From: Entamoeba invadens IP1
Lineage: Eukaryota > Evosea > Mastigamoebida > Endamoebidae
Direction: 5' to 3'
NCBI RefSeq assembly: GCF_000330505.1
Contig: NW_004443692.1
Coordinates: 995,408-1,059,407, forward strand
Length of the DNA: 64,000 nucleotides
Shown: positions 1 to 64,000 of the stretch, piece after piece
How the letters are laid out: the number at the start of each line of letters is the position of its first letter
How positions within the stretch are numbered: position 1 is the first letter of the stretch
Made by a program: the position numbers and the translations under genes
The notes under the pieces: model-generated
Databases searched by the model: none
The model's input: only the letters and a program-made list of their open reading frames with translations
Told to the model about the DNA's origin: nothing

Positions 1-287
1 TGTTGATTGTATTTGTTAATTTTATACTTATCGTCTTCGTCGTCATCACCTTTCTTAGTCGCTTTTGAAACTTGACTGTTTGATAGTTCACTTACTTTGC
101 TTTTCAAATTGTCCATAAATCCATGTAACTCAAACTCACTAAAATCGTCGGTTTCATCATAATTTTCTATATCAAAATCGTCACAATCTTCAAACTCGTC
201 ATTGTCAAATAACTCCTCGAGGTTTTCCAAATCGTCATCAAATGATATCCCGAAGCATACCGCCACAAACACAAAAAGCAATAACAT
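1..287 (-). CDS. Acidic secreted protein, 3' part outside window (family member A)
   Basis: The ATG lies at 287 and the frame stays open to the window edge, giving the first 95 codons. The protein starts with a hydrophobic signal-peptide-like stretch (MLLLFVFVAVCFG), followed by a strongly acidic segment rich in Asp, Glu and Phe (for example DDDLENLEELFDNDEFED) and then a Lys/Ser-containing segment beginning NLKSKVSEL. This order matches the genes at 20790-21440 and 22376-22738, so I place it in the same family, although the diagnostic C-terminus lies outside the window. Function unknown. The signal peptide suggests entry into the secretory pathway. It was not assigned by similarity to any named family. 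Confidence 0.7.
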   Translation of the reverse strand, partial: MLLLFVFVAVCFGISFDDDLENLEELFDNDEFEDCDDFDIENYDETDDFSEFELHGFMDNLKSKVSELSNSQVSKATKKGDDDEDDKYKINKYNQ

Positions 288-495
288 AATACTATGATTT
301 TTCAGTTGATTGTTTTCTATTTGTGGTACTATAATTAAAGTATAATGTAATTATAATTCAAACTATATCAATTTGTCTTGGCTTTTTTTCGAATGGTTCA
401 AATCTAATTAGTTTATTATAAAATGTATAGTAAAACGTTTGAAAAAAAACAATCGAATGGGTTAAAAAATTTAAATAACATTTTGAATAACAAAA

Positions 496-967
496 TCAAA
501 TGTCGAGTAAAATATGGATGTGGGTTTGTTCCTTCACATCATCATAGATCTCAAGGTTATGCCAAGTAATTGCCTTTATCTCAGTCCCTTGCTGATGTTT
601 TCCAACGACAAAAAACTCTCCGAATCCTTCGCAGGTGATGGTGATGTTGTCTTCATCGGAGTCGTCAAACTGTGTGAAGACAAAGCGCTTAGCCAAAAAT
701 AGTTCAGAGGAAAAAATACAGAGCCACCCGTCCAGTAATTTCACTAAAAGCTCTTCGTAACTTTTTGCATTCACTTGAACAACACGTTTGTCTTTTTCTT
801 CAACTCGTGTTAAATCACTCATAAAGTTGAACATCCCTTCAACCGCACTTATTAAAGCCCCATTGATATCGGCACCCCAAGAATGTAATATAACATCCGC
901 TGGATGGTCCAAGTCTATAATTTAGTTTTTTATTTGGCATTTATGTTGGCAAACATTCATAACCCAT
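496..967 (-). CDS. Archease (tRNA-splicing ligase activator), one 40-bp intron
   Basis: Archease promotes guanylylation and turnover of the RtcB-type tRNA ligase. Exons are 967-955 (13 nt) and 914-496, giving 143 aa. The main exon alone would begin at TTG. Upstream there is a 40-nt intron (954-915) starting GTTTG and ending TAG. Splicing joins ATG GGT TAT GAA T to AC TTG GAC, so the protein begins MGYEYLDHPADVILHSWG, matching the archease start (YEYLDHTADV). Near the C-terminus HQQGTEIKAITWHNLEI matches the archease signature (TEIKAVTYHGLEV), and it ends in LLDI; the N-terminal and C-terminal Asp residues typical of the metal site are present. Length fits the family. The tiny first exon is easily missed by gene finders. 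Confidence 0.92.
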
Positions 968-1320
968 TTTCTATATGTAATTTTGAGTTTTTTGGTGTTT
1001 AAAAAAATGAAATTGGTTTTTTGAGTCTTATAAAGTCGTCAAATTCACATTTTACATCTTCTTGACAGCCATTATAACAACTCATATTATTCGTTGAATA
1101 GGTAAATAATAAATAATTGATAATCATTATTTTGAATAAATGAACTCAAAATTGATAAAAACCTCAAAATTGTATATTTCAAAATCTCAAGATTAAGATA
1201 AATAAAAAAGTTATATTTTATCTGTATTTGTTTGATTATATAGAATAAAGTATTAGTTATATATAAGGGGATATATTATATATTTATCTTTAATAAAATC
1301 AATATATATAAAAGCGATTT

Positions 1321-1344
1321 CGGCCGGGCTGCCTGCCCTAACCG
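1321..1344. other. GC-rich stem-loop in AT desert
   Basis: GGGC (1326-1329) pairs with GCCC (1335-1338) around a TGCCT loop, and an outer CGG (1321-1323) can pair with CCG (1342-1344). The surrounding several hundred bases are almost pure A/T. No tRNA cloverleaf or known RNA family was recognised. Function unknown. Confidence 0.4.
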
Positions 1345-1630
1345 TAACATCTATTTTTGGTTTTCAATATAGTTAAATAGAAATAAAAACAACTATTTTA
1401 TAGTTAATTTGTTACCGTTTTCAATTGACAGGGTTGAAAAATATGTGGAAAAATACAAAAAATGATAAAACAACTATAATTTAAACATATAATTTATTCT
1501 AATATATAGTAAATAATAAAAATATAAAAATAGACGCAAAATTTATGGAACAAAAAAATATGGCAGATGATTGTTTTTGAATTATATTTAAAAATCATAA
1601 ATTATGGATTAAATTATTACATAAAAGGAC

Positions 1631-1738
1631 GCAAACATCATTAATTTGATGTTTGTGTATTAAAAAGTAATATGAACATCATATTAACGTCGTTTGTAAT
1701 CAAAAGGAAATACGAACATCATAAATATGATGTTTGTA
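1631..1738. repeat. Three tandem ~40-bp units, each an imperfect palindrome
   Basis: Each unit contains an arm AACATCA and a downstream inverted arm. The first is perfect: CAAACATCA (1632-1640) with TGATGTTTG (1647-1655). The second, around 1672-1700, is degenerate. The third pairs 1711-1723 with 1726-1738 with one mismatch. Units start about 40 bp apart. They could be decayed tandem repeats of a short palindromic element, protein-binding sites or small RNA hairpins; the sequence does not decide. Confidence 0.55.
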
Positions 1739-2088
1739 TAAATTTTTGTAAAATTAACAAAAAAAATATTTAATAGTTTACAAATGATTAAAATGAACAT
1801 TTAATTTATATTTTTAGATAAGTCTCTTTGCACCCATATTAATCGTAGGAAAGAAAATTTAATAAAAATAATAAAAATTATAGTTTTTTTACATCCACTT
1901 TTTTTTTAATTATGAAAAAAAGAGATTTTGATTAAATATAATTAACTAGAGAGACAGGACGGACATAGGGACGAAGGACGGGGAAATGGGCCAAATTACT
2001 TCTTTTGTGGTTTAGGGATGTCCTCCCGCTATAAAGGGCGCGTTTTCAAAACTATATAAGGAATCATATTTTTACAATGAATATACTA

Positions 2089-2335
2089 CAGTTAACGGAA
2101 AAAGTGGGATGCTGAGAAAAAAAGGGATGCTCATTTTAATATTAATTAATTTAATATTATTAATAATAAATAATTAATATAAATTTGTTCAGTTTTTTCA
2201 TTTTATTAATTTTATTAATTTTTTGAGTAATAATTTATATTAAAATTAATAGTAAATTTATTGTTTTTCAATTGAAATTCACCAATAGTTACGAGCATCC
2301 TCCTTTTTCGAGCATCCCCATATTTCCTCCTACTG
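2089..2335. mobile_element. MITE 1, TA-flanked, ~45-bp imperfect terminal inverted repeats
   Basis: A 247-bp element starts CAGTTAACGG and ends CTCCTACTG, flanked by TA at 2087-2088 and 2336-2337. The two ends are inverted copies over about 45 bp with scattered mismatches, both carrying two spaced GGATGCT motifs. The centre is AT-rich with no coding capacity. The TA target duplication and the CAGT terminus are typical of non-autonomous Tc1/mariner/pogo elements. That superfamily placement is inference from ends and target site. Confidence 0.75.
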
Positions 2336-2442
2336 TAATATTTATATAGCTTTAGCTTAATTTTTCTTTGTTTGGGTCACTTTTATTGGTGATTGTCTTA
2401 TTATAATTAAGAATCTGTTATTATTTTACTGTTTTGGGGGGT

Positions 2443-2463
2443 CCCCGCCACTTGGTGGTGGGG
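2443..2463 (+). other. GC-rich hairpin
   Basis: CCCCGCCAC (2443-2451) pairs with GTGGTGGGG (2455-2463), nine pairs including one G-T, around a three-base loop TTG. A run of six G precedes it (2436-2441). It stands out in a region that is otherwise about nine-tenths A/T. Strand and function are unknown. Confidence 0.4.
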
Positions 2464-3756
2464 TGAATCCTTGTATTAAATAATGAATATAATATATAAA
2501 TTGTATTAATAATAAATATAATTTGCAAGTAAAATTATAAATAAAGGAATTAAATACATATTATCTAGAAACAAACTAGTTAATAATAAATTTATAATAA
2601 TTATTAATATTATAAATAATAAAAATTGAAATAATACTAAACTATATCATCTTTATATATTTATAAATAAAAGTGTAAAGAACTATTATAATGATAAAAT
2701 AATTATTCGAAAAAGTTTTCATAGTTTTTAGTATAGTTTTAATTTGCACTAATTATAAAGAAATATAAATATTAAAAAACGATAAAAAACAGGAAAATAA
2801 TCAGATAAAACCATTTAAATTTACAGGAATAATACGAGTAAAATAACAAACTGATAATTTTTTTTAATAAATTTAATTTTTCTTTTTCAAAAATAATTGA
2901 ATGGGATTTCATTTTAATTAAACCCGAAAAAATAAACAATTATTCAGTTTAATACAGGTATTTTACTATGATAAGGAACAATTAGTCAAATATGGAAATA
3001 TATAAATTTTATTTTTGTCATTATTTTATATTTAGAAAAAAAAACGAAAAACAAAAATTCAAACTAAACAAAAGTTTTTTGTTATTTTTTTTCACCAAAC
3101 TTTGCTTTTTGTTGTTTTTTATTCCGAATGTTGCTCATGTATAATATCAATTAAACGGGAAATTGTTGGTAATTAAAAAGAAATTGAAAAATCGATTATT
3201 GAACTTTATGTTAAAGTATCCCGTTATTGTAAATGAAAAAAACGCAAATAAAAAAAACTACCCTATAAATACTAAAAGTAGTGCTTTGTAGTGATTTTCA
3301 AGTTTATTGTTTTTGATCACTCTAAAATAAACAATAATACTTGGAAATAGATTAACTAGTAAAAAACGATACTAATAACAACAAAGCAGTTTGTGCCGAA
3401 ATATGAATAACCCGTTGATTATTTTCAATATTGGTTCTTTTAAAAAAGTTGACAAATAATGTTCATGTTATATTTATCTGGTGAATTTCCCGATCTTTCA
3501 CAATTTTTACTTATAACAATTTCATTCTTTGCTAACGAGGAGATTATCCCAGTTTTTAATAGAAACTTCCCCTGTTGTAGTGTATAAAACCGTAATTGTC
3601 TACCAACCAAAGACTTCCATTAACCCGAACAAAGATGCGAAATTTCCATGCAACCTTTTCAAGTGTTTTATTTAGCATAAAGTAAAAGGCGCCTAAAATG
3701 GAGTAGTGTTCGGTATGAATAAAAATTTGAAAGGGCTTTTCATCTAAAAAATTAAG

Positions 3757-4728
3757 ATGGGCAACGAAATAGTTCAACCGGTGAATAACTGTAATGTTCG
3801 ACAAAGTGTCCAATTAAGTGACACGATGCATGTGGACAAAGACACCCTTCTTTTCGGTGACTCCATCTTAGAGCTGAATAAGAAGTACAAAGACGAGATA
3901 GTAGTGACCAACTTACAGACGTTTAAAGTTAATTTTAAGCTTGAACAAATCTTTGAGAAGGACTTTCAGTTGAAATTTACACCCGAGAAAGGTAGTCTTC
4001 CCCCAAAAGGCAAGAAGAAGATCAAAGCGTCTCTTACACTCCGACAAAAGATCAACAAGAACTTCAAAGTGAATTTGAGTGCAGAGACCTTGGGGCAAAT
4101 ATTTTTAAATGTACGTTTGCGGTCGGACTCTGGGGTGTTTGGGGTAGATCCCGATTCTTTAGAATGGGTCCAACACCCTTCCCGGCAAATGATCTTACCA
4201 CAAGTCATAGTCACGCTTGATATAGCTTTTCGTGAAAGAGGAGGGTTTAATTCAGAAGGTGTATTTAGACTAGCTGGGGAACAAGGGATGGTCAAAGGGT
4301 TGAAAGACAAATTGAATAAGAGTAATGGTGCTATAACCAATGATATGATGGGAGCCACTGTCGACGAAATATCCAATTTAATAAAGTTATGGTTTCGAGA
4401 GCTTCCAAAGCCCATTTTAAATGTGTTGTCATCAGACCAAATCTTTTATTCCGCAGAAGCTGCTGAGAGTTATAAAGCGTATCAAACACTTAATGAGAAG
4501 TCGAGGACTTTACTTGACTGGTTATTTGACTTAATGATTGAAGTGTCTCACAACAGAGAAGTCAACAAGATGACGGTCCAAAATTTGGCTATAGTGATCG
4601 CTCCAAATTTGTATGAACCCGAAGCTATAGATCCGATGGAAGGACTCATGATGTCACAGAAAGCTGTCCAATTCGTTCAGAACTGCTTGACTTATATAGA
4701 ACAAACAAAACAAACGGCTCAACAGTAA
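3757..4728 (+). CDS. RhoGAP protein with N-terminal MSP-like domain
   Basis: 323 aa. The C-terminal two-thirds (about 135-315) is a RhoGAP domain: GVFRLAG carries the arginine finger (about R171), then KLWFRELPKPIL and MTVQNLAIVIAPNL, both classic motifs. It should speed GTP hydrolysis on Rho/Rac GTPases that control actin. Residues about 25-125 look like an immunoglobulin-fold MSP/ASH-type domain (LLFGDSILELNKKY, FKVNF, FQLKFTPEKGSLPPKGKKKI). A similar segment lies just inside the membrane in the receptor kinase at 11003. The ATG follows directly on an AT-rich leader. The gene is convergent with the PKB-like kinase only 87 bp away. No intron. Catalytic call is secure; the target GTPase is unknown. 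Confidence 0.92.
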   Translation: MGNEIVQPVNNCNVRQSVQLSDTMHVDKDTLLFGDSILELNKKYKDEIVVTNLQTFKVNFKLEQIFEKDFQLKFTPEKGSLPPKGKKKIKASLTLRQKINKNFKVNLSAETLGQIFLNVRLRSDSGVFGVDPDSLEWVQHPSRQMILPQVIVTLDIAFRERGGFNSEGVFRLAGEQGMVKGLKDKLNKSNGAITNDMMGATVDEISNLIKLWFRELPKPILNVLSSDQIFYSAEAAESYKAYQTLNEKSRTLLDWLFDLMIEVSHNREVNKMTVQNLAIVIAPNLYEPEAIDPMEGLMMSQKAVQFVQNCLTYIEQTKQTAQQ

Positions 4729-4815
4729 TTGTACTTTCAATTCATTATTTATTCTGTCTAAGGGATATAAGACGGGGAAGAAGAAACTAAAGAACTGGTT
4801 TATATAAAACTCCAA

Positions 4816-6378
4816 TTATTTGCAATAGGTGAAGTCGTTAAAGTAATTTTTCGAGTCGACTTTTTCAGTCTCATCGAGTGTTGTCGACTCTCCGATGATG
4901 TCTTCGTTGAAATTGGAAGTGTCAGTTTTGTCTTTCAAGACGGGGATGTATGACGGAGTCAATTTTTTCTGATAAAGTCCTTCCCAATCAAAGTCTTTGA
5001 ACCACTCCTCTGACTTAATGTTATTTGGATCAGTCAGTCTTTTCGCAGGATCCTTTTCAAGTAATTTGCGGATACATTGTTTGCACTGCGGAGAGGGATA
5101 GTTTTGATTTTCAAACGTTACTTCGTCGTGAATGATCTTTTGGAAGAGTTCTTGGATGTCTTCGGATACAAAAGGCGCATGCCCGTGAATCATTTCGAAG
5201 ATTAAAATGCCGAATCCCCACCAATCCACAGTCTCCGCATACTCTTTCCCAATCACTACTTCAGGTGCTAAGTACTCTGGCGTCCCACAAAATGTTGAAG
5301 TCTTCGACTGGTCCGTGACGTTCTCTTTTGAAAGTCCAAAGTCTGTTAATCGCAAATACCCGTCCGCGCATATCAAAATGTTTTCCGGCTTAATATCGCG
5401 ATATACTATATTCGAAGAATGAAGGTGTTCGATAGCCAACAATATTTGAGCCGCGTAAAATTTGGCATCTAATTCGCTGACTTTTTGATTCTTTTGGAGA
5501 TAGTAGTAAAACCTATTTGTCAGTCACTTGTATGACAACACTACAATAAATAAAACAAACTCTCCACCAGGGCAATAGTCGATGATATAAAATAACTACA
5601 TGTCAATTGATCATTATTATAGTAAAATTACTATAAATAATAGTAAAAACAAACGTGTGTTGGGGTCTGGAAAGAGTAATACAAATTGACTAAGAACGGG
5701 TGATGCAACTTTGATAAAATCCTTCTTTCAGACATCGTGTGGTCGATTTCCTCATATTCGATAATCTGTTTCTTCTCGATAGTCTTCATCGCATACACCT
5801 CGTGCGTACTTTTCATCTCTACCAAAAACACTTTCCCGTACGCTCCTTTGCCTAATAAACACTTCACATCAAAATCCTTTTGTGTGACTGGCTCAGTGGT
5901 GACTACTGGTTTGTACACACTACTCATCTCGGAGTGGAACATTAGTGTTGCTAACCACATCAACCGTTCGTCCTCAGTTGGTGCGCTCAAATGGAATGTC
6001 CTTGCTGGAGTACATATTCGAATGATGTTATTGAACTTTTTGTGGTAATCGTCGACACACACGATGTGTGTAGCCAATGCCAAGTTGATTGTTCCCATCA
6101 TCAATTTTTTCTAGTCTTCAGTCTTTTTAAAATAATTGGTAAAGAAACTTTTCCATAAATGAACAAACAGTGTCATCTTTGTAATACGTCAAAGTGGCGC
6201 CATCAAGTACAAAAAACCGTTTCTTCCAACTTTTCCACCCACCACCTTCTTTCATTAGCCAACCCGATTTTGGTGCATCCATGCCAATAGTTTGTTTTGG
6301 GTATCTCAGTTCAAGTTCGTTCTCATGTTCTTCGTTAGAAAACTTTAATTTGACTTTTTTTTTAGTTTCATTAAGCAT
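4816..6378 (-). CDS. PH-domain AGC kinase, AKT/PKB (RAC) type, three introns
   Basis: Exons 6378-6169, 6110-5655, 5595-5561 and 5512-4816 give 465 aa. The introns (58, 59 and 48 bp) all begin GTTTGTT and end TAG. An N-terminal PH domain (GWLMKEGGGWKSWKKRFFVL ... TINLALA ... LSAPTEDERLMWL) is split by intron 1. The kinase domain has GKGAYGKV, the Lys in YAMK, YRDIKPEN, DFG and the activation loop TFCGTPEYLAPE. The C-terminal tail ends FNDFTYCK, which fits the hydrophobic motif FxxF[S/T]Y of PKB. Splicing of exon 3 rebuilds the hinge region THLFYIIDYCPGGE. Expected to bind phosphoinositides and be activated at the plasma membrane by PDK1/TORC2-type kinases (family knowledge). All active-site residues are present. 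Confidence 0.95.
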
Positions 6379-7542
6379 TCGTATATGGTTTTTTTATTAT
6401 TTCCATAATTATTATTTTTATACAGTTATTAATAACTTGTTTTTTTTTGGTTATAAAAAAACAAAAATGCTGTAGTTGTTTTTGTGTGAATAATTATTTT
6501 GTTTTTTAAATAGAACATCGAGATTAATATTTTGGTGTCAAAGTATTTATTAAAACTATAATATATATATATTATTTACTATAAATTTAAGTATAAAATA
6601 TATTCTATTATTTTTGTTACGAAACTGCCGAAAAATAGTAGAGTTTTTAATAATATAATTATTAATTTTAAATTAATTATATATAATATTATCATAAATA
6701 AAATTATATAAAAATATAATTTTAATTTTAATTTAAATAATAATTAATATAACAATAATAAAACAAACTATAATTAGAAAACCTCAAATTTTTTTGAAAA
6801 AAAATCTTTAGATATTACAGATAGAAGAAAATTTGGGTGTCAAGAATAAATTGGGTGTCAGATTGATTTTGAGTTATTTAATGGTTTTTCATATTTTTTT
6901 GGGGGGGGGGAAAAATAAAAAAAAAACGAACCCCATTTTTTTACACCAACATATCCCTAATTTATTTGACACCCAATTTATTCCTGACACCCTATTTTTC
7001 TACTATCTGTAAAAATGAATTTTTTAATAAATTTATTTTTACATCTTTAAAAAAATGAATTTAAAATATAATTATAAAGTATTAATATTTTAACCAATTT
7101 ATTAACATTTGTAATTTTAAATCTTTTTTAATTTTTTCAATTGAAATTTATTAATTATTTTACTTTAATCAAATTTTACTAATATTTTATTACATCTTGA
7201 TAATATTATATTAATAATAAATTATTATTAATATATTAAATAGATTTGAATGATATAATACTTTATAAATTTTGTTATAATAAACAAATAATTTGGAAAA
7301 ATAATTTAATACTATTATATTAGTATTTGTTTATTATTATTTTAATTAAAAAAAAAACACAAAATTCAAAAAATTGAATTTTTATTCAATTGTCTAGTAA
7401 TTATAACTTCATCAACATCTTCTACAAGTCTAAAAAAACTAAACTCAAATTAACAACAAATTAATCTGAATAAAAAACAATTAAAACCTTTTTTTAAACA
7501 ATTTGAAGTAAAGATTAGAAATCAATCTTTATTTATCACAAA
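6379..7542. other. AT-rich spacer between divergent PKB and F-BAR genes
   Basis: No coding sequence seen. It contains a MITE (6818-7009) with a run of ten G at its centre. The remainder is A/T homopolymer-rich DNA that must include the promoters of both divergent genes; no certain TATA or initiator element could be assigned. Confidence 0.7.
6818..7009. mobile_element. MITE 2, TA-flanked, ~55-bp terminal inverted repeats
   Basis: A 192-bp element starts CAGATAGAAG and ends CTACTATCTG with TA at 6816-6817 and 7010-7011. The ends are inverted copies over about 55 bp with a few mismatches, each carrying two spaced copies of GGGTGTCA separated by AATAAATT. The centre holds a ten-G run (6901-6910) beside an A-rich tract. 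No coding capacity. It resembles non-autonomous TA-targeting elements. Confidence 0.78.
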
Positions 7543-8852
7543 GTGATGAGTTTCGCAGAGAACTTGATCGACGGGTTAGACTTAGTGTACCACCACTCTC
7601 AAGACAACACAAAGTGTTACACCGACTTTCGTATCTTTTTACAGAAAATGACAAATGAGCGTCTTGACTTTGAGAAGCGGATGTTAAAAATTGTACAAGA
7701 TTATCGTCTCAAAAAGGTGACGTCTCCCAACACCTTGATGTATGGGACTTTAAAAATCAATATGGAAGGGTATCTCAATTCGATTGAAGAAGATCTTAAC
7801 ACACAAAGTGCGATCACTAACATCTATTCTATGACTGTTAAAGAGCTTGAGACTACTATCAAAGAACTTGACAAACAAAGTAAAGCCTTAATAGCTGAAG
7901 GACAAACAATGACTAAAAACATAGCGAAGCAAAAAGAAGTCTTAAAGAAAGACAGAGACAACTATGTGAGTTGTGGTAAAGATGACGAGTCCGCAAAAGC
8001 GTCATATCAAAAGAGTTTTAACAACCCGTCCTCTAAAGCCGCAAAAACTGTACAACTCAAAGAAAAACAACAACAAACCAACGCAAAAATGCTCGAAGCG
8101 CAAAAAGTGTATCAAACAACGTTGGCTGATACAAACGCAAAAATCAGGGAGTTTTATACTTCACTCCAACCACATATCCTTGAACAATTCCAAACAGCTG
8201 AAAAGAATTTCATTGTGTCAATTAAGAGTGTTCTCTTAAAGTTTGCGATGGCATACCTGTCGCTTGTGTCGTCAACAGCAAAATTTGTAGAGTCGACTCG
8301 AACCAAATTTGACTCAGTTTGTTTGGTATTATAATATATATTATATAATATTATATAGGAATTAAAAACTATGAAACTGATATGTAGATCGACCCCGACG
8401 CTGACATTAACGAATTTTCAACTACAAAAGCTACAAATGGACACCCTCCAGAAGATATCTTCGAGTACGATTACACTGGAAATATCGTGAGTGGAAATAC
8501 TGGACTAGCTTCTGTAACAATTCGAGAAGATCCAGACAATAATTGTCAGATGAATTCAAATGTGAACGAACAAGAACAACAAAACAATGCTCAACCGATT
8601 CAACCACAACAACCACAGGAGATTCAACAAGAATACACACTCGAAACAGCTCAAGTTGAAGGCAAAAAGTTCACTTTCCCATTCCCTACTAAAGCATTGT
8701 ACGATTACACAGCTGAAACTGATGATGAATTGTCTTTTAAACAAGGAGATACTATACTTGTTGTTGAGATGGACCAGTCGGGGTGGTGTTTGGCTTACGA
8801 CCCAGAAGACAATAAGGGAAGAGCTCCTCAAAACTATCTCAAACCAGCTTAA
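7543..8852 (+). CDS. F-BAR-like and SH3 domain protein, one intron
   Basis: Exons 7543-8316 and 8388-8852 with a 71-bp intron (GTTTGTTTGG to GTAG) give 412 aa. Residues 1-258 form a long alpha-helical F-BAR-like region starting MMSFAENLIDGLDLVYHHSQD, with heptad-rich KELETTIKELDKQ and SSKAAKTVQLKEKQQQ segments. A Gln/Asn-rich linker follows. A C-terminal SH3 domain (about 354-411) has the ALYDYTAETDDELSF motif, the SGWCLAY Trp region and APQNYLKP. Such proteins bend membranes and recruit actin regulators at endocytic or phagocytic sites. Splicing joins FDS to IDPDADINEF in phase 0. The next gene encodes a second BAR-SH3 protein. Confidence 0.9.
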
Positions 8853-9175
8853 CTTAAAACTGTTCTATTTTGGCTTATAGGTTTTGTTTAATTATTTTAT
8901 AGTTACCAATTATCTCTTATTAAACAATAGTTTAATAATGTGATTATCAAAAAAAACAATTTAAATAAAAATATAACTATTCGTATAGTAATTTGTAATG
9001 GAATAATTAAATAATTATTGTTTTATTTAAATTTACTCAAAAAATTATTAATATTAGTTAAAAGTAATTATAAAATCTTTCTTTTCAAAAATGAAAAGAA
9101 AAAAATTAAACGATTTGACAAGATTGGAATAGGAACATTCAAAAGGAGAGAAAACGGAGAGAATGAATTGATTCA
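8853..9175. other. Spacer between two BAR-SH3 genes
   Basis: 323 bp of AT-rich DNA. No coding sequence or distinct element seen. It must hold the terminator of the upstream gene and the promoter of the downstream gene. Confidence 0.6.
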
Positions 9176-10114
9176 ATGAGCATTTTTGGTAACGAAGTTG
9201 CCAAGAGGTTGATGAAGAAGAAAAACAAAAAAGGAAAAACATTTGATGAGGAGTTCCAAACGATCAGGGAGAGGTCGAGACAGACGGAACAACGCCTCCA
9301 AGGCGTTGCGAATAAAATCTCCAAACTGAAGGCAATACTCCAAGAGGCCTCAATTTTACAGGTTGACATATCAAATTGTTTGTCTGAGTTGGCTGTGGAT
9401 AATCCACACACCACACAAGTGGTGAACGGATTATACGAAGTGACAAATGAAATACTAAAGGAACAAGAGAAGTACAACTCCAGTGTTTTTTATAAGGTCG
9501 AAATACCACTCCTCTCGTTTTTGGAACAATTCAAAATTCTGAATAACAGGGATATGGAGCTTTTGAAAAGGAGAAAGGAGTTTTTGAAGGCGCAAAGCGA
9601 AGTCACGAAGAAAAAAAAGAAGAACAATTTCGAGTATGTTGAAAAGGCAAACGAGTTATACAGAAAGCAAAAGGAAAAGTATATGGCGTTGCGGAATGAG
9701 ATCAATAGCGATAGGTCGGTGGTGATGCGCGTCGTTCCTGTTGTTGTTGAGGATATAACGAAAAAAATGACGTTAGAAGGTTGTGGGTGTCTGAGAATGA
9801 ACGATACAACCTGGAAAAAGCTCACTGCGGTTGCCCAAAATTGCGACAAAAGGGGGGTGGAGACTCTTTGTGAACTTATTACCCCACCTGGAAAATCTGC
9901 AGTAACGCAGGAGGTCGTTCTTTCAAAGATTTCAAGTGTGTTCCACGCAAGAGTCGTGTACAATTATAACGCACTCAAACAAAACGAGCTGACCTTAAGA
10001 GAAGGAGACTGGGTCACCGTGTTGTCGAGCAACGGACAGTGGTGGGAAGGCGAGCTGAACGGGACAGTTGGTATTTTCCCTGCCAACTATGTCATTCGAG
10101 ACGTTGAGTCGTGA
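9176..10114 (+). CDS. BAR and SH3 domain protein (amphiphysin/RVS-like)
   Basis: 312 aa, no intron. The N-terminus is basic (VAKRLMKKKNKKGKTFDEEF), as in N-BAR proteins, and is followed by helical coiled-coil sequence to about residue 245 (for example EFQTIRERSRQTEQRLQGVA, ELLKRRKEFLKAQSEVTKKK). The SH3 domain (about 256-312) has ARVVYNYNALKQNELTLREG, the double Trp GQWWEG and GIFPANYV. Family role: sensing or making membrane curvature during endocytosis and linking it to actin through the SH3 domain. It shares design but little sequence with the neighbour at 7543-8852, so a recent duplication is unlikely. The ATG at 9176 is the first in frame. Confidence 0.9.
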   Translation: MSIFGNEVAKRLMKKKNKKGKTFDEEFQTIRERSRQTEQRLQGVANKISKLKAILQEASILQVDISNCLSELAVDNPHTTQVVNGLYEVTNEILKEQEKYNSSVFYKVEIPLLSFLEQFKILNNRDMELLKRRKEFLKAQSEVTKKKKKNNFEYVEKANELYRKQKEKYMALRNEINSDRSVVMRVVPVVVEDITKKMTLEGCGCLRMNDTTWKKLTAVAQNCDKRGVETLCELITPPGKSAVTQEVVLSKISSVFHARVVYNYNALKQNELTLREGDWVTVLSSNGQWWEGELNGTVGIFPANYVIRDVES

Positions 10115-11002
10115 AACTCATGTTTTATCGATTTTTTGTGTTTTTTATAGTTGTTAAACTATACGGTTTAGTTTAATCCTAACCTCGCAATTATTTTTTT
10201 TACTCTGAAATGTAACTTTAACTACATGGAAATGACGTTTTAAATGCGCGTTATTGACCACATATTTGGGATAATACCCCAACTTATTTCAATACACAAT
10301 TTAAAACAAAAACAAACTGTTCCATAAACAAAAACATTTTTTCTTTCTTTCTCACCTCCATATTTCCCACAAAAAAATGGAATTTTAGTAAGAAAACAAC
10401 CAACTTAGTTTGAAACAAACTTGACTTTTTTTATCGATTTTATTATTACACTTTATAATAACCAAAAAAATTGTAATAATATGACTTGAATTCGGCAATA
10501 TTTTCATTGTTTTCTTTTAATGCCACCTCAATAACCATTATTTGATAATAATATGTTGGGGGTTAAAATAGCCATCTTTCCAATTATTATTTCTTTATAA
10601 ATAGACATTTTGGTGAAAGACAATGGATTTTGCAATCCACTTATCCTTAATAATATACCAACCCATGTATCTACACAAAAAGAGTGTTTTAAACAACCGT
10701 CTATTATAATAAGGCAAATGAATTCATTTGGTGAAGCAAAGACTGACTAATTTAGAAATACAACTACGAAAAGTCCCGAATAAGTTAATGAAACAACACT
10801 CGTATTCGTTTGTAAAATAGAAGCCAAAACCCGTATATTGTGTATTTGTGTCCGCAAAATACACCCAAATTGTTCGAAGAAGAAAAAATTTCAAGTTGAA
10901 AAACCCGAACAAAGCCATCAATGTCTGCCAACACCACAGCAAAAATGGAACAAAAAAGAAAAAAAAAAGGACTAATTTTATACACAAGTAAAGTATCTGA
11001 AA
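10115..11002. other. Spacer upstream of receptor kinase
   Basis: 888 bp of AT-rich DNA without a supported gene. Short open frames at 10724-11032 on the minus strand and 10921-11169 on the plus strand overlap the receptor-kinase start and show no protein-like character. Confidence 0.6.
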
Positions 11003-14000
11003 ATGGCAATGGCTTTGAACAAAAGCGTCCAATGCCGGTTACCTCTTTTCACTCTATTCTTCTTGCTCTTCTTTTTACAGCGAGTATTTTCTATGTGTCC
11101 ACAAGGCTATTTTATCAACACGAATGGGGGGTGTTCGCCCGAATGCATTTTTGGAAAAAAGTGTATTAATGGGTGTTCCGAGCCAAATGTTTGTGACGAG
11201 TGTGACACATCATTTAATATCACGAAAAACTGTTTAAGATGTGCTGAAGGGTTTGTGTGGAATGGTGCTGGCAACTGTATGCAAATTCCTTATATAACGC
11301 AATGCACAGAATTTTTAAAGAACAATCAAAAGTTTACTTACAAAGTGACAAAAGACTCAAATTTTGAAATAAAAGTTTCACCCCAAGACGTCGTATTCTC
11401 AGAAACGTGGTGCTCTAAAGTAGTTCCCATATATCAACCGTTCACATATGGCGTTTGGCTTCAATTTCAAACTTCAGACCAAGAGGAGTTGATGGTGAGC
11501 ATTTTTGATAAGAGTTGCAAAGAGTCGAGTCACCTTTTTTTTTCTCTTCAGAAGTCGTGTGTTCTTGATGAGGCGTGTTTGTCAGAGGAAAAGAGTATGT
11601 GCATTTCGAATGGAACAAAACACACTTTTACAATAACGAAAGACCCAATTGTTGTGTTTGTCCATTCAGCTATCGGAGAATCAATACTTTCCGAATTTAG
11701 TCTGACTATATCTGTCGAGCAAAATCAGTGTGTTCCAAGTCCAACTACAATAGCATTTAATGACAACAATATAACAACACTAATTGTCGATCCAAACACC
11801 TTTGTATTGTCAAGAACAGCATGTCTTCAAGATGAAGCAAACATAAAGTGGTTTTCACTTGAAGGTGTCGATCAAAGAGTTCTTCTGAATTTATGTGAAT
11901 CGACTTATGCAGACGAAATTGCTCTTCAAGTCATCGACTTTGCATCAAGTGGTAAGTCATTCAATGACACGTTATGTGCTGGACTATCCGCCAATTGTTT
12001 AAATTACATTTCTGGAAATTGTGAGAATACAAAGTACTCGAAAATAGTTGTTAATGGGGGGTCGAAGACCCCAATTTATATCGGAATTACTATACCAAAT
12101 CGCGTCAATTACGGGTTGATAAAATTACACGTTGAAAAGATATGTCCTGAAAATTGTGGCTTTCATGGGACGTGCAATGAGCGGGTTGGGAAGTGTTTCT
12201 GTGAAGAGAATTACGTATTGAACGATCAAATATGTAGTCTCTGTGGAAATGGGATATTAGACACAACAGAAGACTGTGACGACTCATATTTAACAGATGT
12301 TCATTGTGACACGCATACCTGCAAATGTTATAGTGGATATTCTCCCCAACTTGTTGGAGGAAGAGTCCGTTGTATAATAGACACATGTGGGAATAACAGA
12401 ATCGACCCAAATGAAAGTTGTGAAGGGGGAGTCTTATGTGAGCGCTGTCAATGTCAAAATGGGAGTTACCCCCACCATCCAATACAATATGGATGTGTTC
12501 CCGAGACATGTGGAAATGGGCAGTTAGATGTGAATGAAGAGTGTGATGGTGGAGAAGGGTGTGTTGAGTGTTTGTGTGATAAGCAATTGATGTATTTTGC
12601 AAACAACAACATTGATTGTAAGAACACACAAGATCGAAACAAGTTAATATCGTCACTAACACCAACAATAGGGTTGTATATCTTTTTATACTTTGTGTTA
12701 CTTTTTGTCTATTATTTGAGGTATAATAATTTGAACGCAGTCATCACTAAAGCACACAAAGAAAAGGAAATGTACAACCAAATAATTATGACGGGGATTA
12801 TTCCCTTTTCTAAACAAAACGCACAAAAGATCACTAAACTCGACAATCCGTTCTTCAAAATATCCGCCGAAACGTTGGATTTTGGGGAAGACAAATTGGA
12901 GCTCAACCAACCCTATTACTTTTCTTTCACTTTACAAAATTTGTTTTCGAAAGTACTGCTGTTCACGTTCCATGGAGTCGACTCACATAAATACAGACTC
13001 ACGTTTAAACCACCCACTGGCGCAATTTTCACGAACGAAACAATACAAGTCAAAGCGACTTTGGTCATGTTGTGCACAACAAAAGTCACTGAAAAGGTGA
13101 AAGTGACTCTCAAATATGGCAAAAACAAGAAGGTGAACAAAGAGGTGTCTCAGGAGATTTTAAGGAAGTGCCCCGAAGTTGTTGGAGGGACTTTCTCGTC
13201 ATCACACCGCCTTACTATCAGTCGGTCGAGTCGGATCCTTAAGAAGTCATCCACTCTTCCCTCGAAAGTCTCTTCGTTCTATGTCAACTTAAGACTTCAA
13301 ACGGAGAGTGTCTTATCGTCTCGAATCGATTTGGATGAAATTGAAATCAAACAGCCACCGGTAGGGCAAGGCAGTTTTGGATTAGTGTATGAAGGGGTAT
13401 GGCGAGGCGCTGAAGTTGCTGTGAAGATGTTAAAAAGTGATATGTTTGACACAGAAACTCTTCTTCCCAGTTTCATGGAAGAATGCGAATTAATGGAAAG
13501 AATTCGAAGTCCATTTGTGTTAGGTTTTATTGGCAGTGTAGTGATGCCGGATCAACTCTGCTTACTCACAGAATTCTGTCCTTTGTTCTCCTTACGTAAA
13601 TTCATGAAGACAAATTCGATGAGCACACAACTGAAAGTTCGTATCTGCCAAGATATAGCTAAAGGGATGGACTACTTGCATCAGAACAATATTGTACACA
13701 GAGACTTGAAGAGCGACAACGTCTTAATGGTGTCTAAAAATCCGAATGAACCCGTTTGTGTTAAAATCTCTGATTTTGGTACCTCAGCACTCTTTGTGGA
13801 CACCAAGAGCGCAAAGAAAATCGTCGACATAGGAACACCAATGTACATGGCGCCCGAAGTCCATGACAAGAGTCTTGGAAATGCCAGTTTCAAGTGTGAT
13901 GTGTTCTCTTTTGCTATTTGTATATTAGAGATCTGGCTTACAAAGTCACCATACGACCCCGATGTTTTCGCTACACCAGCAAGTATCCAAGAATTTGTGA

Positions 14001-15087
14001 TGAGTGGAAAGCGCCCGCTGATACCAAAAGTGTGTGTATATAGAAGAATAATTCGAAAGTGTTGGCAACACAAACCACGCAGTCGTCCCACTTTTGCGGA
14101 GATCAGTAAGGAACTCGACGTCATCTACCAAAAAGTGTTTGAAGGAAGTCGAAGTCAACGTACGAGTTGTAACATTGGCGTTGTTACGACGGACACGGAC
14201 ACTGATNNNNNNNNNNNNNNNNNNNNNNNNNNNNNNNNNNNNNNNNNNNNNNNNNNNNNNNNNNNNNNNNNNNNNNNNNNNNNNNNNNNNNNNNNNNNNN
14301 NNNNNNCAGAGAAACAGAAAGCAGAAATAGTGAGAGTAAAACCACGGAGAGTCGATTTGAAACGTTGCGAAACATGCGACTGTCGACGAAATTGCCATTC
14401 AGAAAGGTCAAGAAAATTTCGTTTGATAACATCCTCGAGCTGAGCTCAGAGGACTACAACAACAGCGAGAATGAGAGAGATTATTCTGTCGTTGATATCG
14501 ACTCTTTTGAGACGCCAAGAATGAGTCTGTGCGAGAAAACACCAAGAGACTTCAATGAAGTCAAATTGCATCGACCAAGTTCGTCACTTCCGGAGTCACA
14601 ACTCTCCGAAATGGTAAACAAAAAGAATGAACAGCAAGTCAAGATGGAGGGCATAGTCGAGAAGAACGCAATGGATGAGACAACGGTGTTAGGAATGACA
14701 CAAACAAAGTCGAATGAGACTAATGAAAAATCAGTGGAAGCCACTAACTCGTCTTCAGGCGATGAAATCATTCAAATGATACTTGAGAAGTCCAAAACGT
14801 CACGTTTCATTAAGCCGAGTCGGGTGAGCGAAAGTGAAAATAAAAGTCTTCCAAAGATACAACAAGAGAATGTTGTACCATTTAAAAGTCTTTCTGGAGA
14901 CGGCAAAGCAACACCCGTTGACACAAATCACACATTATTATCACCAAAGGTGTGTACTAAGAAGTCTGTTGTCATCACAAAGGAAATTGTCAAATCAAAA
15001 AGGAAAACACGACTTGGAGAAAACATTATTTCGGTCCACGACATCAACACTAATGAGAAGCCAACAAACGTTCTCATTGCGAATTGA
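11003..15087 (+). CDS. Transmembrane receptor kinase (Entamoeba TMK), interrupted by an assembly gap
   Basis: Signal peptide about 1-30 (LPLFTLFFLLFFLQRVFS). The ectodomain has Cys-rich parts, including three CGNG-type repeats (CGNGILDTTEDCDDS, CGNNRIDPNESCEGG, CGNGQLDVNEECDGG) just before the membrane. One TM helix at about 555-576. An MSP-like domain (about 620-715) precedes a tyrosine-kinase-like domain (about 785-1040) with VGQGSFGLVYEG, VAVKML, HRDLKSDN, DFGTSA and GTPMYMAPE. At residue 1068 the sequence enters 100 N. After the gap a different frame is open back to the gap edge and runs 260 residues to a stop at 15087 as a Ser/Lys/Glu-rich tail. I infer that this is the same protein, because a 100-N gap is an arbitrary length and resets the frame. 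Ligand unknown. Confidence 0.88.
14207..14306. other. Assembly gap (100 N)
   Basis: Exactly 100 N, the usual placeholder for a gap of unknown size. The bases just before it are a short GGACAC repeat coding Thr-Asp-Thr-Asp, so a collapsed simple repeat in the receptor-kinase tail is a likely cause. Confidence 0.95.
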
Positions 15088-15154
15088 TGGTATTGTTATA
15101 TGTAACTAATTTATTATTATGTTTTTTTTATTAAACAATTAATTTAAGAACCAA

Positions 15155-16738
15155 TTAATCTAAATCATAAGCGTCGTCATTGTGAAGTGCATAATAGGGA
15201 TTAAAGTGTCGTAACATGATTTCTTTGGAAACCGCCAATACAACTTCGCGTTCATTGGTTTGATATCCGTCGACTAGTTTGAAGAACCCATTTTCAAACA
15301 TCAACTGGGTACTGTCATAGTTCTTACTATCTATTCTTCTTTTCAAATTACAGATTCGTAGAACTATTTTTACAAAATGGAGTGGGCCGTTCGTCTTATC
15401 TTATAGCATTAATGGGAGTTTCTCATATATTACCTTATTCTTACATAATTTGGTCAATTGGTCATCATTGATATTGAAGATGGTCATATAAAAGACACTA
15501 TTTAAGTATAAATTCATTATAAAATCAGTGCAATTCCCTTCCCACTCCATAACATAGTCGAAGCACCCTTCATCAAACGTCGTTTCTGAAACAATAAAGT
15601 CGGGATAACACAAAAAATGAAATAACAATTTTAAACCACTTCGATTGAGTGCCAAATTGGAGAGTTTGAATGAGTTATAAATAGACTTGATAATACCCGC
15701 TTTGATTAGAGCGGGAGATAGTATATTTATATATTCGGAAGCATTGACATTACTGATTGTATTCATACACAATCCATTGGACATTTTGATCGTCACATTT
15801 TGTTGCTTCAATTAGAAAAGGTAAAAGTAATTCTACTCTTTTACATTCAACTTTATTTTCTTGTGGCTGATAGAATTTTTTATTCACGACTCTCTTCATG
15901 ACCTTTTCCAGCATTTTATACCCATTGTAATGTAATTGGGAACAATAACACTCTAATATATGGGTCTTATAATGCTGGGAAACATCTCCAGACTCTAAAA
16001 TTGAATAAAAAGTGGTTGTCAGCAAGTCAAGTTGGTCTGAATTGAGTGCTTTTTCTTTCCAAGAGTCCATTAAAGGTTCAAATTTTAACATAAGTAATTT
16101 TCTATTACAGTCATGCGAAAAAGCTGTCGCGTTTGGAAAAACCTGTCTCGGGTGGTAATGAACTATTCTAGTACTATAAACAAATGATCTGAAATAGAAA
16201 ATGTTATTTGGAAATGCCGAATATTTTTATTCGATTTTTGTGAAATGACCCTGCAAATAAATCGAATAGAAGCTATACTGTATAGTAAGTAATTATAAAT
16301 TTACTATAAAATATTTTTTCAAGACAGGTTTTTCCAAACGCGACAGCTTTTTCGCATGACTGTATATTCAATATTTAAAAACAAGAAATGAATCAGTTCC
16401 ATCCCATTATCACCTAGCCATTTCACGTCCATTTCTTGTATATAATACTCACTAACGTTTATTAAAAGAATGTTCTTTTGTTCTTTGTTTGAGTTTAATA
16501 TTAAATACATAAGAAGATTATAGGCATCTTTCTTGATTTGTTCTTTCACTTTTGAATTCAATATTTGAAAGATGTAGATGTCGACTTCAGATGATAGCAT
16601 ATTCCTTACTATTCTTTCGTGTGTCTCAGGCTTATTCCCTTTAACATTTTGTAATATTTCTTTGAGTGCACTCGATTGTTGTGAAGGCTTATTCCACTTT
16701 TTTAACGGTGCTGCTTGTTGTTTAAACTTTTTTGACAT
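15155..16738 (-). pseudogene. Broken helical-repeat (ARM/HEAT-like) gene: MITE insertion, frameshift and stop
   Basis: The reading starts at ATG 16738 (MSKKFKQQAAPLKKWNKPSQ) and runs leucine-rich helical repeats to 16363, where a 255-bp MITE is inserted. Removing the MITE and one TA joins GAA TAT A to AT AGA AAA TTA CTT, restoring the frame into 16091-15750. Near 15790-15811 the frame shifts by one base (LLPFLIEATKCDDQ continues as KMSNGLCMNTISN). At 15401-15403 there is an in-frame TAA, after which the same frame carries clear coding sequence (DKTNGPLHFVKIVLRICNLK) to a final stop at 15155. The ancestral protein was about 440 aa with an acidic C-terminus. The design recalls importin-alpha-like ARM proteins, but I cannot assign it. 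Three independent lesions make a functional product unlikely. Confidence 0.85.
16108..16362. mobile_element. MITE 3, complete copy, 41-bp perfect terminal inverted repeats, inside a gene
   Basis: A 255-bp element flanked by TA at 16106-16107 and 16363-16364. Both ends begin CAGTCATGCGAAAAAGCTGT and are identical inverted copies for 41 bp. The centre has no coding capacity. A truncated second copy at 47858-48017 is identical over all 160 visible bases when compared with the minus strand here, implying recent spread. The TA duplication and CAGT ends fit the Tc1/mariner/pogo group. There is no GTTTGT donor at its edge, so removal as an intron is not supported. Confidence 0.92.
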
Positions 16739-17125
16739 ATCGACTTCAGTTCTTCAGTTATATTATATCTTATCTTATTAATAGTAAATTTATTATATTT
16801 AATAACTTGATAATTCAAAAAAAATATAAAAAAAATTAAAACATCATTTTCTTACTAATAATTATCTAAGAAAAAAATATTAGATTAAGTATAGATTTAT
16901 TTCATATTTAAAAATCTTCTTACTATAAAAAAATCGTGGATATGGTAAATTAAGAAAGAAATCAATAACAATTAGATGGATTTTTAATAAAATTTTCCCA
17001 AAATATTATAGTTTTTAAGGTCTATAAATTAATATATATATCGTCTTAAGACCGATTATATAACAAAGAACTCGAACTGAATTATTGAGGTATTTGACCG
17101 AACTCAAAAAGTAAAACAAAATCGA
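16739..17125. other. AT-rich spacer
   Basis: 387 bp between the broken helical-repeat gene and the 3' end of eIF4E. No coding sequence or repeat noticed. Confidence 0.6.
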
Positions 17126-17699
17126 TCAACAAATGATAGGCTCCAAAGTGGAATCATGTGGGTAATACATAACTGTAGCACCTTCGATATTGACTATTTC
17201 TTTCAACTTCTTTGCTATATTCTTCACAACACTTTGCCCTTTTGCTTCTACCCACACAGAAATCTTGCAATGTTGTCTGACAGAGAATGCTACCCCATTC
17301 ACGTACTCGGGATCAGGCATAGTCTCTCCTATCAAAGTGAGTAACTAATAGTTAATATATAGTTAAAGTACTACAAATTAATAGTACTAAGTAACAAACA
17401 ACGTCTCGCCAATACTTCTGTGTGCTTTCCCAGTTGGCACCAATCAGTATTATTTGCACTCTCCCACCTCCAACATTCATGTCATCTTCCCATATCGGTT
17501 TAATCCCTTTTTTAAACAACGAAACATCACTCCCGTTCTCCATCTTCGATAATAGAGGTATTGCGTCGTAAACTCCCCAAAAAGTTTCGGCGGTCGTCAC
17601 ATCACCCATCTCGACAATGTTCGCTCCGTAACTCCCCTGCGTCTTGTTACTAAATCCATCAAACCAAAACACCCACTTGCTGTATAATTGATGCTCCAT
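17126..17699 (-). CDS. Translation initiation factor eIF4E (cap-binding), one intron
   Basis: Exons 17699-17400 and 17344-17126 with a 55-bp intron (GTTTGTTACTT to ATTAG) give 172 aa. eIF4E motifs are in order: LYSKWVFWFD, TAETFWGVYDAI (dorsal Trp that contacts eIF4G/4E-BP), FKKGIKPIWEDD (cap-stacking Trp and the Glu that reads guanine), GGGRVQIIL, LLTLIGE and ISVWVEAKG. The first cap-stacking position (human W56, in KTWQANL) aligns with Tyr in GSYGANI, as in class II/4EHP-type eIF4E, and the Trp of GGRW is Val. The protein lacks the long N-terminal extension of animal eIF4E. It should bind capped mRNA; whether it promotes or represses translation cannot be told from sequence. Confidence 0.93.
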
Positions 17700-17937
17700 C
17701 TCTTTTTTTGAAGTTCTTCTCTTTTCTCTCTTTATTGTTTACTATTATTTTGTGGTTATTTTACTATATAATACTAACTCGAGAGTATTGGTATTATTTA
17801 TTAGTATTTTTATTCTAAATTATACCAACTGATATATTTATTTTTAAATAATAATAATATTATACAATAAACTAGAATAGAGTCTCATTGTTTCAAAACA
17901 ACAAGAAAACACACAACAGAGTTAGAAAAGTTAATGA

Positions 17938-18857
17938 TTAGACATCCTCAGAGGAGGACTCTGACTCATTTCCAAACACAATCTTAGTTTTAAGTTTGAC
18001 AATTTCAAAGTCTGGTTGTGTTAAGAATTTAATCATGAGGTCGTGGAATGTGTAAGATGGGTGCTGGAGGAGTGCTTGTAAAAATTGATTGAGCTCAAGT
18101 GCTCTCTGCTTCGTGAATTCTGGTTTAAACCTATAACCGGGGAAATACGCCGACATGAAAGTGTCTCCAGGGAATTTTGGGAAAGCACCCCATACCTTTG
18201 ATTGTGGCGTGTTGTCTCTGAACTCTTTTAGTTGATCTTTAAGTGATTGAAATTGGTTGTACCTTCGTTTCACAGTGAATTCCCCTGGTTTGTATTCGGT
18301 GTATGAGGACTGTATTATTAATTTACTATTAATGGATGGTTATCATACAGATATTTATATTAGTAAATAATAACTATAAAAGCTATATAAAAAGAACTAA
18401 AACAAACTCGAGTTGTGACTGTATAAATGATAAACTTCCCATTTGCATCTTGAATCACTTCTGGGTTGTCAACAGTCGTCTCTATAAACTCTGGGGCAAC
18501 ATAAGTCGTGTTGTTTGCAGACTCCGAGAGAACATCGTCGTACTTTTGTTTTTTCTCTTTTTCAGCTTCGAGGTCTGAGACAAAAAAATTGGAAGGAGTA
18601 AAAAAAGTGGACTCACCTTGTGGTTCGTCTGCCACAGCAAGTGGGTCTATTTTTTCGTCTTTTTTCTCTTCTTTTATAACAGAAATTTCTGTACTTTCCA
18701 CCACCTTGTCATTATTCACAATCTTCTCAATCGTTTGTCCATCAGTTTTGAGATTGTCCCCTTTCTCGTCGTTTTTTGGTTTTTCAAGATTATCTTCTGG
18801 TTGTGGCTGCGATTCTAATTTTTGCTCTTCGCTGTCGTTCAAATCTATGATATCCAT
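17938..18857 (-). CDS. PX-domain protein (sorting-nexin-like), one intron
   Basis: Exons 18857-18408 and 18309-17938 with a 98-bp intron (GTTTGTTTTAG to ACAG) give 273 aa. The first 130 residues are acidic, Lys/Glu-rich and probably disordered (MDIIDLNDSEEQKLES, VIKEEKKDEKID). The PX domain (about 132-255) follows: GKFIIYTVTTR joins SSYTEYKPGEFTVKRRYNQF across the splice; RRYNQF is the PI3P-binding arginine motif, and FPKFPG with YRFKPEFTKQRALELNQFL completes the fold. The tail ends in a Ser/Glu cluster (SESSSEDV). PX proteins recognise phosphoinositides on endosomes. There is no BAR domain, so it is a PX-only protein. The CAG acceptor differs from the usual TAG. Confidence 0.9.
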
Positions 18858-19469
18858 TCAGAAATTTGAGCTTTTTTAGTTTTTAAAATTAATTTGAACA
18901 ACCAAACTAAAGAAAAATGGTTTATAAGTATTTTTATGTTGTTCTATTTTATATTAGTTGATATGATTCATTTATTTTATAATTGATATTTTTATTTAAA
19001 ATACTAAAAATTTTAGATTCAAAAAGATATGTTTTTTTATTTTAGAACCATCTAAAATAATAGTTTTGTTATAATAATAAGTCTAGTTTTTTTAATTTTA
19101 TTTTAGTTTTGTTTTGATCTATCATTTTTTTACTAAAATAATTATGATTATTTAAAGCAAAATTTTTAATGTTATTTAATTATAGTTTTTTATAATTTAA
19201 ATTAATATCAATTACAAATTATGAAAATGATAAATTTTAATTATTAAAAAAATAAAAAATAACTAACTGAAAAAATCAACACATCAATTCACAGCCAAAT
19301 TCAAAATACGGGTTGGTTTGTTTTCGCACAAGTCAATCTTATTTTTAATCAAAACATAAACAGAGCCTTGTTTATCACTCATTTCGAAGTTATCAAATAT
19401 CGATTCGACAAGATTGAGAATACAAACAAACTTAAGTGGAAAATATGAGACTTTCAACAAAACAAATCG
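18858..19469. other. Divergent promoter spacer
   Basis: 612 bp of AT-rich DNA between the divergent PX-protein and M20 peptidase genes. It must carry both promoters. No element could be assigned with confidence. A minus-strand open frame at 19284-19475 has no protein-like signature. Confidence 0.6.
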
Positions 19470-20639
19470 ATGCACCAGAAACGTATAGACCCATCATACC
19501 TCAAACTGACCTTGAAAGAGTTGGTTGAGTGCAACACGCAGACTGGCACCCGCAGCGACCTTCCCATGATCTCTCTGCTCACTAGAAAGTGTGAAGAAAT
19601 TGGGATGAAAACTGAGACATTCCCGACACGCTTGAACCCAAACAAAGTTAATTTTGTGGCTTACTTTACAAAAGCCAAACACACAATTGTGTTGTCTTCA
19701 CATTTTGATACAGTCCCAATCGGCGACAAGTCGGAGTGGAAACACCCACCACTGACAACAACAGAAATCCTTGAAGAGAACGGGGATATTACGATTTTTG
19801 GAAGAGGAACTTCTGATATGAAAGGGGGGATAGCCAGTCAGCTTGCCGTCTTGAAGTATTTACATGAGAAGACATCTCCAATACTTCCAAGCATTCTTTT
19901 GGTAGTTTCTTGTGAGGAGGAAGATGGTGTTGTTGGGGCAAAAGAGCTTGTCGAGGCCCATCCAGAACTTTTTGAGTCTGTGAAACTCGTTTTAGTCGAC
20001 GAGCCAACCAATCTCGACATTGGAATGAGTGAAAAAGGTGAATTGAGGGTGTTAATGAAGTGCAGGGGAATAGCTGCGCACGCAAGCACACCAAATCTTG
20101 GTGTTAATGCTATCAACGGAATGATCGACTTGATTCAAACTGTCAGTCACTCTCTCCCATTGAGTTGCGACACAAGCAACCAAACAACTCTTAGTCTTGG
20201 GATGATCAAAGGTGGCTCTGCTCCAAATGTAGTTGCAGACTATTGTGAGGCTGTAGTCGACATCAGAACAAGCTCCTTTGTGACAACTGAAGAAATTGAG
20301 GCAATTATAAGGATGGCGGTTGCCACACTTCACAAAACTACTCGTTTTGTTTATGAAATTGAATTTCAAGGACGGGTTGAGTCTGTTCACACCGACGTGA
20401 CAAACCAATATGTTGTTGGTTTGGCAAGAAGTTCCGATTTAGTACTTGGGAAGAACAGAATCAAGAAGATGGCGTATGCGACAGACGGCGCGGCATTTTC
20501 CAGAACACAGGCAAAGCCAACTGTCATCATTTTTGGGCCAGGTGACGAACAAGTCATCCACAAAGTTAATGAGCGCATTTCCTTCAGCAATCTGAAAAGT
20601 GCGTCAGAAGTTCTTCTCACTTTCCTTCAACAACTTTAA
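19470..20639 (+). CDS. M20-family metallopeptidase/deacylase (ArgE/DapE/carboxypeptidase group)
   Basis: 389 aa, no intron. Motifs of the di-zinc M20 family are in order: SSHFDTVP (zinc His and the following Asp), GRGTSDMKGG (bridging Asp), CEEEDG (catalytic and metal Glu), VDEPTNLDIG (metal Asp/Glu) and a C-terminal VIHKVNE His. The dimerisation insert lies between (GIAAHASTPNLGVNAINGM). It hydrolyses an amide bond of an N-acyl amino acid or a peptide; the exact substrate cannot be read from sequence. A nearby ATG at 19445 is out of frame, so 19470 is taken as the start. The family is most common in bacteria, so past lateral transfer is possible but not shown here. Confidence 0.9.
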   Translation: MHQKRIDPSYLKLTLKELVECNTQTGTRSDLPMISLLTRKCEEIGMKTETFPTRLNPNKVNFVAYFTKAKHTIVLSSHFDTVPIGDKSEWKHPPLTTTEILEENGDITIFGRGTSDMKGGIASQLAVLKYLHEKTSPILPSILLVVSCEEEDGVVGAKELVEAHPELFESVKLVLVDEPTNLDIGMSEKGELRVLMKCRGIAAHASTPNLGVNAINGMIDLIQTVSHSLPLSCDTSNQTTLSLGMIKGGSAPNVVADYCEAVVDIRTSSFVTTEEIEAIIRMAVATLHKTTRFVYEIEFQGRVESVHTDVTNQYVVGLARSSDLVLGKNRIKKMAYATDGAAFSRTQAKPTVIIFGPGDEQVIHKVNERISFSNLKSASEVLLTFLQQL

Positions 20640-20789
20640 TCATTTGTCTTTTTATTTGTTTGTTGATTCTCTTTTGCAAAAAATCAATGCTTGGTGTTTA
20701 TAAAACCAAATAAATCTTGAGATAATTAGTTCACTGTAACAAAAAATGAAGAATCTTTTTTATTATTGAAATTATTGGAATTAAAGAAT

Positions 20790-21440
20790 TTAATACCACC
20801 TTCTGAGTGGACTGTAGTACAAGTACGGGTAAGATGCATATCCCAAGAAGTATTGATCATAGCCGTTCCAATACATGTTGTGATAAAAGCTTCTAGCATC
20901 GCAACCTCTGACTTTTTTCTTTGAGTAAGATGGTGTTGAATCCTCATCCAAACCAAGGTGTTTATTGAGGAATTTTTTTGCATATTTCGATCCTTTATGA
21001 ACCAATTTGTTCAAAACTTTTTTCCCTGTGTGTCCAAGTGCTCCACTATTTAATTTTTCTTTGATTTTATCAATGATACCATCGTCATTCAATTGAAACT
21101 CGTTTGAATCTTTTGTGTCATCAAATTCATTCGCATACATCCCATTCGTATATCCAAAGTCTGTATTTGTCATTCCCACATCTTCTTCGTCTTTATTACT
21201 TTCATCATCTTTATCTTCTTTTTCTTCATTTGCATTATCTTCGTTCTTATCAGTTGTGTAATCGTCAAATTCAAAATCTTCAAAGTCATCTTCATGGTCT
21301 TCATTATCGTTCAACTTAAACTCATCAATAATATCATTCACTTCACCCCCCAATAATTCGTTGTCAAATAAAAAATCGGCGTTATCACCCTCCTCGGCAC
21401 ATACGCCCCAACAAAAAATCCAAAAGAGTAAATACAACAT
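20790..21440 (-). CDS. Acidic secreted protein, family member B
   Basis: 216 aa from the ATG at 21440, chosen because it gives a signal peptide (MLYLLFWIFCWGVCA); the frame is open upstream to an ATG at 21566, which would bury that peptide. After the signal comes a long acidic region (EDDFEDFEFDDYTTDKNED and more). Next is a Lys-rich, probably helical stretch (GKKVLNKLVHKGSKYAKKFL), then a C-terminus rich in Tyr and Phe ending YPYLYYSPLRRWY. The same order and the same ending are in the gene at 22376-22738. A TGAACT motif, like the GAAC promoter element of Entamoeba, lies on the coding strand at 21466-21461. No known family recognised. Confidence 0.8.
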   Translation of the reverse strand: MLYLLFWIFCWGVCAEEGDNADFLFDNELLGGEVNDIIDEFKLNDNEDHEDDFEDFEFDDYTTDKNEDNANEEKEDKDDESNKDEEDVGMTNTDFGYTNGMYANEFDDTKDSNEFQLNDDGIIDKIKEKLNSGALGHTGKKVLNKLVHKGSKYAKKFLNKHLGLDEDSTPSYSKKKVRGCDARSFYHNMYWNGYDQYFLGYASYPYLYYSPLRRWY

Positions 21441-22375
21441 AATAAAAAGGGGAGTTACAAAGTTCACCGTCGATTTTGTGACTTCCAGCACAAAAGTTGG
21501 TTTGAGGTTAATATTGTTAATATCAAACTTTTTAAAATAACAACTTTTGACAAAGAAAACAAACAAAAAAGATCTAACTTTTGTTTTAAAATGATGTTAA
21601 TATGTAACAATTTACATTCAAGAATACAAACCTCTGTGTTAATTTAAAAAAATAAGTCTTTTGATTAATTGTTCAGTATGGTCACTCTTCCTTGTTAAAA
21701 CTTTGTCTTATGCAAGACTTTTAATTTAAAAATATTAGTTAATAAAAACCATTTTAATAAATTAAAACTGAAACCGATTTTAGTGTTTTTTGTTTGTAAT
21801 TATTAAACTATATAATAATATATTTAAATTAAAATTTAACCATTAAAGTCTTGCATGAACAAATTTTTTACATAAGGTAGAGTGGCAATATAATACTTTT
21901 GTATACTCTTAAATTGAAACTACATACAGAAATAGTATTTTGACATAGAATTCTATCCAAACAATACCCTTTAAAATATATATACAACGAACAATAAACA
22001 ATTAAAAAATAGGTAAAAATTCATAAGAATGGTAAAAAAAGAAACAATATTTTTTTAGTGTTATGAATATTTATCTAATAGATTCGAGTGATTAACATCT
22101 AAAAATGAGCGAAAACACAAAATGTTTAATATTTACAAAATTTCAACATTATTAACCATTTAAAAATTAAAAAATATATCAAATTTTTTATCAATACAAT
22201 AAAATCATTACACGTCGTTGTTTTATTTATAAAAAATGTTTTGACCTTTACACACAAATTAAAACAATTTATAATCAAAATTGCGTGTAACAAAAATGAA
22301 AAAAATATGACTCTCTTCGTGTTATTTCAAAAAACCAACAGCCAAATATTCATATTTTTAGCCTAGCAGCGATGG
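21441..22375. other. Spacer between acidic secreted-protein genes B and C
   Basis: 935 bp, AT-rich. No coding sequence was found; it includes the promoter of gene B with the TGAACT motif at 21466-21461 on the minus strand. No inverted repeats of note. Confidence 0.6.
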
Positions 22376-22738
22376 TCAATACCACTTGTACATTGGATGA
22401 TTGTAAATGAATGGGTAACGATCGGCACTGAAATAGGCACCAGAATATCCATACCCATGACCAAAGAGATGACTGTAAAAGTGTTTATGTCTTCTTATCC
22501 CGAGCAGTGATTTAGCTCCCTTTACTATTTTTTTACCCACTTTCTTTGCAACTTTAATCAAATTAAAATCGTCGTCATCAAACAGCTCAAACTCATCCAC
22601 CAAATCGTCCAAATATGATTCGTCTTCAAAGTCATCTTCAAACTCGAAGTCATCCTCTTCAACATCAAGAAGGAAATCGTCATCGGAACTCTTTGCCAAC
22701 GTGCTGATGAACATCAAACATATCATCAAATACAACAT
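22376..22738 (-). CDS. Acidic secreted protein, family member C
   Basis: 120 aa. Signal peptide MLYLMICLMFISTLAKS, then an acidic block (DDDFLLDVEEDDFEFEDDFED and following), then a strongly cationic amphipathic stretch (LIKVAKKVGKKIVKGAKSLL), then a Gly/His/Tyr-rich C-terminus ending YPFIYNHPMYKWY. The ending matches member B (YP, aromatic, Tyr, two residues, Pro, two residues, basic, WY). Charge is segregated: acidic first, basic second. This recalls proproteins that mask a cationic peptide, but no cleavage site is evident and function is unknown. A TGAACT motif lies at 22772-22767 on the coding strand, about 30 bp upstream of the ATG. Confidence 0.82.
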   Translation of the reverse strand: MLYLMICLMFISTLAKSSDDDFLLDVEEDDFEFEDDFEDESYLDDLVDEFELFDDDDFNLIKVAKKVGKKIVKGAKSLLGIRRHKHFYSHLFGHGYGYSGAYFSADRYPFIYNHPMYKWY

Positions 22739-23926
22739 GCCAAAACAGTATAATTTAGGAGTTCCAGTTCATCTCGAAATTGCAGGATGGTGTTGTTTAA
22801 TGTACGATTATGTCAAGTTCTTAATTGTTTATTGTAGACTCTTTTCTTAGAAGTACTTTTGGTTATTAATATAAATTTGTTAAGTTTTTTTCACCCTCTA
22901 TCTCAATTTTGTATTTACCATCAATTGGCTAACTCAAACACAGTTTGGTTTTATTTCTATTCAAAAACAGCAAAAATACAAAAAGTTGGTTGTGCCCTCT
23001 ACGTTGTCATATTAAAAAAGTGAACTATGTGTAACTTTTTTATTATGTATGAAATTTTATTCTATTTAAATAGTTATAATAAATAACTATTTAAATAGAT
23101 TAGTTATTTTATAAATCAAAAAATGCCAAATTGATTTTTTTTATAAATTATGAAAGTTACAAAAACAATAAAATAAAAAGTATTTTAATATTTTACTATT
23201 ATCTATTTAATTATTGTGTGTTGTCAAAACTTCACAAAATATTTGAATTTTTTTTTAATTCTGAAAAGTTTTTGAAATAAATAAAACTTTGATGTATTTA
23301 AACGATCTGAATTATATTGGTTTAAAGTTAATAAAAAAACAAACATATATATAACCAACATTCGAAGAGGTTAAATGTGATGAAAAGTATACATAAGAAA
23401 TATTTTCAATTGTTATTGTTTTATAATATATAAAGTAGTTGAAAAATTATATTGTTCTTATAAACCTTTTTAGTCATTAATTTCATTGAAAACTTAATAA
23501 AAGACTTGAAGAAATGAAATACAATTTATTTGTATACAAATCAATTTTTATTATAAAGTGAATTATCAATAAATTGATAAAAACCGTCTTCTTTCAACAT
23601 CAAAATGTTTACTAACACCAACTCTTTGTTATTAAAACTTGTTTCCCTCAATTCCTCAAACTTAATATTAGATTTTCTTTACCAAATTACGAGATGTTCG
23701 TTAAAATCTTTGAATTAATTAAAAGTATGTAGTCTTCTTAATTGAATAATGACATCACTAATTATGTTTTAATTGTTTCAATCTATATTTTTACTTATCA
23801 ACAGTAACTATAAATAGATTTGATACAAATAATTACGACTAGCCAAAATCTGTGGGTAGAATAACATCTGGAATTATTTTTGGTCAATAAAAGGCGGTTT
23901 TCGTGATCTTAGAACAGTCAAAGAAC
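22739..23926. other. Divergent spacer upstream of peroxiredoxin
   Basis: 1188 bp, AT-rich, between acidic gene C and peroxiredoxin. No coding sequence. A TATA-like CAATAAAAGG lies about 40 bp before the peroxiredoxin ATG. Nothing else stands out. Confidence 0.6.
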
Positions 23927-24619
23927 ATGAGCACCTGCCAAAAAGACACTTGTACCAAACCAGTTTGTGAAAAGAAGGAATGTTGCCAACAAGAATGCCC
24001 AATCAAGAAGGCATACAAAGAATTCATTGCTGCTGTCCCAAAGGCTCAAGTTGGCGAACAAGCCCCAACCTTCAAGGCCCAAGCCCTCTGCCCATGCAAT
24101 GGTATTGTCGATATGGACTTTGAGAGCTTCAAGGGAAAGTTCATTGTTTTGTTGTTCTACCCACTTGACTGGACTTTTGTCTGCCCAACTGAAATGCTCG
24201 GATACTCAAAGTTGGCCGAAGAAATGAAGGATGTTCAATTCTTTGGAGTTTCTGTTGACTCAGTTTTCTGTCACAAAGCATGGTGTGATGCTCCTCGAGA
24301 ACATGGAGGTATTGGAAAACTTGCATTCCCATTGGTCTCTGATATTAAGAAGATCATTTCAATGAGATATGGTATGTTCAACTGTTGTGATGGTATTGCC
24401 AGAAGAGGGTATGTTATTATTGATCCAAAGGGCATCATCAGATACATGCAGATCAATGATAATGGTATTGGAAGAAACACTGAAGAGACTAAGAGAATCA
24501 TTGAAGCCATCAAGTTCACTGATGAACACGGAGAAGTCTGCCCACTTAATTGGACACCTGGGAAAGACACTATGAAACCATGCCCACAAGGTATGTGTGA
24601 GTATCTTACTAAACACTAG
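23927..24619 (+). CDS. Peroxiredoxin, 2-Cys type with Cys-rich N-terminal extension
   Basis: 230 aa from ATG 23927. It reduces H2O2 and organic peroxides. The peroxidatic Cys86 is in TFVCPTE and the resolving Cys205 in EVCPLNW, with the GGIG loop. The N-terminus has six Cys in the first 24 residues (C4, C9, C14, C19, C20, C24), the hallmark of the Entamoeba 29-kDa surface peroxiredoxin. An extra C-x5-C (CHKAWC) follows the active-site strand. Codon choice is biased (nearly all Pro as CCA), as expected for a very highly expressed gene. The frame is open upstream to a GTG at 23903, but the ATG fits the family. Main H2O2 defence in these catalase-lacking amoebae (family knowledge). Confidence 0.97.
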   Translation: MSTCQKDTCTKPVCEKKECCQQECPIKKAYKEFIAAVPKAQVGEQAPTFKAQALCPCNGIVDMDFESFKGKFIVLLFYPLDWTFVCPTEMLGYSKLAEEMKDVQFFGVSVDSVFCHKAWCDAPREHGGIGKLAFPLVSDIKKIISMRYGMFNCCDGIARRGYVIIDPKGIIRYMQINDNGIGRNTEETKRIIEAIKFTDEHGEVCPLNWTPGKDTMKPCPQGMCEYLTKH

Positions 24620-24849
24620 TTAAGATAAGTCATTCTTTCACTGATATTTTGTTATGTAAAGATAAACAAACACAAGTACAAATCAATAAACAAATGAATG
24701 TTGGATTAAAGCAAAATAAACGGAATTATCATTTACTATTTAATCGTGGTAATTAATTCAAATTGAAAATGAAAACGACGTCTAATTATTTTTAGAATTC
24801 AATATAAATAGAAATTACAAAATAATAATAAAATAAACAATACAAATAA

Positions 24850-26412
24850 TTAATAGCACAAAACTTCGTTTGCGATGAGCTTCTTATCGTCGCCTTCAAC
24901 AACAAAATCACTTGAAGAATACAAAAGTGTTTTAAGTGGTCCATACGAGTTAATGAAATGGATGTGTTTACATTGTAAAATACAAGATGAGTTTTTGTCT
25001 CCAATAATTAATGTTTGGTATATATTGCCTAAATACAATTTTTTGATCCCCACCGTCTCTTTCAACGTGAAAGTGAAGAAATTGAATTTCGACATGTCTA
25101 CTACGACATCATCTTTAACTAACTTTTTAAAAGTATATTCCCCATTTTCTATATCTATTAAAACACTGTTTGGATATGACACTTTTTCGCCATTTTGTAG
25201 TAACAACACTTTCTTTGATGTGAACCACCTCTCTGGTATTTTCAAGCATTTAAAATCAAGTTCTATTGGCAACTCCCTTTGATACGCTTTGCCATTTCTT
25301 GTAAAGTTGAAGTGACTTTTGTCGTTCAACACTTTCATGTAGTTCAGTTTCCCAACGTCAAGTGTTCCTTTGCACGCACAATGGTTTGTTATTAATTTCG
25401 TGAGCTTAACTGTTCCAAAAAGAATTTCACACTCTGAGTTATAGATACTCAAATTCTCCAAGAACTTTGGGATGAGTAAAGAAGTTTTGGCTTTGTCAAT
25501 CACAAGCGTTTTGAGGAGTTCCAAGCTCGTGAAGTCGATCCCTCTCTTCGTTTCTCTTAAACTGATTTCGACATCCAAATATTGTAGTTTTGCACTCGCC
25601 GCGTATTTCACCAAATTTTTGACTTGATCGAACGGAAGACCATTATAAAAGGATGACCCTCTTGGCGCAACTTCAGTCTTAAACACTTTATTGTCTGTTG
25701 TTTGGAAGATGTTACTCTCTGTAGAACTGTACTTATCTGTGCCTTTAAAATAGATTGTGACGTTCGATGGCTTTTGGGCGAGAATAGAAGCTACAATGGA
25801 ATCGTCACATATTTGTGACACAACTAAAAAGAGGACGACACTCTTTTCATTGTTCTTCTCGCACTTTTTGTTGCTCTCTGAGATTGTTGAAATGAATGAC
25901 ATCATTTCATTTTCCGATGGAATATAAGCTGTGACCTTTCTTAACGATGGTAACGCTAAAAATGCCAACATCATGATGAGTGGCACATCTTCGGTTAAAA
26001 TGATTTCGACAAGGTTAGTACATTTAGAAATGTTAATTTTCAACGATGTTGCTATCACGGGCGTTATTCTCAGTTTTTTAATCTTTTCGAGAAACCATTG
26101 CTTTTTAAATATTGCCATCCCGACATTCTCATCCCATCGTGCAATTTCTATGTTGTCAATTTTTTTGTTTTCACTCGATTTCAATTGGGCAAACAGTCCA
26201 GAAATGAAAAGGGTTTGAATTTTTGGGAAGATCGTTTGTATCTTTTTTGATGAAGTGTTCGACGCCAAGTTGTATGGGTTGATATGAGTCGATAGAATCG
26301 CAATTTGACACGCTTTTGAAATCATTTCAAACCGTTCAACTGTCTCCACATCAGGAAGGTAAAACAGTGCATTCATCAGAAAGACGCTTTGAAGCCGAAC
26401 TTTCTGGGTCAT
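24850..26412 (-). CDS. F-box-like/LRR-type Entamoeba family protein
   Basis: 520 aa, no intron. The N-terminus MTQKVRLQSVFLMNALFYLP, continuing through VETVERFEMISKACQIAI, resembles the short F-box-like head that opens many Entamoeba LRR-type proteins. The rest has irregular Leu/Ile-rich strands (LEIIL-like repeats such as CTNLVEIILTEDVP and LELLKTLVIDKAKTSLLIP) without clean BspA repeat units. It may act in substrate recognition by ubiquitin ligases or simply as a scaffold; this is inference from the head alone. No signal peptide or TM segment. The family assignment is by overall look, not by a decisive motif. Confidence 0.65.
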   Translation of the reverse strand: MTQKVRLQSVFLMNALFYLPDVETVERFEMISKACQIAILSTHINPYNLASNTSSKKIQTIFPKIQTLFISGLFAQLKSSENKKIDNIEIARWDENVGMAIFKKQWFLEKIKKLRITPVIATSLKINISKCTNLVEIILTEDVPLIMMLAFLALPSLRKVTAYIPSENEMMSFISTISESNKKCEKNNEKSVVLFLVVSQICDDSIVASILAQKPSNVTIYFKGTDKYSSTESNIFQTTDNKVFKTEVAPRGSSFYNGLPFDQVKNLVKYAASAKLQYLDVEISLRETKRGIDFTSLELLKTLVIDKAKTSLLIPKFLENLSIYNSECEILFGTVKLTKLITNHCACKGTLDVGKLNYMKVLNDKSHFNFTRNGKAYQRELPIELDFKCLKIPERWFTSKKVLLLQNGEKVSYPNSVLIDIENGEYTFKKLVKDDVVVDMSKFNFFTFTLKETVGIKKLYLGNIYQTLIIGDKNSSCILQCKHIHFINSYGPLKTLLYSSSDFVVEGDDKKLIANEVLCY

Positions 26413-26635
26413 AATACACTACTTTTTGAAAGTTTTTATTCACATTTTTGTAGACTTTTTATATAACAAATTCTATAATTAATAGTTTATTATATTAAAA
26501 TGTTTTATAGAAAAAATGAATTAAAAAATGGTTGTAAGTTAATTATAAGTAATTTAAAATATAACTTATAAATATTAAAACTTAATAGAAGATAATTCAA
26601 TTCATTGTTAACAAAAACGAACGAAAAATTTTTGA

Positions 26636-29263
26636 TTAGAAAGTACCGAATGTTGATGCGTTGTGTTTACTCTGGTACTTCTTGTATCCCAAGTATCCAA
26701 CAAACGCAGCAAACGCGGCGATTATAATGACCAAGAATACAACAGCAAAGACTATACCAAATATCTGTCCTCCTGTAAGTCCGTCCTCGTCGTAATAATC
26801 AAAGACGACTCTCATGAATCCAGAGTCCGAGTTCAAAGCACCTCCAACAAAAATGAAGTACTTTTTGTTTTTCTTCGCTTCGAATGTGAGTAAAGTGCCG
26901 TGAATACCGACTGGGGATCTAATGAAGTTTGTCCCAGTAACACACTTGCCAGCAACTGAATCTTCCGCAACAACTTCACAAGAGTCATAAACTCCAATTT
27001 GTGTATTGAAGGTCGAGATGTCGTCTGTTTTGATCATCAAAGACACGTCTTTCTCCGATGTAAATGTAAACCACTTTCCTTTCAATCCATCGGCCAAAAT
27101 TAAACAGTTCCCACGGGTTGAGTCGGCTTTTTCAGTGTAGGAGTAATGAACACTTGGGACGGTCACTTCCTCGGCAGCAGTACACCGGGATGATGCTTCT
27201 TTTGTGTTTTCGTATATGTTGAGTCTAACTACACCTTCAGTCACTGTGTAACTTGGGTGCACAAACACGGTTGCATACGATGTTCCATTGAGCGCGCTTG
27301 TAATAGTGTTTCCGTTTCCACAAGTTAATGTTTCAACTTCCTCTGAGCAACTTTGTTTTCCGTTTGTTTCGCTGACAATATCCATAATAGTCGGAACTAA
27401 TGTTTCCGTTCCGCATGTGGAGATGGTCAACGTCTTACTGTTTGTATTTGTGTATTTGACGATTAACCCAGCGATCTGTCCAAGATTGGGGAATGACTGG
27501 TGTGTACAAAGTGGTCTCATTAATGCCGGGCCCAATGGGAATATTCCGCTGTATGGTGATGAAACTTCATAAGCGTCTGAGAACGTATGTCCAAGGCTTT
27601 CTTTAGCCAACATCCAATACATAAAAGCGCCATACTGTGGTCCGGTCCAAACAGCCTCCCTGACAGACGACGCAAAGACATAGAGATCTTTACCCTTCTT
27701 CAATGTGTCAGAAACAAAGACTGCGTCTTTTGTTCTCATTAACTTGCAGTCTTTTTCACAATCGTCGAAAGTAGCCATAAAAGCACGATAGTGAGTGTTC
27801 TTTAAAGCAAACACACCATGGACAATGTCTATGTCCTCTTCACTTTTCAATTTGTACCACCCACCTTTCATATCTTTGCTGTAAACATCACTGGGTGCGC
27901 CTGGACATTTGAAAGAGGTGTACTCAGTCACCGAAGATCCCATCATAAACTGTGAGTACTGCTCGTCTTTGGCAACCTTGACTTCTCTGGCTTTATCACA
28001 AACATGGTTATCGACATTGTCCAGTTGCAACAAATTAATATTAACTTTGCACTCTGGGTTGCTGCAAACAACTCTGAATCTGTAAATTTTGTTCAATTCC
28101 AAGAAAGCTGTTACAATAGCGTCGTTACCACAAGACTGTGTCGACGTAGAGGCGCAATTAGCGCACCCATCCTTATAGAACTCAATTGATGTTTTGTCGT
28201 TTCCAGTCGACTCAGTGTAGCATGTGTGGAACGCGTATCTTCTATTGTCGCCTCTGAGAGCGAAGTACATTCCTGTGGCGGGCGTGTTGAGAGCACATGG
28301 AGACGAATTGTTGGTCTGTCCTTTCATATCAATGAGAATACTAAATGGCTTCTTGCTGATGGCGAATGCATTCTGGCACTTATAGTTCTCTCCACCATTC
28401 AATCTAAAGCTGATTTCAAGCGAACCCTCGAGTTGGTTAGTTCCACTGACATCCTCCGTGAAGAACACAAAGGCATAGTATTCGCTTCCAACTTCGTAGT
28501 TGTCGTAGTACAACTTTGCGAAGCTACCGCATCCCTCTGACGATTCTACAATTGGCATATCACTCATACACTCTTTCGAGGTTGTCGGATTCTTGTACAA
28601 ATAGATAGTGGTTCCATACTGTGTGTTTTTATTGCACGTGTCGATGATGTGCGTTTTCTGAGTCGCTGTGAATTTGAACCAGAACCCTCTTTTGAAACCA
28701 TGTTTGGTTGGGAAATATTGTTGGGACGAAGAGATAAGTCCATTCACCGAGTTTGGAACTGTTCCAATGTTCAGTGCAAGTGAGCACTTGATACTACTTG
28801 GGTTGTTGTAAGGTTTTATAGTGAGCTTGAATGTTCCGAAGTCATTTTCGGTGACACCTGCAATAACGGTGTAGTATACAACACCAGAGTTCAAACTGGC
28901 AATCACCCTTGATCTGTGTCCATCGCAGACGCCATTGGGGTCTCCGTCATTGGCTCCGACACAGTTTGAGGCGACTTCTTCAGTACAGCTCTTTCCAATG
29001 ATGATTCTCGAGGAAAAGTCCGTCTGTGAGTTGCATGTGCTCAACTCGTAAAGACCAGTTGTTTTTACTGTGAAAGAAAAGGTCATAGCCTTTTCTTCGT
29101 GGACTTCGGAATCGACTTGTTGGCAGCTCCATTTATTCTTGACGCCTTCAGTTTCCAAATTGTGAGTTTCCTCGGCAAAGTGTGTTGTTGATATTTCATC
29201 AATGTTAATCGGCGTTTTACATGTCTGTGAGAGGACCAAAGACACGAGAAAGATAAGTAACAT
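26636..29263 (-). CDS. Large type I surface protein with repeated beta-rich domains
   Basis: 875 aa. Signal peptide MLLIFLVSLVLSQTC. The ectodomain consists of about five repeats of roughly 130-150 residues, each with a 'WFKFTATQKTHIIDTC'-like strand, a 'SxxIxVYxxC' strand, two to four Cys and a 'YFVFVGG/YAFVFF' strand. These recall PPC-type beta-sandwich domains, and weakly the ectodomain of the kinase at 11003. A single TM helix lies at about 835-860 (FGIVFAVVFLVIIIAAFAAF), followed by a short tail GYKKYQSKHNASTFGTF containing a possible Tyr-based sorting motif. It likely displays on the plasma membrane or vesicles. No named family recognised. Confidence 0.8.
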   Translation of the reverse strand: MLLIFLVSLVLSQTCKTPINIDEISTTHFAEETHNLETEGVKNKWSCQQVDSEVHEEKAMTFSFTVKTTGLYELSTCNSQTDFSSRIIIGKSCTEEVASNCVGANDGDPNGVCDGHRSRVIASLNSGVVYYTVIAGVTENDFGTFKLTIKPYNNPSSIKCSLALNIGTVPNSVNGLISSSQQYFPTKHGFKRGFWFKFTATQKTHIIDTCNKNTQYGTTIYLYKNPTTSKECMSDMPIVESSEGCGSFAKLYYDNYEVGSEYYAFVFFTEDVSGTNQLEGSLEISFRLNGGENYKCQNAFAISKKPFSILIDMKGQTNNSSPCALNTPATGMYFALRGDNRRYAFHTCYTESTGNDKTSIEFYKDGCANCASTSTQSCGNDAIVTAFLELNKIYRFRVVCSNPECKVNINLLQLDNVDNHVCDKAREVKVAKDEQYSQFMMGSSVTEYTSFKCPGAPSDVYSKDMKGGWYKLKSEEDIDIVHGVFALKNTHYRAFMATFDDCEKDCKLMRTKDAVFVSDTLKKGKDLYVFASSVREAVWTGPQYGAFMYWMLAKESLGHTFSDAYEVSSPYSGIFPLGPALMRPLCTHQSFPNLGQIAGLIVKYTNTNSKTLTISTCGTETLVPTIMDIVSETNGKQSCSEEVETLTCGNGNTITSALNGTSYATVFVHPSYTVTEGVVRLNIYENTKEASSRCTAAEEVTVPSVHYSYTEKADSTRGNCLILADGLKGKWFTFTSEKDVSLMIKTDDISTFNTQIGVYDSCEVVAEDSVAGKCVTGTNFIRSPVGIHGTLLTFEAKKNKKYFIFVGGALNSDSGFMRVVFDYYDEDGLTGGQIFGIVFAVVFLVIIIAAFAAFVGYLGYKKYQSKHNASTFGTF

Positions 29264-29897
29264 CTTATGCTTAACACTGTTCTTAGATCAGTTATAAATC
29301 GGTGTGATGTGGCGTTGAACTTTCAAATGGATATTTTCGCTTTTTTTTTGTCCTTATTTGGACTTTCGTTCCACATAATTCATTAATAATTTCGGGATTG
29401 TAACCAAACCCAACAAAGACATGGAATTTTCATGAACTTATTTTCATTTGATTTGGTAAAAATTGTTGTTAAAAATAAACTTAGTGTATTATTTTTTTCA
29501 ATGTTAATAATTTGATTTTTTCTTTTTTATGTGATTAAATTAGTTAAACACTTAAAATGAACCAAAATAAAATGTCCATTTTTTTTGCGATATTTTTCTT
29601 TAAATTTTCCAATCTACTTTTCTTATAAAAAAAAGAAACTTTCAAAAGAAAAATATTTTTATTTAATTAATTTTATAAATATATTGTCATATTACAATAG
29701 TTTATTTTTAAATAATATTTAGTATATTTCATAATTCAATTGAGTTATTCCAAGTATCTTAAAAACAACACTATATAATATATAGTTCATTAATTATATT
29801 CTAATTATTTAATATTAAAACTATAAAATAAGTTTACAAAATTAGATTAATATACTATACATAGTTATAGAAAATTAAAAATATACAAACACATAAA
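29264..29897. other. AT-rich spacer
   Basis: 634 bp between the surface-protein gene (5' end) and the 3' end of the large receptor kinase. No coding sequence or repeat noticed. Confidence 0.6.
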
Positions 29898-32800
29898 TTA
29901 CAGTTTTTCGAGTCGACTTTTAATCTGCTCGAAGGTTGGTCTTTGATTTGGGTTGTTATCCCAACACAAGCTAATGAGTTCGAAAACACTATTTTCCATG
30001 TTATCTGGTTTCCCAATTCTTTTTCCGGACGTCACGAAGTCTGCTATGAGCCATGGGTACTCGAACTTTTTGTTAGTCTCCGGGTAGCTTTTGTCCCATA
30101 TAAAAGTTTCGAACATAGTGACTGCAAAGGAGTATACGTCTGCTTGTTTTGTGTACTTTTCCATTCTGAGTATTTCAGGGCTCATGAATGAAGGCGTTCC
30201 GATGGCTTTAGTGAATGTCAAATTCAACGTGTTAACTGTGTATTTTGAACTTCCAAAATCCGAGATCTTTGCGTTGCAATAAGCGTTGTTAGAGAGATCC
30301 ACCAGCAATATGTTTCCAGGTTTTACGTCTCTGTGTAAGATATTGTGGCGATGAAGATATTCCAAACCACAGCAACTGTCTTTAAGTATCTTAATTTTGA
30401 ATTCTTTTGAAAATTCTTTACTTTGGTCAATTCTTTGCTGTAGAGATCCAAACTCTGCCAATTCCTCGACCAATATGACTTTTTGTACTGAAGTAAAACA
30501 ACCTATATATGAAATTATAAAGTCGTTCTGAATCTTTTCGAGTACATCAATTTCATTTAACAACAACTCTTGTGCCTTCTCTTGATGCACAAAAAGGTAT
30601 TTCATCTCCTTCACAGCGACTTTCTGTCCACGATAATAACCAGAGTATACATTACTGCATGCTCCATGGCCTATAATATTCTTCACTACTATCTCATCTT
30701 CAGAAATGCGTTTCGACATCTCAACATCAAATTGCATCTTAATCTTAACTTTAGTCTTCTTGTTGGTGCTCACACTCGTCGCAATGATATTAAGCTCTTC
30801 TTCACTTTTAAATGTGCACGTTGGTAGTACTGATATCAATACCTCACAACAGTAATTTGGTTTTAATAAGAACACATCTGGTGATGATGTGACATTCACC
30901 TTATTTTTTATATTACCTGTAACCACTTGAAATATTTGTAAACATTTCTGTGCGTTTCCTATCACAATCGTACGCACTCGGGGGACATTGACTATTAGTA
31001 AATTATCGTCAACAAAATTAATGACTCTCTCACCCACTATTATCCCATTTTGTGTATCCTTTTCTGTAACAAATCGATACTCAGACATCTTCATCGAGTT
31101 GTGCTTGTACTTGTTTTTGTATGAGTTGTGGACGTTCACCAATTTTCGGATGACAAAATAACTGATGGCAACACTAATGATAATAACAACAATAATTGTC
31201 AACAGTAATACTATCACAGGTATCCACTCAAAGTAAAACAAGCACTTACTCCCATCTGGACTTGGTCTTCTCCAGAACTCACATCTGGCACACTTCGAAT
31301 TTTTGGCTTTAATACAACTTTCAATGGCAGTGTAATTGAAACAACTCTCGTTTATTAAGACTCCAGTGGTACAATATAAACAACGATCATATGTCTTACA
31401 TCGCCCACACCAATTGGAACATTTTTTACAATTGCCATCTTCAAGGTAATACTGATCTTGACACGTCTTACACCCCAAAGAACCTATTGGAGAATCTAAA
31501 CAGTGCAAAACTGTGTTTTTACATACACAACTGCCATTCTTTGGTAACCAATAATAATTGGAAGAACATGTTGTACATACAGTAGAGGTGACACATGCCG
31601 CACATGATTTATTGCACTTTTTGCATTGTGTTCCACTTTTGTAATACCCAATTTGACACGTAATGCACCAACCATTTTGTGCTACAAGCGCACAAGAATC
31701 TGCAGAGAATTCGTAGTACACACAAGTGCCATTGTTTAGATAAGATACCGTTTTGTCACAAGACAAACAACGAGTTGATATCTTCGAACAAGAAAGACAA
31801 TCTTTATCACATTTTGCACATCTTCCGGTAGAGTCGACAAAGTACCCAAAATCACAACTAGAACATCCAAGTGTGGTGTATGACACACATTTTTCAACAG
31901 TTGTATAACATTTCCCATGTGATAGATAAGTCGAACTATTACATTTAATACACCCATTGTTGTAAACGAGACAGTCATTCAACGTTTTCTCGCATCTGCC
32001 ATTCTCACTTTTCGAATATCCACTTTGACACCCAAAAATCTTGTTTTCAAGGATCATATACCCAATCGGTGAACGGCATATGTTATTCACAAAAAGTGTG
32101 TTTGAATTGCATTTGGTGCACATCTTTTTGTTACAAACGTTACAATCTATATCTAAACTAGTACATATAGTACATTTTGTATCATTGAGAAAATAGCCAT
32201 CTTTACAACTTGTAATTGTGTATTCATTGGTGGTCTGACTTCCATCTGGGGTGTAACAAAACCCGTTATAATTGATCACTGAATTTCCTTTACAAAGAAT
32301 ACACTTTAACCCACTACACTTTTTGCAAAATGGCAAACACATGTCACATGAATTGTATTGTGTATTTAACGCACCTTCTCCACAAAATACACATCTCTCA
32401 TTTGTGGCTAATGTGCATGTGTCGGGGAGTTTAAGACATTGAAAATTAGAGAGATAATAATGAGGCGCACATTTAATACATTTTGTCGTGTTAGTGCAGA
32501 CTTCACAATTACTTGGACATTCCGAGCACTTCTTCCCAAAATCGACAAAGTATCCTTTTGCACATACAAGTGAATAGTTAGTCAAACACTCCGACATGTT
32601 TGTCACCAACGCACTCTGACAATTATCCACACTATTAAATGAGAAGTTTGTGTTTGCTTTAAAGAGAAACACAGATGGTGCTATTTGAATGATTTCTGCT
32701 ATAGCTTGATCCTGTGAAGTGGTGTGTTGTACTAATGATATAGTAATCTCATTTTCATTAATCATAATACTTTCTTCTGCTTTTGTCTCTTCTTCATATA

Positions 32801-34514
32801 ACGAGAATTTCAGTGTTATTGATAAAGGGTTGTTGTTATTTTTATCTATTAGTGCGACCAATGTTCTTGGTGTGGCATCTTCTCCTTTCAAATCCGACTT
32901 GTTAGAAGTCTTGTGATTCACTCTTCTCTCAATTTTTAATACATCCGAATAAATCACTCGATTTAAAGAAGTGTTTATATGCAATTCGACATCATGACCA
33001 CCTATTTCTAATAAATCGGCATTTACCACATTTCCATTGAAGTAATCTCTGTTCTTAAAAGTCACTTTTTGTTTCATTGTGTGGACAAAACACATTTGTC
33101 CAGAACATGGGCAGTTCGGTGTGATGAATGGGTAAGAGGAATTCCAATTAAATTCATTTTCCCACATTGTTCCATTCATAAAGCAGTGGATGTCGTATTC
33201 TTGTTCAAACACAAAGAACCTCTGTAATCTTCCGTTTTGAAGAAACAGTGGCGATTTGTCGTTCCTGAAAAAGTCTTTTGCATAAACAAAGAAATTTACC
33301 ACAGAGGTTGCCATTTTCAGAAGAACGTCTTTATTAAAAACGTCGAATCCATTGTAAAGTGTGAACAATGGATATTGTTGTGTGTCACCGTACCTTTGTG
33401 TGATAACACACGAGTCTAAAAATGCTGCGATGACACATCTCACGTCTGGATTATAATTAAAGTCGGGGTCACATATTTTCTGGTCCACTCCATTGCCATA
33501 TACAATTAATCTATCATTATACCGAAATGAAATTATGGCTTTGTTGCGCATTTCAAAATAATTGTCAACATACACAGTTGTATCATTATTTAAAGAAAAT
33601 AAGGATTCTCCTTGTAAATACATGTATTTCGTGAATATGGATGTGACGTTTTGAAGGTAGACCTTAGATGAATTAAGTAGAATCATTTCATTCACTCTTA
33701 TAATAGTTAAACTAAAAATTTTAATTTGTGAATTTCCGTTTGTAACAAAAGAATCTATTGTAAGTATCACTGCATTATTCAAAACTAAAATGGTGTTGTC
33801 GAATATTAAAAAGGAATTTTTGATGGTGGCCTTCGTGTTTGGGTACAAAGAAAACAATGCTTCATTGTTGAGCACCACTGAATTTTGAATAGTCAAAGTG
33901 TTGTTGTCTAATGTATAAAACATCGATGTGTCATACAATGTGATGTTGTCTGACACTTCAAGTGTACAACAATAAAAAGACTCAAAATATGAAGAATTGT
34001 ATATTTCAAGATTTCCAGTGACAATTACTTTTGTGTAATTTTCCATCGAAAAAGATGAAGAATAAAATAAGGTCATATTTTTAGTTTGCAGAGATGAGTA
34101 TGGGTACACAACTATTGATGAAGTCCCCAAAATAAAAACGTTACCGAACGACACGGTGCAAGAAGATAATATTAAGACTGTGGAATCTTGTAAAATCAAG
34201 TCTTTATTTTGACTCACATTTGTTGTGATTTGAATAGTTTGGTCTTTGTAAATCACAGTGTCTTCCTTCTTACTATTACCACAATAGGATTTGGTTATGT
34301 CAAATGTGTCGAAACCTGTTTTTGATTTAAGTTTTACTTTATTGTAAAAAGAAGAAGTCGTGTTATTAATTCTTTCCATAAATAGGATGGTATCAAATGT
34401 GGAGGTCTCATTGTCATTTGAAGTGTTTAAAAAGTTCTCAACTCTTACATAACCACCGACTGAATAAATAAGTAACTTTATGATTATTGTCTGTGCAAGA
34501 AAAAAGCACAGCAT
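29898..34514 (-). CDS. Transmembrane receptor kinase with CXXC-rich ectodomain (Entamoeba TMK)
   Basis: 1538 aa, single exon. Signal peptide about 1-20. Residues about 60-330 form a repeated beta-strand region (FNGNVVN-, NNSSTVYV-like) that may fold as a right-handed helix. Residues about 640-1090 are densely CXXC-rich, in units like CSKCNKSCAACVT. TM helix about 1098-1122 (IPVIVLLLTIIVVIIISVAI). A kinase domain (about 1272-1538) has IIGHGACSNVYSG, VAVKEM, HRDVKPGN, DFGSSKY, GTPSFMSPE and the C-terminal RPTFEQI; all catalytic residues are present. It reaches the C-terminus without a tail, unlike the kinase at 11003. Expected to sense surface ligands and signal by Ser/Thr or Tyr phosphorylation. 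Confidence 0.94.
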   Translation of the reverse strand: MLCFFLAQTIIIKLLIYSVGGYVRVENFLNTSNDNETSTFDTILFMERINNTTSSFYNKVKLKSKTGFDTFDITKSYCGNSKKEDTVIYKDQTIQITTNVSQNKDLILQDSTVLILSSCTVSFGNVFILGTSSIVVYPYSSLQTKNMTLFYSSSFSMENYTKVIVTGNLEIYNSSYFESFYCCTLEVSDNITLYDTSMFYTLDNNTLTIQNSVVLNNEALFSLYPNTKATIKNSFLIFDNTILVLNNAVILTIDSFVTNGNSQIKIFSLTIIRVNEMILLNSSKVYLQNVTSIFTKYMYLQGESLFSLNNDTTVYVDNYFEMRNKAIISFRYNDRLIVYGNGVDQKICDPDFNYNPDVRCVIAAFLDSCVITQRYGDTQQYPLFTLYNGFDVFNKDVLLKMATSVVNFFVYAKDFFRNDKSPLFLQNGRLQRFFVFEQEYDIHCFMNGTMWENEFNWNSSYPFITPNCPCSGQMCFVHTMKQKVTFKNRDYFNGNVVNADLLEIGGHDVELHINTSLNRVIYSDVLKIERRVNHKTSNKSDLKGEDATPRTLVALIDKNNNNPLSITLKFSLYEEETKAEESIMINENEITISLVQHTTSQDQAIAEIIQIAPSVFLFKANTNFSFNSVDNCQSALVTNMSECLTNYSLVCAKGYFVDFGKKCSECPSNCEVCTNTTKCIKCAPHYYLSNFQCLKLPDTCTLATNERCVFCGEGALNTQYNSCDMCLPFCKKCSGLKCILCKGNSVINYNGFCYTPDGSQTTNEYTITSCKDGYFLNDTKCTICTSLDIDCNVCNKKMCTKCNSNTLFVNNICRSPIGYMILENKIFGCQSGYSKSENGRCEKTLNDCLVYNNGCIKCNSSTYLSHGKCYTTVEKCVSYTTLGCSSCDFGYFVDSTGRCAKCDKDCLSCSKISTRCLSCDKTVSYLNNGTCVYYEFSADSCALVAQNGWCITCQIGYYKSGTQCKKCNKSCAACVTSTVCTTCSSNYYWLPKNGSCVCKNTVLHCLDSPIGSLGCKTCQDQYYLEDGNCKKCSNWCGRCKTYDRCLYCTTGVLINESCFNYTAIESCIKAKNSKCARCEFWRRPSPDGSKCLFYFEWIPVIVLLLTIIVVIIISVAISYFVIRKLVNVHNSYKNKYKHNSMKMSEYRFVTEKDTQNGIIVGERVINFVDDNLLIVNVPRVRTIVIGNAQKCLQIFQVVTGNIKNKVNVTSSPDVFLLKPNYCCEVLISVLPTCTFKSEEELNIIATSVSTNKKTKVKIKMQFDVEMSKRISEDEIVVKNIIGHGACSNVYSGYYRGQKVAVKEMKYLFVHQEKAQELLLNEIDVLEKIQNDFIISYIGCFTSVQKVILVEELAEFGSLQQRIDQSKEFSKEFKIKILKDSCCGLEYLHRHNILHRDVKPGNILLVDLSNNAYCNAKISDFGSSKYTVNTLNLTFTKAIGTPSFMSPEILRMEKYTKQADVYSFAVTMFETFIWDKSYPETNKKFEYPWLIADFVTSGKRIGKPDNMENSVFELISLCWDNNPNQRPTFEQIKSRLEKL

Positions 34515-35260
34515 AACTCCGTTTCACAATGCAGTTTTAAGTTCTCCTATGTTGTTTTCATTGATAGACACCACACTTACTTCCCACCCCAATTAAACAT
34601 TCTTTAACCTTTTAACTATATTCATTAAGTTATTAATAACTTTGATTTAGATTGTTGTAAATAATACAACAACCCATATATCCCAATATGTTGGTATATA
34701 ATAATCTGTATATCTTTTTTTTTGAAAAATTCACACGTACATGAAACTATTTTTATATTAATTGATATAATTTTGGGTAACAAACTTTATAATTTGCTAT
34801 TTTATTACCATATAAATAGTTTTTAATTACCCCTCCTTTTTTTCTCGTCCATTAGAACTTCAAAGATTAAATGATTTTGTTACCATAAATGCAGATTTGG
34901 TAAAAAATTGATATTTAATCTATTTGAATTTAATATAAATATTTATACTAAATTTTAACAATTTAAATACAATTAATATACTATAGTAATAGAATAAAAT
35001 CAAAAAGTAAAAAGTCAAACTAACTGTCCTTTATTATTACAATTTAGCACATTTTGTTTATTTTTATAAATTCAGTTTATAAAAACAAAAAAAATATTTT
35101 AAATAGTTAATAGGCTATAATATACATTGGTAAGGAATCTATTATAAACTAAAATGAAGCTAACAAATTAGTAAAATTAAAACAAAAGGAATTTTACTAT
35201 AATTTTAGTAAAATTTACATTAAATATAGATATACCGTTTTATTAATTAAAAATGAATAA
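34515..35260. other. AT-rich spacer
   Basis: 746 bp upstream of the receptor kinase. No coding sequence and no conspicuous repeat. Confidence 0.6.
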
Positions 35261-36379
35261 CTAACAAGAATGAAACACAGCCAAAAAAGACGAGTCGACT
35301 TTTATCTTTGTTTCATAGAAACAAAACCTTCCCATATCAATATGAGTTGATTCACAAAGAAGTTTTGACAAGTTGTAACAATGTGAGAACCCTGATTCCC
35401 CGATTGATAAAAGAGCGCGAGGAAAATATATTTCACTCAAGCTGTTACACTCAGAAAATGCCTTTCTCCCAATAGAAACAACTCTTTCTAAGTTAATTGA
35501 AGTGAGACTAGAACATCCTCTGAATGCCTCGTTTTCTATTAAAGTAATAGAAGATGGAATTTGCATTGAAGTGATCGATTTGCACATGAAAAATGATGAA
35601 TTTTTGATCACAGCCATATCCCCCTGTAACTGTATGTCTTTCAAAGAAGTGCACAATGAGAAAGCAAAATCGTTGATGATTGTGAGCGAACTTGGTAACA
35701 GCAAATTTTGGAGGTTTTTGCACTTTCGGAATGCGCTTTTTCCGATAGATCTTAAATTAGTTGGGATGTTGATGTCGACAAGTGTTGGGCAGTTCGAAAA
35801 GCACTTATCCCCGATGGAGAGAATATAGTTTGGGAGTACTACTTGTTGTAGAGACATACAGTCATTAAACGTTGATTGTGGTAACACTGTAACCGACGCA
35901 AGGAGTGTCACATGTTGAATACTTCTATTCGACTCAAAGCAACAACTTTCAAATTTAATAATTTGTGGTGGAATAACAACGTCTTGAAGCACAAGCTTCG
36001 AAAGACTATGAAATGACAACATATTGAGATTTTTCATGTTTGGCATACTTCCCGTTGAAGGCGCGTTCGTATTATATACAAACTTTGCATTTTTTATGAC
36101 AGACAATACTTCTTTTTTATGACTTGGCGTTGCAGGAAAACAGATTCTAGCCAATCCAATGGTATTTGGGACTTCTAACTTGCGTTGTATGTTGTAAATG
36201 CACCACGTCTCAAGCTTGGGGAAAAGTCTTTGATTCACTTTTAATTCAATTGGGTTGTATCTATACTTCAGTGTGGTTTCTTCAAACTTTTTGCACACAC
36301 AAATAATGTTGATGAAGTCTTCTGTTGTCTTAAAGTATTGGCTTACAATCAAGATAGAGTAGTTGTCTAGTTTTCTCAT
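35261..36379 (-). CDS. BspA-like leucine-rich repeat protein
   Basis: 372 aa. The head MRKLDNYSILIVSQYFKTTEDFINIICVC is the F-box-like start seen in many Entamoeba LRR proteins. From about 125 to 360 there are regular TpLRR/BspA repeats of about 23 residues with the pattern 'LxxIxLPxxLxxIGxxAFxxCxxL' (for example VVLPNYILSIGDKCFSNCPTL, INIPTNLRSIGKSAFRKCKN). BspA-like proteins are a large expanded family in Entamoeba, some bound to the plasma membrane. No signal peptide is visible. Binding partner unknown. Confidence 0.9.
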   Translation of the reverse strand: MRKLDNYSILIVSQYFKTTEDFINIICVCKKFEETTLKYRYNPIELKVNQRLFPKLETWCIYNIQRKLEVPNTIGLARICFPATPSHKKEVLSVIKNAKFVYNTNAPSTGSMPNMKNLNMLSFHSLSKLVLQDVVIPPQIIKFESCCFESNRSIQHVTLLASVTVLPQSTFNDCMSLQQVVLPNYILSIGDKCFSNCPTLVDINIPTNLRSIGKSAFRKCKNLQNLLLPSSLTIINDFAFSLCTSLKDIQLQGDMAVIKNSSFFMCKSITSMQIPSSITLIENEAFRGCSSLTSINLERVVSIGRKAFSECNSLSEIYFPRALLSIGESGFSHCYNLSKLLCESTHIDMGRFCFYETKIKVDSSFLAVFHSC

Positions 36380-36645
36380 TACTTTATATAGTTCTTCAAA
36401 GATAAACTATATTTAAATTATACTAGTAGATAATTATAGTTTCCTTCAACAATCACTAAAAACTGTACCAACAAATTATTATTATTTAATAATTTTCTGT
36501 TGAAAAGACAAATAGTTCTATTTATAAGCAACGTATTATATAATATAGTATAAATAAACCATATATATTGAATTTGTTCAGACAATAATTCTATTGGCTT
36601 TTAATTTCCAGCAATGCTAGGATTTTATGAACTGAAAAGTCATAA

Positions 36646-38031
36646 ATGTCTTCAGCTTTCGAGGGAAGTCCAAAGCGAAGGCGTGAAGATGACACCGTTT
36701 CTCCCCTTTTAATTCGCAGTCGTTCTGCGGCACTCTTTTCTGGTAATTTCTGTAATGTCACATCACTTTCTGATGAAAGTGAACAGATTGTCAAAACCCC
36801 CACCTTTCAACGACTCCGCCGCGTCGCGCAATTGGGCAGCGCGCAGTTTGTATTTCCATCAGCCACTCATATGCGATTTGAGCACTCTTTGGGTGTTGCC
36901 GAGTTAGCCCAGAAGATGGTATTAAATTTGAACATGAAGCAAGTCGTTGCCAATCACGCAGTTAGTAAAGAGGATTTAGTCACCGAAGCGGATAAGAAAA
37001 TGGTAGAAATAGCTGGGTTGTGCCACGATCTTGGACATGGCCCATTTAGTCATTTGTATGAGCGCACCATGAAAACCAATGGCATCAAATTTTGTCATGA
37101 AGTTCAGTCAGTCAAATTGTTTGAGAAGATAGTTAGCGAGTTACGAGAGAAAGGAGATTTTAATGTCAGTGACGAAGAAGTCAAAGAAATAGGTGAATTG
37201 ATCACGCATTCAGTCAACGATGTCAAGGAAGAAAAGACTGAACGGTTATGGTTGAAACAAATAGTGAGTAATTGTAGTAATGGAATTGATGTGGATCGAC
37301 TTGATTATTTAAGAAGAGATGCATACCACTTGCACCGACCTTTACGATTTACTGTGGACAAAATAGTGGAGGGAGGGGTCATCCATGACGGACAAATATG
37401 CTTTTCCTCGCAATGCAGAAGTGACATTGAAGACTTGTTTACGCAAAGATATCTGATGTACAAAGATGTGTACACGAACAAGAACATAACAGCCGTTGAA
37501 TTGCTCATATGTGATATATTGATCGAGGCGTATCCGTATGTCCCGATACTGAAAAGCGGCCCAGACGATTTGGACAGTTTCATTCAACTTGACGATTCGA
37601 TCTTGAACATCATAAGATCGTCGAAATTGGTTGGATTGAATAAAGCGAAAGAATTGGTTGGTAAACTCGACCGAGCGGAGTTCTACCCCCTTGTAGATTC
37701 GTTGGGCCAAACAGCAGAAAACAAAGCGTTGTTATCAGAATTGTCACCAAAGACTATCGTCGACTATGGAAAGAATTTGAAGGAAGAAGACATCATTGTT
37801 GACGATTTACGAATCACAGTCGCTCCAAAAGATAACTGGGAGAAAATCAACTTTGTAAAAGAGAATGGCGAGATCATCACACACAAGCCGTCGATATTAT
37901 ATCCAAAAGAAAGTGAGACGTTCTGTCGAAGAGTGTATACTAGAAGCCCAGAAAAGATCGACGAGGTCCGATATGCTGTTAAACGGTTTGTGACTGAAAG
38001 GCAACTTTCGGGGTCTGCGTTGTTTGAGTAA
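36646..38031 (+). CDS. HD-domain phosphohydrolase (SAMHD1-like)
   Basis: 461 aa, no intron. The family splits dNTPs into deoxynucleosides and triphosphate. Motifs: RRVAQLGSAQFVFPSATHMR then RFEHSLGVAELA (first His about 79), LCHDLGHGPFSHLYE (HD pair about 127-128) and GIDVDRLDYLRRDAY (Asp about 217), all as in SAMHD1. The N-terminus has a basic stretch (SPKRRREDDT) that may act as a nuclear signal. There is no SAM domain, so it is the catalytic core only; regulation by GTP/dNTP binding is probable in this family but not shown here. It starts at ATG 36646 in a 266-bp spacer shared with the divergent LRR gene. Confidence 0.94.
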   Translation: MSSAFEGSPKRRREDDTVSPLLIRSRSAALFSGNFCNVTSLSDESEQIVKTPTFQRLRRVAQLGSAQFVFPSATHMRFEHSLGVAELAQKMVLNLNMKQVVANHAVSKEDLVTEADKKMVEIAGLCHDLGHGPFSHLYERTMKTNGIKFCHEVQSVKLFEKIVSELREKGDFNVSDEEVKEIGELITHSVNDVKEEKTERLWLKQIVSNCSNGIDVDRLDYLRRDAYHLHRPLRFTVDKIVEGGVIHDGQICFSSQCRSDIEDLFTQRYLMYKDVYTNKNITAVELLICDILIEAYPYVPILKSGPDDLDSFIQLDDSILNIIRSSKLVGLNKAKELVGKLDRAEFYPLVDSLGQTAENKALLSELSPKTIVDYGKNLKEEDIIVDDLRITVAPKDNWEKINFVKENGEIITHKPSILYPKESETFCRRVYTRSPEKIDEVRYAVKRFVTERQLSGSALFE

Positions 38032-38431
38032 CTCGTTTTTTATGTTTTACAATTGTAATACGATTTCTATGGATTTTTGAAAACACACTCGAAATTGTAA
38101 AAACTATTTTGTTCCAAACAATCAGTTGAAAATTATTTGGAACATCAAAATGTTTTTCTAAATATAGCGAATTCGGTCTTTTTTGTGATTCAAATTATTC
38201 TCAATAGAAAAAGAATAATTCTATTGAGCTAAATAAAAAGATTTTCATTCCAGTTATTTCCCTAAAAAATATGGAAAATGGAATTTAAAAAGTCTGTCTG
38301 TTTGGATCTTTTTCTTTGATCGGCTCTCTTTTCTTTAATGGAAAGCTGCGAAAGAAAGAAAAGAAAGAAGACTACAAGGCGGTTTGGAAACAAGTGGTTT
38401 ATAAACGGATACCAACTTTTAAATATAAGAA
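38032..38431. other. AT-rich spacer
   Basis: 400 bp with no supported gene. A short plus-strand frame from 38316 overlaps the next gene out of frame. It contains Lys-like codons, but nothing recognisable. Confidence 0.55.
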
Positions 38432-38839
38432 ATGCACAGTTTCAACCAGTACCCAGCTCACCCATTTGTTGTCGATTCCTTTAATTTCATTTCTATGAAC
38501 AATTTACAGACAAAGTTTCCACTTAAAGAGACTTTTGAAGATGTTGTCAATAAAACTGGAAGTTCAGAAGAAAAAAAGGAGATGATCAAGAAAGAAAGAA
38601 AAGAAAAAGGGAAGGAGAAGCAGAAAAATGAAAAGAAGCCAAGAAAGGCCAAAAGTGAAACAACAATTATGAAGGCTAATACAATAACAGACGAAAAAAC
38701 TCCAGACCAAAAGTACCCCAAAATCCGAGTCAACGGGAAAGTCCTTGAAAGGTTAAAAACGATTCAAAAAGAGAGAAAGGTCAAATCATTCAATGAAGTT
38801 ATAAAATTGTTGCTAAAAGAACACGAAGCTTTGTTGTAA
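38432..38839 (+). CDS. Small Lys-rich protein with C-terminal ribbon-helix-helix-like domain
   Basis: 135 aa. The first 90 residues are polar, with a Lys/Glu-rich block (KKERKEKGKEKQKNEKKPRK) probably disordered or nucleic-acid binding. The last 42 look like a ribbon-helix-helix DNA-binding fold: a strand KIRVNG, a helix KVLERLKTIQKERK, a short turn and a second helix SFNEVIKLLLKEHEALL, which is the pattern of CopG/Arc-type repressors and archaeal antitoxins. Such domains are rare in eukaryotes. Function cannot be assigned; a DNA-binding dimer is the natural guess. ATG at 38432; a second in-frame ATG 21 codons on is possible. Confidence 0.62.
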   Translation: MHSFNQYPAHPFVVDSFNFISMNNLQTKFPLKETFEDVVNKTGSSEEKKEMIKKERKEKGKEKQKNEKKPRKAKSETTIMKANTITDEKTPDQKYPKIRVNGKVLERLKTIQKERKVKSFNEVIKLLLKEHEALL

Positions 38840-39298
38840 TTTAATTGTTAATAGTTTGATTAAAGTTTTATAATTCGAATTGTGGATTTACAATTATTGT
38901 TTTATTAGTTATCCTTAACACAGTTGGATAACCCAGAAACAAATAGAAGATAACAACTAAAAAGAATAGGATTTAAATAATTGTTTTGAGAGTATTTAAG
39001 CCAAAAATAAAACGAAAAAAGTCAAAAGTTTTTTATAAAAACATTAATGTTTTTTCTATTCTTTTTTTAAACTCTGGTTGATCTTTTTATTGTAGTAATT
39101 ATTTAAAAGTTAATCTGGTATTTCTTTGTCTTCAAAATATTTAATAATGTGGGTGAGTGCGGTTTCTTTTTGAAGTTTTGGGTACTAATTATTTGAAACA
39201 AAGTTTTTTTTTCTAAAATTGTCAAGAATAAACTTTTTGAAGTCAAAATTTGAAGCAAAATAAAAAAGAAGAAAAACTGATTTATTGTCTTTATAAAG
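38840..39298. other. AT-rich spacer
   Basis: 459 bp. No gene or distinct repeat noticed. Confidence 0.55.
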
Positions 39299-41665
39299 AT
39301 GTCAATGTGGAAAACACTTCAAACCAATGCAATGGTCGAATTTTTCAATACAAAGTCCGATGTGAAAATCAAATCTTTCAAGGATTTGGACGGCGTTCGT
39401 CTCATTCATTTTCTTGAAAATGTCTATAACAAAAAGTGCCATTTGCAATATCCAAAGAAATTAAAAACTCCTTTCCATCAAATAGAAGCCGCAAACGTCT
39501 GCATTGATTTTTTAAAAACACTTGGAATCGAAAACGACTGTGATGAGAATGACATAATCACCAAAGATGAAAAAATGCTTCTTTCTTTGTTCACAGTTAT
39601 TGTCAAATCAAACATGAAATTGAGGAGAAATGAAATGAATGAAGTGGTGACTTGGCTTGAACAAATAACGAACAAAAAGATTACAAATTATCTATTTGAT
39701 TGGAGAGATGGAATGATAGTAAAGTCAATTGGAGGAGAGGATGAACCTCTAAAAGTATTGAATAAATTGGGAATACTCAAACTGTTTTCCGAATTGAATC
39801 AAATTGGACTTGATGAACTGACTACTATGATGTTTGCAAGAAGTATTTTTGAACATCGAGAAAGGTTAGAGGAGTTGAAAGAAAGAAACTTTGATTTAAA
39901 AGAAGTTCAAAATATCGTTCAATACAAAGAGAATAATTCAGAACAACAAAAAGAAGACATAACAGTAAAAGAAATTGAAACCGTCAAAATTGAAAAAAGT
40001 TTAATAACATCATCAACAGAATTACAATCCAATAAAAACAAATATGTTTATTACCTTCTTACTAGTAAAAAAGAACGAGTGACTCGGAAAAGTTTAATGC
40101 TTAACACAAAACCAGTTGAAGAAAAACGTTATAGTTTAAGAGAACAACCTATATACACCAAAGAGCTTCTTGTGAATAAAGAATTTCAATTAAAAACTAA
40201 AAAATCATTAGAACGTCCATTTGTCCCACCACTCGATTTAAATAAACTTAATATAATTTCTTCGGAAGTAATTGAGTCTGAGAGTCCCAGTTCACAAACC
40301 GAAAAACGACTAACAAAGAGCGAAGAACAAAAAGATGATAAAAAGGAAGACAAGAAATTGTTTTTTGATCCAAATTTAGAAATTCAATGTCCAATTCAAA
40401 TTTGCCAGCAGAAATCCCTCTCTACTCTTCCACAAGAAGTCAAAGAAGATGAAATGAAAGAGAAGCGCCCAAAGCTTAGTAGATTCACAGGAAGTGAAAG
40501 TGCTTCAGGTTCTGAAACCCCAAGGACGACTCTAGCAAGAAGAGACAAAATAATATTAAAAAGAAATCCATCACTCCATAAAGAACAACGACCCGAGACT
40601 CCCGCCGTGTTTACGCCTCGAAATGAAGAAACCTTTTTTTATCAAAGCTCTGCTACCATTTGTGAAAAGAACTTTCACTTCCAGTCACAAATTAATTCTG
40701 AAAATGAGACAAACAAACAAGAGGACAAAATGGAGAACATCAAGTCACATAAAGTGAATAACAGTAATGTTTCAAAAGTGTGTGAAACAGTGATTCCAAC
40801 TCAGCCATTGCAAATTCAAGAAGAGGAAGTTATCACAGTCGAACCACCCAAACCTGAAACCATGTCAGCCAGCATCAGAGAAGAAATTTCAAAGAAGAAG
40901 GTATTAAGTCCAGTTACTGAAACACCAAGTGAAGTCGTTGAAAAATGTATAGTGGAGCAAGAAATTGAAGACCCCACAAATTACGTGAAAAGAAATATAT
41001 GTCGAGAGATTAGTATGGAAGAATTGAGGAAGCGTGAGGAGGAGAAAAAGCAACTTGAGCTTGAAAAATCACAGAACGAAATGAGAATCAAAGAGGAGTA
41101 CGAACTAGAGACCAAAAACTTTTTGAATGCAAGTGGAGAGACAATCGTGTTGAGGTTTTTAGAGAACTTTAGACTGTGGATTGGACTGAGAAGGTTCAAT
41201 GTTCTGTTTGATGAAAGCATTCTTTCTAATAATATAACGTCTGCTAATGTAAATGCTGCAATGAATCTAAAAGAGAATCTGATGATTATTATAGTGTCAA
41301 CTAAAGGTCATATATTTGGGTCCTTTAATAAAAGTCCAATACCAAGCGCCCACAAAAAGAAGTACAAATATCTTACAAAGGATAATGGGTTCTTTGTGTT
41401 CTCATTGAGAAACAATACAGGAGACCAGCCGAGAAGATTTTACTTAAAACGCCCCGGTAAAACATTTTGTGTGTGGCCGAGCAACCACCAGATGATGGTG
41501 TTTGGAGTGAAAAGATTCATCAAAGTCAAACGGTTTGGGAGGTGTGAATTAACCAAAAAGTTTGCCTTGAATTATGCGAACATCCCAGACGAAAAACATT
41601 TGTTTTTCACTGGAAGTCCAACATTCGAGATTTCCAAACTCATCATAGTTCAATGGTCCGATTAA
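39299..41665 (+). CDS. Calponin-homology and TLDc-like domain protein
   Basis: 788 aa, no intron. Residues about 1-110 look like a calponin-homology domain (FKDLDGVRLIHFLENVYNKK, FHQIEAANVCIDFLKTLGIE), with a second weaker helical block to about 195 (TWLEQITNKKITNYLFDW). A long low-complexity linker rich in Lys, Glu and Ser follows (about 220-620). The C-terminal 170 residues are TLDc-like: FNVLFDESILSNNITSANVN, IIIVSTKGHIFGSFNKSPI, FFVFSLRNNTG, ending LIIVQWSD. CH domains bind actin and TLDc modules interact with V-ATPase or oxidative-stress factors in other eukaryotes. The linker probably carries phosphorylation sites. A single-gene fusion of these two modules is unusual. Confidence 0.72.
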   Translation: MSMWKTLQTNAMVEFFNTKSDVKIKSFKDLDGVRLIHFLENVYNKKCHLQYPKKLKTPFHQIEAANVCIDFLKTLGIENDCDENDIITKDEKMLLSLFTVIVKSNMKLRRNEMNEVVTWLEQITNKKITNYLFDWRDGMIVKSIGGEDEPLKVLNKLGILKLFSELNQIGLDELTTMMFARSIFEHRERLEELKERNFDLKEVQNIVQYKENNSEQQKEDITVKEIETVKIEKSLITSSTELQSNKNKYVYYLLTSKKERVTRKSLMLNTKPVEEKRYSLREQPIYTKELLVNKEFQLKTKKSLERPFVPPLDLNKLNIISSEVIESESPSSQTEKRLTKSEEQKDDKKEDKKLFFDPNLEIQCPIQICQQKSLSTLPQEVKEDEMKEKRPKLSRFTGSESASGSETPRTTLARRDKIILKRNPSLHKEQRPETPAVFTPRNEETFFYQSSATICEKNFHFQSQINSENETNKQEDKMENIKSHKVNNSNVSKVCETVIPTQPLQIQEEEVITVEPPKPETMSASIREEISKKKVLSPVTETPSEVVEKCIVEQEIEDPTNYVKRNICREISMEELRKREEEKKQLELEKSQNEMRIKEEYELETKNFLNASGETIVLRFLENFRLWIGLRRFNVLFDESILSNNITSANVNAAMNLKENLMIIIVSTKGHIFGSFNKSPIPSAHKKKYKYLTKDNGFFVFSLRNNTGDQPRRFYLKRPGKTFCVWPSNHQMMVFGVKRFIKVKRFGRCELTKKFALNYANIPDEKHLFFTGSPTFEISKLIIVQWSD

Positions 41666-42072
41666 GTCACTGTTTATATTATTTATGTTTATCACATTAT
41701 ATATGAAAAACCTAAGAGCCAATAAATGTAATCTAATTCATATAAGTGTTCAATCAATTATTACAAAAATAGTTAATAAACAATAGTTTAAATTAAATTA
41801 CTATACAATAAAATAGTAATATAAATGCATATTTAGTCTTTTTACAACATTAAAACAGAAAAAGACTAAAAGGTGTAGACTACTTTTGCCTTTAATTAAT
41901 AACATTTTAAAACTACTTCTTTTATTTCTGAAACTTTGGGAAAGTGTCGTAGTTTAAAGCAAATAAATAATTGGAGTGGCAAATACGTTATATTATTACC
42001 TAAATAAATGGAATATTTTGAAGAAATTTATAAGGGTTTTTTAAAGTGTACGAACTTGTGATCATACGATAT
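41666..42072. other. AT-rich spacer before K+ transporter
   Basis: 407 bp. It includes an ATG at 42008 that is out of frame with the transporter and meets a stop within 18 codons. Otherwise no gene seen. Confidence 0.55.
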
Positions 42073-43705
42073 ATGTATATCAATGTGGGACTTTTTAAAC
42101 AGAAGCTCAAATTTATTTCCCAGTGGTTTCTGAGTCAGTTTACTTCATATTACTCATTAACAATGGTTTATGTAATACTCGTCACTGTCATCGGTGGAAT
42201 TTGCATTCACTACATTGAGTTGGACTATAGTCAAGTCTCATTCATCGACGCAATATTTTTGTGTGTCTCTGGCGGGACAGGGACTGGACTTTCCACCAAC
42301 GATGTATATTTTATGAAGACATCAAGTCAATTTATCGTGTCAATTTGTATAACAATATGTGGAGTTGCCTTTGCGAGTGTTTGTATTCCAAGCTTTATTC
42401 GATACTATCGTTTGAAACAAATTATTCCACCATCCGAGGAGACTACTGAGTGTGAAGAATACACTTCGACTGACGAGAAAGATGATGTCATTCAAATCGA
42501 TATAATAACATCAGAGACATCGCCATATAAGTACAACTACTCTGTCGAATTGGGAGCTGTGAAACTCTTTTGTATCATTGCAGTGATGTACACACTTGTA
42601 TGTCAATTCATCGTTTTTATGATCATTTTTATCGATTGCTATTGCAACAAAAACACTTACGATGTATTAACTAAGGACAAAACGTCGCCATTTTTCTTTT
42701 CGTACTTTATTACAGTATCGGCGTGGAACAATGCAGGACTGTCGATCAACTCTCCACACCTTCAAATTTCTTCGGATTATGTAATTGTCATATCCATCAC
42801 AATTCTTTCAATTCTTGGCAACTGTGGAATTCCAATTGGAATTCGATACACAATCTTTGTGCTCCACAGACTCACCGAACCTCGCAATATGAAAATTTTA
42901 ACGAAAAACCTTCCGTACTTGTATATACTGAAATCGCCTACAAGGATATCTGCATATCTTTTCTCTTCGACACAAACGAAGTTATTACTTGTGATATTCT
43001 TCTTACTCTTATTTGTCCAAACAATGTTCTTTGTCTTGCTTAACAGAGACTGCCAGGTGGACTATGTTTTGGTGTTAGGACTTGCGCAGGCTGGAGTCAC
43101 TCGAACAGCTGGGTTCCAGTTTGTCTCGTCGTTTGCAGAACTTCATGACATAGTGAATATCATCTACATTTTCACAATGTTTGTTGGTTCGTACCCAATA
43201 CAGATGATCAGAGACTATCGTGATAAACAAGTTTCTATACAGGCAGGGTACTTCCCAAATAAAAGTAATTTACAGACGATGATATCATACTTCTCTGATA
43301 TTATTTTTTCACATGCAATGTTTGTTCTTTATGAATTTTTCATTTGTTCCATCTTAGTCATTCTACCCTTCTCTTAATACTTGTATTGATTAAGAAATTA
43401 AGTGCATTATTATATAGAACAAATTTATGAGAAGGATCGTCTTCTTTTTTACTATATTTGTGATGGCAGTTGTTGCGATGGAAAAACCCGAAGAACACAC
43501 CGCTTTGACTGTTTTGTTTGAAGTGACAAGTGCGTTTGGCACAGTCGGGTATTCATTAGGGTATCAGAACAAACCGTATTCTTTTAGTGGTGGTTTAAGT
43601 AATATAGGAAAAATATCAATCATAGTAGTCATGCTTCTTGGCCGTGTTAGAGGGTTTCCTTCACAACTGTATCCGCCCGATTACTACAAAACCCACTCCG
43701 ACTAA
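42073..43705 (+). CDS. Trk/HKT-type K+ transporter, one intron (boundaries approximate)
   Basis: First exon from ATG 42073 to about 43323; second from about 43418 to 43705; about 512 aa. Four pore loops typical of the TrkH/HKT superfamily are seen: VSGGTGTGLSTN, TVSAWNNAGLS, LAQAGVTRTAGF and VTSAFGTVGYS, each with the filter Gly. They alternate with hydrophobic helices. A polar loop (about 120-160) separates the first and second pore units. The frame ends at a stop at 43375, while coding clearly resumes at MRRIVFFFTIFVMAVVAMEK. The acceptor is a good TATATAG at 43417. With that acceptor the donor must be in phase 0 (GTTCTTT at 43324); the consensus GTTTGTT at 43320 would need a poorer acceptor. 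cDNA is needed to fix the junction. Confidence 0.85.
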
Positions 43706-43857
43706 TTCCATGTGTTATTAATCCACTTCGTAATACAATTTAAATGCATTTCTATCATGATTTGCGAAGTAACCAAATACAAAACAATAATAAATGAAGT
43801 TGTACTATTTTCTTGTTATTTCAAAACAGTCTGTGTTCTATTTGAAGGAACATTTAC

Positions 43858-44544
43858 TCACCCGAGCACCATGAGTATTTCTTTGAGTTGTGATATTTCA
43901 AGAATATCCAAATGAAGTGTAACATCCCAATTTGACGATGACCCCCCGTTCATTTTGAATATCTGTTGGAGTGTACTCTGGTCTGCAAATTCAAGTCTTG
44001 ATACAATTTCACTCCTCAAAGCTGCTTTCCGTATCCTTTTGTTTTCCTCTGCATCAGCAAAGTAAAATGGGTCGACCAATTTCCATACGGGCGTCTTCTG
44101 TATTTTGTCCATTCGATTGAGTTGGGTCATAAACTCGTTGAAACATTTACATAGCTTTTCGTCCTTTTGAAGTTTGATAAAGTAATTATCGTCGACTGCA
44201 ATTCTCGAATTTCTCTCAATGATTTGTGTGAGTAGTCTCACGGACTCTTCCGTCGAGAAACGGACAAGTGATAACATACCCTCTTTTGAGCTATCGTTTT
44301 TCAGTGGCGCAATATATAACATGAACCGGAGTTTATTTTCTTCGGAAACGTTCTCGTCGCGGAGATAAGTCCACATCACTGGCGACCATTTCACCATAAA
44401 TTCAGAGACGGTTTTACTCTGCAAAATATCGTAGACCTTTCCCTTGGTGACGTTGTGTATCTCAGGTAAAGATGAAACAAAAGCCTTAATGAACGAAAGT
44501 GCTTTTTGTTGGTTGAATTGAGGGTCAACGAGCACTTGCTCCAT
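43858..44544 (-). CDS. Hypothetical helical protein
   Basis: 228 aa, no intron, mostly amphipathic alpha-helix by composition (ALSFIKAFVSSLPEIHNVTK, KRIRKAALRSEIVSRLEF). No signal peptide, TM helix or Cys pattern. No family recognised. The real length and ATG (MEQVLVDPQF) look sound, and codon composition is like that of neighbouring genes. It is convergent with the K+ transporter, 152 bp away. Confidence 0.6.
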   Translation of the reverse strand: MEQVLVDPQFNQQKALSFIKAFVSSLPEIHNVTKGKVYDILQSKTVSEFMVKWSPVMWTYLRDENVSEENKLRFMLYIAPLKNDSSKEGMLSLVRFSTEESVRLLTQIIERNSRIAVDDNYFIKLQKDEKLCKCFNEFMTQLNRMDKIQKTPVWKLVDPFYFADAEENKRIRKAALRSEIVSRLEFADQSTLQQIFKMNGGSSSNWDVTLHLDILEISQLKEILMVLG

Positions 44545-45015
44545 GTTTTTTTTATTTTTATTTCAGGTCGTTTCTTTTTTTTTTCATTGTGACAATTGAA
44601 TTTTATTTTGTTTTTTTTACTATCTATTTTACTATAAATTAATCAAGATATGGTGGTGTATTTTTAAATATAATAATTATATGGTTATATTTATAGTTGA
44701 GTATAGTTTTGATTAAAAATTCTTATTTTGTGAATTAATTTGATGTAAATCTTGTCAATCGATACTGAAGTTTATTATAAAGAAAGTTTTGAATTATTAT
44801 AATTATTTTATAAAAAAAAATATTATTATCATATTATATTTTTAGTTTAAGAAACAAATTGATTTTTAAATAAAAATACTATTTGTATTAAATTGTTTTC
44901 TTTCATCCTTTCCAAAAACAAAATTGTCCTTACAATTTTGTTTTTGTGTGAAACTTTATTAGCTCAAATACAATAGTAAATAAAATTATATTTCAACTAT
45001 AAAAAAATCAATCAA
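44545..45015. other. AT-rich spacer
   Basis: 471 bp of A/T-rich DNA, no coding sequence or repeat of note. Confidence 0.55.
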
Positions 45016-46191
45016 TTACTTTTCGGACTTAAAGAATTTCACAAGTGTGGGGTAATTACATAAGAAGAAGAGTATTTGCTCTTTAACACTTTTACATAGC
45101 ATGAATTGCTGAGTTGATATAATGTGGAAGACGATTAAATTCAGTGGAGATTTGAGTTTGTTAATGTTATAAATGAACCCCTCACGTTCCCACATCTTCA
45201 CAATATTTGGATCTATCCGTTTTTGTAAGTCTCGTCCACTCAAAACCTTACTTTCAAAGGCACTATTTGAAATAAATTCATTTGAAATGTCGTCTTTGTA
45301 AATCCCTTCAAAGCAACTTTTTGAAAGTGGTGCGTCCAACTCTAAGAATTCACTTGCTGCAATAAACACGTTCAATTTTTGATCGTCCGTCCACCTCGAG
45401 ATGACGATGGAGTCGAGAAGAGTTCCGATGTTATCAAAAGGTGTGAAGTCTTGTGCCAGTTTTTCGACCCCTATTGTTTCGATATTTTCTTTCTTTAGGT
45501 CAGGCACAATAGTGAATGGGTTTTTGTAATATTCGGGAAACAAAATGACTGCTTTTAAGTTGTCTTTGAACTCTTTGCGCTTGTTCTTAATGTGTTTGAT
45601 AATAACGTTCACAATCCACTTACACATCCCTGAACTTGTAAATTGAAAGTTCTCGTTTTGTAACAACGTGACCTTATCCCCCAACACTAATCTAACTTCC
45701 TTTAAGTATTCGGTGTCACCAACTATCAATGGAGATAAACACACCCCATCACCACTCATACAATAAAACATCGTTGAATTACCACATCCCCTTGAAACAA
45801 GTGTGTCTGTTAATGGATTGATGCTTTTCGTCTGCAAACCCTTTTGGGGTGAAACACACCTTAATGACCTTCCGTATTCATCACACACAAATACTAACTC
45901 TCTTCTAACCCCTCGAAGCGCTTTAAGTAACGTGTTGTGTTGGGCAGTAACCTCTTGTAAATTGGTTAACTGCCCCTCTGTGTGACACTCAACACTTTTC
46001 CAGTAAAACCCTCGTTTTTGTATAAACTCATCCAGCGTCTCTTTCTTATTTTTTAATATTGAAAATATGGAAGATACAAAACCCTCATTAATGAACCACC
46101 CAGACTTGATGTAATCATTCAGTAACTTCTCAAGGTATTCCTCGTTTTTCCCCTCCATACACAATTTAAGTTCAGAGTTCTTATGGTTCAC
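45016..46191 (-). CDS. DDE-transposase-derived protein (pogo/Tigger-like), probably domesticated
   Basis: 391 aa. The middle follows the pogo/Tigger DDE fold: VFVCDEYGRS matches the family's DE(T/Y)G (first Asp, D104), MSGDGVCLSPLIV matches the SADG.LPPLI strand, and FTSSGMCKWIVNVIIKHIKN matches the SGWID helix. The position of the second catalytic Asp (LLLDGH in active enzymes) reads ILFPEYY (about 215-222), so that Asp is missing. The third region TPFDNIGTLLDSIV resembles QPLDVGVF, keeping its Asp (D253). No CENP-B-type HTH is seen at the N-terminus. With one active-site residue gone but a long intact frame, domestication fits better than an active transposase. No terminal repeats flank it. 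Confidence 0.6.
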   Translation of the reverse strand: MNHKNSELKLCMEGKNEEYLEKLLNDYIKSGWFINEGFVSSIFSILKNKKETLDEFIQKRGFYWKSVECHTEGQLTNLQEVTAQHNTLLKALRGVRRELVFVCDEYGRSLRCVSPQKGLQTKSINPLTDTLVSRGCGNSTMFYCMSGDGVCLSPLIVGDTEYLKEVRLVLGDKVTLLQNENFQFTSSGMCKWIVNVIIKHIKNKRKEFKDNLKAVILFPEYYKNPFTIVPDLKKENIETIGVEKLAQDFTPFDNIGTLLDSIVISRWTDDQKLNVFIAASEFLELDAPLSKSCFEGIYKDDISNEFISNSAFESKVLSGRDLQKRIDPNIVKMWEREGFIYNINKLKSPLNLIVFHIISTQQFMLCKSVKEQILFFLCNYPTLVKFFKSEK

Positions 46192-46437
46192 AATTATTGT
46201 CTTGTATTTTTTAAATTGTTCAATTGGTAATAAAACCCCAAGACCAATATCATTTATTCTTTAATAAAGTACATCGAAATGAGACTATTTTATACCTTTG
46301 AAAACTTTAATCAGTCTTATTTTGTATTAAAAAATTACGGTATGGGCTTTGTCTTTTGTGTTAGTTCATTTTATAATATAGTATTATAAAATATTACAAA
46401 ATAAAACTATACAAGTAACACAACAAATTAACCACAA

Positions 46438-46941
46438 TCAGAAGACACCAGCTAACTCAGTAGGTGATCGCGAAGCAAACTTCGCTTGTTGTCTTGGCGT
46501 TTTAAACCCTTTTGGCAAAACAATTTTCACCTCGGTAGTGTCTTTGTCTTTCTTTGGTTTTTTCTCTTTGTTGGCCTTCTTGTTGTTGTCTTTTTTGATG
46601 TCCTTTTCCTTTGTTTTGACGTCGAGAGGAGACTCATTGACTTGCTCATTCTTAAGTTCCGCAATAATGGCAGGGGAAACCGACTTAACTTTCTTTAAAA
46701 CGTCCATAAGACTGTGCTCAGCTGGTTTTGATGGAACTTTGGAAGCTCCAATTCCGGCACGACCTTCTTCAAACTCCATATTGATGCCGTCGGTGGGTGC
46801 CAAACTCCCATCAAAACCAAACTGCTTAAACATCTGTACACCAACAGAAGTCTCTTCAACCCAATTGACTTGCTTGCCAAAGTTGCGGCGTTTCTTCTTC
46901 TCGGGAAATACTTCTGTGATTTTGTATGTTGTGTCGCTCAT
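46438..46941 (-). CDS. Lys-rich protein with degenerate G-patch-like motif
   Basis: 167 aa. The N-terminal segment VGVQMFKQFGFDGSLAPTDG followed by INMEFEEGRAGIGASKVP recalls a G-patch, ending in RAGIGA, but it lacks the central GLG, so it may be degenerate or unrelated. The C-terminal half is a Lys/Asp-rich, probably disordered stretch (KKANKEKKPKKDKD) ending in FKTPRQQAKFASRSPTELAG. G-patch proteins assist RNA helicases in the nucleus; that role here is a guess. The coding assignment itself is likely from its codon composition and clear ATG. Confidence 0.5.
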   Translation of the reverse strand: MSDTTYKITEVFPEKKKRRNFGKQVNWVEETSVGVQMFKQFGFDGSLAPTDGINMEFEEGRAGIGASKVPSKPAEHSLMDVLKKVKSVSPAIIAELKNEQVNESPLDVKTKEKDIKKDNNKKANKEKKPKKDKDTTEVKIVLPKGFKTPRQQAKFASRSPTELAGVF

Positions 46942-47757
46942 TCAGACAGGCTATTCGAGGGTTTTTAGTATATAAGTTTGATTGTTTTAATTCAAAGAAA
47001 TTTCCCGGTTTATTAGCAAACAGTCTCAATGTTTTAAGGTAAGTTTCGAAATTTTTTTAGGGTTTAATTTATGAAGCTTGACTCATGAACGAAAAAAAAT
47101 TAATTGGAAGTTTTTTTATTTATATTTATGGTTCAATTATATATTAATTTAAAAAATACTATACATTTAGTTTATTGATTAATAATTAAATTATATTTAA
47201 TAATTAATTTATTAGTTAAAAAGTATCATAATTTAATTGTTGTTTTAGTAAGAAATTATTAATTAAAAATACTATTATTATTGATAATATAAAAAATGTA
47301 AAGATGACAATAATTTTGCAACAACATTTATTATTCATTGTTTGTTCCAATTTTTTTTTAAAAGAATGTTGTGACAAAATTTTTTGCAAAAACAAGTTTA
47401 ATTTGAAACAAAAGTGTCTTGTTCTTAAATGGTGGAAGAAGTGCCACAGTTGTTGAGCAAAACAAAAATGTTGTTTGTGGTTTTTTCTTTAAAAACAAGT
47501 TATGTTACATCGTTTTGGATGTATTTCTAACTATGTTAAAAATACGTCAGAGTTGAAAGCTGATGTATCAAACAATAGAATTATGTTTGGACGATTTCAC
47601 TAATAAAAATAATGAAGCAACAAAAAATGTTATGTTCTTAATTAATGGGCGTCAAGCCACTATCCACAAAGAACGTTATCAACATAACAAAATGATCATT
47701 ACAATTAAATTGTATATTTCATTACTTTCACATTTTCATTATAAATACATTAAGTAT

Positions 47758-47802
47758 AAAACATGGATTGTAGCATAAAGTTTATGTTACAATCCATGTT
47801 TT
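47758..47802. repeat. 45-bp near-perfect palindrome
   Basis: A left arm of 22 bases (47758-47779, containing ACATGGATTGTA) and a right arm (47781-47802, containing TACAATCCATGT) are inverted copies with one mismatch (G at 47773 opposite T at 47787) and a single central base. As RNA it would fold to one long hairpin with a minimal loop; as DNA it could be a cruciform or a protein site. It lies 55 bp before the MITE at 47858. Confidence 0.65.
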
Positions 47803-47857
47803 GATTGTGTTCAAAACAAAACACAAGTATTATATTAAATAAATTCATTTAAAATTA

Positions 47858-48017
47858 CAGTCATGCGAAAAAGCTGTCGCGTTTGGAAAAACCTGTCTTG
47901 AAAAAATATTTTATAGTAAATTTATAATTACTTACTATACAGTATAGCTTCTATTCGATTTATTTGCAGGGTCATTTCACAAAAATCGAATAAAAATATT
48001 CGGCATTTCCAAATAAC
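47858..48017. mobile_element. MITE 3, second copy, truncated by gap
   Basis: Preceded by TA at 47856-47857. Its first 160 bases are identical to the copy at 16108-16362 (read on the opposite strand). It runs directly into 100 N, so the last 95 bases and the right end are not visible. The sequence after the gap does not continue the element. Confidence 0.93.
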
Positions 48018-48117
48018 NNNNNNNNNNNNNNNNNNNNNNNNNNNNNNNNNNNNNNNNNNNNNNNNNNNNNNNNNNNNNNNNNNNNNNNNNNNNNNNNNNN
48101 NNNNNNNNNNNNNNNNN
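48018..48117. other. Assembly gap (100 N)
   Basis: Exactly 100 N. The left edge is inside MITE 3, so the repeat is the probable cause of the gap. Confidence 0.95.
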
Positions 48118-49445
48118 AAAATGTATCAATATAATATTTAAACGTAATGTTCAAGTATAGTACAGTTGTATTGTCAAATATTGTCATTTAAAAGGAACTT
48201 GAAAGTTCGTCGGCCATAAATGTATTCGACAAAAACGCGTTTTGTGTTAGACTCATTTTTTTGTGTGTTTTTTTATTACATTTTATGGTTACTTTTACCA
48301 ATAAAAATAATATAATAAATAGACCAGTAAAGTTATATTCGTAACATTAACTATCGTCAACCATAGAATTTAAACAAAAATAAAAATGACGTGATTATCA
48401 AAACCAATATATTATAATAAAATATTAATAAAAAATAGTTTTTGAAAAAAGGATAATAATAATAAAAACACTTTTGGAAAAAGAGATTATTTAACACCCA
48501 TTTAGCACCAGATGTAAATTAAATGGGTTATTTTTAAATGACGTGGTTGCATTCAGAAAAAAATTGAATATATGTTGCTTCGGAAACTTTTTTGATTTAA
48601 ACTATTTTTCATGTCAATGATCCTTTTAACCCCGTTCTTGTGCTGTAAACCCCCGTGTCCATTTGTTTTTTTTTGAAAGGCGAAAATAAAAACACCCAAT
48701 AACACTCTTTTATAAATATAATACGAACCATTTAATAATTTGTTTGGGAGTTTTTTAGGGCGTTTTCCCCTTTTACCGGGTTTTGAGCAATATATTATAT
48801 GTTTTTCATCAATTAAAACAAAAATATTAAGACGAAAATAATATGTTTAATTTCTATCTTTGCCAAAAAGCAGTTATTGTTTTTTTCTTGCTTTTCCTAA
48901 TCAAATAAAACGGTCAAATCTACTCGAAAAACATTGATTGAACAAAAAAGAGTCTTTACTGAAAAACCCCGAAAAACCGGCTTTTTAAAGAAGTAAATTC
49001 TATGAAATTTTGTGTATTTTTGTTATTGGTAAAAGGTTCTTATGTTGACCACCTGTTAATTAATGCGTGTGATTATTAAAAGCATAAATGATAACTATAT
49101 TCCTCTGTTAAAATCCTTCAAAATGGGACTATTTGGTCATTGTTGTTTTTGGCACAACATTTTGGCAAATAGAATAAACATTATGGGCGCACTTAATACT
49201 TATCCACCACAATATCCCGTTATGTATAATTGCGTATAAACCCCGACTATTTAAATTGATGACATCTCAATGGGTTACTATCCAAAAATAAGTATCCTCG
49301 TGTATACAAAACAGTTAATCTGCCAACTCGTAAAAATGGGGTTGATCAAATTGTGTTTCTAAGAAGTTCAAAAATAGCGACTCATGAAACCTCATTATAT
49401 TGGAAAAGGATCTGCTGTTAGAAGAAGCCCTAACACTGCATATTC

Positions 49446-51059
49446 ATGCTGACAATCCACATGCCACTCGACCCAGCTGATTCAAAAAAGAATGGTGAAA
49501 TGACACCAAAGAGTTTCAGAACGTCTGTTTCTCGTTCTATAGGAAAGCTCTCTGATCTCTTTGAACGTTCCCGAGACTCCATCCACCAAAAGTTCGCCGA
49601 TGAGTCTGTGTCCACTGTGATTCTTGGTAAGTTGGTTCAACTAACAACAGAGAAATTTGAATTTGGAGAAATCCTTTCCCTCTTTGAAGAAATGAAATAC
49701 ATTCTAATTGAAGACGAAAACGAAGTTTTTACTAACAACTTTAGACGGGTTGTATGGAGAATGGACGACGAAAAAAGACTTGTTTTGGAGGCAATTGTGA
49801 AGAAAATGATCGAGTTCAAAGAACCAGCAAAACGACTCATGTTTTTAGTGTTTGACAGAACCCACACCCTTCTCCCAAAGTGTGAGGAATTTGCCAATTA
49901 CATTATGACTAAGTGTAAAGATGTTTTTGCAATTGAAGGCGATCCAGTCTATTCGATATATGACGGTACTGTTGCTGTGTCTAAAGACGAGTTTTATAAC
50001 ATGTTATTTGACCCTTATGCCTCAGAGTCTTTGATTAAGACCTTTGTATACACACAACCACTCTTTTGCACACTAGAAGAGGCCATTCAAAGTATTTTGA
50101 AGAACCACAACTTGATCGAAAACTTGAAGAAGAGTATGGAGGTTCCACTTAACTTTACAAGACTTGTTGTTTCAAGAGCAGAAAAAGTGATCATCCCTTT
50201 TGTATCAACACATTCGGGAGAGCTTCCTCTCACTTTGAAAAACCAATTAAAAACGCTTGAGAGTGACATATACTCCACTGAGTTTGTCAAAGAAATTGAA
50301 GTCTTACTTGGTGGTGCAGAGTCTTCAAGTTTGGGGAAGTCAGTTCTTTGCGTCATAAAGAAGAAAGTTGAAGACAAACAGAACATGGTGGTCTCAAGAC
50401 TGGACCAAAAAGGTACAATTAAAATATTAAGTCAATGCGAGGAGTACTCCAAATTGGTAGACTACAATTATAAGACACTTGCCGAACAACTTGTTGTCTA
50501 CGACTATGAATTGTTCAAGAAAGTTGGTTACAAAGACTTCCTTGAGGGGTGCGAGTCCCCAACGTTTAAAAGATATTTGGACAGACTTAATAAGCTAGAA
50601 GAGTTCTTTGTCTCGAAGATGATGACTAAAGAAGATTTTGCGTACTTCATTAATGTGTGTGACAAGTGTTTGGAAATACGAGACTTCAATATGGCGTATT
50701 TACTCTTCACGTCTATTGTAAAGCAGTCATTGAGTGTCCAGACTGAATTTGAAAAAATATCAAAGAACAAAAAGGCGAAGTATGAGAAGATCTATGAACT
50801 CTTTTCAATACACAAAAACATGGCAAACTATAGAAACGCACTTAAACTGGTCGAAGAGACATCACACCTCCCAATTGTTGCCATTTTTTTAAAAGACTTT
50901 GTTGTTCTTAACGAACTCAAAACTATTGTTAATACTAAACTAAACTATTTGAAGCTGAAAAACTTTGCAGTCGCTATAGACAGAATGTACATCGCCAAGA
51001 GAAGAAACTTTTCACTCTCTTCAAACCATACCGCACAGACACTTCTCGCCAATTTGTAA
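49446..51059 (+). CDS. RasGEF (CDC25-type) protein 1
   Basis: 537 aa, no intron. RasGEF proteins load Ras-family GTPases with GTP. The N-terminal half includes a REM-like helical block (SVSTVILGKLVQLTTEKFEF). The CDC25 domain (about 335-520) begins YNYKTLAEQLVVYDYELFKK (motif 'LAxQLTxxDxxLF'), then FAYFINVCDKCLEIRDFNMA ('FI.xAxxCLxLxNFN'), the hairpin helices, then LPIVAIFLKDFVVLNELKTI ('PxxPFLGxxLxDL'). The Asn after ARG in other GEFs is not evident, so strength of activity is open. ATG at 49446. Paired in domain design and length with the protein at 59505-61180. Confidence 0.88.
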   Translation: MLTIHMPLDPADSKKNGEMTPKSFRTSVSRSIGKLSDLFERSRDSIHQKFADESVSTVILGKLVQLTTEKFEFGEILSLFEEMKYILIEDENEVFTNNFRRVVWRMDDEKRLVLEAIVKKMIEFKEPAKRLMFLVFDRTHTLLPKCEEFANYIMTKCKDVFAIEGDPVYSIYDGTVAVSKDEFYNMLFDPYASESLIKTFVYTQPLFCTLEEAIQSILKNHNLIENLKKSMEVPLNFTRLVVSRAEKVIIPFVSTHSGELPLTLKNQLKTLESDIYSTEFVKEIEVLLGGAESSSLGKSVLCVIKKKVEDKQNMVVSRLDQKGTIKILSQCEEYSKLVDYNYKTLAEQLVVYDYELFKKVGYKDFLEGCESPTFKRYLDRLNKLEEFFVSKMMTKEDFAYFINVCDKCLEIRDFNMAYLLFTSIVKQSLSVQTEFEKISKNKKAKYEKIYELFSIHKNMANYRNALKLVEETSHLPIVAIFLKDFVVLNELKTIVNTKLNYLKLKNFAVAIDRMYIAKRRNFSLSSNHTAQTLLANL

Positions 51060-51198
51060 ATAACACTTCTTTGTATTTTTTAATAGATTTGTTTAATAAT
51101 AAGTTTATTAAAAAGAATTAATAATTTAAAATAGAGTTTGGATATATAATTGAGGATTTCATTGTTCAAATGTCACTAAAAAAACTGTATAATTTAAA

Positions 51199-52677
51199 AT
51201 GGAATTGGATTCCTTGTTGGGTAGTCTCAGCAACTTCGGAGAACAAACAGCGAAGTCTTTGAACACGGAAAAGTCATTTACAGACATCACTAGTACAGAA
51301 ACTGCTCGTAAGCAGTCGATAGAACTGAAAAAGGAAGAGGAAAAAGAACAGCCGGTTGATAAAAAAGACAAGAAGGAAAAGAAGAGTAAAGTTTCAAAGG
51401 CGAAACCAAAAAAGAAAGAAACACCCAAAACAAAAGAGGAACATACAGTTGAAGTTTTTAAGAAGAAGTCTGACAGCAAAAAGCCCAAACCAAAAGAAGA
51501 TTTGAATGAACCTGAAGAAAAAAGGGCAAAACCCAAATTAAAGGACAAAACTCAATTGACGAAAGAAAAAAAGCTCACAAAGTCCGAGAAATCAGAGACT
51601 TCAAAAAAGGACGAAAAAACAAAGGAAAAACCTAAGAAGACTGAGAAGAAGAAAGAGGAGAAAGAAAAAGTTGACGATAAAAAGCCTAAGACCAAAACCG
51701 AGAAAATCAAAACTAAAGAGAAAAAACAATCAAAGAAAGAAACCAAAGAAAAGACTAGTGACAGTGAAAAGAGTGAGCAAGACGAAGAACAACCGCTGAA
51801 AGGAAAAAAGAGTAAACAAAAAGAAAAAAAGAAAAACAAAACACAAGAAGCCGAGAAGAGTAAAAAACGCGTGAAAAAAGAGGATGACAAAAAGCAAGAA
51901 AAGAGTAAAGAGGAGGCAATCACTGAAATCCCACATGTTGCTGTTGATCCAAATGAAAGTGAAAAACAAGACGAACATATGGAAGAAGAGGAGACAAAGC
52001 AAATTGAAGAAGATGAGGAACAACAGAAAGAACCACTCAAACACAAAAAGTCGTCGGTTATAAAAGTGAAGGTACTCGTCTCTGGGTTCAATGATGACGA
52101 TGACAAACCCGTTAACACTGATTTTGTGTTGATCAAACAAGACATCCTGGAGGTGGACTGTTGTGTTGTGAAAAATGCGAAGCGGACCGAAAAGGTGTTA
52201 GAATCGCTTGTTCGAGGAATTCCAATCGTGAGCGAAAAATACTTGGAGGCCTGTGAACAGAACGGGAAAGTCGAGCAATTTACCGGATTTTTATTGGACA
52301 AATCTTTTGTAGGAATGACAGCCCCAGCAACCATCAGAAACGAGTTGTTAACCGGTATGAAAATATACGTAGGCGGCAAGACAAAGATACAGAACCATAC
52401 AATCGAGAGGTGGGTTGGAATGTTGGGAGGGTATTCTGTGGTTCGGCCTAAAGACGCTGATCTGATTGTGGTTGGAGGTTCGTCGCAAATGAATTTTAAA
52501 AAGCAAGAAGGAACTCCAGTTGTGTCAGAGAACTGGGTTTATGACACCGTGGAACAAATGAGAAAACAAGAATATGAGCATTATCAAGTCGTTGTCCCAA
52601 AAGGTAAAAACAAGAAGAAAGAAAATACAGAGAGTGAAAAAAAGGAAGACAAAGGCGAAGAGAAATCAAAGGAATGA
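51199..52677 (+). CDS. Lys-rich protein with tandem BRCT domains
   Basis: 492 aa. The N-terminal 270 residues are a Lys/Glu-rich disordered tail (KKDKKEKKSKVSKAKPKKKE and many similar). The C-terminal part has two BRCT units: first VIKVKVLVSGFNDDDDK with VRGIPIVSEKYLEACE, then LLTGMKIYVGGKTKIQNHTI with GGYSVVRPKDADLIVVGGSS and VVSENWVYDTVEQM. The typical Trp of the fold (ENWVYD) is present. BRCT pairs bind phosphoproteins in DNA-damage response and replication. No enzymatic domain, so probably a nuclear scaffold. The basic tail suggests DNA or RNA binding. It follows RasGEF 1 after 139 bp. Confidence 0.85.
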   Translation: MELDSLLGSLSNFGEQTAKSLNTEKSFTDITSTETARKQSIELKKEEEKEQPVDKKDKKEKKSKVSKAKPKKKETPKTKEEHTVEVFKKKSDSKKPKPKEDLNEPEEKRAKPKLKDKTQLTKEKKLTKSEKSETSKKDEKTKEKPKKTEKKKEEKEKVDDKKPKTKTEKIKTKEKKQSKKETKEKTSDSEKSEQDEEQPLKGKKSKQKEKKKNKTQEAEKSKKRVKKEDDKKQEKSKEEAITEIPHVAVDPNESEKQDEHMEEEETKQIEEDEEQQKEPLKHKKSSVIKVKVLVSGFNDDDDKPVNTDFVLIKQDILEVDCCVVKNAKRTEKVLESLVRGIPIVSEKYLEACEQNGKVEQFTGFLLDKSFVGMTAPATIRNELLTGMKIYVGGKTKIQNHTIERWVGMLGGYSVVRPKDADLIVVGGSSQMNFKKQEGTPVVSENWVYDTVEQMRKQEYEHYQVVVPKGKNKKKENTESEKKEDKGEEKSKE

Positions 52678-52957
52678 GTCATTTAAATGGTTAAATTATA
52701 GTTTAAGTATTTGTTACAAAGATTTATCATAAAATTATAACAAGTTTATATAATAATTATAGTTTCTCCAAACTGTTATTTCAAAAAACAATTTTTATGA
52801 ATAATGATAAAATAAATTATAAAAAGTAGTAAAAAAATAGATATGAATTTTTGTTTATTGAAATATCTTTTTTGTATAGTAAATATAATTAGAAAAGAAC
52901 TATATAATGAACCATTGGATGACATCGAATCTTTAAACAGTTTTGTTTTGTAATTTG

Positions 52958-54994
52958 ATGGAAACGTTCTTCACCACCATCGCGCAGTATATTTCGGCAT
53001 ACCAAGATATATTCAAATTTGTCCAAGTTTCGAAGAGATGTTATGCGTCCACTGTTAAAATGGACTATAATATCTTTGACTCAGTCATCCGGTTTTTCGA
53101 GAGGACACAAAAACACACCAAAATCACGTTCACATCACACATCAACTCCTCTTCAACGAAACCCACCGACATATTTCCTTTAGTGATTGAGTATCCAGTT
53201 TCGCATAAAAGAAGAAAAGATATGCTTGCTAAATACAAATCAATTACCTTTAGACGTGTTGTTGCTGACGAGGATGATATAGATGACGTGGGGAATGTAA
53301 CTCCATTCACCACTGTCTTAGGCGGGTCGTGTTTTGCTGACTGCAATAAACTGACATCCCTTGCGTTGTCGACTGATATTGTGATACTTGAGGCGGGGTG
53401 TCTTCCATACAGTCTTGTGTCACTAACCCTTTCTGCTCGTCTGAAAAAAATATCGACTGATGTTTTCGATCACTGTGATAGCTTAACACAGATTGTTACG
53501 ATTCCACCGAACACCCCCTTTGTCGCTCGAGTCGATTGTCAAACACAAAAGGTGTTTAATCGCTGTGGATGCAAATGTTTGAACGTGATGTTCACGTTAG
53601 AGGACCGAATGGAGTTTGGTAATAACATATCAGGGGAAGTCCAGACTATTGCCCGAGGCACTTTCGACTGGTGCACGTTGAAGTCGATATCATTGCCAGG
53701 GAATGTGACTGCGCTCGAGACGCGTGCGTTCAAAAGATGTTACAAACTCGAGACGATTTCTCTTCCGGAACATATTGTGATGATAGGGAGTGAGTGCTTT
53801 GCTGACTGTCCCAATCTGAAGACAGTCGAGTTTGGGAACAACATCTCATGCATGGGGAGAAATTTGTTTCTGAACTGTAGTAAACTCGAAAAGATAGTGT
53901 TCGACGAGATCACCACAACTATCCCACTCACTATATTTGTGTTGAACGAAAAAGCACAAGAGAAGGGCTGGCGTGTTAAAGTCGAGAAGGCAGACGTCTC
54001 TATAATGAAAGAAAAGTGTGTCGAGCAGAGTGTCCAGATCAACGAAGTGTGTAGCTCTGCGTTTGAGAACAGTGACATCACTTGTATCAACTTAGAAAAC
54101 TGTGAAAAGGTCGAGAAGACTGCTTTTAAAGGGAGTAAACTCGCTAAAATTGAATTTTCAAATCGACTGAAAGAGATTGATGAATTCGCTTTTTCATATT
54201 GCGATAAGTTAACGTCTATAGTTCTGCCCTCCTCTGTCTTACATTTGGGGAGTAACTGTTTTTTGTCATGTGGACTGAGTCAGATCACCGTACTTGTGAA
54301 AGAAATACCCGTGAACTGTTTTTCTTTTTGTGAACAACTGTCGAAAGTGGAATGCGCTAATGTGCAGGCAGTAAGAGATTGCGCATTCTCATATTGCAAA
54401 TCACTCAAGGACATTTCGTTGACTGCTTCAAGCATCATTGGTGAAGGTGTTTTCATTGGGTGCAGCGAATTGACGAATGTGAGACTTTCAGACTCGGTGC
54501 TGGTCATTCCAAATAACATGTTTTGTCAGTGCTCAAAACTGCAAAATGTTATTCTGCCCGCATCAGTGAGTCGAATAGGAGACTTTGTATTTAGTCAGTG
54601 CTCCGAACTTAATTCGATCATATTCCCAACGAAGCTGGAGTACATCGGGAAGTCGTGTTTTAACAAATGCGAATCAATGACAGAAGTTGTTTTAAATGCA
54701 GTCAAAGAACTTGGAGTAAATTGCTTCTCGTTTTGTTCCAATTTAGTGACGTTGGATTTGGAGAAATGCGAATTGACTGAAATACCGGAGGGATTCTGTA
54801 AATTGTGCACTAAACTCGAAACCGTCGTATCCCCAAATGGACTTACAGCTATCAAGAAAAATGCATTTTCAGGGTGCGTCTCCTTGTCCAAATTTGCTCT
54901 GCCACAAAACGTGAGTTGTGAGGGGTCTTCTTTCAAGAACGCAAACAAGAAATTTGATGGTTCGTCGTCGATCGACAAAGCTGCTTTCTCATAA
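52958..54994 (+). CDS. BspA-like leucine-rich repeat protein
   Basis: 678 aa from the ATG at 52958 (the frame is open upstream to a TTG at 52943). The head METFFTTIAQYISAYQDIFK (continuing FVQVSKRCY) is the F-box-like start. BspA/TpLRR repeats (consensus LxxIxLPxxVxxIGxxAFxxCxxL, for example LKSISLPGNVTALETRAFKR) cover most of the protein from about 105, interrupted by a short non-repeat stretch near 320-350. Frequent Cys at the 'FxxC' position. Probably a surface- or scaffold-type repeat protein; the related gene is at 35261-36379. Confidence 0.9.
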   Translation: METFFTTIAQYISAYQDIFKFVQVSKRCYASTVKMDYNIFDSVIRFFERTQKHTKITFTSHINSSSTKPTDIFPLVIEYPVSHKRRKDMLAKYKSITFRRVVADEDDIDDVGNVTPFTTVLGGSCFADCNKLTSLALSTDIVILEAGCLPYSLVSLTLSARLKKISTDVFDHCDSLTQIVTIPPNTPFVARVDCQTQKVFNRCGCKCLNVMFTLEDRMEFGNNISGEVQTIARGTFDWCTLKSISLPGNVTALETRAFKRCYKLETISLPEHIVMIGSECFADCPNLKTVEFGNNISCMGRNLFLNCSKLEKIVFDEITTTIPLTIFVLNEKAQEKGWRVKVEKADVSIMKEKCVEQSVQINEVCSSAFENSDITCINLENCEKVEKTAFKGSKLAKIEFSNRLKEIDEFAFSYCDKLTSIVLPSSVLHLGSNCFLSCGLSQITVLVKEIPVNCFSFCEQLSKVECANVQAVRDCAFSYCKSLKDISLTASSIIGEGVFIGCSELTNVRLSDSVLVIPNNMFCQCSKLQNVILPASVSRIGDFVFSQCSELNSIIFPTKLEYIGKSCFNKCESMTEVVLNAVKELGVNCFSFCSNLVTLDLEKCELTEIPEGFCKLCTKLETVVSPNGLTAIKKNAFSGCVSLSKFALPQNVSCEGSSFKNANKKFDGSSSIDKAAFS

Positions 54995-55216
54995 TTTGTT
55001 TACTTTTTGTGTTAGTTGTAATCAAAAAATAGAGTGAAACTTGGTCGTTTGACGTTAATAGAATAAGGGATCTCATTATTCAGTGATACTTTGACACTCT
55101 ATTGCCTCTTTTTATGAACATATTTTATAATGATTATTATAATATTTAATGAATGGGTGATACATACACACTAAATTTAAAAAAACAAAATAATGGATTG
55201 AAATGTATACAGAATG

Positions 55217-56047
55217 TCATTCTTCACGATAGCCAAGTACAAGTAGTCGTTCGCATATTATGTTCTCGAAAAAACTTCTTCCAGTTAAAGGGTTCTCTTG
55301 GCATGAAAAATTAAAGGCGTTTCTCATATAATTGTTGAAAGTCACTTTACCATCAGTTTTCATCCAAAAAGCAGAAGTGACAATGAAAAGCATATCTTTT
55401 TCGGAGGAAGAGGGAATGCTCATACCAGTTCTTTCACCGGCCCTTCTTTTGATAACTACTGTCTGATTTTCTCTGAGGCCAAACAGAAAGACTTTGCCAG
55501 AAGTCGACTTTGTGGCCTTGTCTGCCTTTTGTAATGAAAGTGCGTCTTCTTGGTAATATCCAAAAACCCCATTTTTGTGGAAAACCATGACACAGATTTT
55601 CGACTTCCCACAGACAAGTGATGCAAAGTCTCTTCCATCAAAACCAGCAGTGTTGCTGTCAAATATAATTTCCTCAGAATTGTTGCCAGTAATATCCCTG
55701 AGGTAATCTCTCTTCTCCAAAAACGTGAGTTGTGGTGTGTGCTCTATTTCTTGTGGAGACAAGACTTGTTGGACTTCTTTTGAGGGTTCAGTCCTTGCAC
55801 GCAAGACATGCAGTTTTGCATTCTGGATTTGCTTTTTGTCCATTTTAATTGTGGAGGACCACCTCTTGTTTTTAAACGAAATCTTTGAAGATGTACAATT
55901 TGGGCTGAAACTTGGAGATGAGAGTGGTGTTATATCAGCTGATTGAGCCAGATTTTGTCTTTCAATTTCATTGTTCAATTTGGCAAAGACAAGTTCTCGG
56001 CTGGTGCTCCTTCTTTTCAGAGAAACGCTGCTCGTTGACTGTCCCAT
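55217..56047 (-). CDS. TLDc-like domain protein
   Basis: 276 aa from ATG 56047. The frame remains open to an ATG at 56170, but 27 bp before 56047 lies GTATAAAG (56081-56074), close to the Entamoeba TATA consensus, then an Inr-like CATTCA directly before the ATG, so the shorter start is preferred. It begins MGQSTSSVSLKR, which fits an N-myristoylation signal (Gly2, Ser6). The C-terminal 150 residues match TLDc: EEIIFDSNTAGFDGRDFASL, ICVMVFHKNGVFGYYQED, VFLFGLRENQTVVIKRR, RLLVLGYREE. It is related in fold to the C-terminus of the protein at 39299-41665. Role unknown; TLDc proteins often bind V-ATPase. Confidence 0.72.
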   Translation of the reverse strand: MGQSTSSVSLKRRSTSRELVFAKLNNEIERQNLAQSADITPLSSPSFSPNCTSSKISFKNKRWSSTIKMDKKQIQNAKLHVLRARTEPSKEVQQVLSPQEIEHTPQLTFLEKRDYLRDITGNNSEEIIFDSNTAGFDGRDFASLVCGKSKICVMVFHKNGVFGYYQEDALSLQKADKATKSTSGKVFLFGLRENQTVVIKRRAGERTGMSIPSSSEKDMLFIVTSAFWMKTDGKVTFNNYMRNAFNFSCQENPLTGRSFFENIICERLLVLGYREE

Positions 56048-57358
56048 TGAATGGCAGTCATTAGTTTTGCCGACTTTATACAGTCCAGGGTATGAGTTTA
56101 GTATAAGTGAAAAAGTTTTGAAGTTATAACAAAATCCCTTTATGAAAAATGAGCTTTTACTTTTGGCCATCTAAGATTGAAAAATAAGGCTGCATACTTT
56201 TCAAGAGAACAATTGGTGGTTATAATCATCAGAGTTCGGTTTAAAAAAGAAAATAATAAAAATCAATAATTTAATTTTTAATTAGTGTGACCAGTTTCTT
56301 TATGACAGCATATGATTTCATAAAATTACACGTTTTTTGGTATTATCGAGCCTTTTTTTCCCAATAATTACCAAAAAGACGATAATGTAGGGGTATTTGC
56401 AAAATATACCAATAAATCAATCAACAGAAGATATATGCGATAATGCCGAACTGTTATTTTTTCGTTTACCCTAAACGGAAACAACGTGAAAATAGCCCGA
56501 AAAATTAGTTAAATATTAATCACTCAATCGAAACTTACTGGTCTAATGTTGAGCATTACAGTTTTGGTTAATTTTTATTTTTTAGGTCTATTTTTATATA
56601 AAAAATGGATATGTTCGTTATTTATAGGAACTTTACAAATAAAAAAAAGAAAAAATACTCGAAATAGATAATACTGTTTTGATTAACTATACTTTTTATA
56701 AATGAAATTAACATTTATATAATAAATATATTATTAATAATAGCTGATCTTGTTTTTGATATTTTTATTTACTAAAACAACTTGGACAATTTTTTAGGTT
56801 CGTAAAAAATGAGCAAAACCGTTTTAAAAAGTCGGGTAATAAGTGTAGTGTCTATGGAATTTTTTTCATATTTAACTTCCTATGATTTGAACGAAAAACT
56901 GTAAACATTAATTTTATTATCCCGTTTTTTAGATAATTTGAATGTTATTGTCAAAAATAAACAACTTTTAAACAGTTTGTTTTATATTATAAAAAATAAA
57001 TTAATGGTCGTTTTTTTTAAATAAATAATTATTTATTTTTTAAGTTATTTAAATATTTCACGACAAGTATTTGAACTTGAAATATCATATAAAAATAAAG
57101 CAAAATGACAAATATGCCAAAACCCCAATTTCATATTATAATAATGGCTCTTTTTAAACATTAACATTTTAAATATTCGGGATAGCTAATTGCTTTCTCG
57201 AAATACTGCATTGTAAATTTACATTGATCTATAATAAAACAGTTTAAAGAAATAAACTATTATAATAGAATTTGTTCATATCATTTTTTTATATTATAAT
57301 AAACCAATCATGATAGTTTATTACTAATGATTTTGAAACAAGGTCAACTCCAATAATA
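56048..57358. other. 1.3-kb AT-rich spacer
   Basis: It includes the promoter of the TLDc-like gene at its left end. An imperfect inverted repeat joins 56331-56346 with 56362-56381 (CTTTTTGGTA arm). No gene otherwise seen. Confidence 0.55.
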
Positions 57359-58078
57359 ATGAGTTACAAACCAAATGAGAGGTTATGCAAAAAGGCGTTT
57401 TGGGAGGAGTGCTACAAAACCGAGTTGAAGAATTTTTCAGACAACCCGAGTGACGTGGGAGAAGTTTGGTTTGGTGAACAAATTGCGGAACAGGTTGTTG
57501 ACACTCTTCAGAATTACGCGTCGACAAATTTAAGGGTTTTAGATGTTGGTTGTGGGTGTGGATATACTTTATTGTTACTTTTCCAAGCGGGGTACACGCG
57601 ATTGTATGGTGTTGATTATTGCGAGGGTTCTGTTGAGTTAACAAAGAAAGTTTTGACTGAAAATAACGTTGATATGGACGATGTCATTGTCGAAAAGTTA
57701 GACTTGTTGGACGAGTATTGCATTGATACTGTTTGTATACATGTTTATTGATTCTAATGATTTAAAAACATAATTAGGGTTACTTACTATTAGTCTGAAA
57801 TTAAAGAGGCGGACGTCATTATCGACAAAGGAACATTTGATGCAATCATGGTAGCCCCAGAAAAGACCGAGAATGCAGGGAAGTATAAAAGGTACATTAG
57901 CCAAGTATTGGCGGAAGGCGGGATATTTGTCATCACAAGTTGTAATTGGACCGAAGACGAGCTTGTTGACTGGCTTGGAAATGGCTTGGATGTTATCGAC
58001 CAAATCAAGGAAGGATCATATTCATTTGGAGGATCACAAGGATCAAAGACAACAACACTCTTTTTTAGAAAAATATAG
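57359..58078 (+). CDS. EFM4/METTL10-like lysine methyltransferase, one intron
   Basis: Exons 57359-57730 and 57794-58078 with a 63-bp intron (GTTTGTATAC to CTATTAG) give 218 aa. The family (yeast Efm4, human EEF1AKMT2) methylates a lysine of elongation factor eEF1A. The motifs fit: VGEVWFGEQIAEQVVD upstream, SAM-binding VLDVGCGCGYTLLLL, LYGVDYCEGSVELT, then VIIDKGTFDAI after the splice, and FVITSCNWTEDELVD. Splicing joins CIDT to SEIKEAD in phase 0. Near the C-terminus YSFGGSQGSKTTTLFF matches. The substrate call is by homology. Confidence 0.93.
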
Positions 58079-59504
58079 TTAGTTGAGTATTGTTTGATTA
58101 ATAATTTTTATTACTTTTAATACAATAGTAACTATATTTAAATACAGGCGATGGAAATTCAATTGAAAATATACAGTAAAACCTCCCAAGAGCGGGAGGG
58201 TGTGGTAATTTTGTTCTCTCAAGAGCGGGCATTTTTAGCCAATCAAACCTTAATTACCGCTCGACAGAGAACTCTATTTTTAGTTTCGGTCTAAAAAATG
58301 CCCGCTCTTGAGAGAAACCGCTCTTCAGAGGTGCCGCTCTTGGGAGGTTTTACTGTATTGTGTTTGTATGTCTTTTTTCGATGTAGACAAATCGATACGC
58401 GACAAGTTAGATGCCATGGCTGGTATTTTGAAAATTTAATAGTTGCATTATTTGTATTGATTTCGACGCATTTTATGAATAACAGTAAAAACAAAACACA
58501 ACGACAACACTAAAACAAACGTGCCAATAAAACAATTTATTAGAAATTAAAAGAAGTTTTTTTGTTTTTTATCGAGCATTTGTTTGTAACTTGTAAAATA
58601 ACTATGTAACAATTAATGTAATATAGTTTTTTTATTAATGATTAATTAATATGTATCATTCTAAGCGAATTTGTGTGCATCAAAAGAAAAGCAAACAAAT
58701 ATTTCCCGAATTATTGTCCATTTTTTATTAATCTCGTAATTTATTATTTTAAGTTTGTCTATATTTGTTGTTATTTCAAACTAAATATCATAACTCAAAT
58801 CACTTATAAATTGTATTTCAAAACTTGCATTTGCTAAAAATATAAAATTTAACATATTTTAAAGCTAAAATGCCTTTTTGTTATAGCAAACGATAAATAT
58901 TTGGTTTTGAAATTATAAATTTATTATATATTATTGTATTTTTATTTCAATAATTCCCATTATAACAACTTGTTAACCTGTTTTTGGTGTAAAAAACCAA
59001 CTTAAATGATTAGAAAAGAATTCCCAAAAGTGAGTTTTTTATATGTTTTGGAGCATATTACTTGTTTTTATTGCCACGGTTTTAAAATGAATAATCAGGA
59101 AATTTGTTATACTTTCAATTTAGTTTTTCATTTATTTATTAAAAGATTATTGAAACATTTGGGTAAATTAATAAATAATAATTGCTGTGTCCCCTGAGTG
59201 TTAAAATTATTTGGCTTCAACCCACATTCCTAAAAATAGATTATCCAAATTATCTGATTTGGCTATATATAATTATATCTATTATAAAAGTATTGATTCC
59301 CAACTCTTTGCATCATTAAAATGTGATATAACATAACAAAAAAAAATGACGTTGTTTGCGCAGAAACACTTTAAATTATACAACTGATTGTATCGATATA
59401 AATCAAAGAATTTCGATTTTTCTCTTTCTCGTATAATCTAAAAATACAATTCAACAAAGAAAAAAAAAGAAAAAAAGAGAAACAAAATAATACCACTACA
59501 AAAA
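58079..59504. other. 1.4-kb spacer with a MITE
   Basis: Holds MITE 4 (58174-58355). A short frame at 59006-59197 has no recognisable character. The 60 bases before the RasGEF ATG are a purine-rich AAAGAAAAA-type tract. Confidence 0.6.
58174..58355. mobile_element. MITE 4, TA-flanked, nested inverted repeats
   Basis: A 182-bp element flanked by TA at 58172-58173 and 58356-58357. Both ends start CAGTAAAACCTCCCAAGAGC and are identical inverted copies for 22 bp. A second inverted pair inside (TTCTCTCAAGAGCGGGCATT) repeats the CAAGAGCGG core, giving several copies per element. No coding capacity. The CAGT ends and TA duplication fit a non-autonomous pogo/Tc1/mariner element. It would fold into a single long hairpin. 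Confidence 0.92.
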
Positions 59505-61180
59505 ATGTCGATTATCTCTACACGCAGTTTCAGAACCTTAAAACGCTCGTCGCAAATGGCTGTCTCCCCAGACAGCTCGTCCACCTCAACACCGTCAACC
59601 CCATCAGTCCGATCTTTTAGATCGACTCGAACTTTTAATAAAAGAGACTCGCAACAACCCCAACAGTCAAACTTCTCCTTCTCATCGGAGCAAGTGCCAG
59701 AAGCTCTTCAGAAGTTAGCGGAAGCGTGTATCGTTGAACCCGAAAAAATTCAAATTCTGATCGATCAATTAAAAGACAATTCCATTTACTTTTCATATGA
59801 CTTGGAAATTGCACAGAGAATTGGAGTCTCCACACTCGACTGGGACGTCACCCTTTGTAGAATATTTATTAACAGACTCACACAAACACAACTCCTTTTA
59901 CTCAAAACTATCGTCTCTGTGATTAAGGACTTCTCTAACGACTCAAGTTACTACACACAAATCGCTTCTTTTCTCCTCCCACCAGAGAAGGATTCTTTGC
60001 CTTTTGCTCTCTCACTTTTAGACGTCCTTTGCAGACGTTTCAATGACGTATTTATTAACTGCGAGTTCGACCCTATTTATCAGTACGACCAATTCTCAAT
60101 CAAGGCGTCACTCTTCGCAGCAAGCCCAAGAGCACTCATCACTATGCTCTTTTTCCCACAACAACCAGAACCAGACTTCCCAAGTCGACTTGCAATTTAC
60201 TTGTCTGTTGCGCTCGACCAGAAACAAATAGTTCAAGAACTTAAAGAGGTCATAGAAATCGAGAATTTGTCCAAAAGGGCGATGCAGTGTTTGTCCGCAT
60301 TGATCACACATTTGATCAAGTTTAATCCAGGAATACAGTTCGATGAGACGATTTCTAACATCATGGAGTCGCTTGTACTTCCTCTAAAAAAGGAGATGAA
60401 TTTATATGGGAAACAGCTCTTAACGTCGACGGCCGTGACGAACCCCAACATCTTGAAATCAAAGAAAAAGGTTGGTGATGTGACTGATGTGTTTTCTGGG
60501 GTGTTTGCCGAACAAATAACATTACTCGATGCGATGCTTTTAGGTGACTTAGATACAGCGGAGTGTATTAGAAATAAGGATAAACCCACCTTGGACTATT
60601 ATTGCGATATCATCGATAACGTTTGTTTCTTCATAAGTTCATTCGTATTATGATTAACTATAAATATTTGGGTGTTGACATATAGTTTGGCAGGTGGGTT
60701 TCGTACTCCATCAAAACTGCGGAGGGGGGAGAAGTAGCGAAGATGAGGTACTTCATTAAAGTTGGTTTGGAGTGCTTGAAGCTGAACTCGTTCAACATGA
60801 GTTATGTCATATACACCGCGGTGACGCACTTTTCGCTTGAATATGTGTTTAAAAAGTTGCCGCATAAGTCCGTCAAAGCGTTTGAAGAGCTCAAAAGAGT
60901 CTTTGATTTCTCGAAGAACTACGTTATATACCGAAATTTGTACTCCATTGCTCCAACACCAAAAATACCAATTTTGCCGTTGTGGATGGGAGATATCATA
61001 CACGCCCAAACGTTGTTTTCCTCTTCAGAAAGTGAGCATGGGTTATATCGGATGGATGCGTTGAGGACAATTGCAAATGTGTTACTTCTTATTACACACT
61101 CGCAGCGTGTCATATTCTCGAAGCCTAACCTTATAGTAGACCAACTGATCGCCAAATTGTCAATTAAATATCAATATTAA
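59505..61180 (+). CDS. RasGEF (CDC25-type) protein 2, one intron
   Basis: Exons 59505-60620 and 60686-61180 with a 65-bp intron (GTTTGTTTCTT to ATATAG) give 536 aa. The N-terminus is Ser/Thr/Arg-rich (STSTPSTPSVRSFRSTRTFN), probably phosphorylated. REM-like helices follow. The CDC25 domain contains FAEQITLLDAMLLGDL, then FGRWVSYSIKTAEGGEVAKM joined by splicing to MRYFIKVGLECLKLNSFNMS, and YRNLYSIAPTPKIPILPLWM plus GDIIHAQTLF. Splicing joins IIDN to FGRWV in phase 0. Total length nearly equals that of RasGEF 1 (49446-51059) and the domain order is the same, so they are probably paralogues. Target GTPase unknown. Confidence 0.9.
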
Positions 61181-61265
61181 ATGTTGTGTGTTTCTTTGTT
61201 ATTATAATTTAGTATTTGTTGTCTTTTGTGTTCTTTGAAAGGAAGAAAAAGTACATAACAGCTAA

Positions 61266-63323
61266 TTAATAGTTGTCTGGCCAGATCACCTCAAAGAATA
61301 CATAAGAGAGTCCAACAGCAGCAACAAGCGAAAAGAACACAAGGGGGATCCCAAAGATGATGAAGTCCTTCACTCGATAATTCCCTTTCTTCATCACCAT
61401 AAGTGTTTTGTTCGAACCAAATGGTAACAAGAAGACGGAAGACGTCGCTATCATCACGGCGTACATCGAACTTTTCAACCCAATGACTTGTCCTCGATCC
61501 ATACCGGTGGGATCGGCTCCCCAATATGTCTCCCAAACCACAGGAAACATCAACGCAAACACAGCGGCATTACTCAGTGACTGTGTTAACAGCAGAGCGG
61601 GTATGGCAAGTGCACTTAATATCCCAATCTTCCCAAACGGCAAAAACGCTCGAGTTAACGACCGCGCAAGAAGAGCACCAACATTCGTCTTCACCATCCC
61701 CTCAACAAGCCCAAACGAAGCACCCAAAATGCAGATTAAAGGGACATCAACAGCTTTAAAGACATCCTTAATGCTAATAGTCTTCGTCACTAACAAAATG
61801 AAGACCATAACAAAAGCAGCAACTACAAAAGGAGACGCATCTATGACATCGGTTATGACTGGAATAGCAATGGCTAAAAGCGCTAATATAGTTTTGTAGA
61901 TGACCATTGGTTGGGGGAGAGAAACATCCAACGGGAGGACCAACTGAAATGGATTTGGGTAGTTCTCCGAGTTTTCAAAAGACTCAGTCGAGCATATTAA
62001 GTAACTTCGGGTGCTTTCAATGACACTCTCAGCTAACTCTTCTTTACACAATGACCCCATGTCGTCTCCAATGAGTACTTTTTCTTCTTCGTTTTGATCA
62101 TTTTCGTCGATCTTTTTATACGAAATGCCAAGAATCGAAAAGAACTGGGTATTGACAAAATTGGGAAACTTTTTGTGAATAAACTGCGATGCACCTCCAA
62201 AACAGACTTCATACACTTTTAAGTCGCGATTTGATGACATCATCTCCTTTGCAAATCGACTCTCTGGGACTATTCCAGAATACACATAGACATCATTCAA
62301 GAGCTGGTACGGTGCTAAATAATACAAGACATCCCCTTCTTTCAATATTTCATCGGGTTTTGGCTCCATCAATTCCCCGCGTTTGATCTTAAAGAGTTTT
62401 CCATGTGACGGATAGAACAAGACTGTGTCTTTGAGCTTTTTATTAATGTGTGAACTCCCCTCTGCTATTTTCACAGGAATCAAAAACTCACTTTGACCAG
62501 CTGTTTGCTCAGGGATGTCGGTGTTTGGCACCAAAAATGTGAAAAACGACGTGTAGAGGAGTCCAACAATAGTGAGTGGTAACGCAACCAGACCAATCTC
62601 AAACATTGGGATAGTCACTTGCATGTTCAAGTTGAATTTTTGGTTGACAATTTCCACTTGATTCAAAATCAGCCCCTTTGCAACCAAGTTAGTGCTTGTC
62701 CCTAATATGGAATTCATCCCTCCAAACTGAATGGCGTAACACATCGGGAGTAATAACTTTGAGGCTGGTTGTGTCGACGTTTTTGTCCACGCAAATATGA
62801 GAGGTATCGACATAGCAACGACCGGCGTGTTGTTCAAGAAGAGTGAGACCAACATGACAAAAGGGAAAAGCCTGAGAGCAGAGGGCCAGATGTATTTTTG
62901 TGGAGTGTCGGGAAGCAAAAATCTGCCTGCAAATTTGAGACCACCTGTTTTGTCGACTGCCTCGGAAATAATAAGAGCCACCAATACAGTCAAAGTGCTG
63001 TTGTTTGCAAACCCCATGAAGGCTTCTTGTGCTGTTATAATTCCCAAAAAAACGAGTAAAATTGATGTGAAAAGAAGCATTAACCCGGGATGAACTATTT
63101 CGGCTAATAAAAGTGTGAGCATGACATCAAAGGTAAACATGAAGAGATACGTTTTTGTTGTCACACTATCTTTGTAATGGACTTTCCAATCAACAAAGTA
63201 CAACAAGGAAAGACATGTCGTGAAAATAACAAAAAATATCATGACTTTCCAATTTCCTTGTATTATTCGCTGAATTCTTGTCACAAAAGATGATAGAAAT
63301 GATGCCCGTTTGGGAGTTTGCAT
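61266..63323 (-). CDS. SLC13/DASS-type anion permease with internal TrkA-C-like domain
   Basis: 685 aa, no intron. Polytopic: about a dozen hydrophobic helices. The two substrate-site signatures of the SLC13/CitMHS/SAC1 group are present: SLFLNNTPVVAMSIPLI and GGMNSILGTSTNLVAKG, and a matching C-terminal pair (SFGLVEGMVKTNVGALLA, TQSLSNAAVFALMFPV). Between the halves, residues about 275-365 (LIPVKIAEGSSHINKKLKDT, LKEGDVLYYLAP) match a TrkA-C/RCK-C regulatory domain, as in plant/algal sulfate carriers of the SAC1/SLT type. Expected to move sulfate, di- or tricarboxylate with Na+ at the plasma or a vacuolar membrane. Substrate not determinable from sequence. Confidence 0.88.
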   Translation of the reverse strand: MQTPKRASFLSSFVTRIQRIIQGNWKVMIFFVIFTTCLSLLYFVDWKVHYKDSVTTKTYLFMFTFDVMLTLLLAEIVHPGLMLLFTSILLVFLGIITAQEAFMGFANNSTLTVLVALIISEAVDKTGGLKFAGRFLLPDTPQKYIWPSALRLFPFVMLVSLFLNNTPVVAMSIPLIFAWTKTSTQPASKLLLPMCYAIQFGGMNSILGTSTNLVAKGLILNQVEIVNQKFNLNMQVTIPMFEIGLVALPLTIVGLLYTSFFTFLVPNTDIPEQTAGQSEFLIPVKIAEGSSHINKKLKDTVLFYPSHGKLFKIKRGELMEPKPDEILKEGDVLYYLAPYQLLNDVYVYSGIVPESRFAKEMMSSNRDLKVYEVCFGGASQFIHKKFPNFVNTQFFSILGISYKKIDENDQNEEEKVLIGDDMGSLCKEELAESVIESTRSYLICSTESFENSENYPNPFQLVLPLDVSLPQPMVIYKTILALLAIAIPVITDVIDASPFVVAAFVMVFILLVTKTISIKDVFKAVDVPLICILGASFGLVEGMVKTNVGALLARSLTRAFLPFGKIGILSALAIPALLLTQSLSNAAVFALMFPVVWETYWGADPTGMDRGQVIGLKSSMYAVMIATSSVFLLPFGSNKTLMVMKKGNYRVKDFIIFGIPLVFFSLVAAVGLSYVFFEVIWPDNY

Positions 63324-64000
63324 GTCACAAATGATATTTTGAGTTTAGTTCCACAATATAGAGATCAATATATTATTACTATTTCATTATTTTATACTAT
63401 ATTTTTATTATATTATTAACTTTTTTTGGACATTTAAAATCAATATATTAGAAATAGTAATTGTAATTAAAATTATTATACGAACACAAAAGTTCATTTA
63501 GTTGTTTTATTGTTGAAATATGTTGGAATTTATTCAGATCATCAAAAATTAATTAAACAACACGCAGTTAAAAACCTATTTCGACATTTTATTATCAATG
63601 TTTAAGTGGAACAAACACTTACAAAATAAAACAAAATTGTTCTTTGTTTAAAATTGGATATGTTCTTTTTAGTAATTTTTTTTAGTAAAAATGATAATTG
63701 TGTTATTATAATATAATAATATAATGAATAGTTTATTGAAACCAAATAAAAATTTAAATTTATGGAATTGTTTTCTTTGAAAAAAAAATATTTGCTTTAC
63801 ATTTTTAATTTTATTTTTAACATTTTATTATAAATGAATTAAAATCTTTAATTAATTATATTTAACAATAAAATAATGTAGTAATAATAAATAATAAAAA
63901 ACTAATACTTAAATAATACAATCTGATTTTTCCAAAAATTGCATTTTTAGAAGCAGTTAAAAAAGAAAACAAAGAAATGTTATTTAAAAAAACCAGAGAT
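63324..64000. other. AT-rich spacer to window end
   Basis: 677 bp of A/T-rich DNA upstream of the permease gene. No coding sequence or distinct element seen. Confidence 0.6.

What the first reader, a model, noticed from the sequence alone, without database searches (positions are those of the whole stretch)
20790..22738. Undescribed family of acidic secreted proteins with a shared aromatic C-terminus
Members B and C have a signal peptide, an acidic block, a Lys-rich stretch, and the same ending: YP, aromatic, hydrophobic, Tyr, two residues, Pro, two residues, basic, Trp-Tyr at the stop. A third member starts at 287. I recognise no named family. The conserved tail could be a sorting, lectin-like or oligomerisation signal for an amoeba-specific secreted product, for example in the cyst wall.
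Basis: partly seen in the sequence, partly recalled or inferred. Interest (0 to 1): 0.75.

Follow-up and report, generated by a model that had tools for sequence, protein, structure and literature searches.

The report
Small secreted amoeba proteins, aromatic tail
Two neighbouring genes of a reptile-infecting amoeba belong to a small, so far unnamed family of secreted acidic proteins that share an aromatic ending; what they do is not known, but some carry a positively charged helix of the kind found in microbe-killing peptides.

Summary
B (20790-21440, -) and C (22376-22738, -) are complete ORFs with a signal-peptide-like start, an acidic block, a Lys-rich stretch and exactly the ending described (2 of 335 ORFs). 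The organism is Entamoeba invadens IP1: paralogues E and F are annotated hypothetical proteins EIN_094980 and EIN_207030. The similarity spans about 34 residues and recurs in D, E and F. C, D and E are secure; B and F are weaker, though above shuffles. The third gene, at 287, is spliced; its tail is aromatic but not measurably similar. No Pfam family matches; three searches of 5.8 billion proteins returned only E. invadens proteins.

My leading reading is a charge-masked cationic peptide precursor; a self-assembling matrix protein is nearly as likely. E and F lack the helix. A cyst-wall role found no clear support: encystation promoter motifs gave no consistent signal, and Cys-rich chitin-binding domains are absent. 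A real, undescribed family with an open mechanism.

The parts
20790..21440 (-). gene B, single-exon CDS, 216 aa, net charge -26
   Evidence: identical to database protein P0003
21393..21440 (-). B signal-peptide-like N-terminus (residues 1-16, cut site guessed by eye)
   Evidence: read by eye; helix 2-20 in the model; SignalP not run
21069..21392 (-). B acidic block (about residues 17-124; net -36 for residues 18-124)
20955..21083 (-). B Lys-rich region, predicted helices 120-131, 137-149, 151-162; best 18-mer moment 0.68, charge +6
   Evidence: pLDDT block means 63-67 for residues 121-160
20793..20891 (-). B aromatic C-terminal module (residues 184-216)
22376..22738 (-). gene C, single-exon CDS, 120 aa, net charge -12
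   Evidence: identical to database protein P0001
22691..22738 (-). C signal-peptide-like N-terminus (residues 1-16)
   Evidence: read by eye; helix 2-16, block-mean pLDDT 76 for residues 1-10
22565..22684 (-). C acidic block (about residues 19-58; net -24 for residues 18-58), with a predicted helix 41-53
22496..22564 (-). C cationic amphipathic helix (about residues 59-81); best 18-mer moment 0.73, charge +7
   Evidence: helix 58-77, low confidence
22379..22483 (-). C aromatic C-terminal module (residues 86-120)
3..287 (-). gene A, part of exon 1 (residues 1-95); two introns (L004:5390-5350 and 5325-5256) and exons 2-3 lie left of the window
   Evidence: membership in the family inconclusive, tail not met

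Best explanation
A small family of secreted, cysteine-poor proteins known only from E. invadens. Shown by sequence: a hydrophobic N-terminus, an acidic spacer of variable length, and a roughly 34-residue aromatic/His/Gly C-terminal module, clear in C, D and E, weaker in B and F. B, C and D also carry a cationic amphipathic helix just before the module, so that helix plus module is +11 to +12 whatever the length of the acidic part. Inferred: in B, C and D the protein enters secretory vesicles as a precursor in which the acidic part masks the cationic helix-plus-aromatic part; cleavage or dilution on release frees the cationic part, which binds anionic surfaces such as the envelopes of bacteria met in the gut or phagosome, or polymers of the amoeba's own coat. 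E and F lack the helix and keep only the acidic spacer and the module, so there the module must work by association rather than membrane attack.
For: Family: C-D E = 1.5e-7 and 2.5e-8 in searches of the 35 Mb genome; E-F 1.9e-7 (an alignment that includes the acidic block and reads through one stop) and 0.0013. Tail shuffles reaching the score, of 2000: C-D, C-E, D-E, B-E, C-F and E-F 0 each, B-C 1, D-F 4, B-D 16, B-F 174. A DNA pattern for FY.H.FG.G, drawn from C, D and E, hit these three places and no other, reversed control 0. Helix: of 35 non-overlapping ORFs of at least 100 aa in the window, B and C included, the six 18-mers with charge >= +6 and moment >= 0.65 all lie in B and C, none in the other 33; D has one of 0.72, +7. 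Charge, acidic/rest: B -36/+12, C -24/+11, D -8/+11. Models put helices on the Lys-rich stretch of C (58-77) and B (within 120-162). In the module the third codon position is the least conserved in six of six pairs among B-E (C-D 21, 26, 14 of 34 at positions 1, 2, 3), though by one codon only in C-B, and the alignment was made on the protein.
Against: E and F have no such helix, and A has none by the same scan, so the reading covers 3 of 6 genes. The helices are alike in property, not clearly in sequence: 46 (C-D), 63 (D-B) and 679 (C-B) of 2000 shuffles reach the score. I saw no conserved processing site. Models are poor: mean pLDDT 50.7 and 51.9, pTM 0.16 and 0.22. The helix of C alone matches no solved chain at E <= 10. 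Thresholds, windows and cut points were chosen after seeing B and C. No expression or activity data were available. D was returned by none of the protein searches and may not be an expressed gene.
Confidence: 0.38

Rival explanations
1. Matrix or granule protein: the acidic block with cationic and aromatic (Tyr/His/Gly) parts makes the protein condense with itself or with other secreted polymers, as packaging in secretory vesicles or as glue of the surface coat or cyst wall. The shared module is the sticky part.
For: It explains the five tail-bearing genes (B-F), also E and F without the helix. The last 40 residues hold 10 to 18 aromatic or His residues in B-F. A precedent in the genus: the C-terminal domain of Jessie3 does not bind chitin and self-aggregates (PMC2698119, passages). 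One of four known developmental motifs, CCCCCC, is upstream of F on the reverse strand (1 of 6 members, 0 of 26 other window genes).
Against: Known Entamoeba wall lectins carry Cys-rich chitin-binding domains (PMC2698119, passages); A-F have 0 or 1 Cys after residue 20. That paper names three lectin families as found in the wall by mass spectrometry and no protein of this kind in the passages seen. The other motifs do not point to encystation: CAACAAA on the sense strand 0 of 6 against 6 of 26 other window genes (either strand 1 of 6 against 11 of 26), TCACTTTC 0 of 6 against 1 of 26, CCAAT on either strand 2 of 6 against 19 of 26.
Confidence: 0.34
2. Sorting or retention tag: the tail is read by a receptor in the secretory pathway or at the surface and the rest of the protein is passive.
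For: The tail is the best conserved part and sits at the very C-terminus in B, C, D and E.
Against: It is long (about 34 residues) for a tag; in F about 13 more residues follow; the last two residues differ (WY, WY, QI, IY). The exact ending is in 2 of 335 ORFs examined, B and C, and the FY.H.FG.G pattern found no unrelated gene; the genome's other proteins were not tested for the full tail.
Confidence: 0.12
3. Cation-binding or buffering acidic secreted protein: the acidic block is the working part, and tail and helix only localise it.
For: G and H have a signal-like start and an acidic block without the tail and score against full-length profiles of the family (G up to 34.7 bits). D/E make up 21 to 43% of seven of eight proteins A-H.
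Against: In D the acidic part has shrunk to net -8 while helix and tail are kept, the reverse of what this predicts.
Confidence: 0.11
4. Convergence or artefact: acidic low-complexity ORFs with chance aromatic endings.
For: Full-length profile scores are inflated by acidic composition: G outscores left-out A, B, D and F, and H outscores A and B. B's tail, left out, scores just 3.3 bits and 2 of 323 decoy ORFs score higher. B's own genome search found only itself.
Against: Left-out tails of C, D and E score 30.0, 23.9 and 31.5 bits, above all 323 decoys and 500 shuffles each; E and F are annotated genes.
Confidence: 0.05

Closest known systems
Precursors of cationic amphipathic antimicrobial peptides (signal, anionic pro-part, cationic helix; class recalled)
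   Same: Order of parts and charge split in B, C and D.
   Different: The helix is followed by an aromatic module; no conserved cleavage site seen; E and F lack the helix; no sequence match of C's helix to a solved chain; no activity tested.
Entamoeba Jessie3 lectin (unique C-terminal self-aggregating domain)
   Same: Secreted Entamoeba protein with its own C-terminal domain that does not bind chitin (PMC2698119, passages).
   Different: Jessie3 is a roughly 60-kDa protein with an N-terminal Cys-rich chitin-binding domain (same passages); the present proteins are 92-216 aa with 0-1 Cys after residue 20 in A-F. No sequence comparison with Jessie3 was made.
Amoebapores (saposin-like pore formers of Entamoeba)
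   Same: Small secreted Entamoeba proteins (recalled); membrane activity is only proposed for the present ones.
   Different: Saposin-like proteins are defined by disulfide-linked Cys (recalled); A-F have 0-1 Cys after residue 20, and no saposin family appeared in the Pfam scans.

Membership tests
Entamoeba cyst-wall lectins (Jacob, Jessie, chitinase) | Cys-rich chitin-binding domain (6 Cys in Jacob, 8 in chitinase) | tested here: not met
   0 or 1 Cys after residue 20 in A-F; feature as stated in PMC2698119 (passages)
Entamoeba cyst-wall lectins (Jacob, Jessie, chitinase) | expression in encystation | tested here: inconclusive
   promoter motifs give no consistent signal; expression tables are in supplements that could not be read; gene numbers of E and F are in no main text held
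Amoebapore / saposin-like proteins | saposin-type Pfam match and conserved Cys (recalled) | tested here: not met
   no saposin family in Pfam scans of A-H; Cys after residue 20: 0-1 in A-G, 2 in H
Cationic amphipathic peptide precursors | cationic amphipathic helix | tested here: met
   met in B, C and D by moment and charge, with low-confidence helices in models of C and B; not met in A, E and F by the same scan
Cationic amphipathic peptide precursors | anionic pro-part before the helix | tested here: met
   B -36, C -24, D -8
Cationic amphipathic peptide precursors | cleavage to a mature peptide | not testable with these tools
   no conserved site seen in the alignment; needs proteomics
Cationic amphipathic peptide precursors | membrane or antimicrobial activity | not testable with these tools
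   bench assay needed
The family described here | module FY...(F/Y)..G ... YP.....P..(K/R) at or near the C-terminus | tested here: met
   C, D, E clear (D has one residue more between YP and P); B weaker; F weaker and starting YY; A not met, 295 of 500 shuffles reach its score

The most novel reading that the evidence does not exclude
A new, Entamoeba-specific class of charge-masked, host-defence-like peptides: an acidic part of freely varying length cages a constant +11 to +12 helix-plus-aromatic unit that is cut loose on secretion to attack bacteria competing with or eaten by the amoeba, with side branches (E, F) turned into purely structural secreted proteins.
Probability: 0.2. Interest if true: 0.65.

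Novelty: new variant of a known kind. Interest (0 to 1): 0.33.

Why it matters
The majority of E. invadens genes encode hypothetical proteins (PMC4053983, passage). This gives a handful of them a common, testable anatomy. If the cationic unit is active, it would be an arm of the amoeba's dealings with gut bacteria besides the amoebapores; if it self-assembles, it would be a coat or wall component without chitin-binding domains. Either can be tested with short peptides.

Tried and rejected
A as a third tail-bearing member: rejected for the tail. A's linker (EF.L and after) resembles B's weakly (19 of 2000 shuffles; with C 78 of 2000) and its N-terminus B's hardly (118 of 2000), all stretches picked by eye.

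G (L058, found at E 4.16) and H (L053, found at E 0.0024): signal-like start and acidic block, no tail. I saw no tail in three frames downstream of G, and neither gene stretch holds GTTTGTT. Left outside the family.

Encystation motifs: no consistent signal. PDB: one chance hit for whole C (E 0.96), none for its helix. Pfam: only hits below cut-off for A-H. Fold search not run because both models are poor. Inverted-repeat search between the genes listed six short AT-rich pairs and missed the repeat later found by DNA search.

Pattern one search was my error (one N short, out of frame); its single hit is unrelated. The corrected pattern, one mismatch allowed, gave 44 places against 22 for the control; of its four exact hits two are C and E and two are one identical stretch on C40 and C41, not pursued. 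C196:50158 (E 0.04) is an acidic ORF without the tail. The weak hits on C189, C186 and C137 look like other kinds of protein (by eye).

The alignments searched contain family members, so the E-values of those members there are not independent evidence.

Full report
What is there. B (20790-21440, -, 216 aa) and C (22376-22738, -, 120 aa) are complete single-exon ORFs, identical to proteins in the public database. A starts at 287 (-) and leaves the window. The genome gives it two introns beginning GTTTGTT and ending AG, and splicing them reproduces the database protein of 127 aa exactly.

Whose genome. The window lies in a 35 Mb, 233-contig assembly. A paralogue in the same genome is identical to 'hypothetical protein EIN_094980 [Entamoeba invadens IP1]' and another to EIN_207030, so the organism is E. 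invadens. No relative of the genome is held, so orthologues could not be sought by DNA.

The family. Single-protein searches of the genome found D (C151:185928-186203, 92 aa, L005:5929-6204), E (C151:281389-281763, 125 aa, EIN_094980) and F (C61:128949-129359, 137 aa, EIN_207030). The strongest links are C-D (1.5e-7 and 2.5e-8) and E-F (1.9e-7 one way, over an alignment that includes the acidic block and reads through one stop; 0.0013 the other way). C and E find each other only at E 1.03 and 2.36 in those searches. B's own search found only itself, with 2 candidates scored; B is tied in by pairwise comparison (E 8e-05; 1 of 2000 shuffles with C, 0 with E, 16 with D, 174 with F). A's own search found only itself. 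The alignment of the tails of B, C, D and E has six invariant columns: F, Y, G, Y, P, P.

Known families. Pfam gave no match above cut-off for A-H. The search needs shared 5-residue words, so distant orthologues in other Entamoeba are not excluded, and I did not verify which Entamoeba species the database holds. D was returned by none of them.

Anatomy. D/E content is 21-43% in seven of eight proteins and 11% in D; Cys after residue 20 is 0 or 1 in A-F. In B, C and D the Lys-rich stretch is an amphipathic cationic helix by moment (0.68, 0.73, 0.72 for 18-mers of charge +6, +7, +7). Among 35 window ORFs including B and C, only B and C hold 18-mers of charge >= +6 and moment >= 0.65; the thresholds were set after seeing them. 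Split before the helix, the charges are B -36/+12, C -24/+11, D -8/+11. The helix sequences themselves are only weakly alike (46, 63 and 679 of 2000 shuffles for C-D, D-B, C-B). AlphaFold models are poor (mean pLDDT 50.7 and 51.9) but place helices on these stretches, and on the tail only short helical turns near the end. In the module the third codon position is the least conserved in all six pairs among B, C, D and E, by one codon only in C-B.

Mechanism. Shown: secreted-type N-terminus (by eye), acidic spacer, helix-type stretch in three members, module in five. Inferred: the acidic part masks the cationic part until release; the cationic aromatic part binds anionic surfaces. The constant +11 to +12 next to a freely varying acidic part is the main argument; the absence of the helix in E and F is the main objection. 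A self-assembling matrix protein explains E and F better and the charge split less well. A cyst-wall role in particular has no clear support. Of four motifs taken from passages of PMC6207428 and PMC11633172, CAACAAA, TCACTTTC and CCAAT are not commoner in the six promoters than in 26 other window genes, and CCCCCC is in one of six, on the reverse strand, against 0 of 26. The wall lectins described in PMC2698119 (passages) carry Cys-rich domains lacking here.

In print. EIN_094980 and EIN_207030 occur in no main text of the library, nor does EIN_094980 in PMC4053983. Listings (titles and abstract starts) for Entamoeba acidic cyst-wall proteins (14 of 14 shown), amphipathic peptides (6 of 6), the E. 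invadens secretome (8 of 13), Jessie (8 of 13) and the encystation transcriptome (20 of 100) showed no paper on such a family. The gene numbers of A, B and C were not shown to me, and supplementary tables could not be read.

Verdict.

Noticed in passing
window 21674-21891 (between C and B): A repeat of about 218 bases that also matches its own reverse strand; 44 matches at E <= 0.001 in the genome (itself included, some places counted on both strands), the others at 65-88% identity: looks like a short non-coding DNA transposon (MITE-like) between the two genes.
   Followed up: partly
L058 (C7:674108) and L053 (C62:103060): Two more small ORFs, G and H, with signal-like start and a very acidic block but without the aromatic tail; G shares an EYELTQ stretch with F, and H has a basic, perhaps helical end.
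   Followed up: partly
L004:5256-5390 and window 3-287: Gene A has two short introns starting GTTTGTT; reading without splicing gives a false C-terminus.
   Followed up: yes
window 11003-14443: A large ORF with signal-like start, Cys-rich part, membrane span and kinase domain (Entamoeba transmembrane-kinase type by eye) contains a run of unread letters; a second of this type lies at 29898-34514.
   Followed up: no
[quoted passage not shown]
   Followed up: no
C40:39329 and C41:24567 (L022, L023): An identical 27-base exact match to the YP....HPM pattern on two contigs; not examined further.
   Followed up: no
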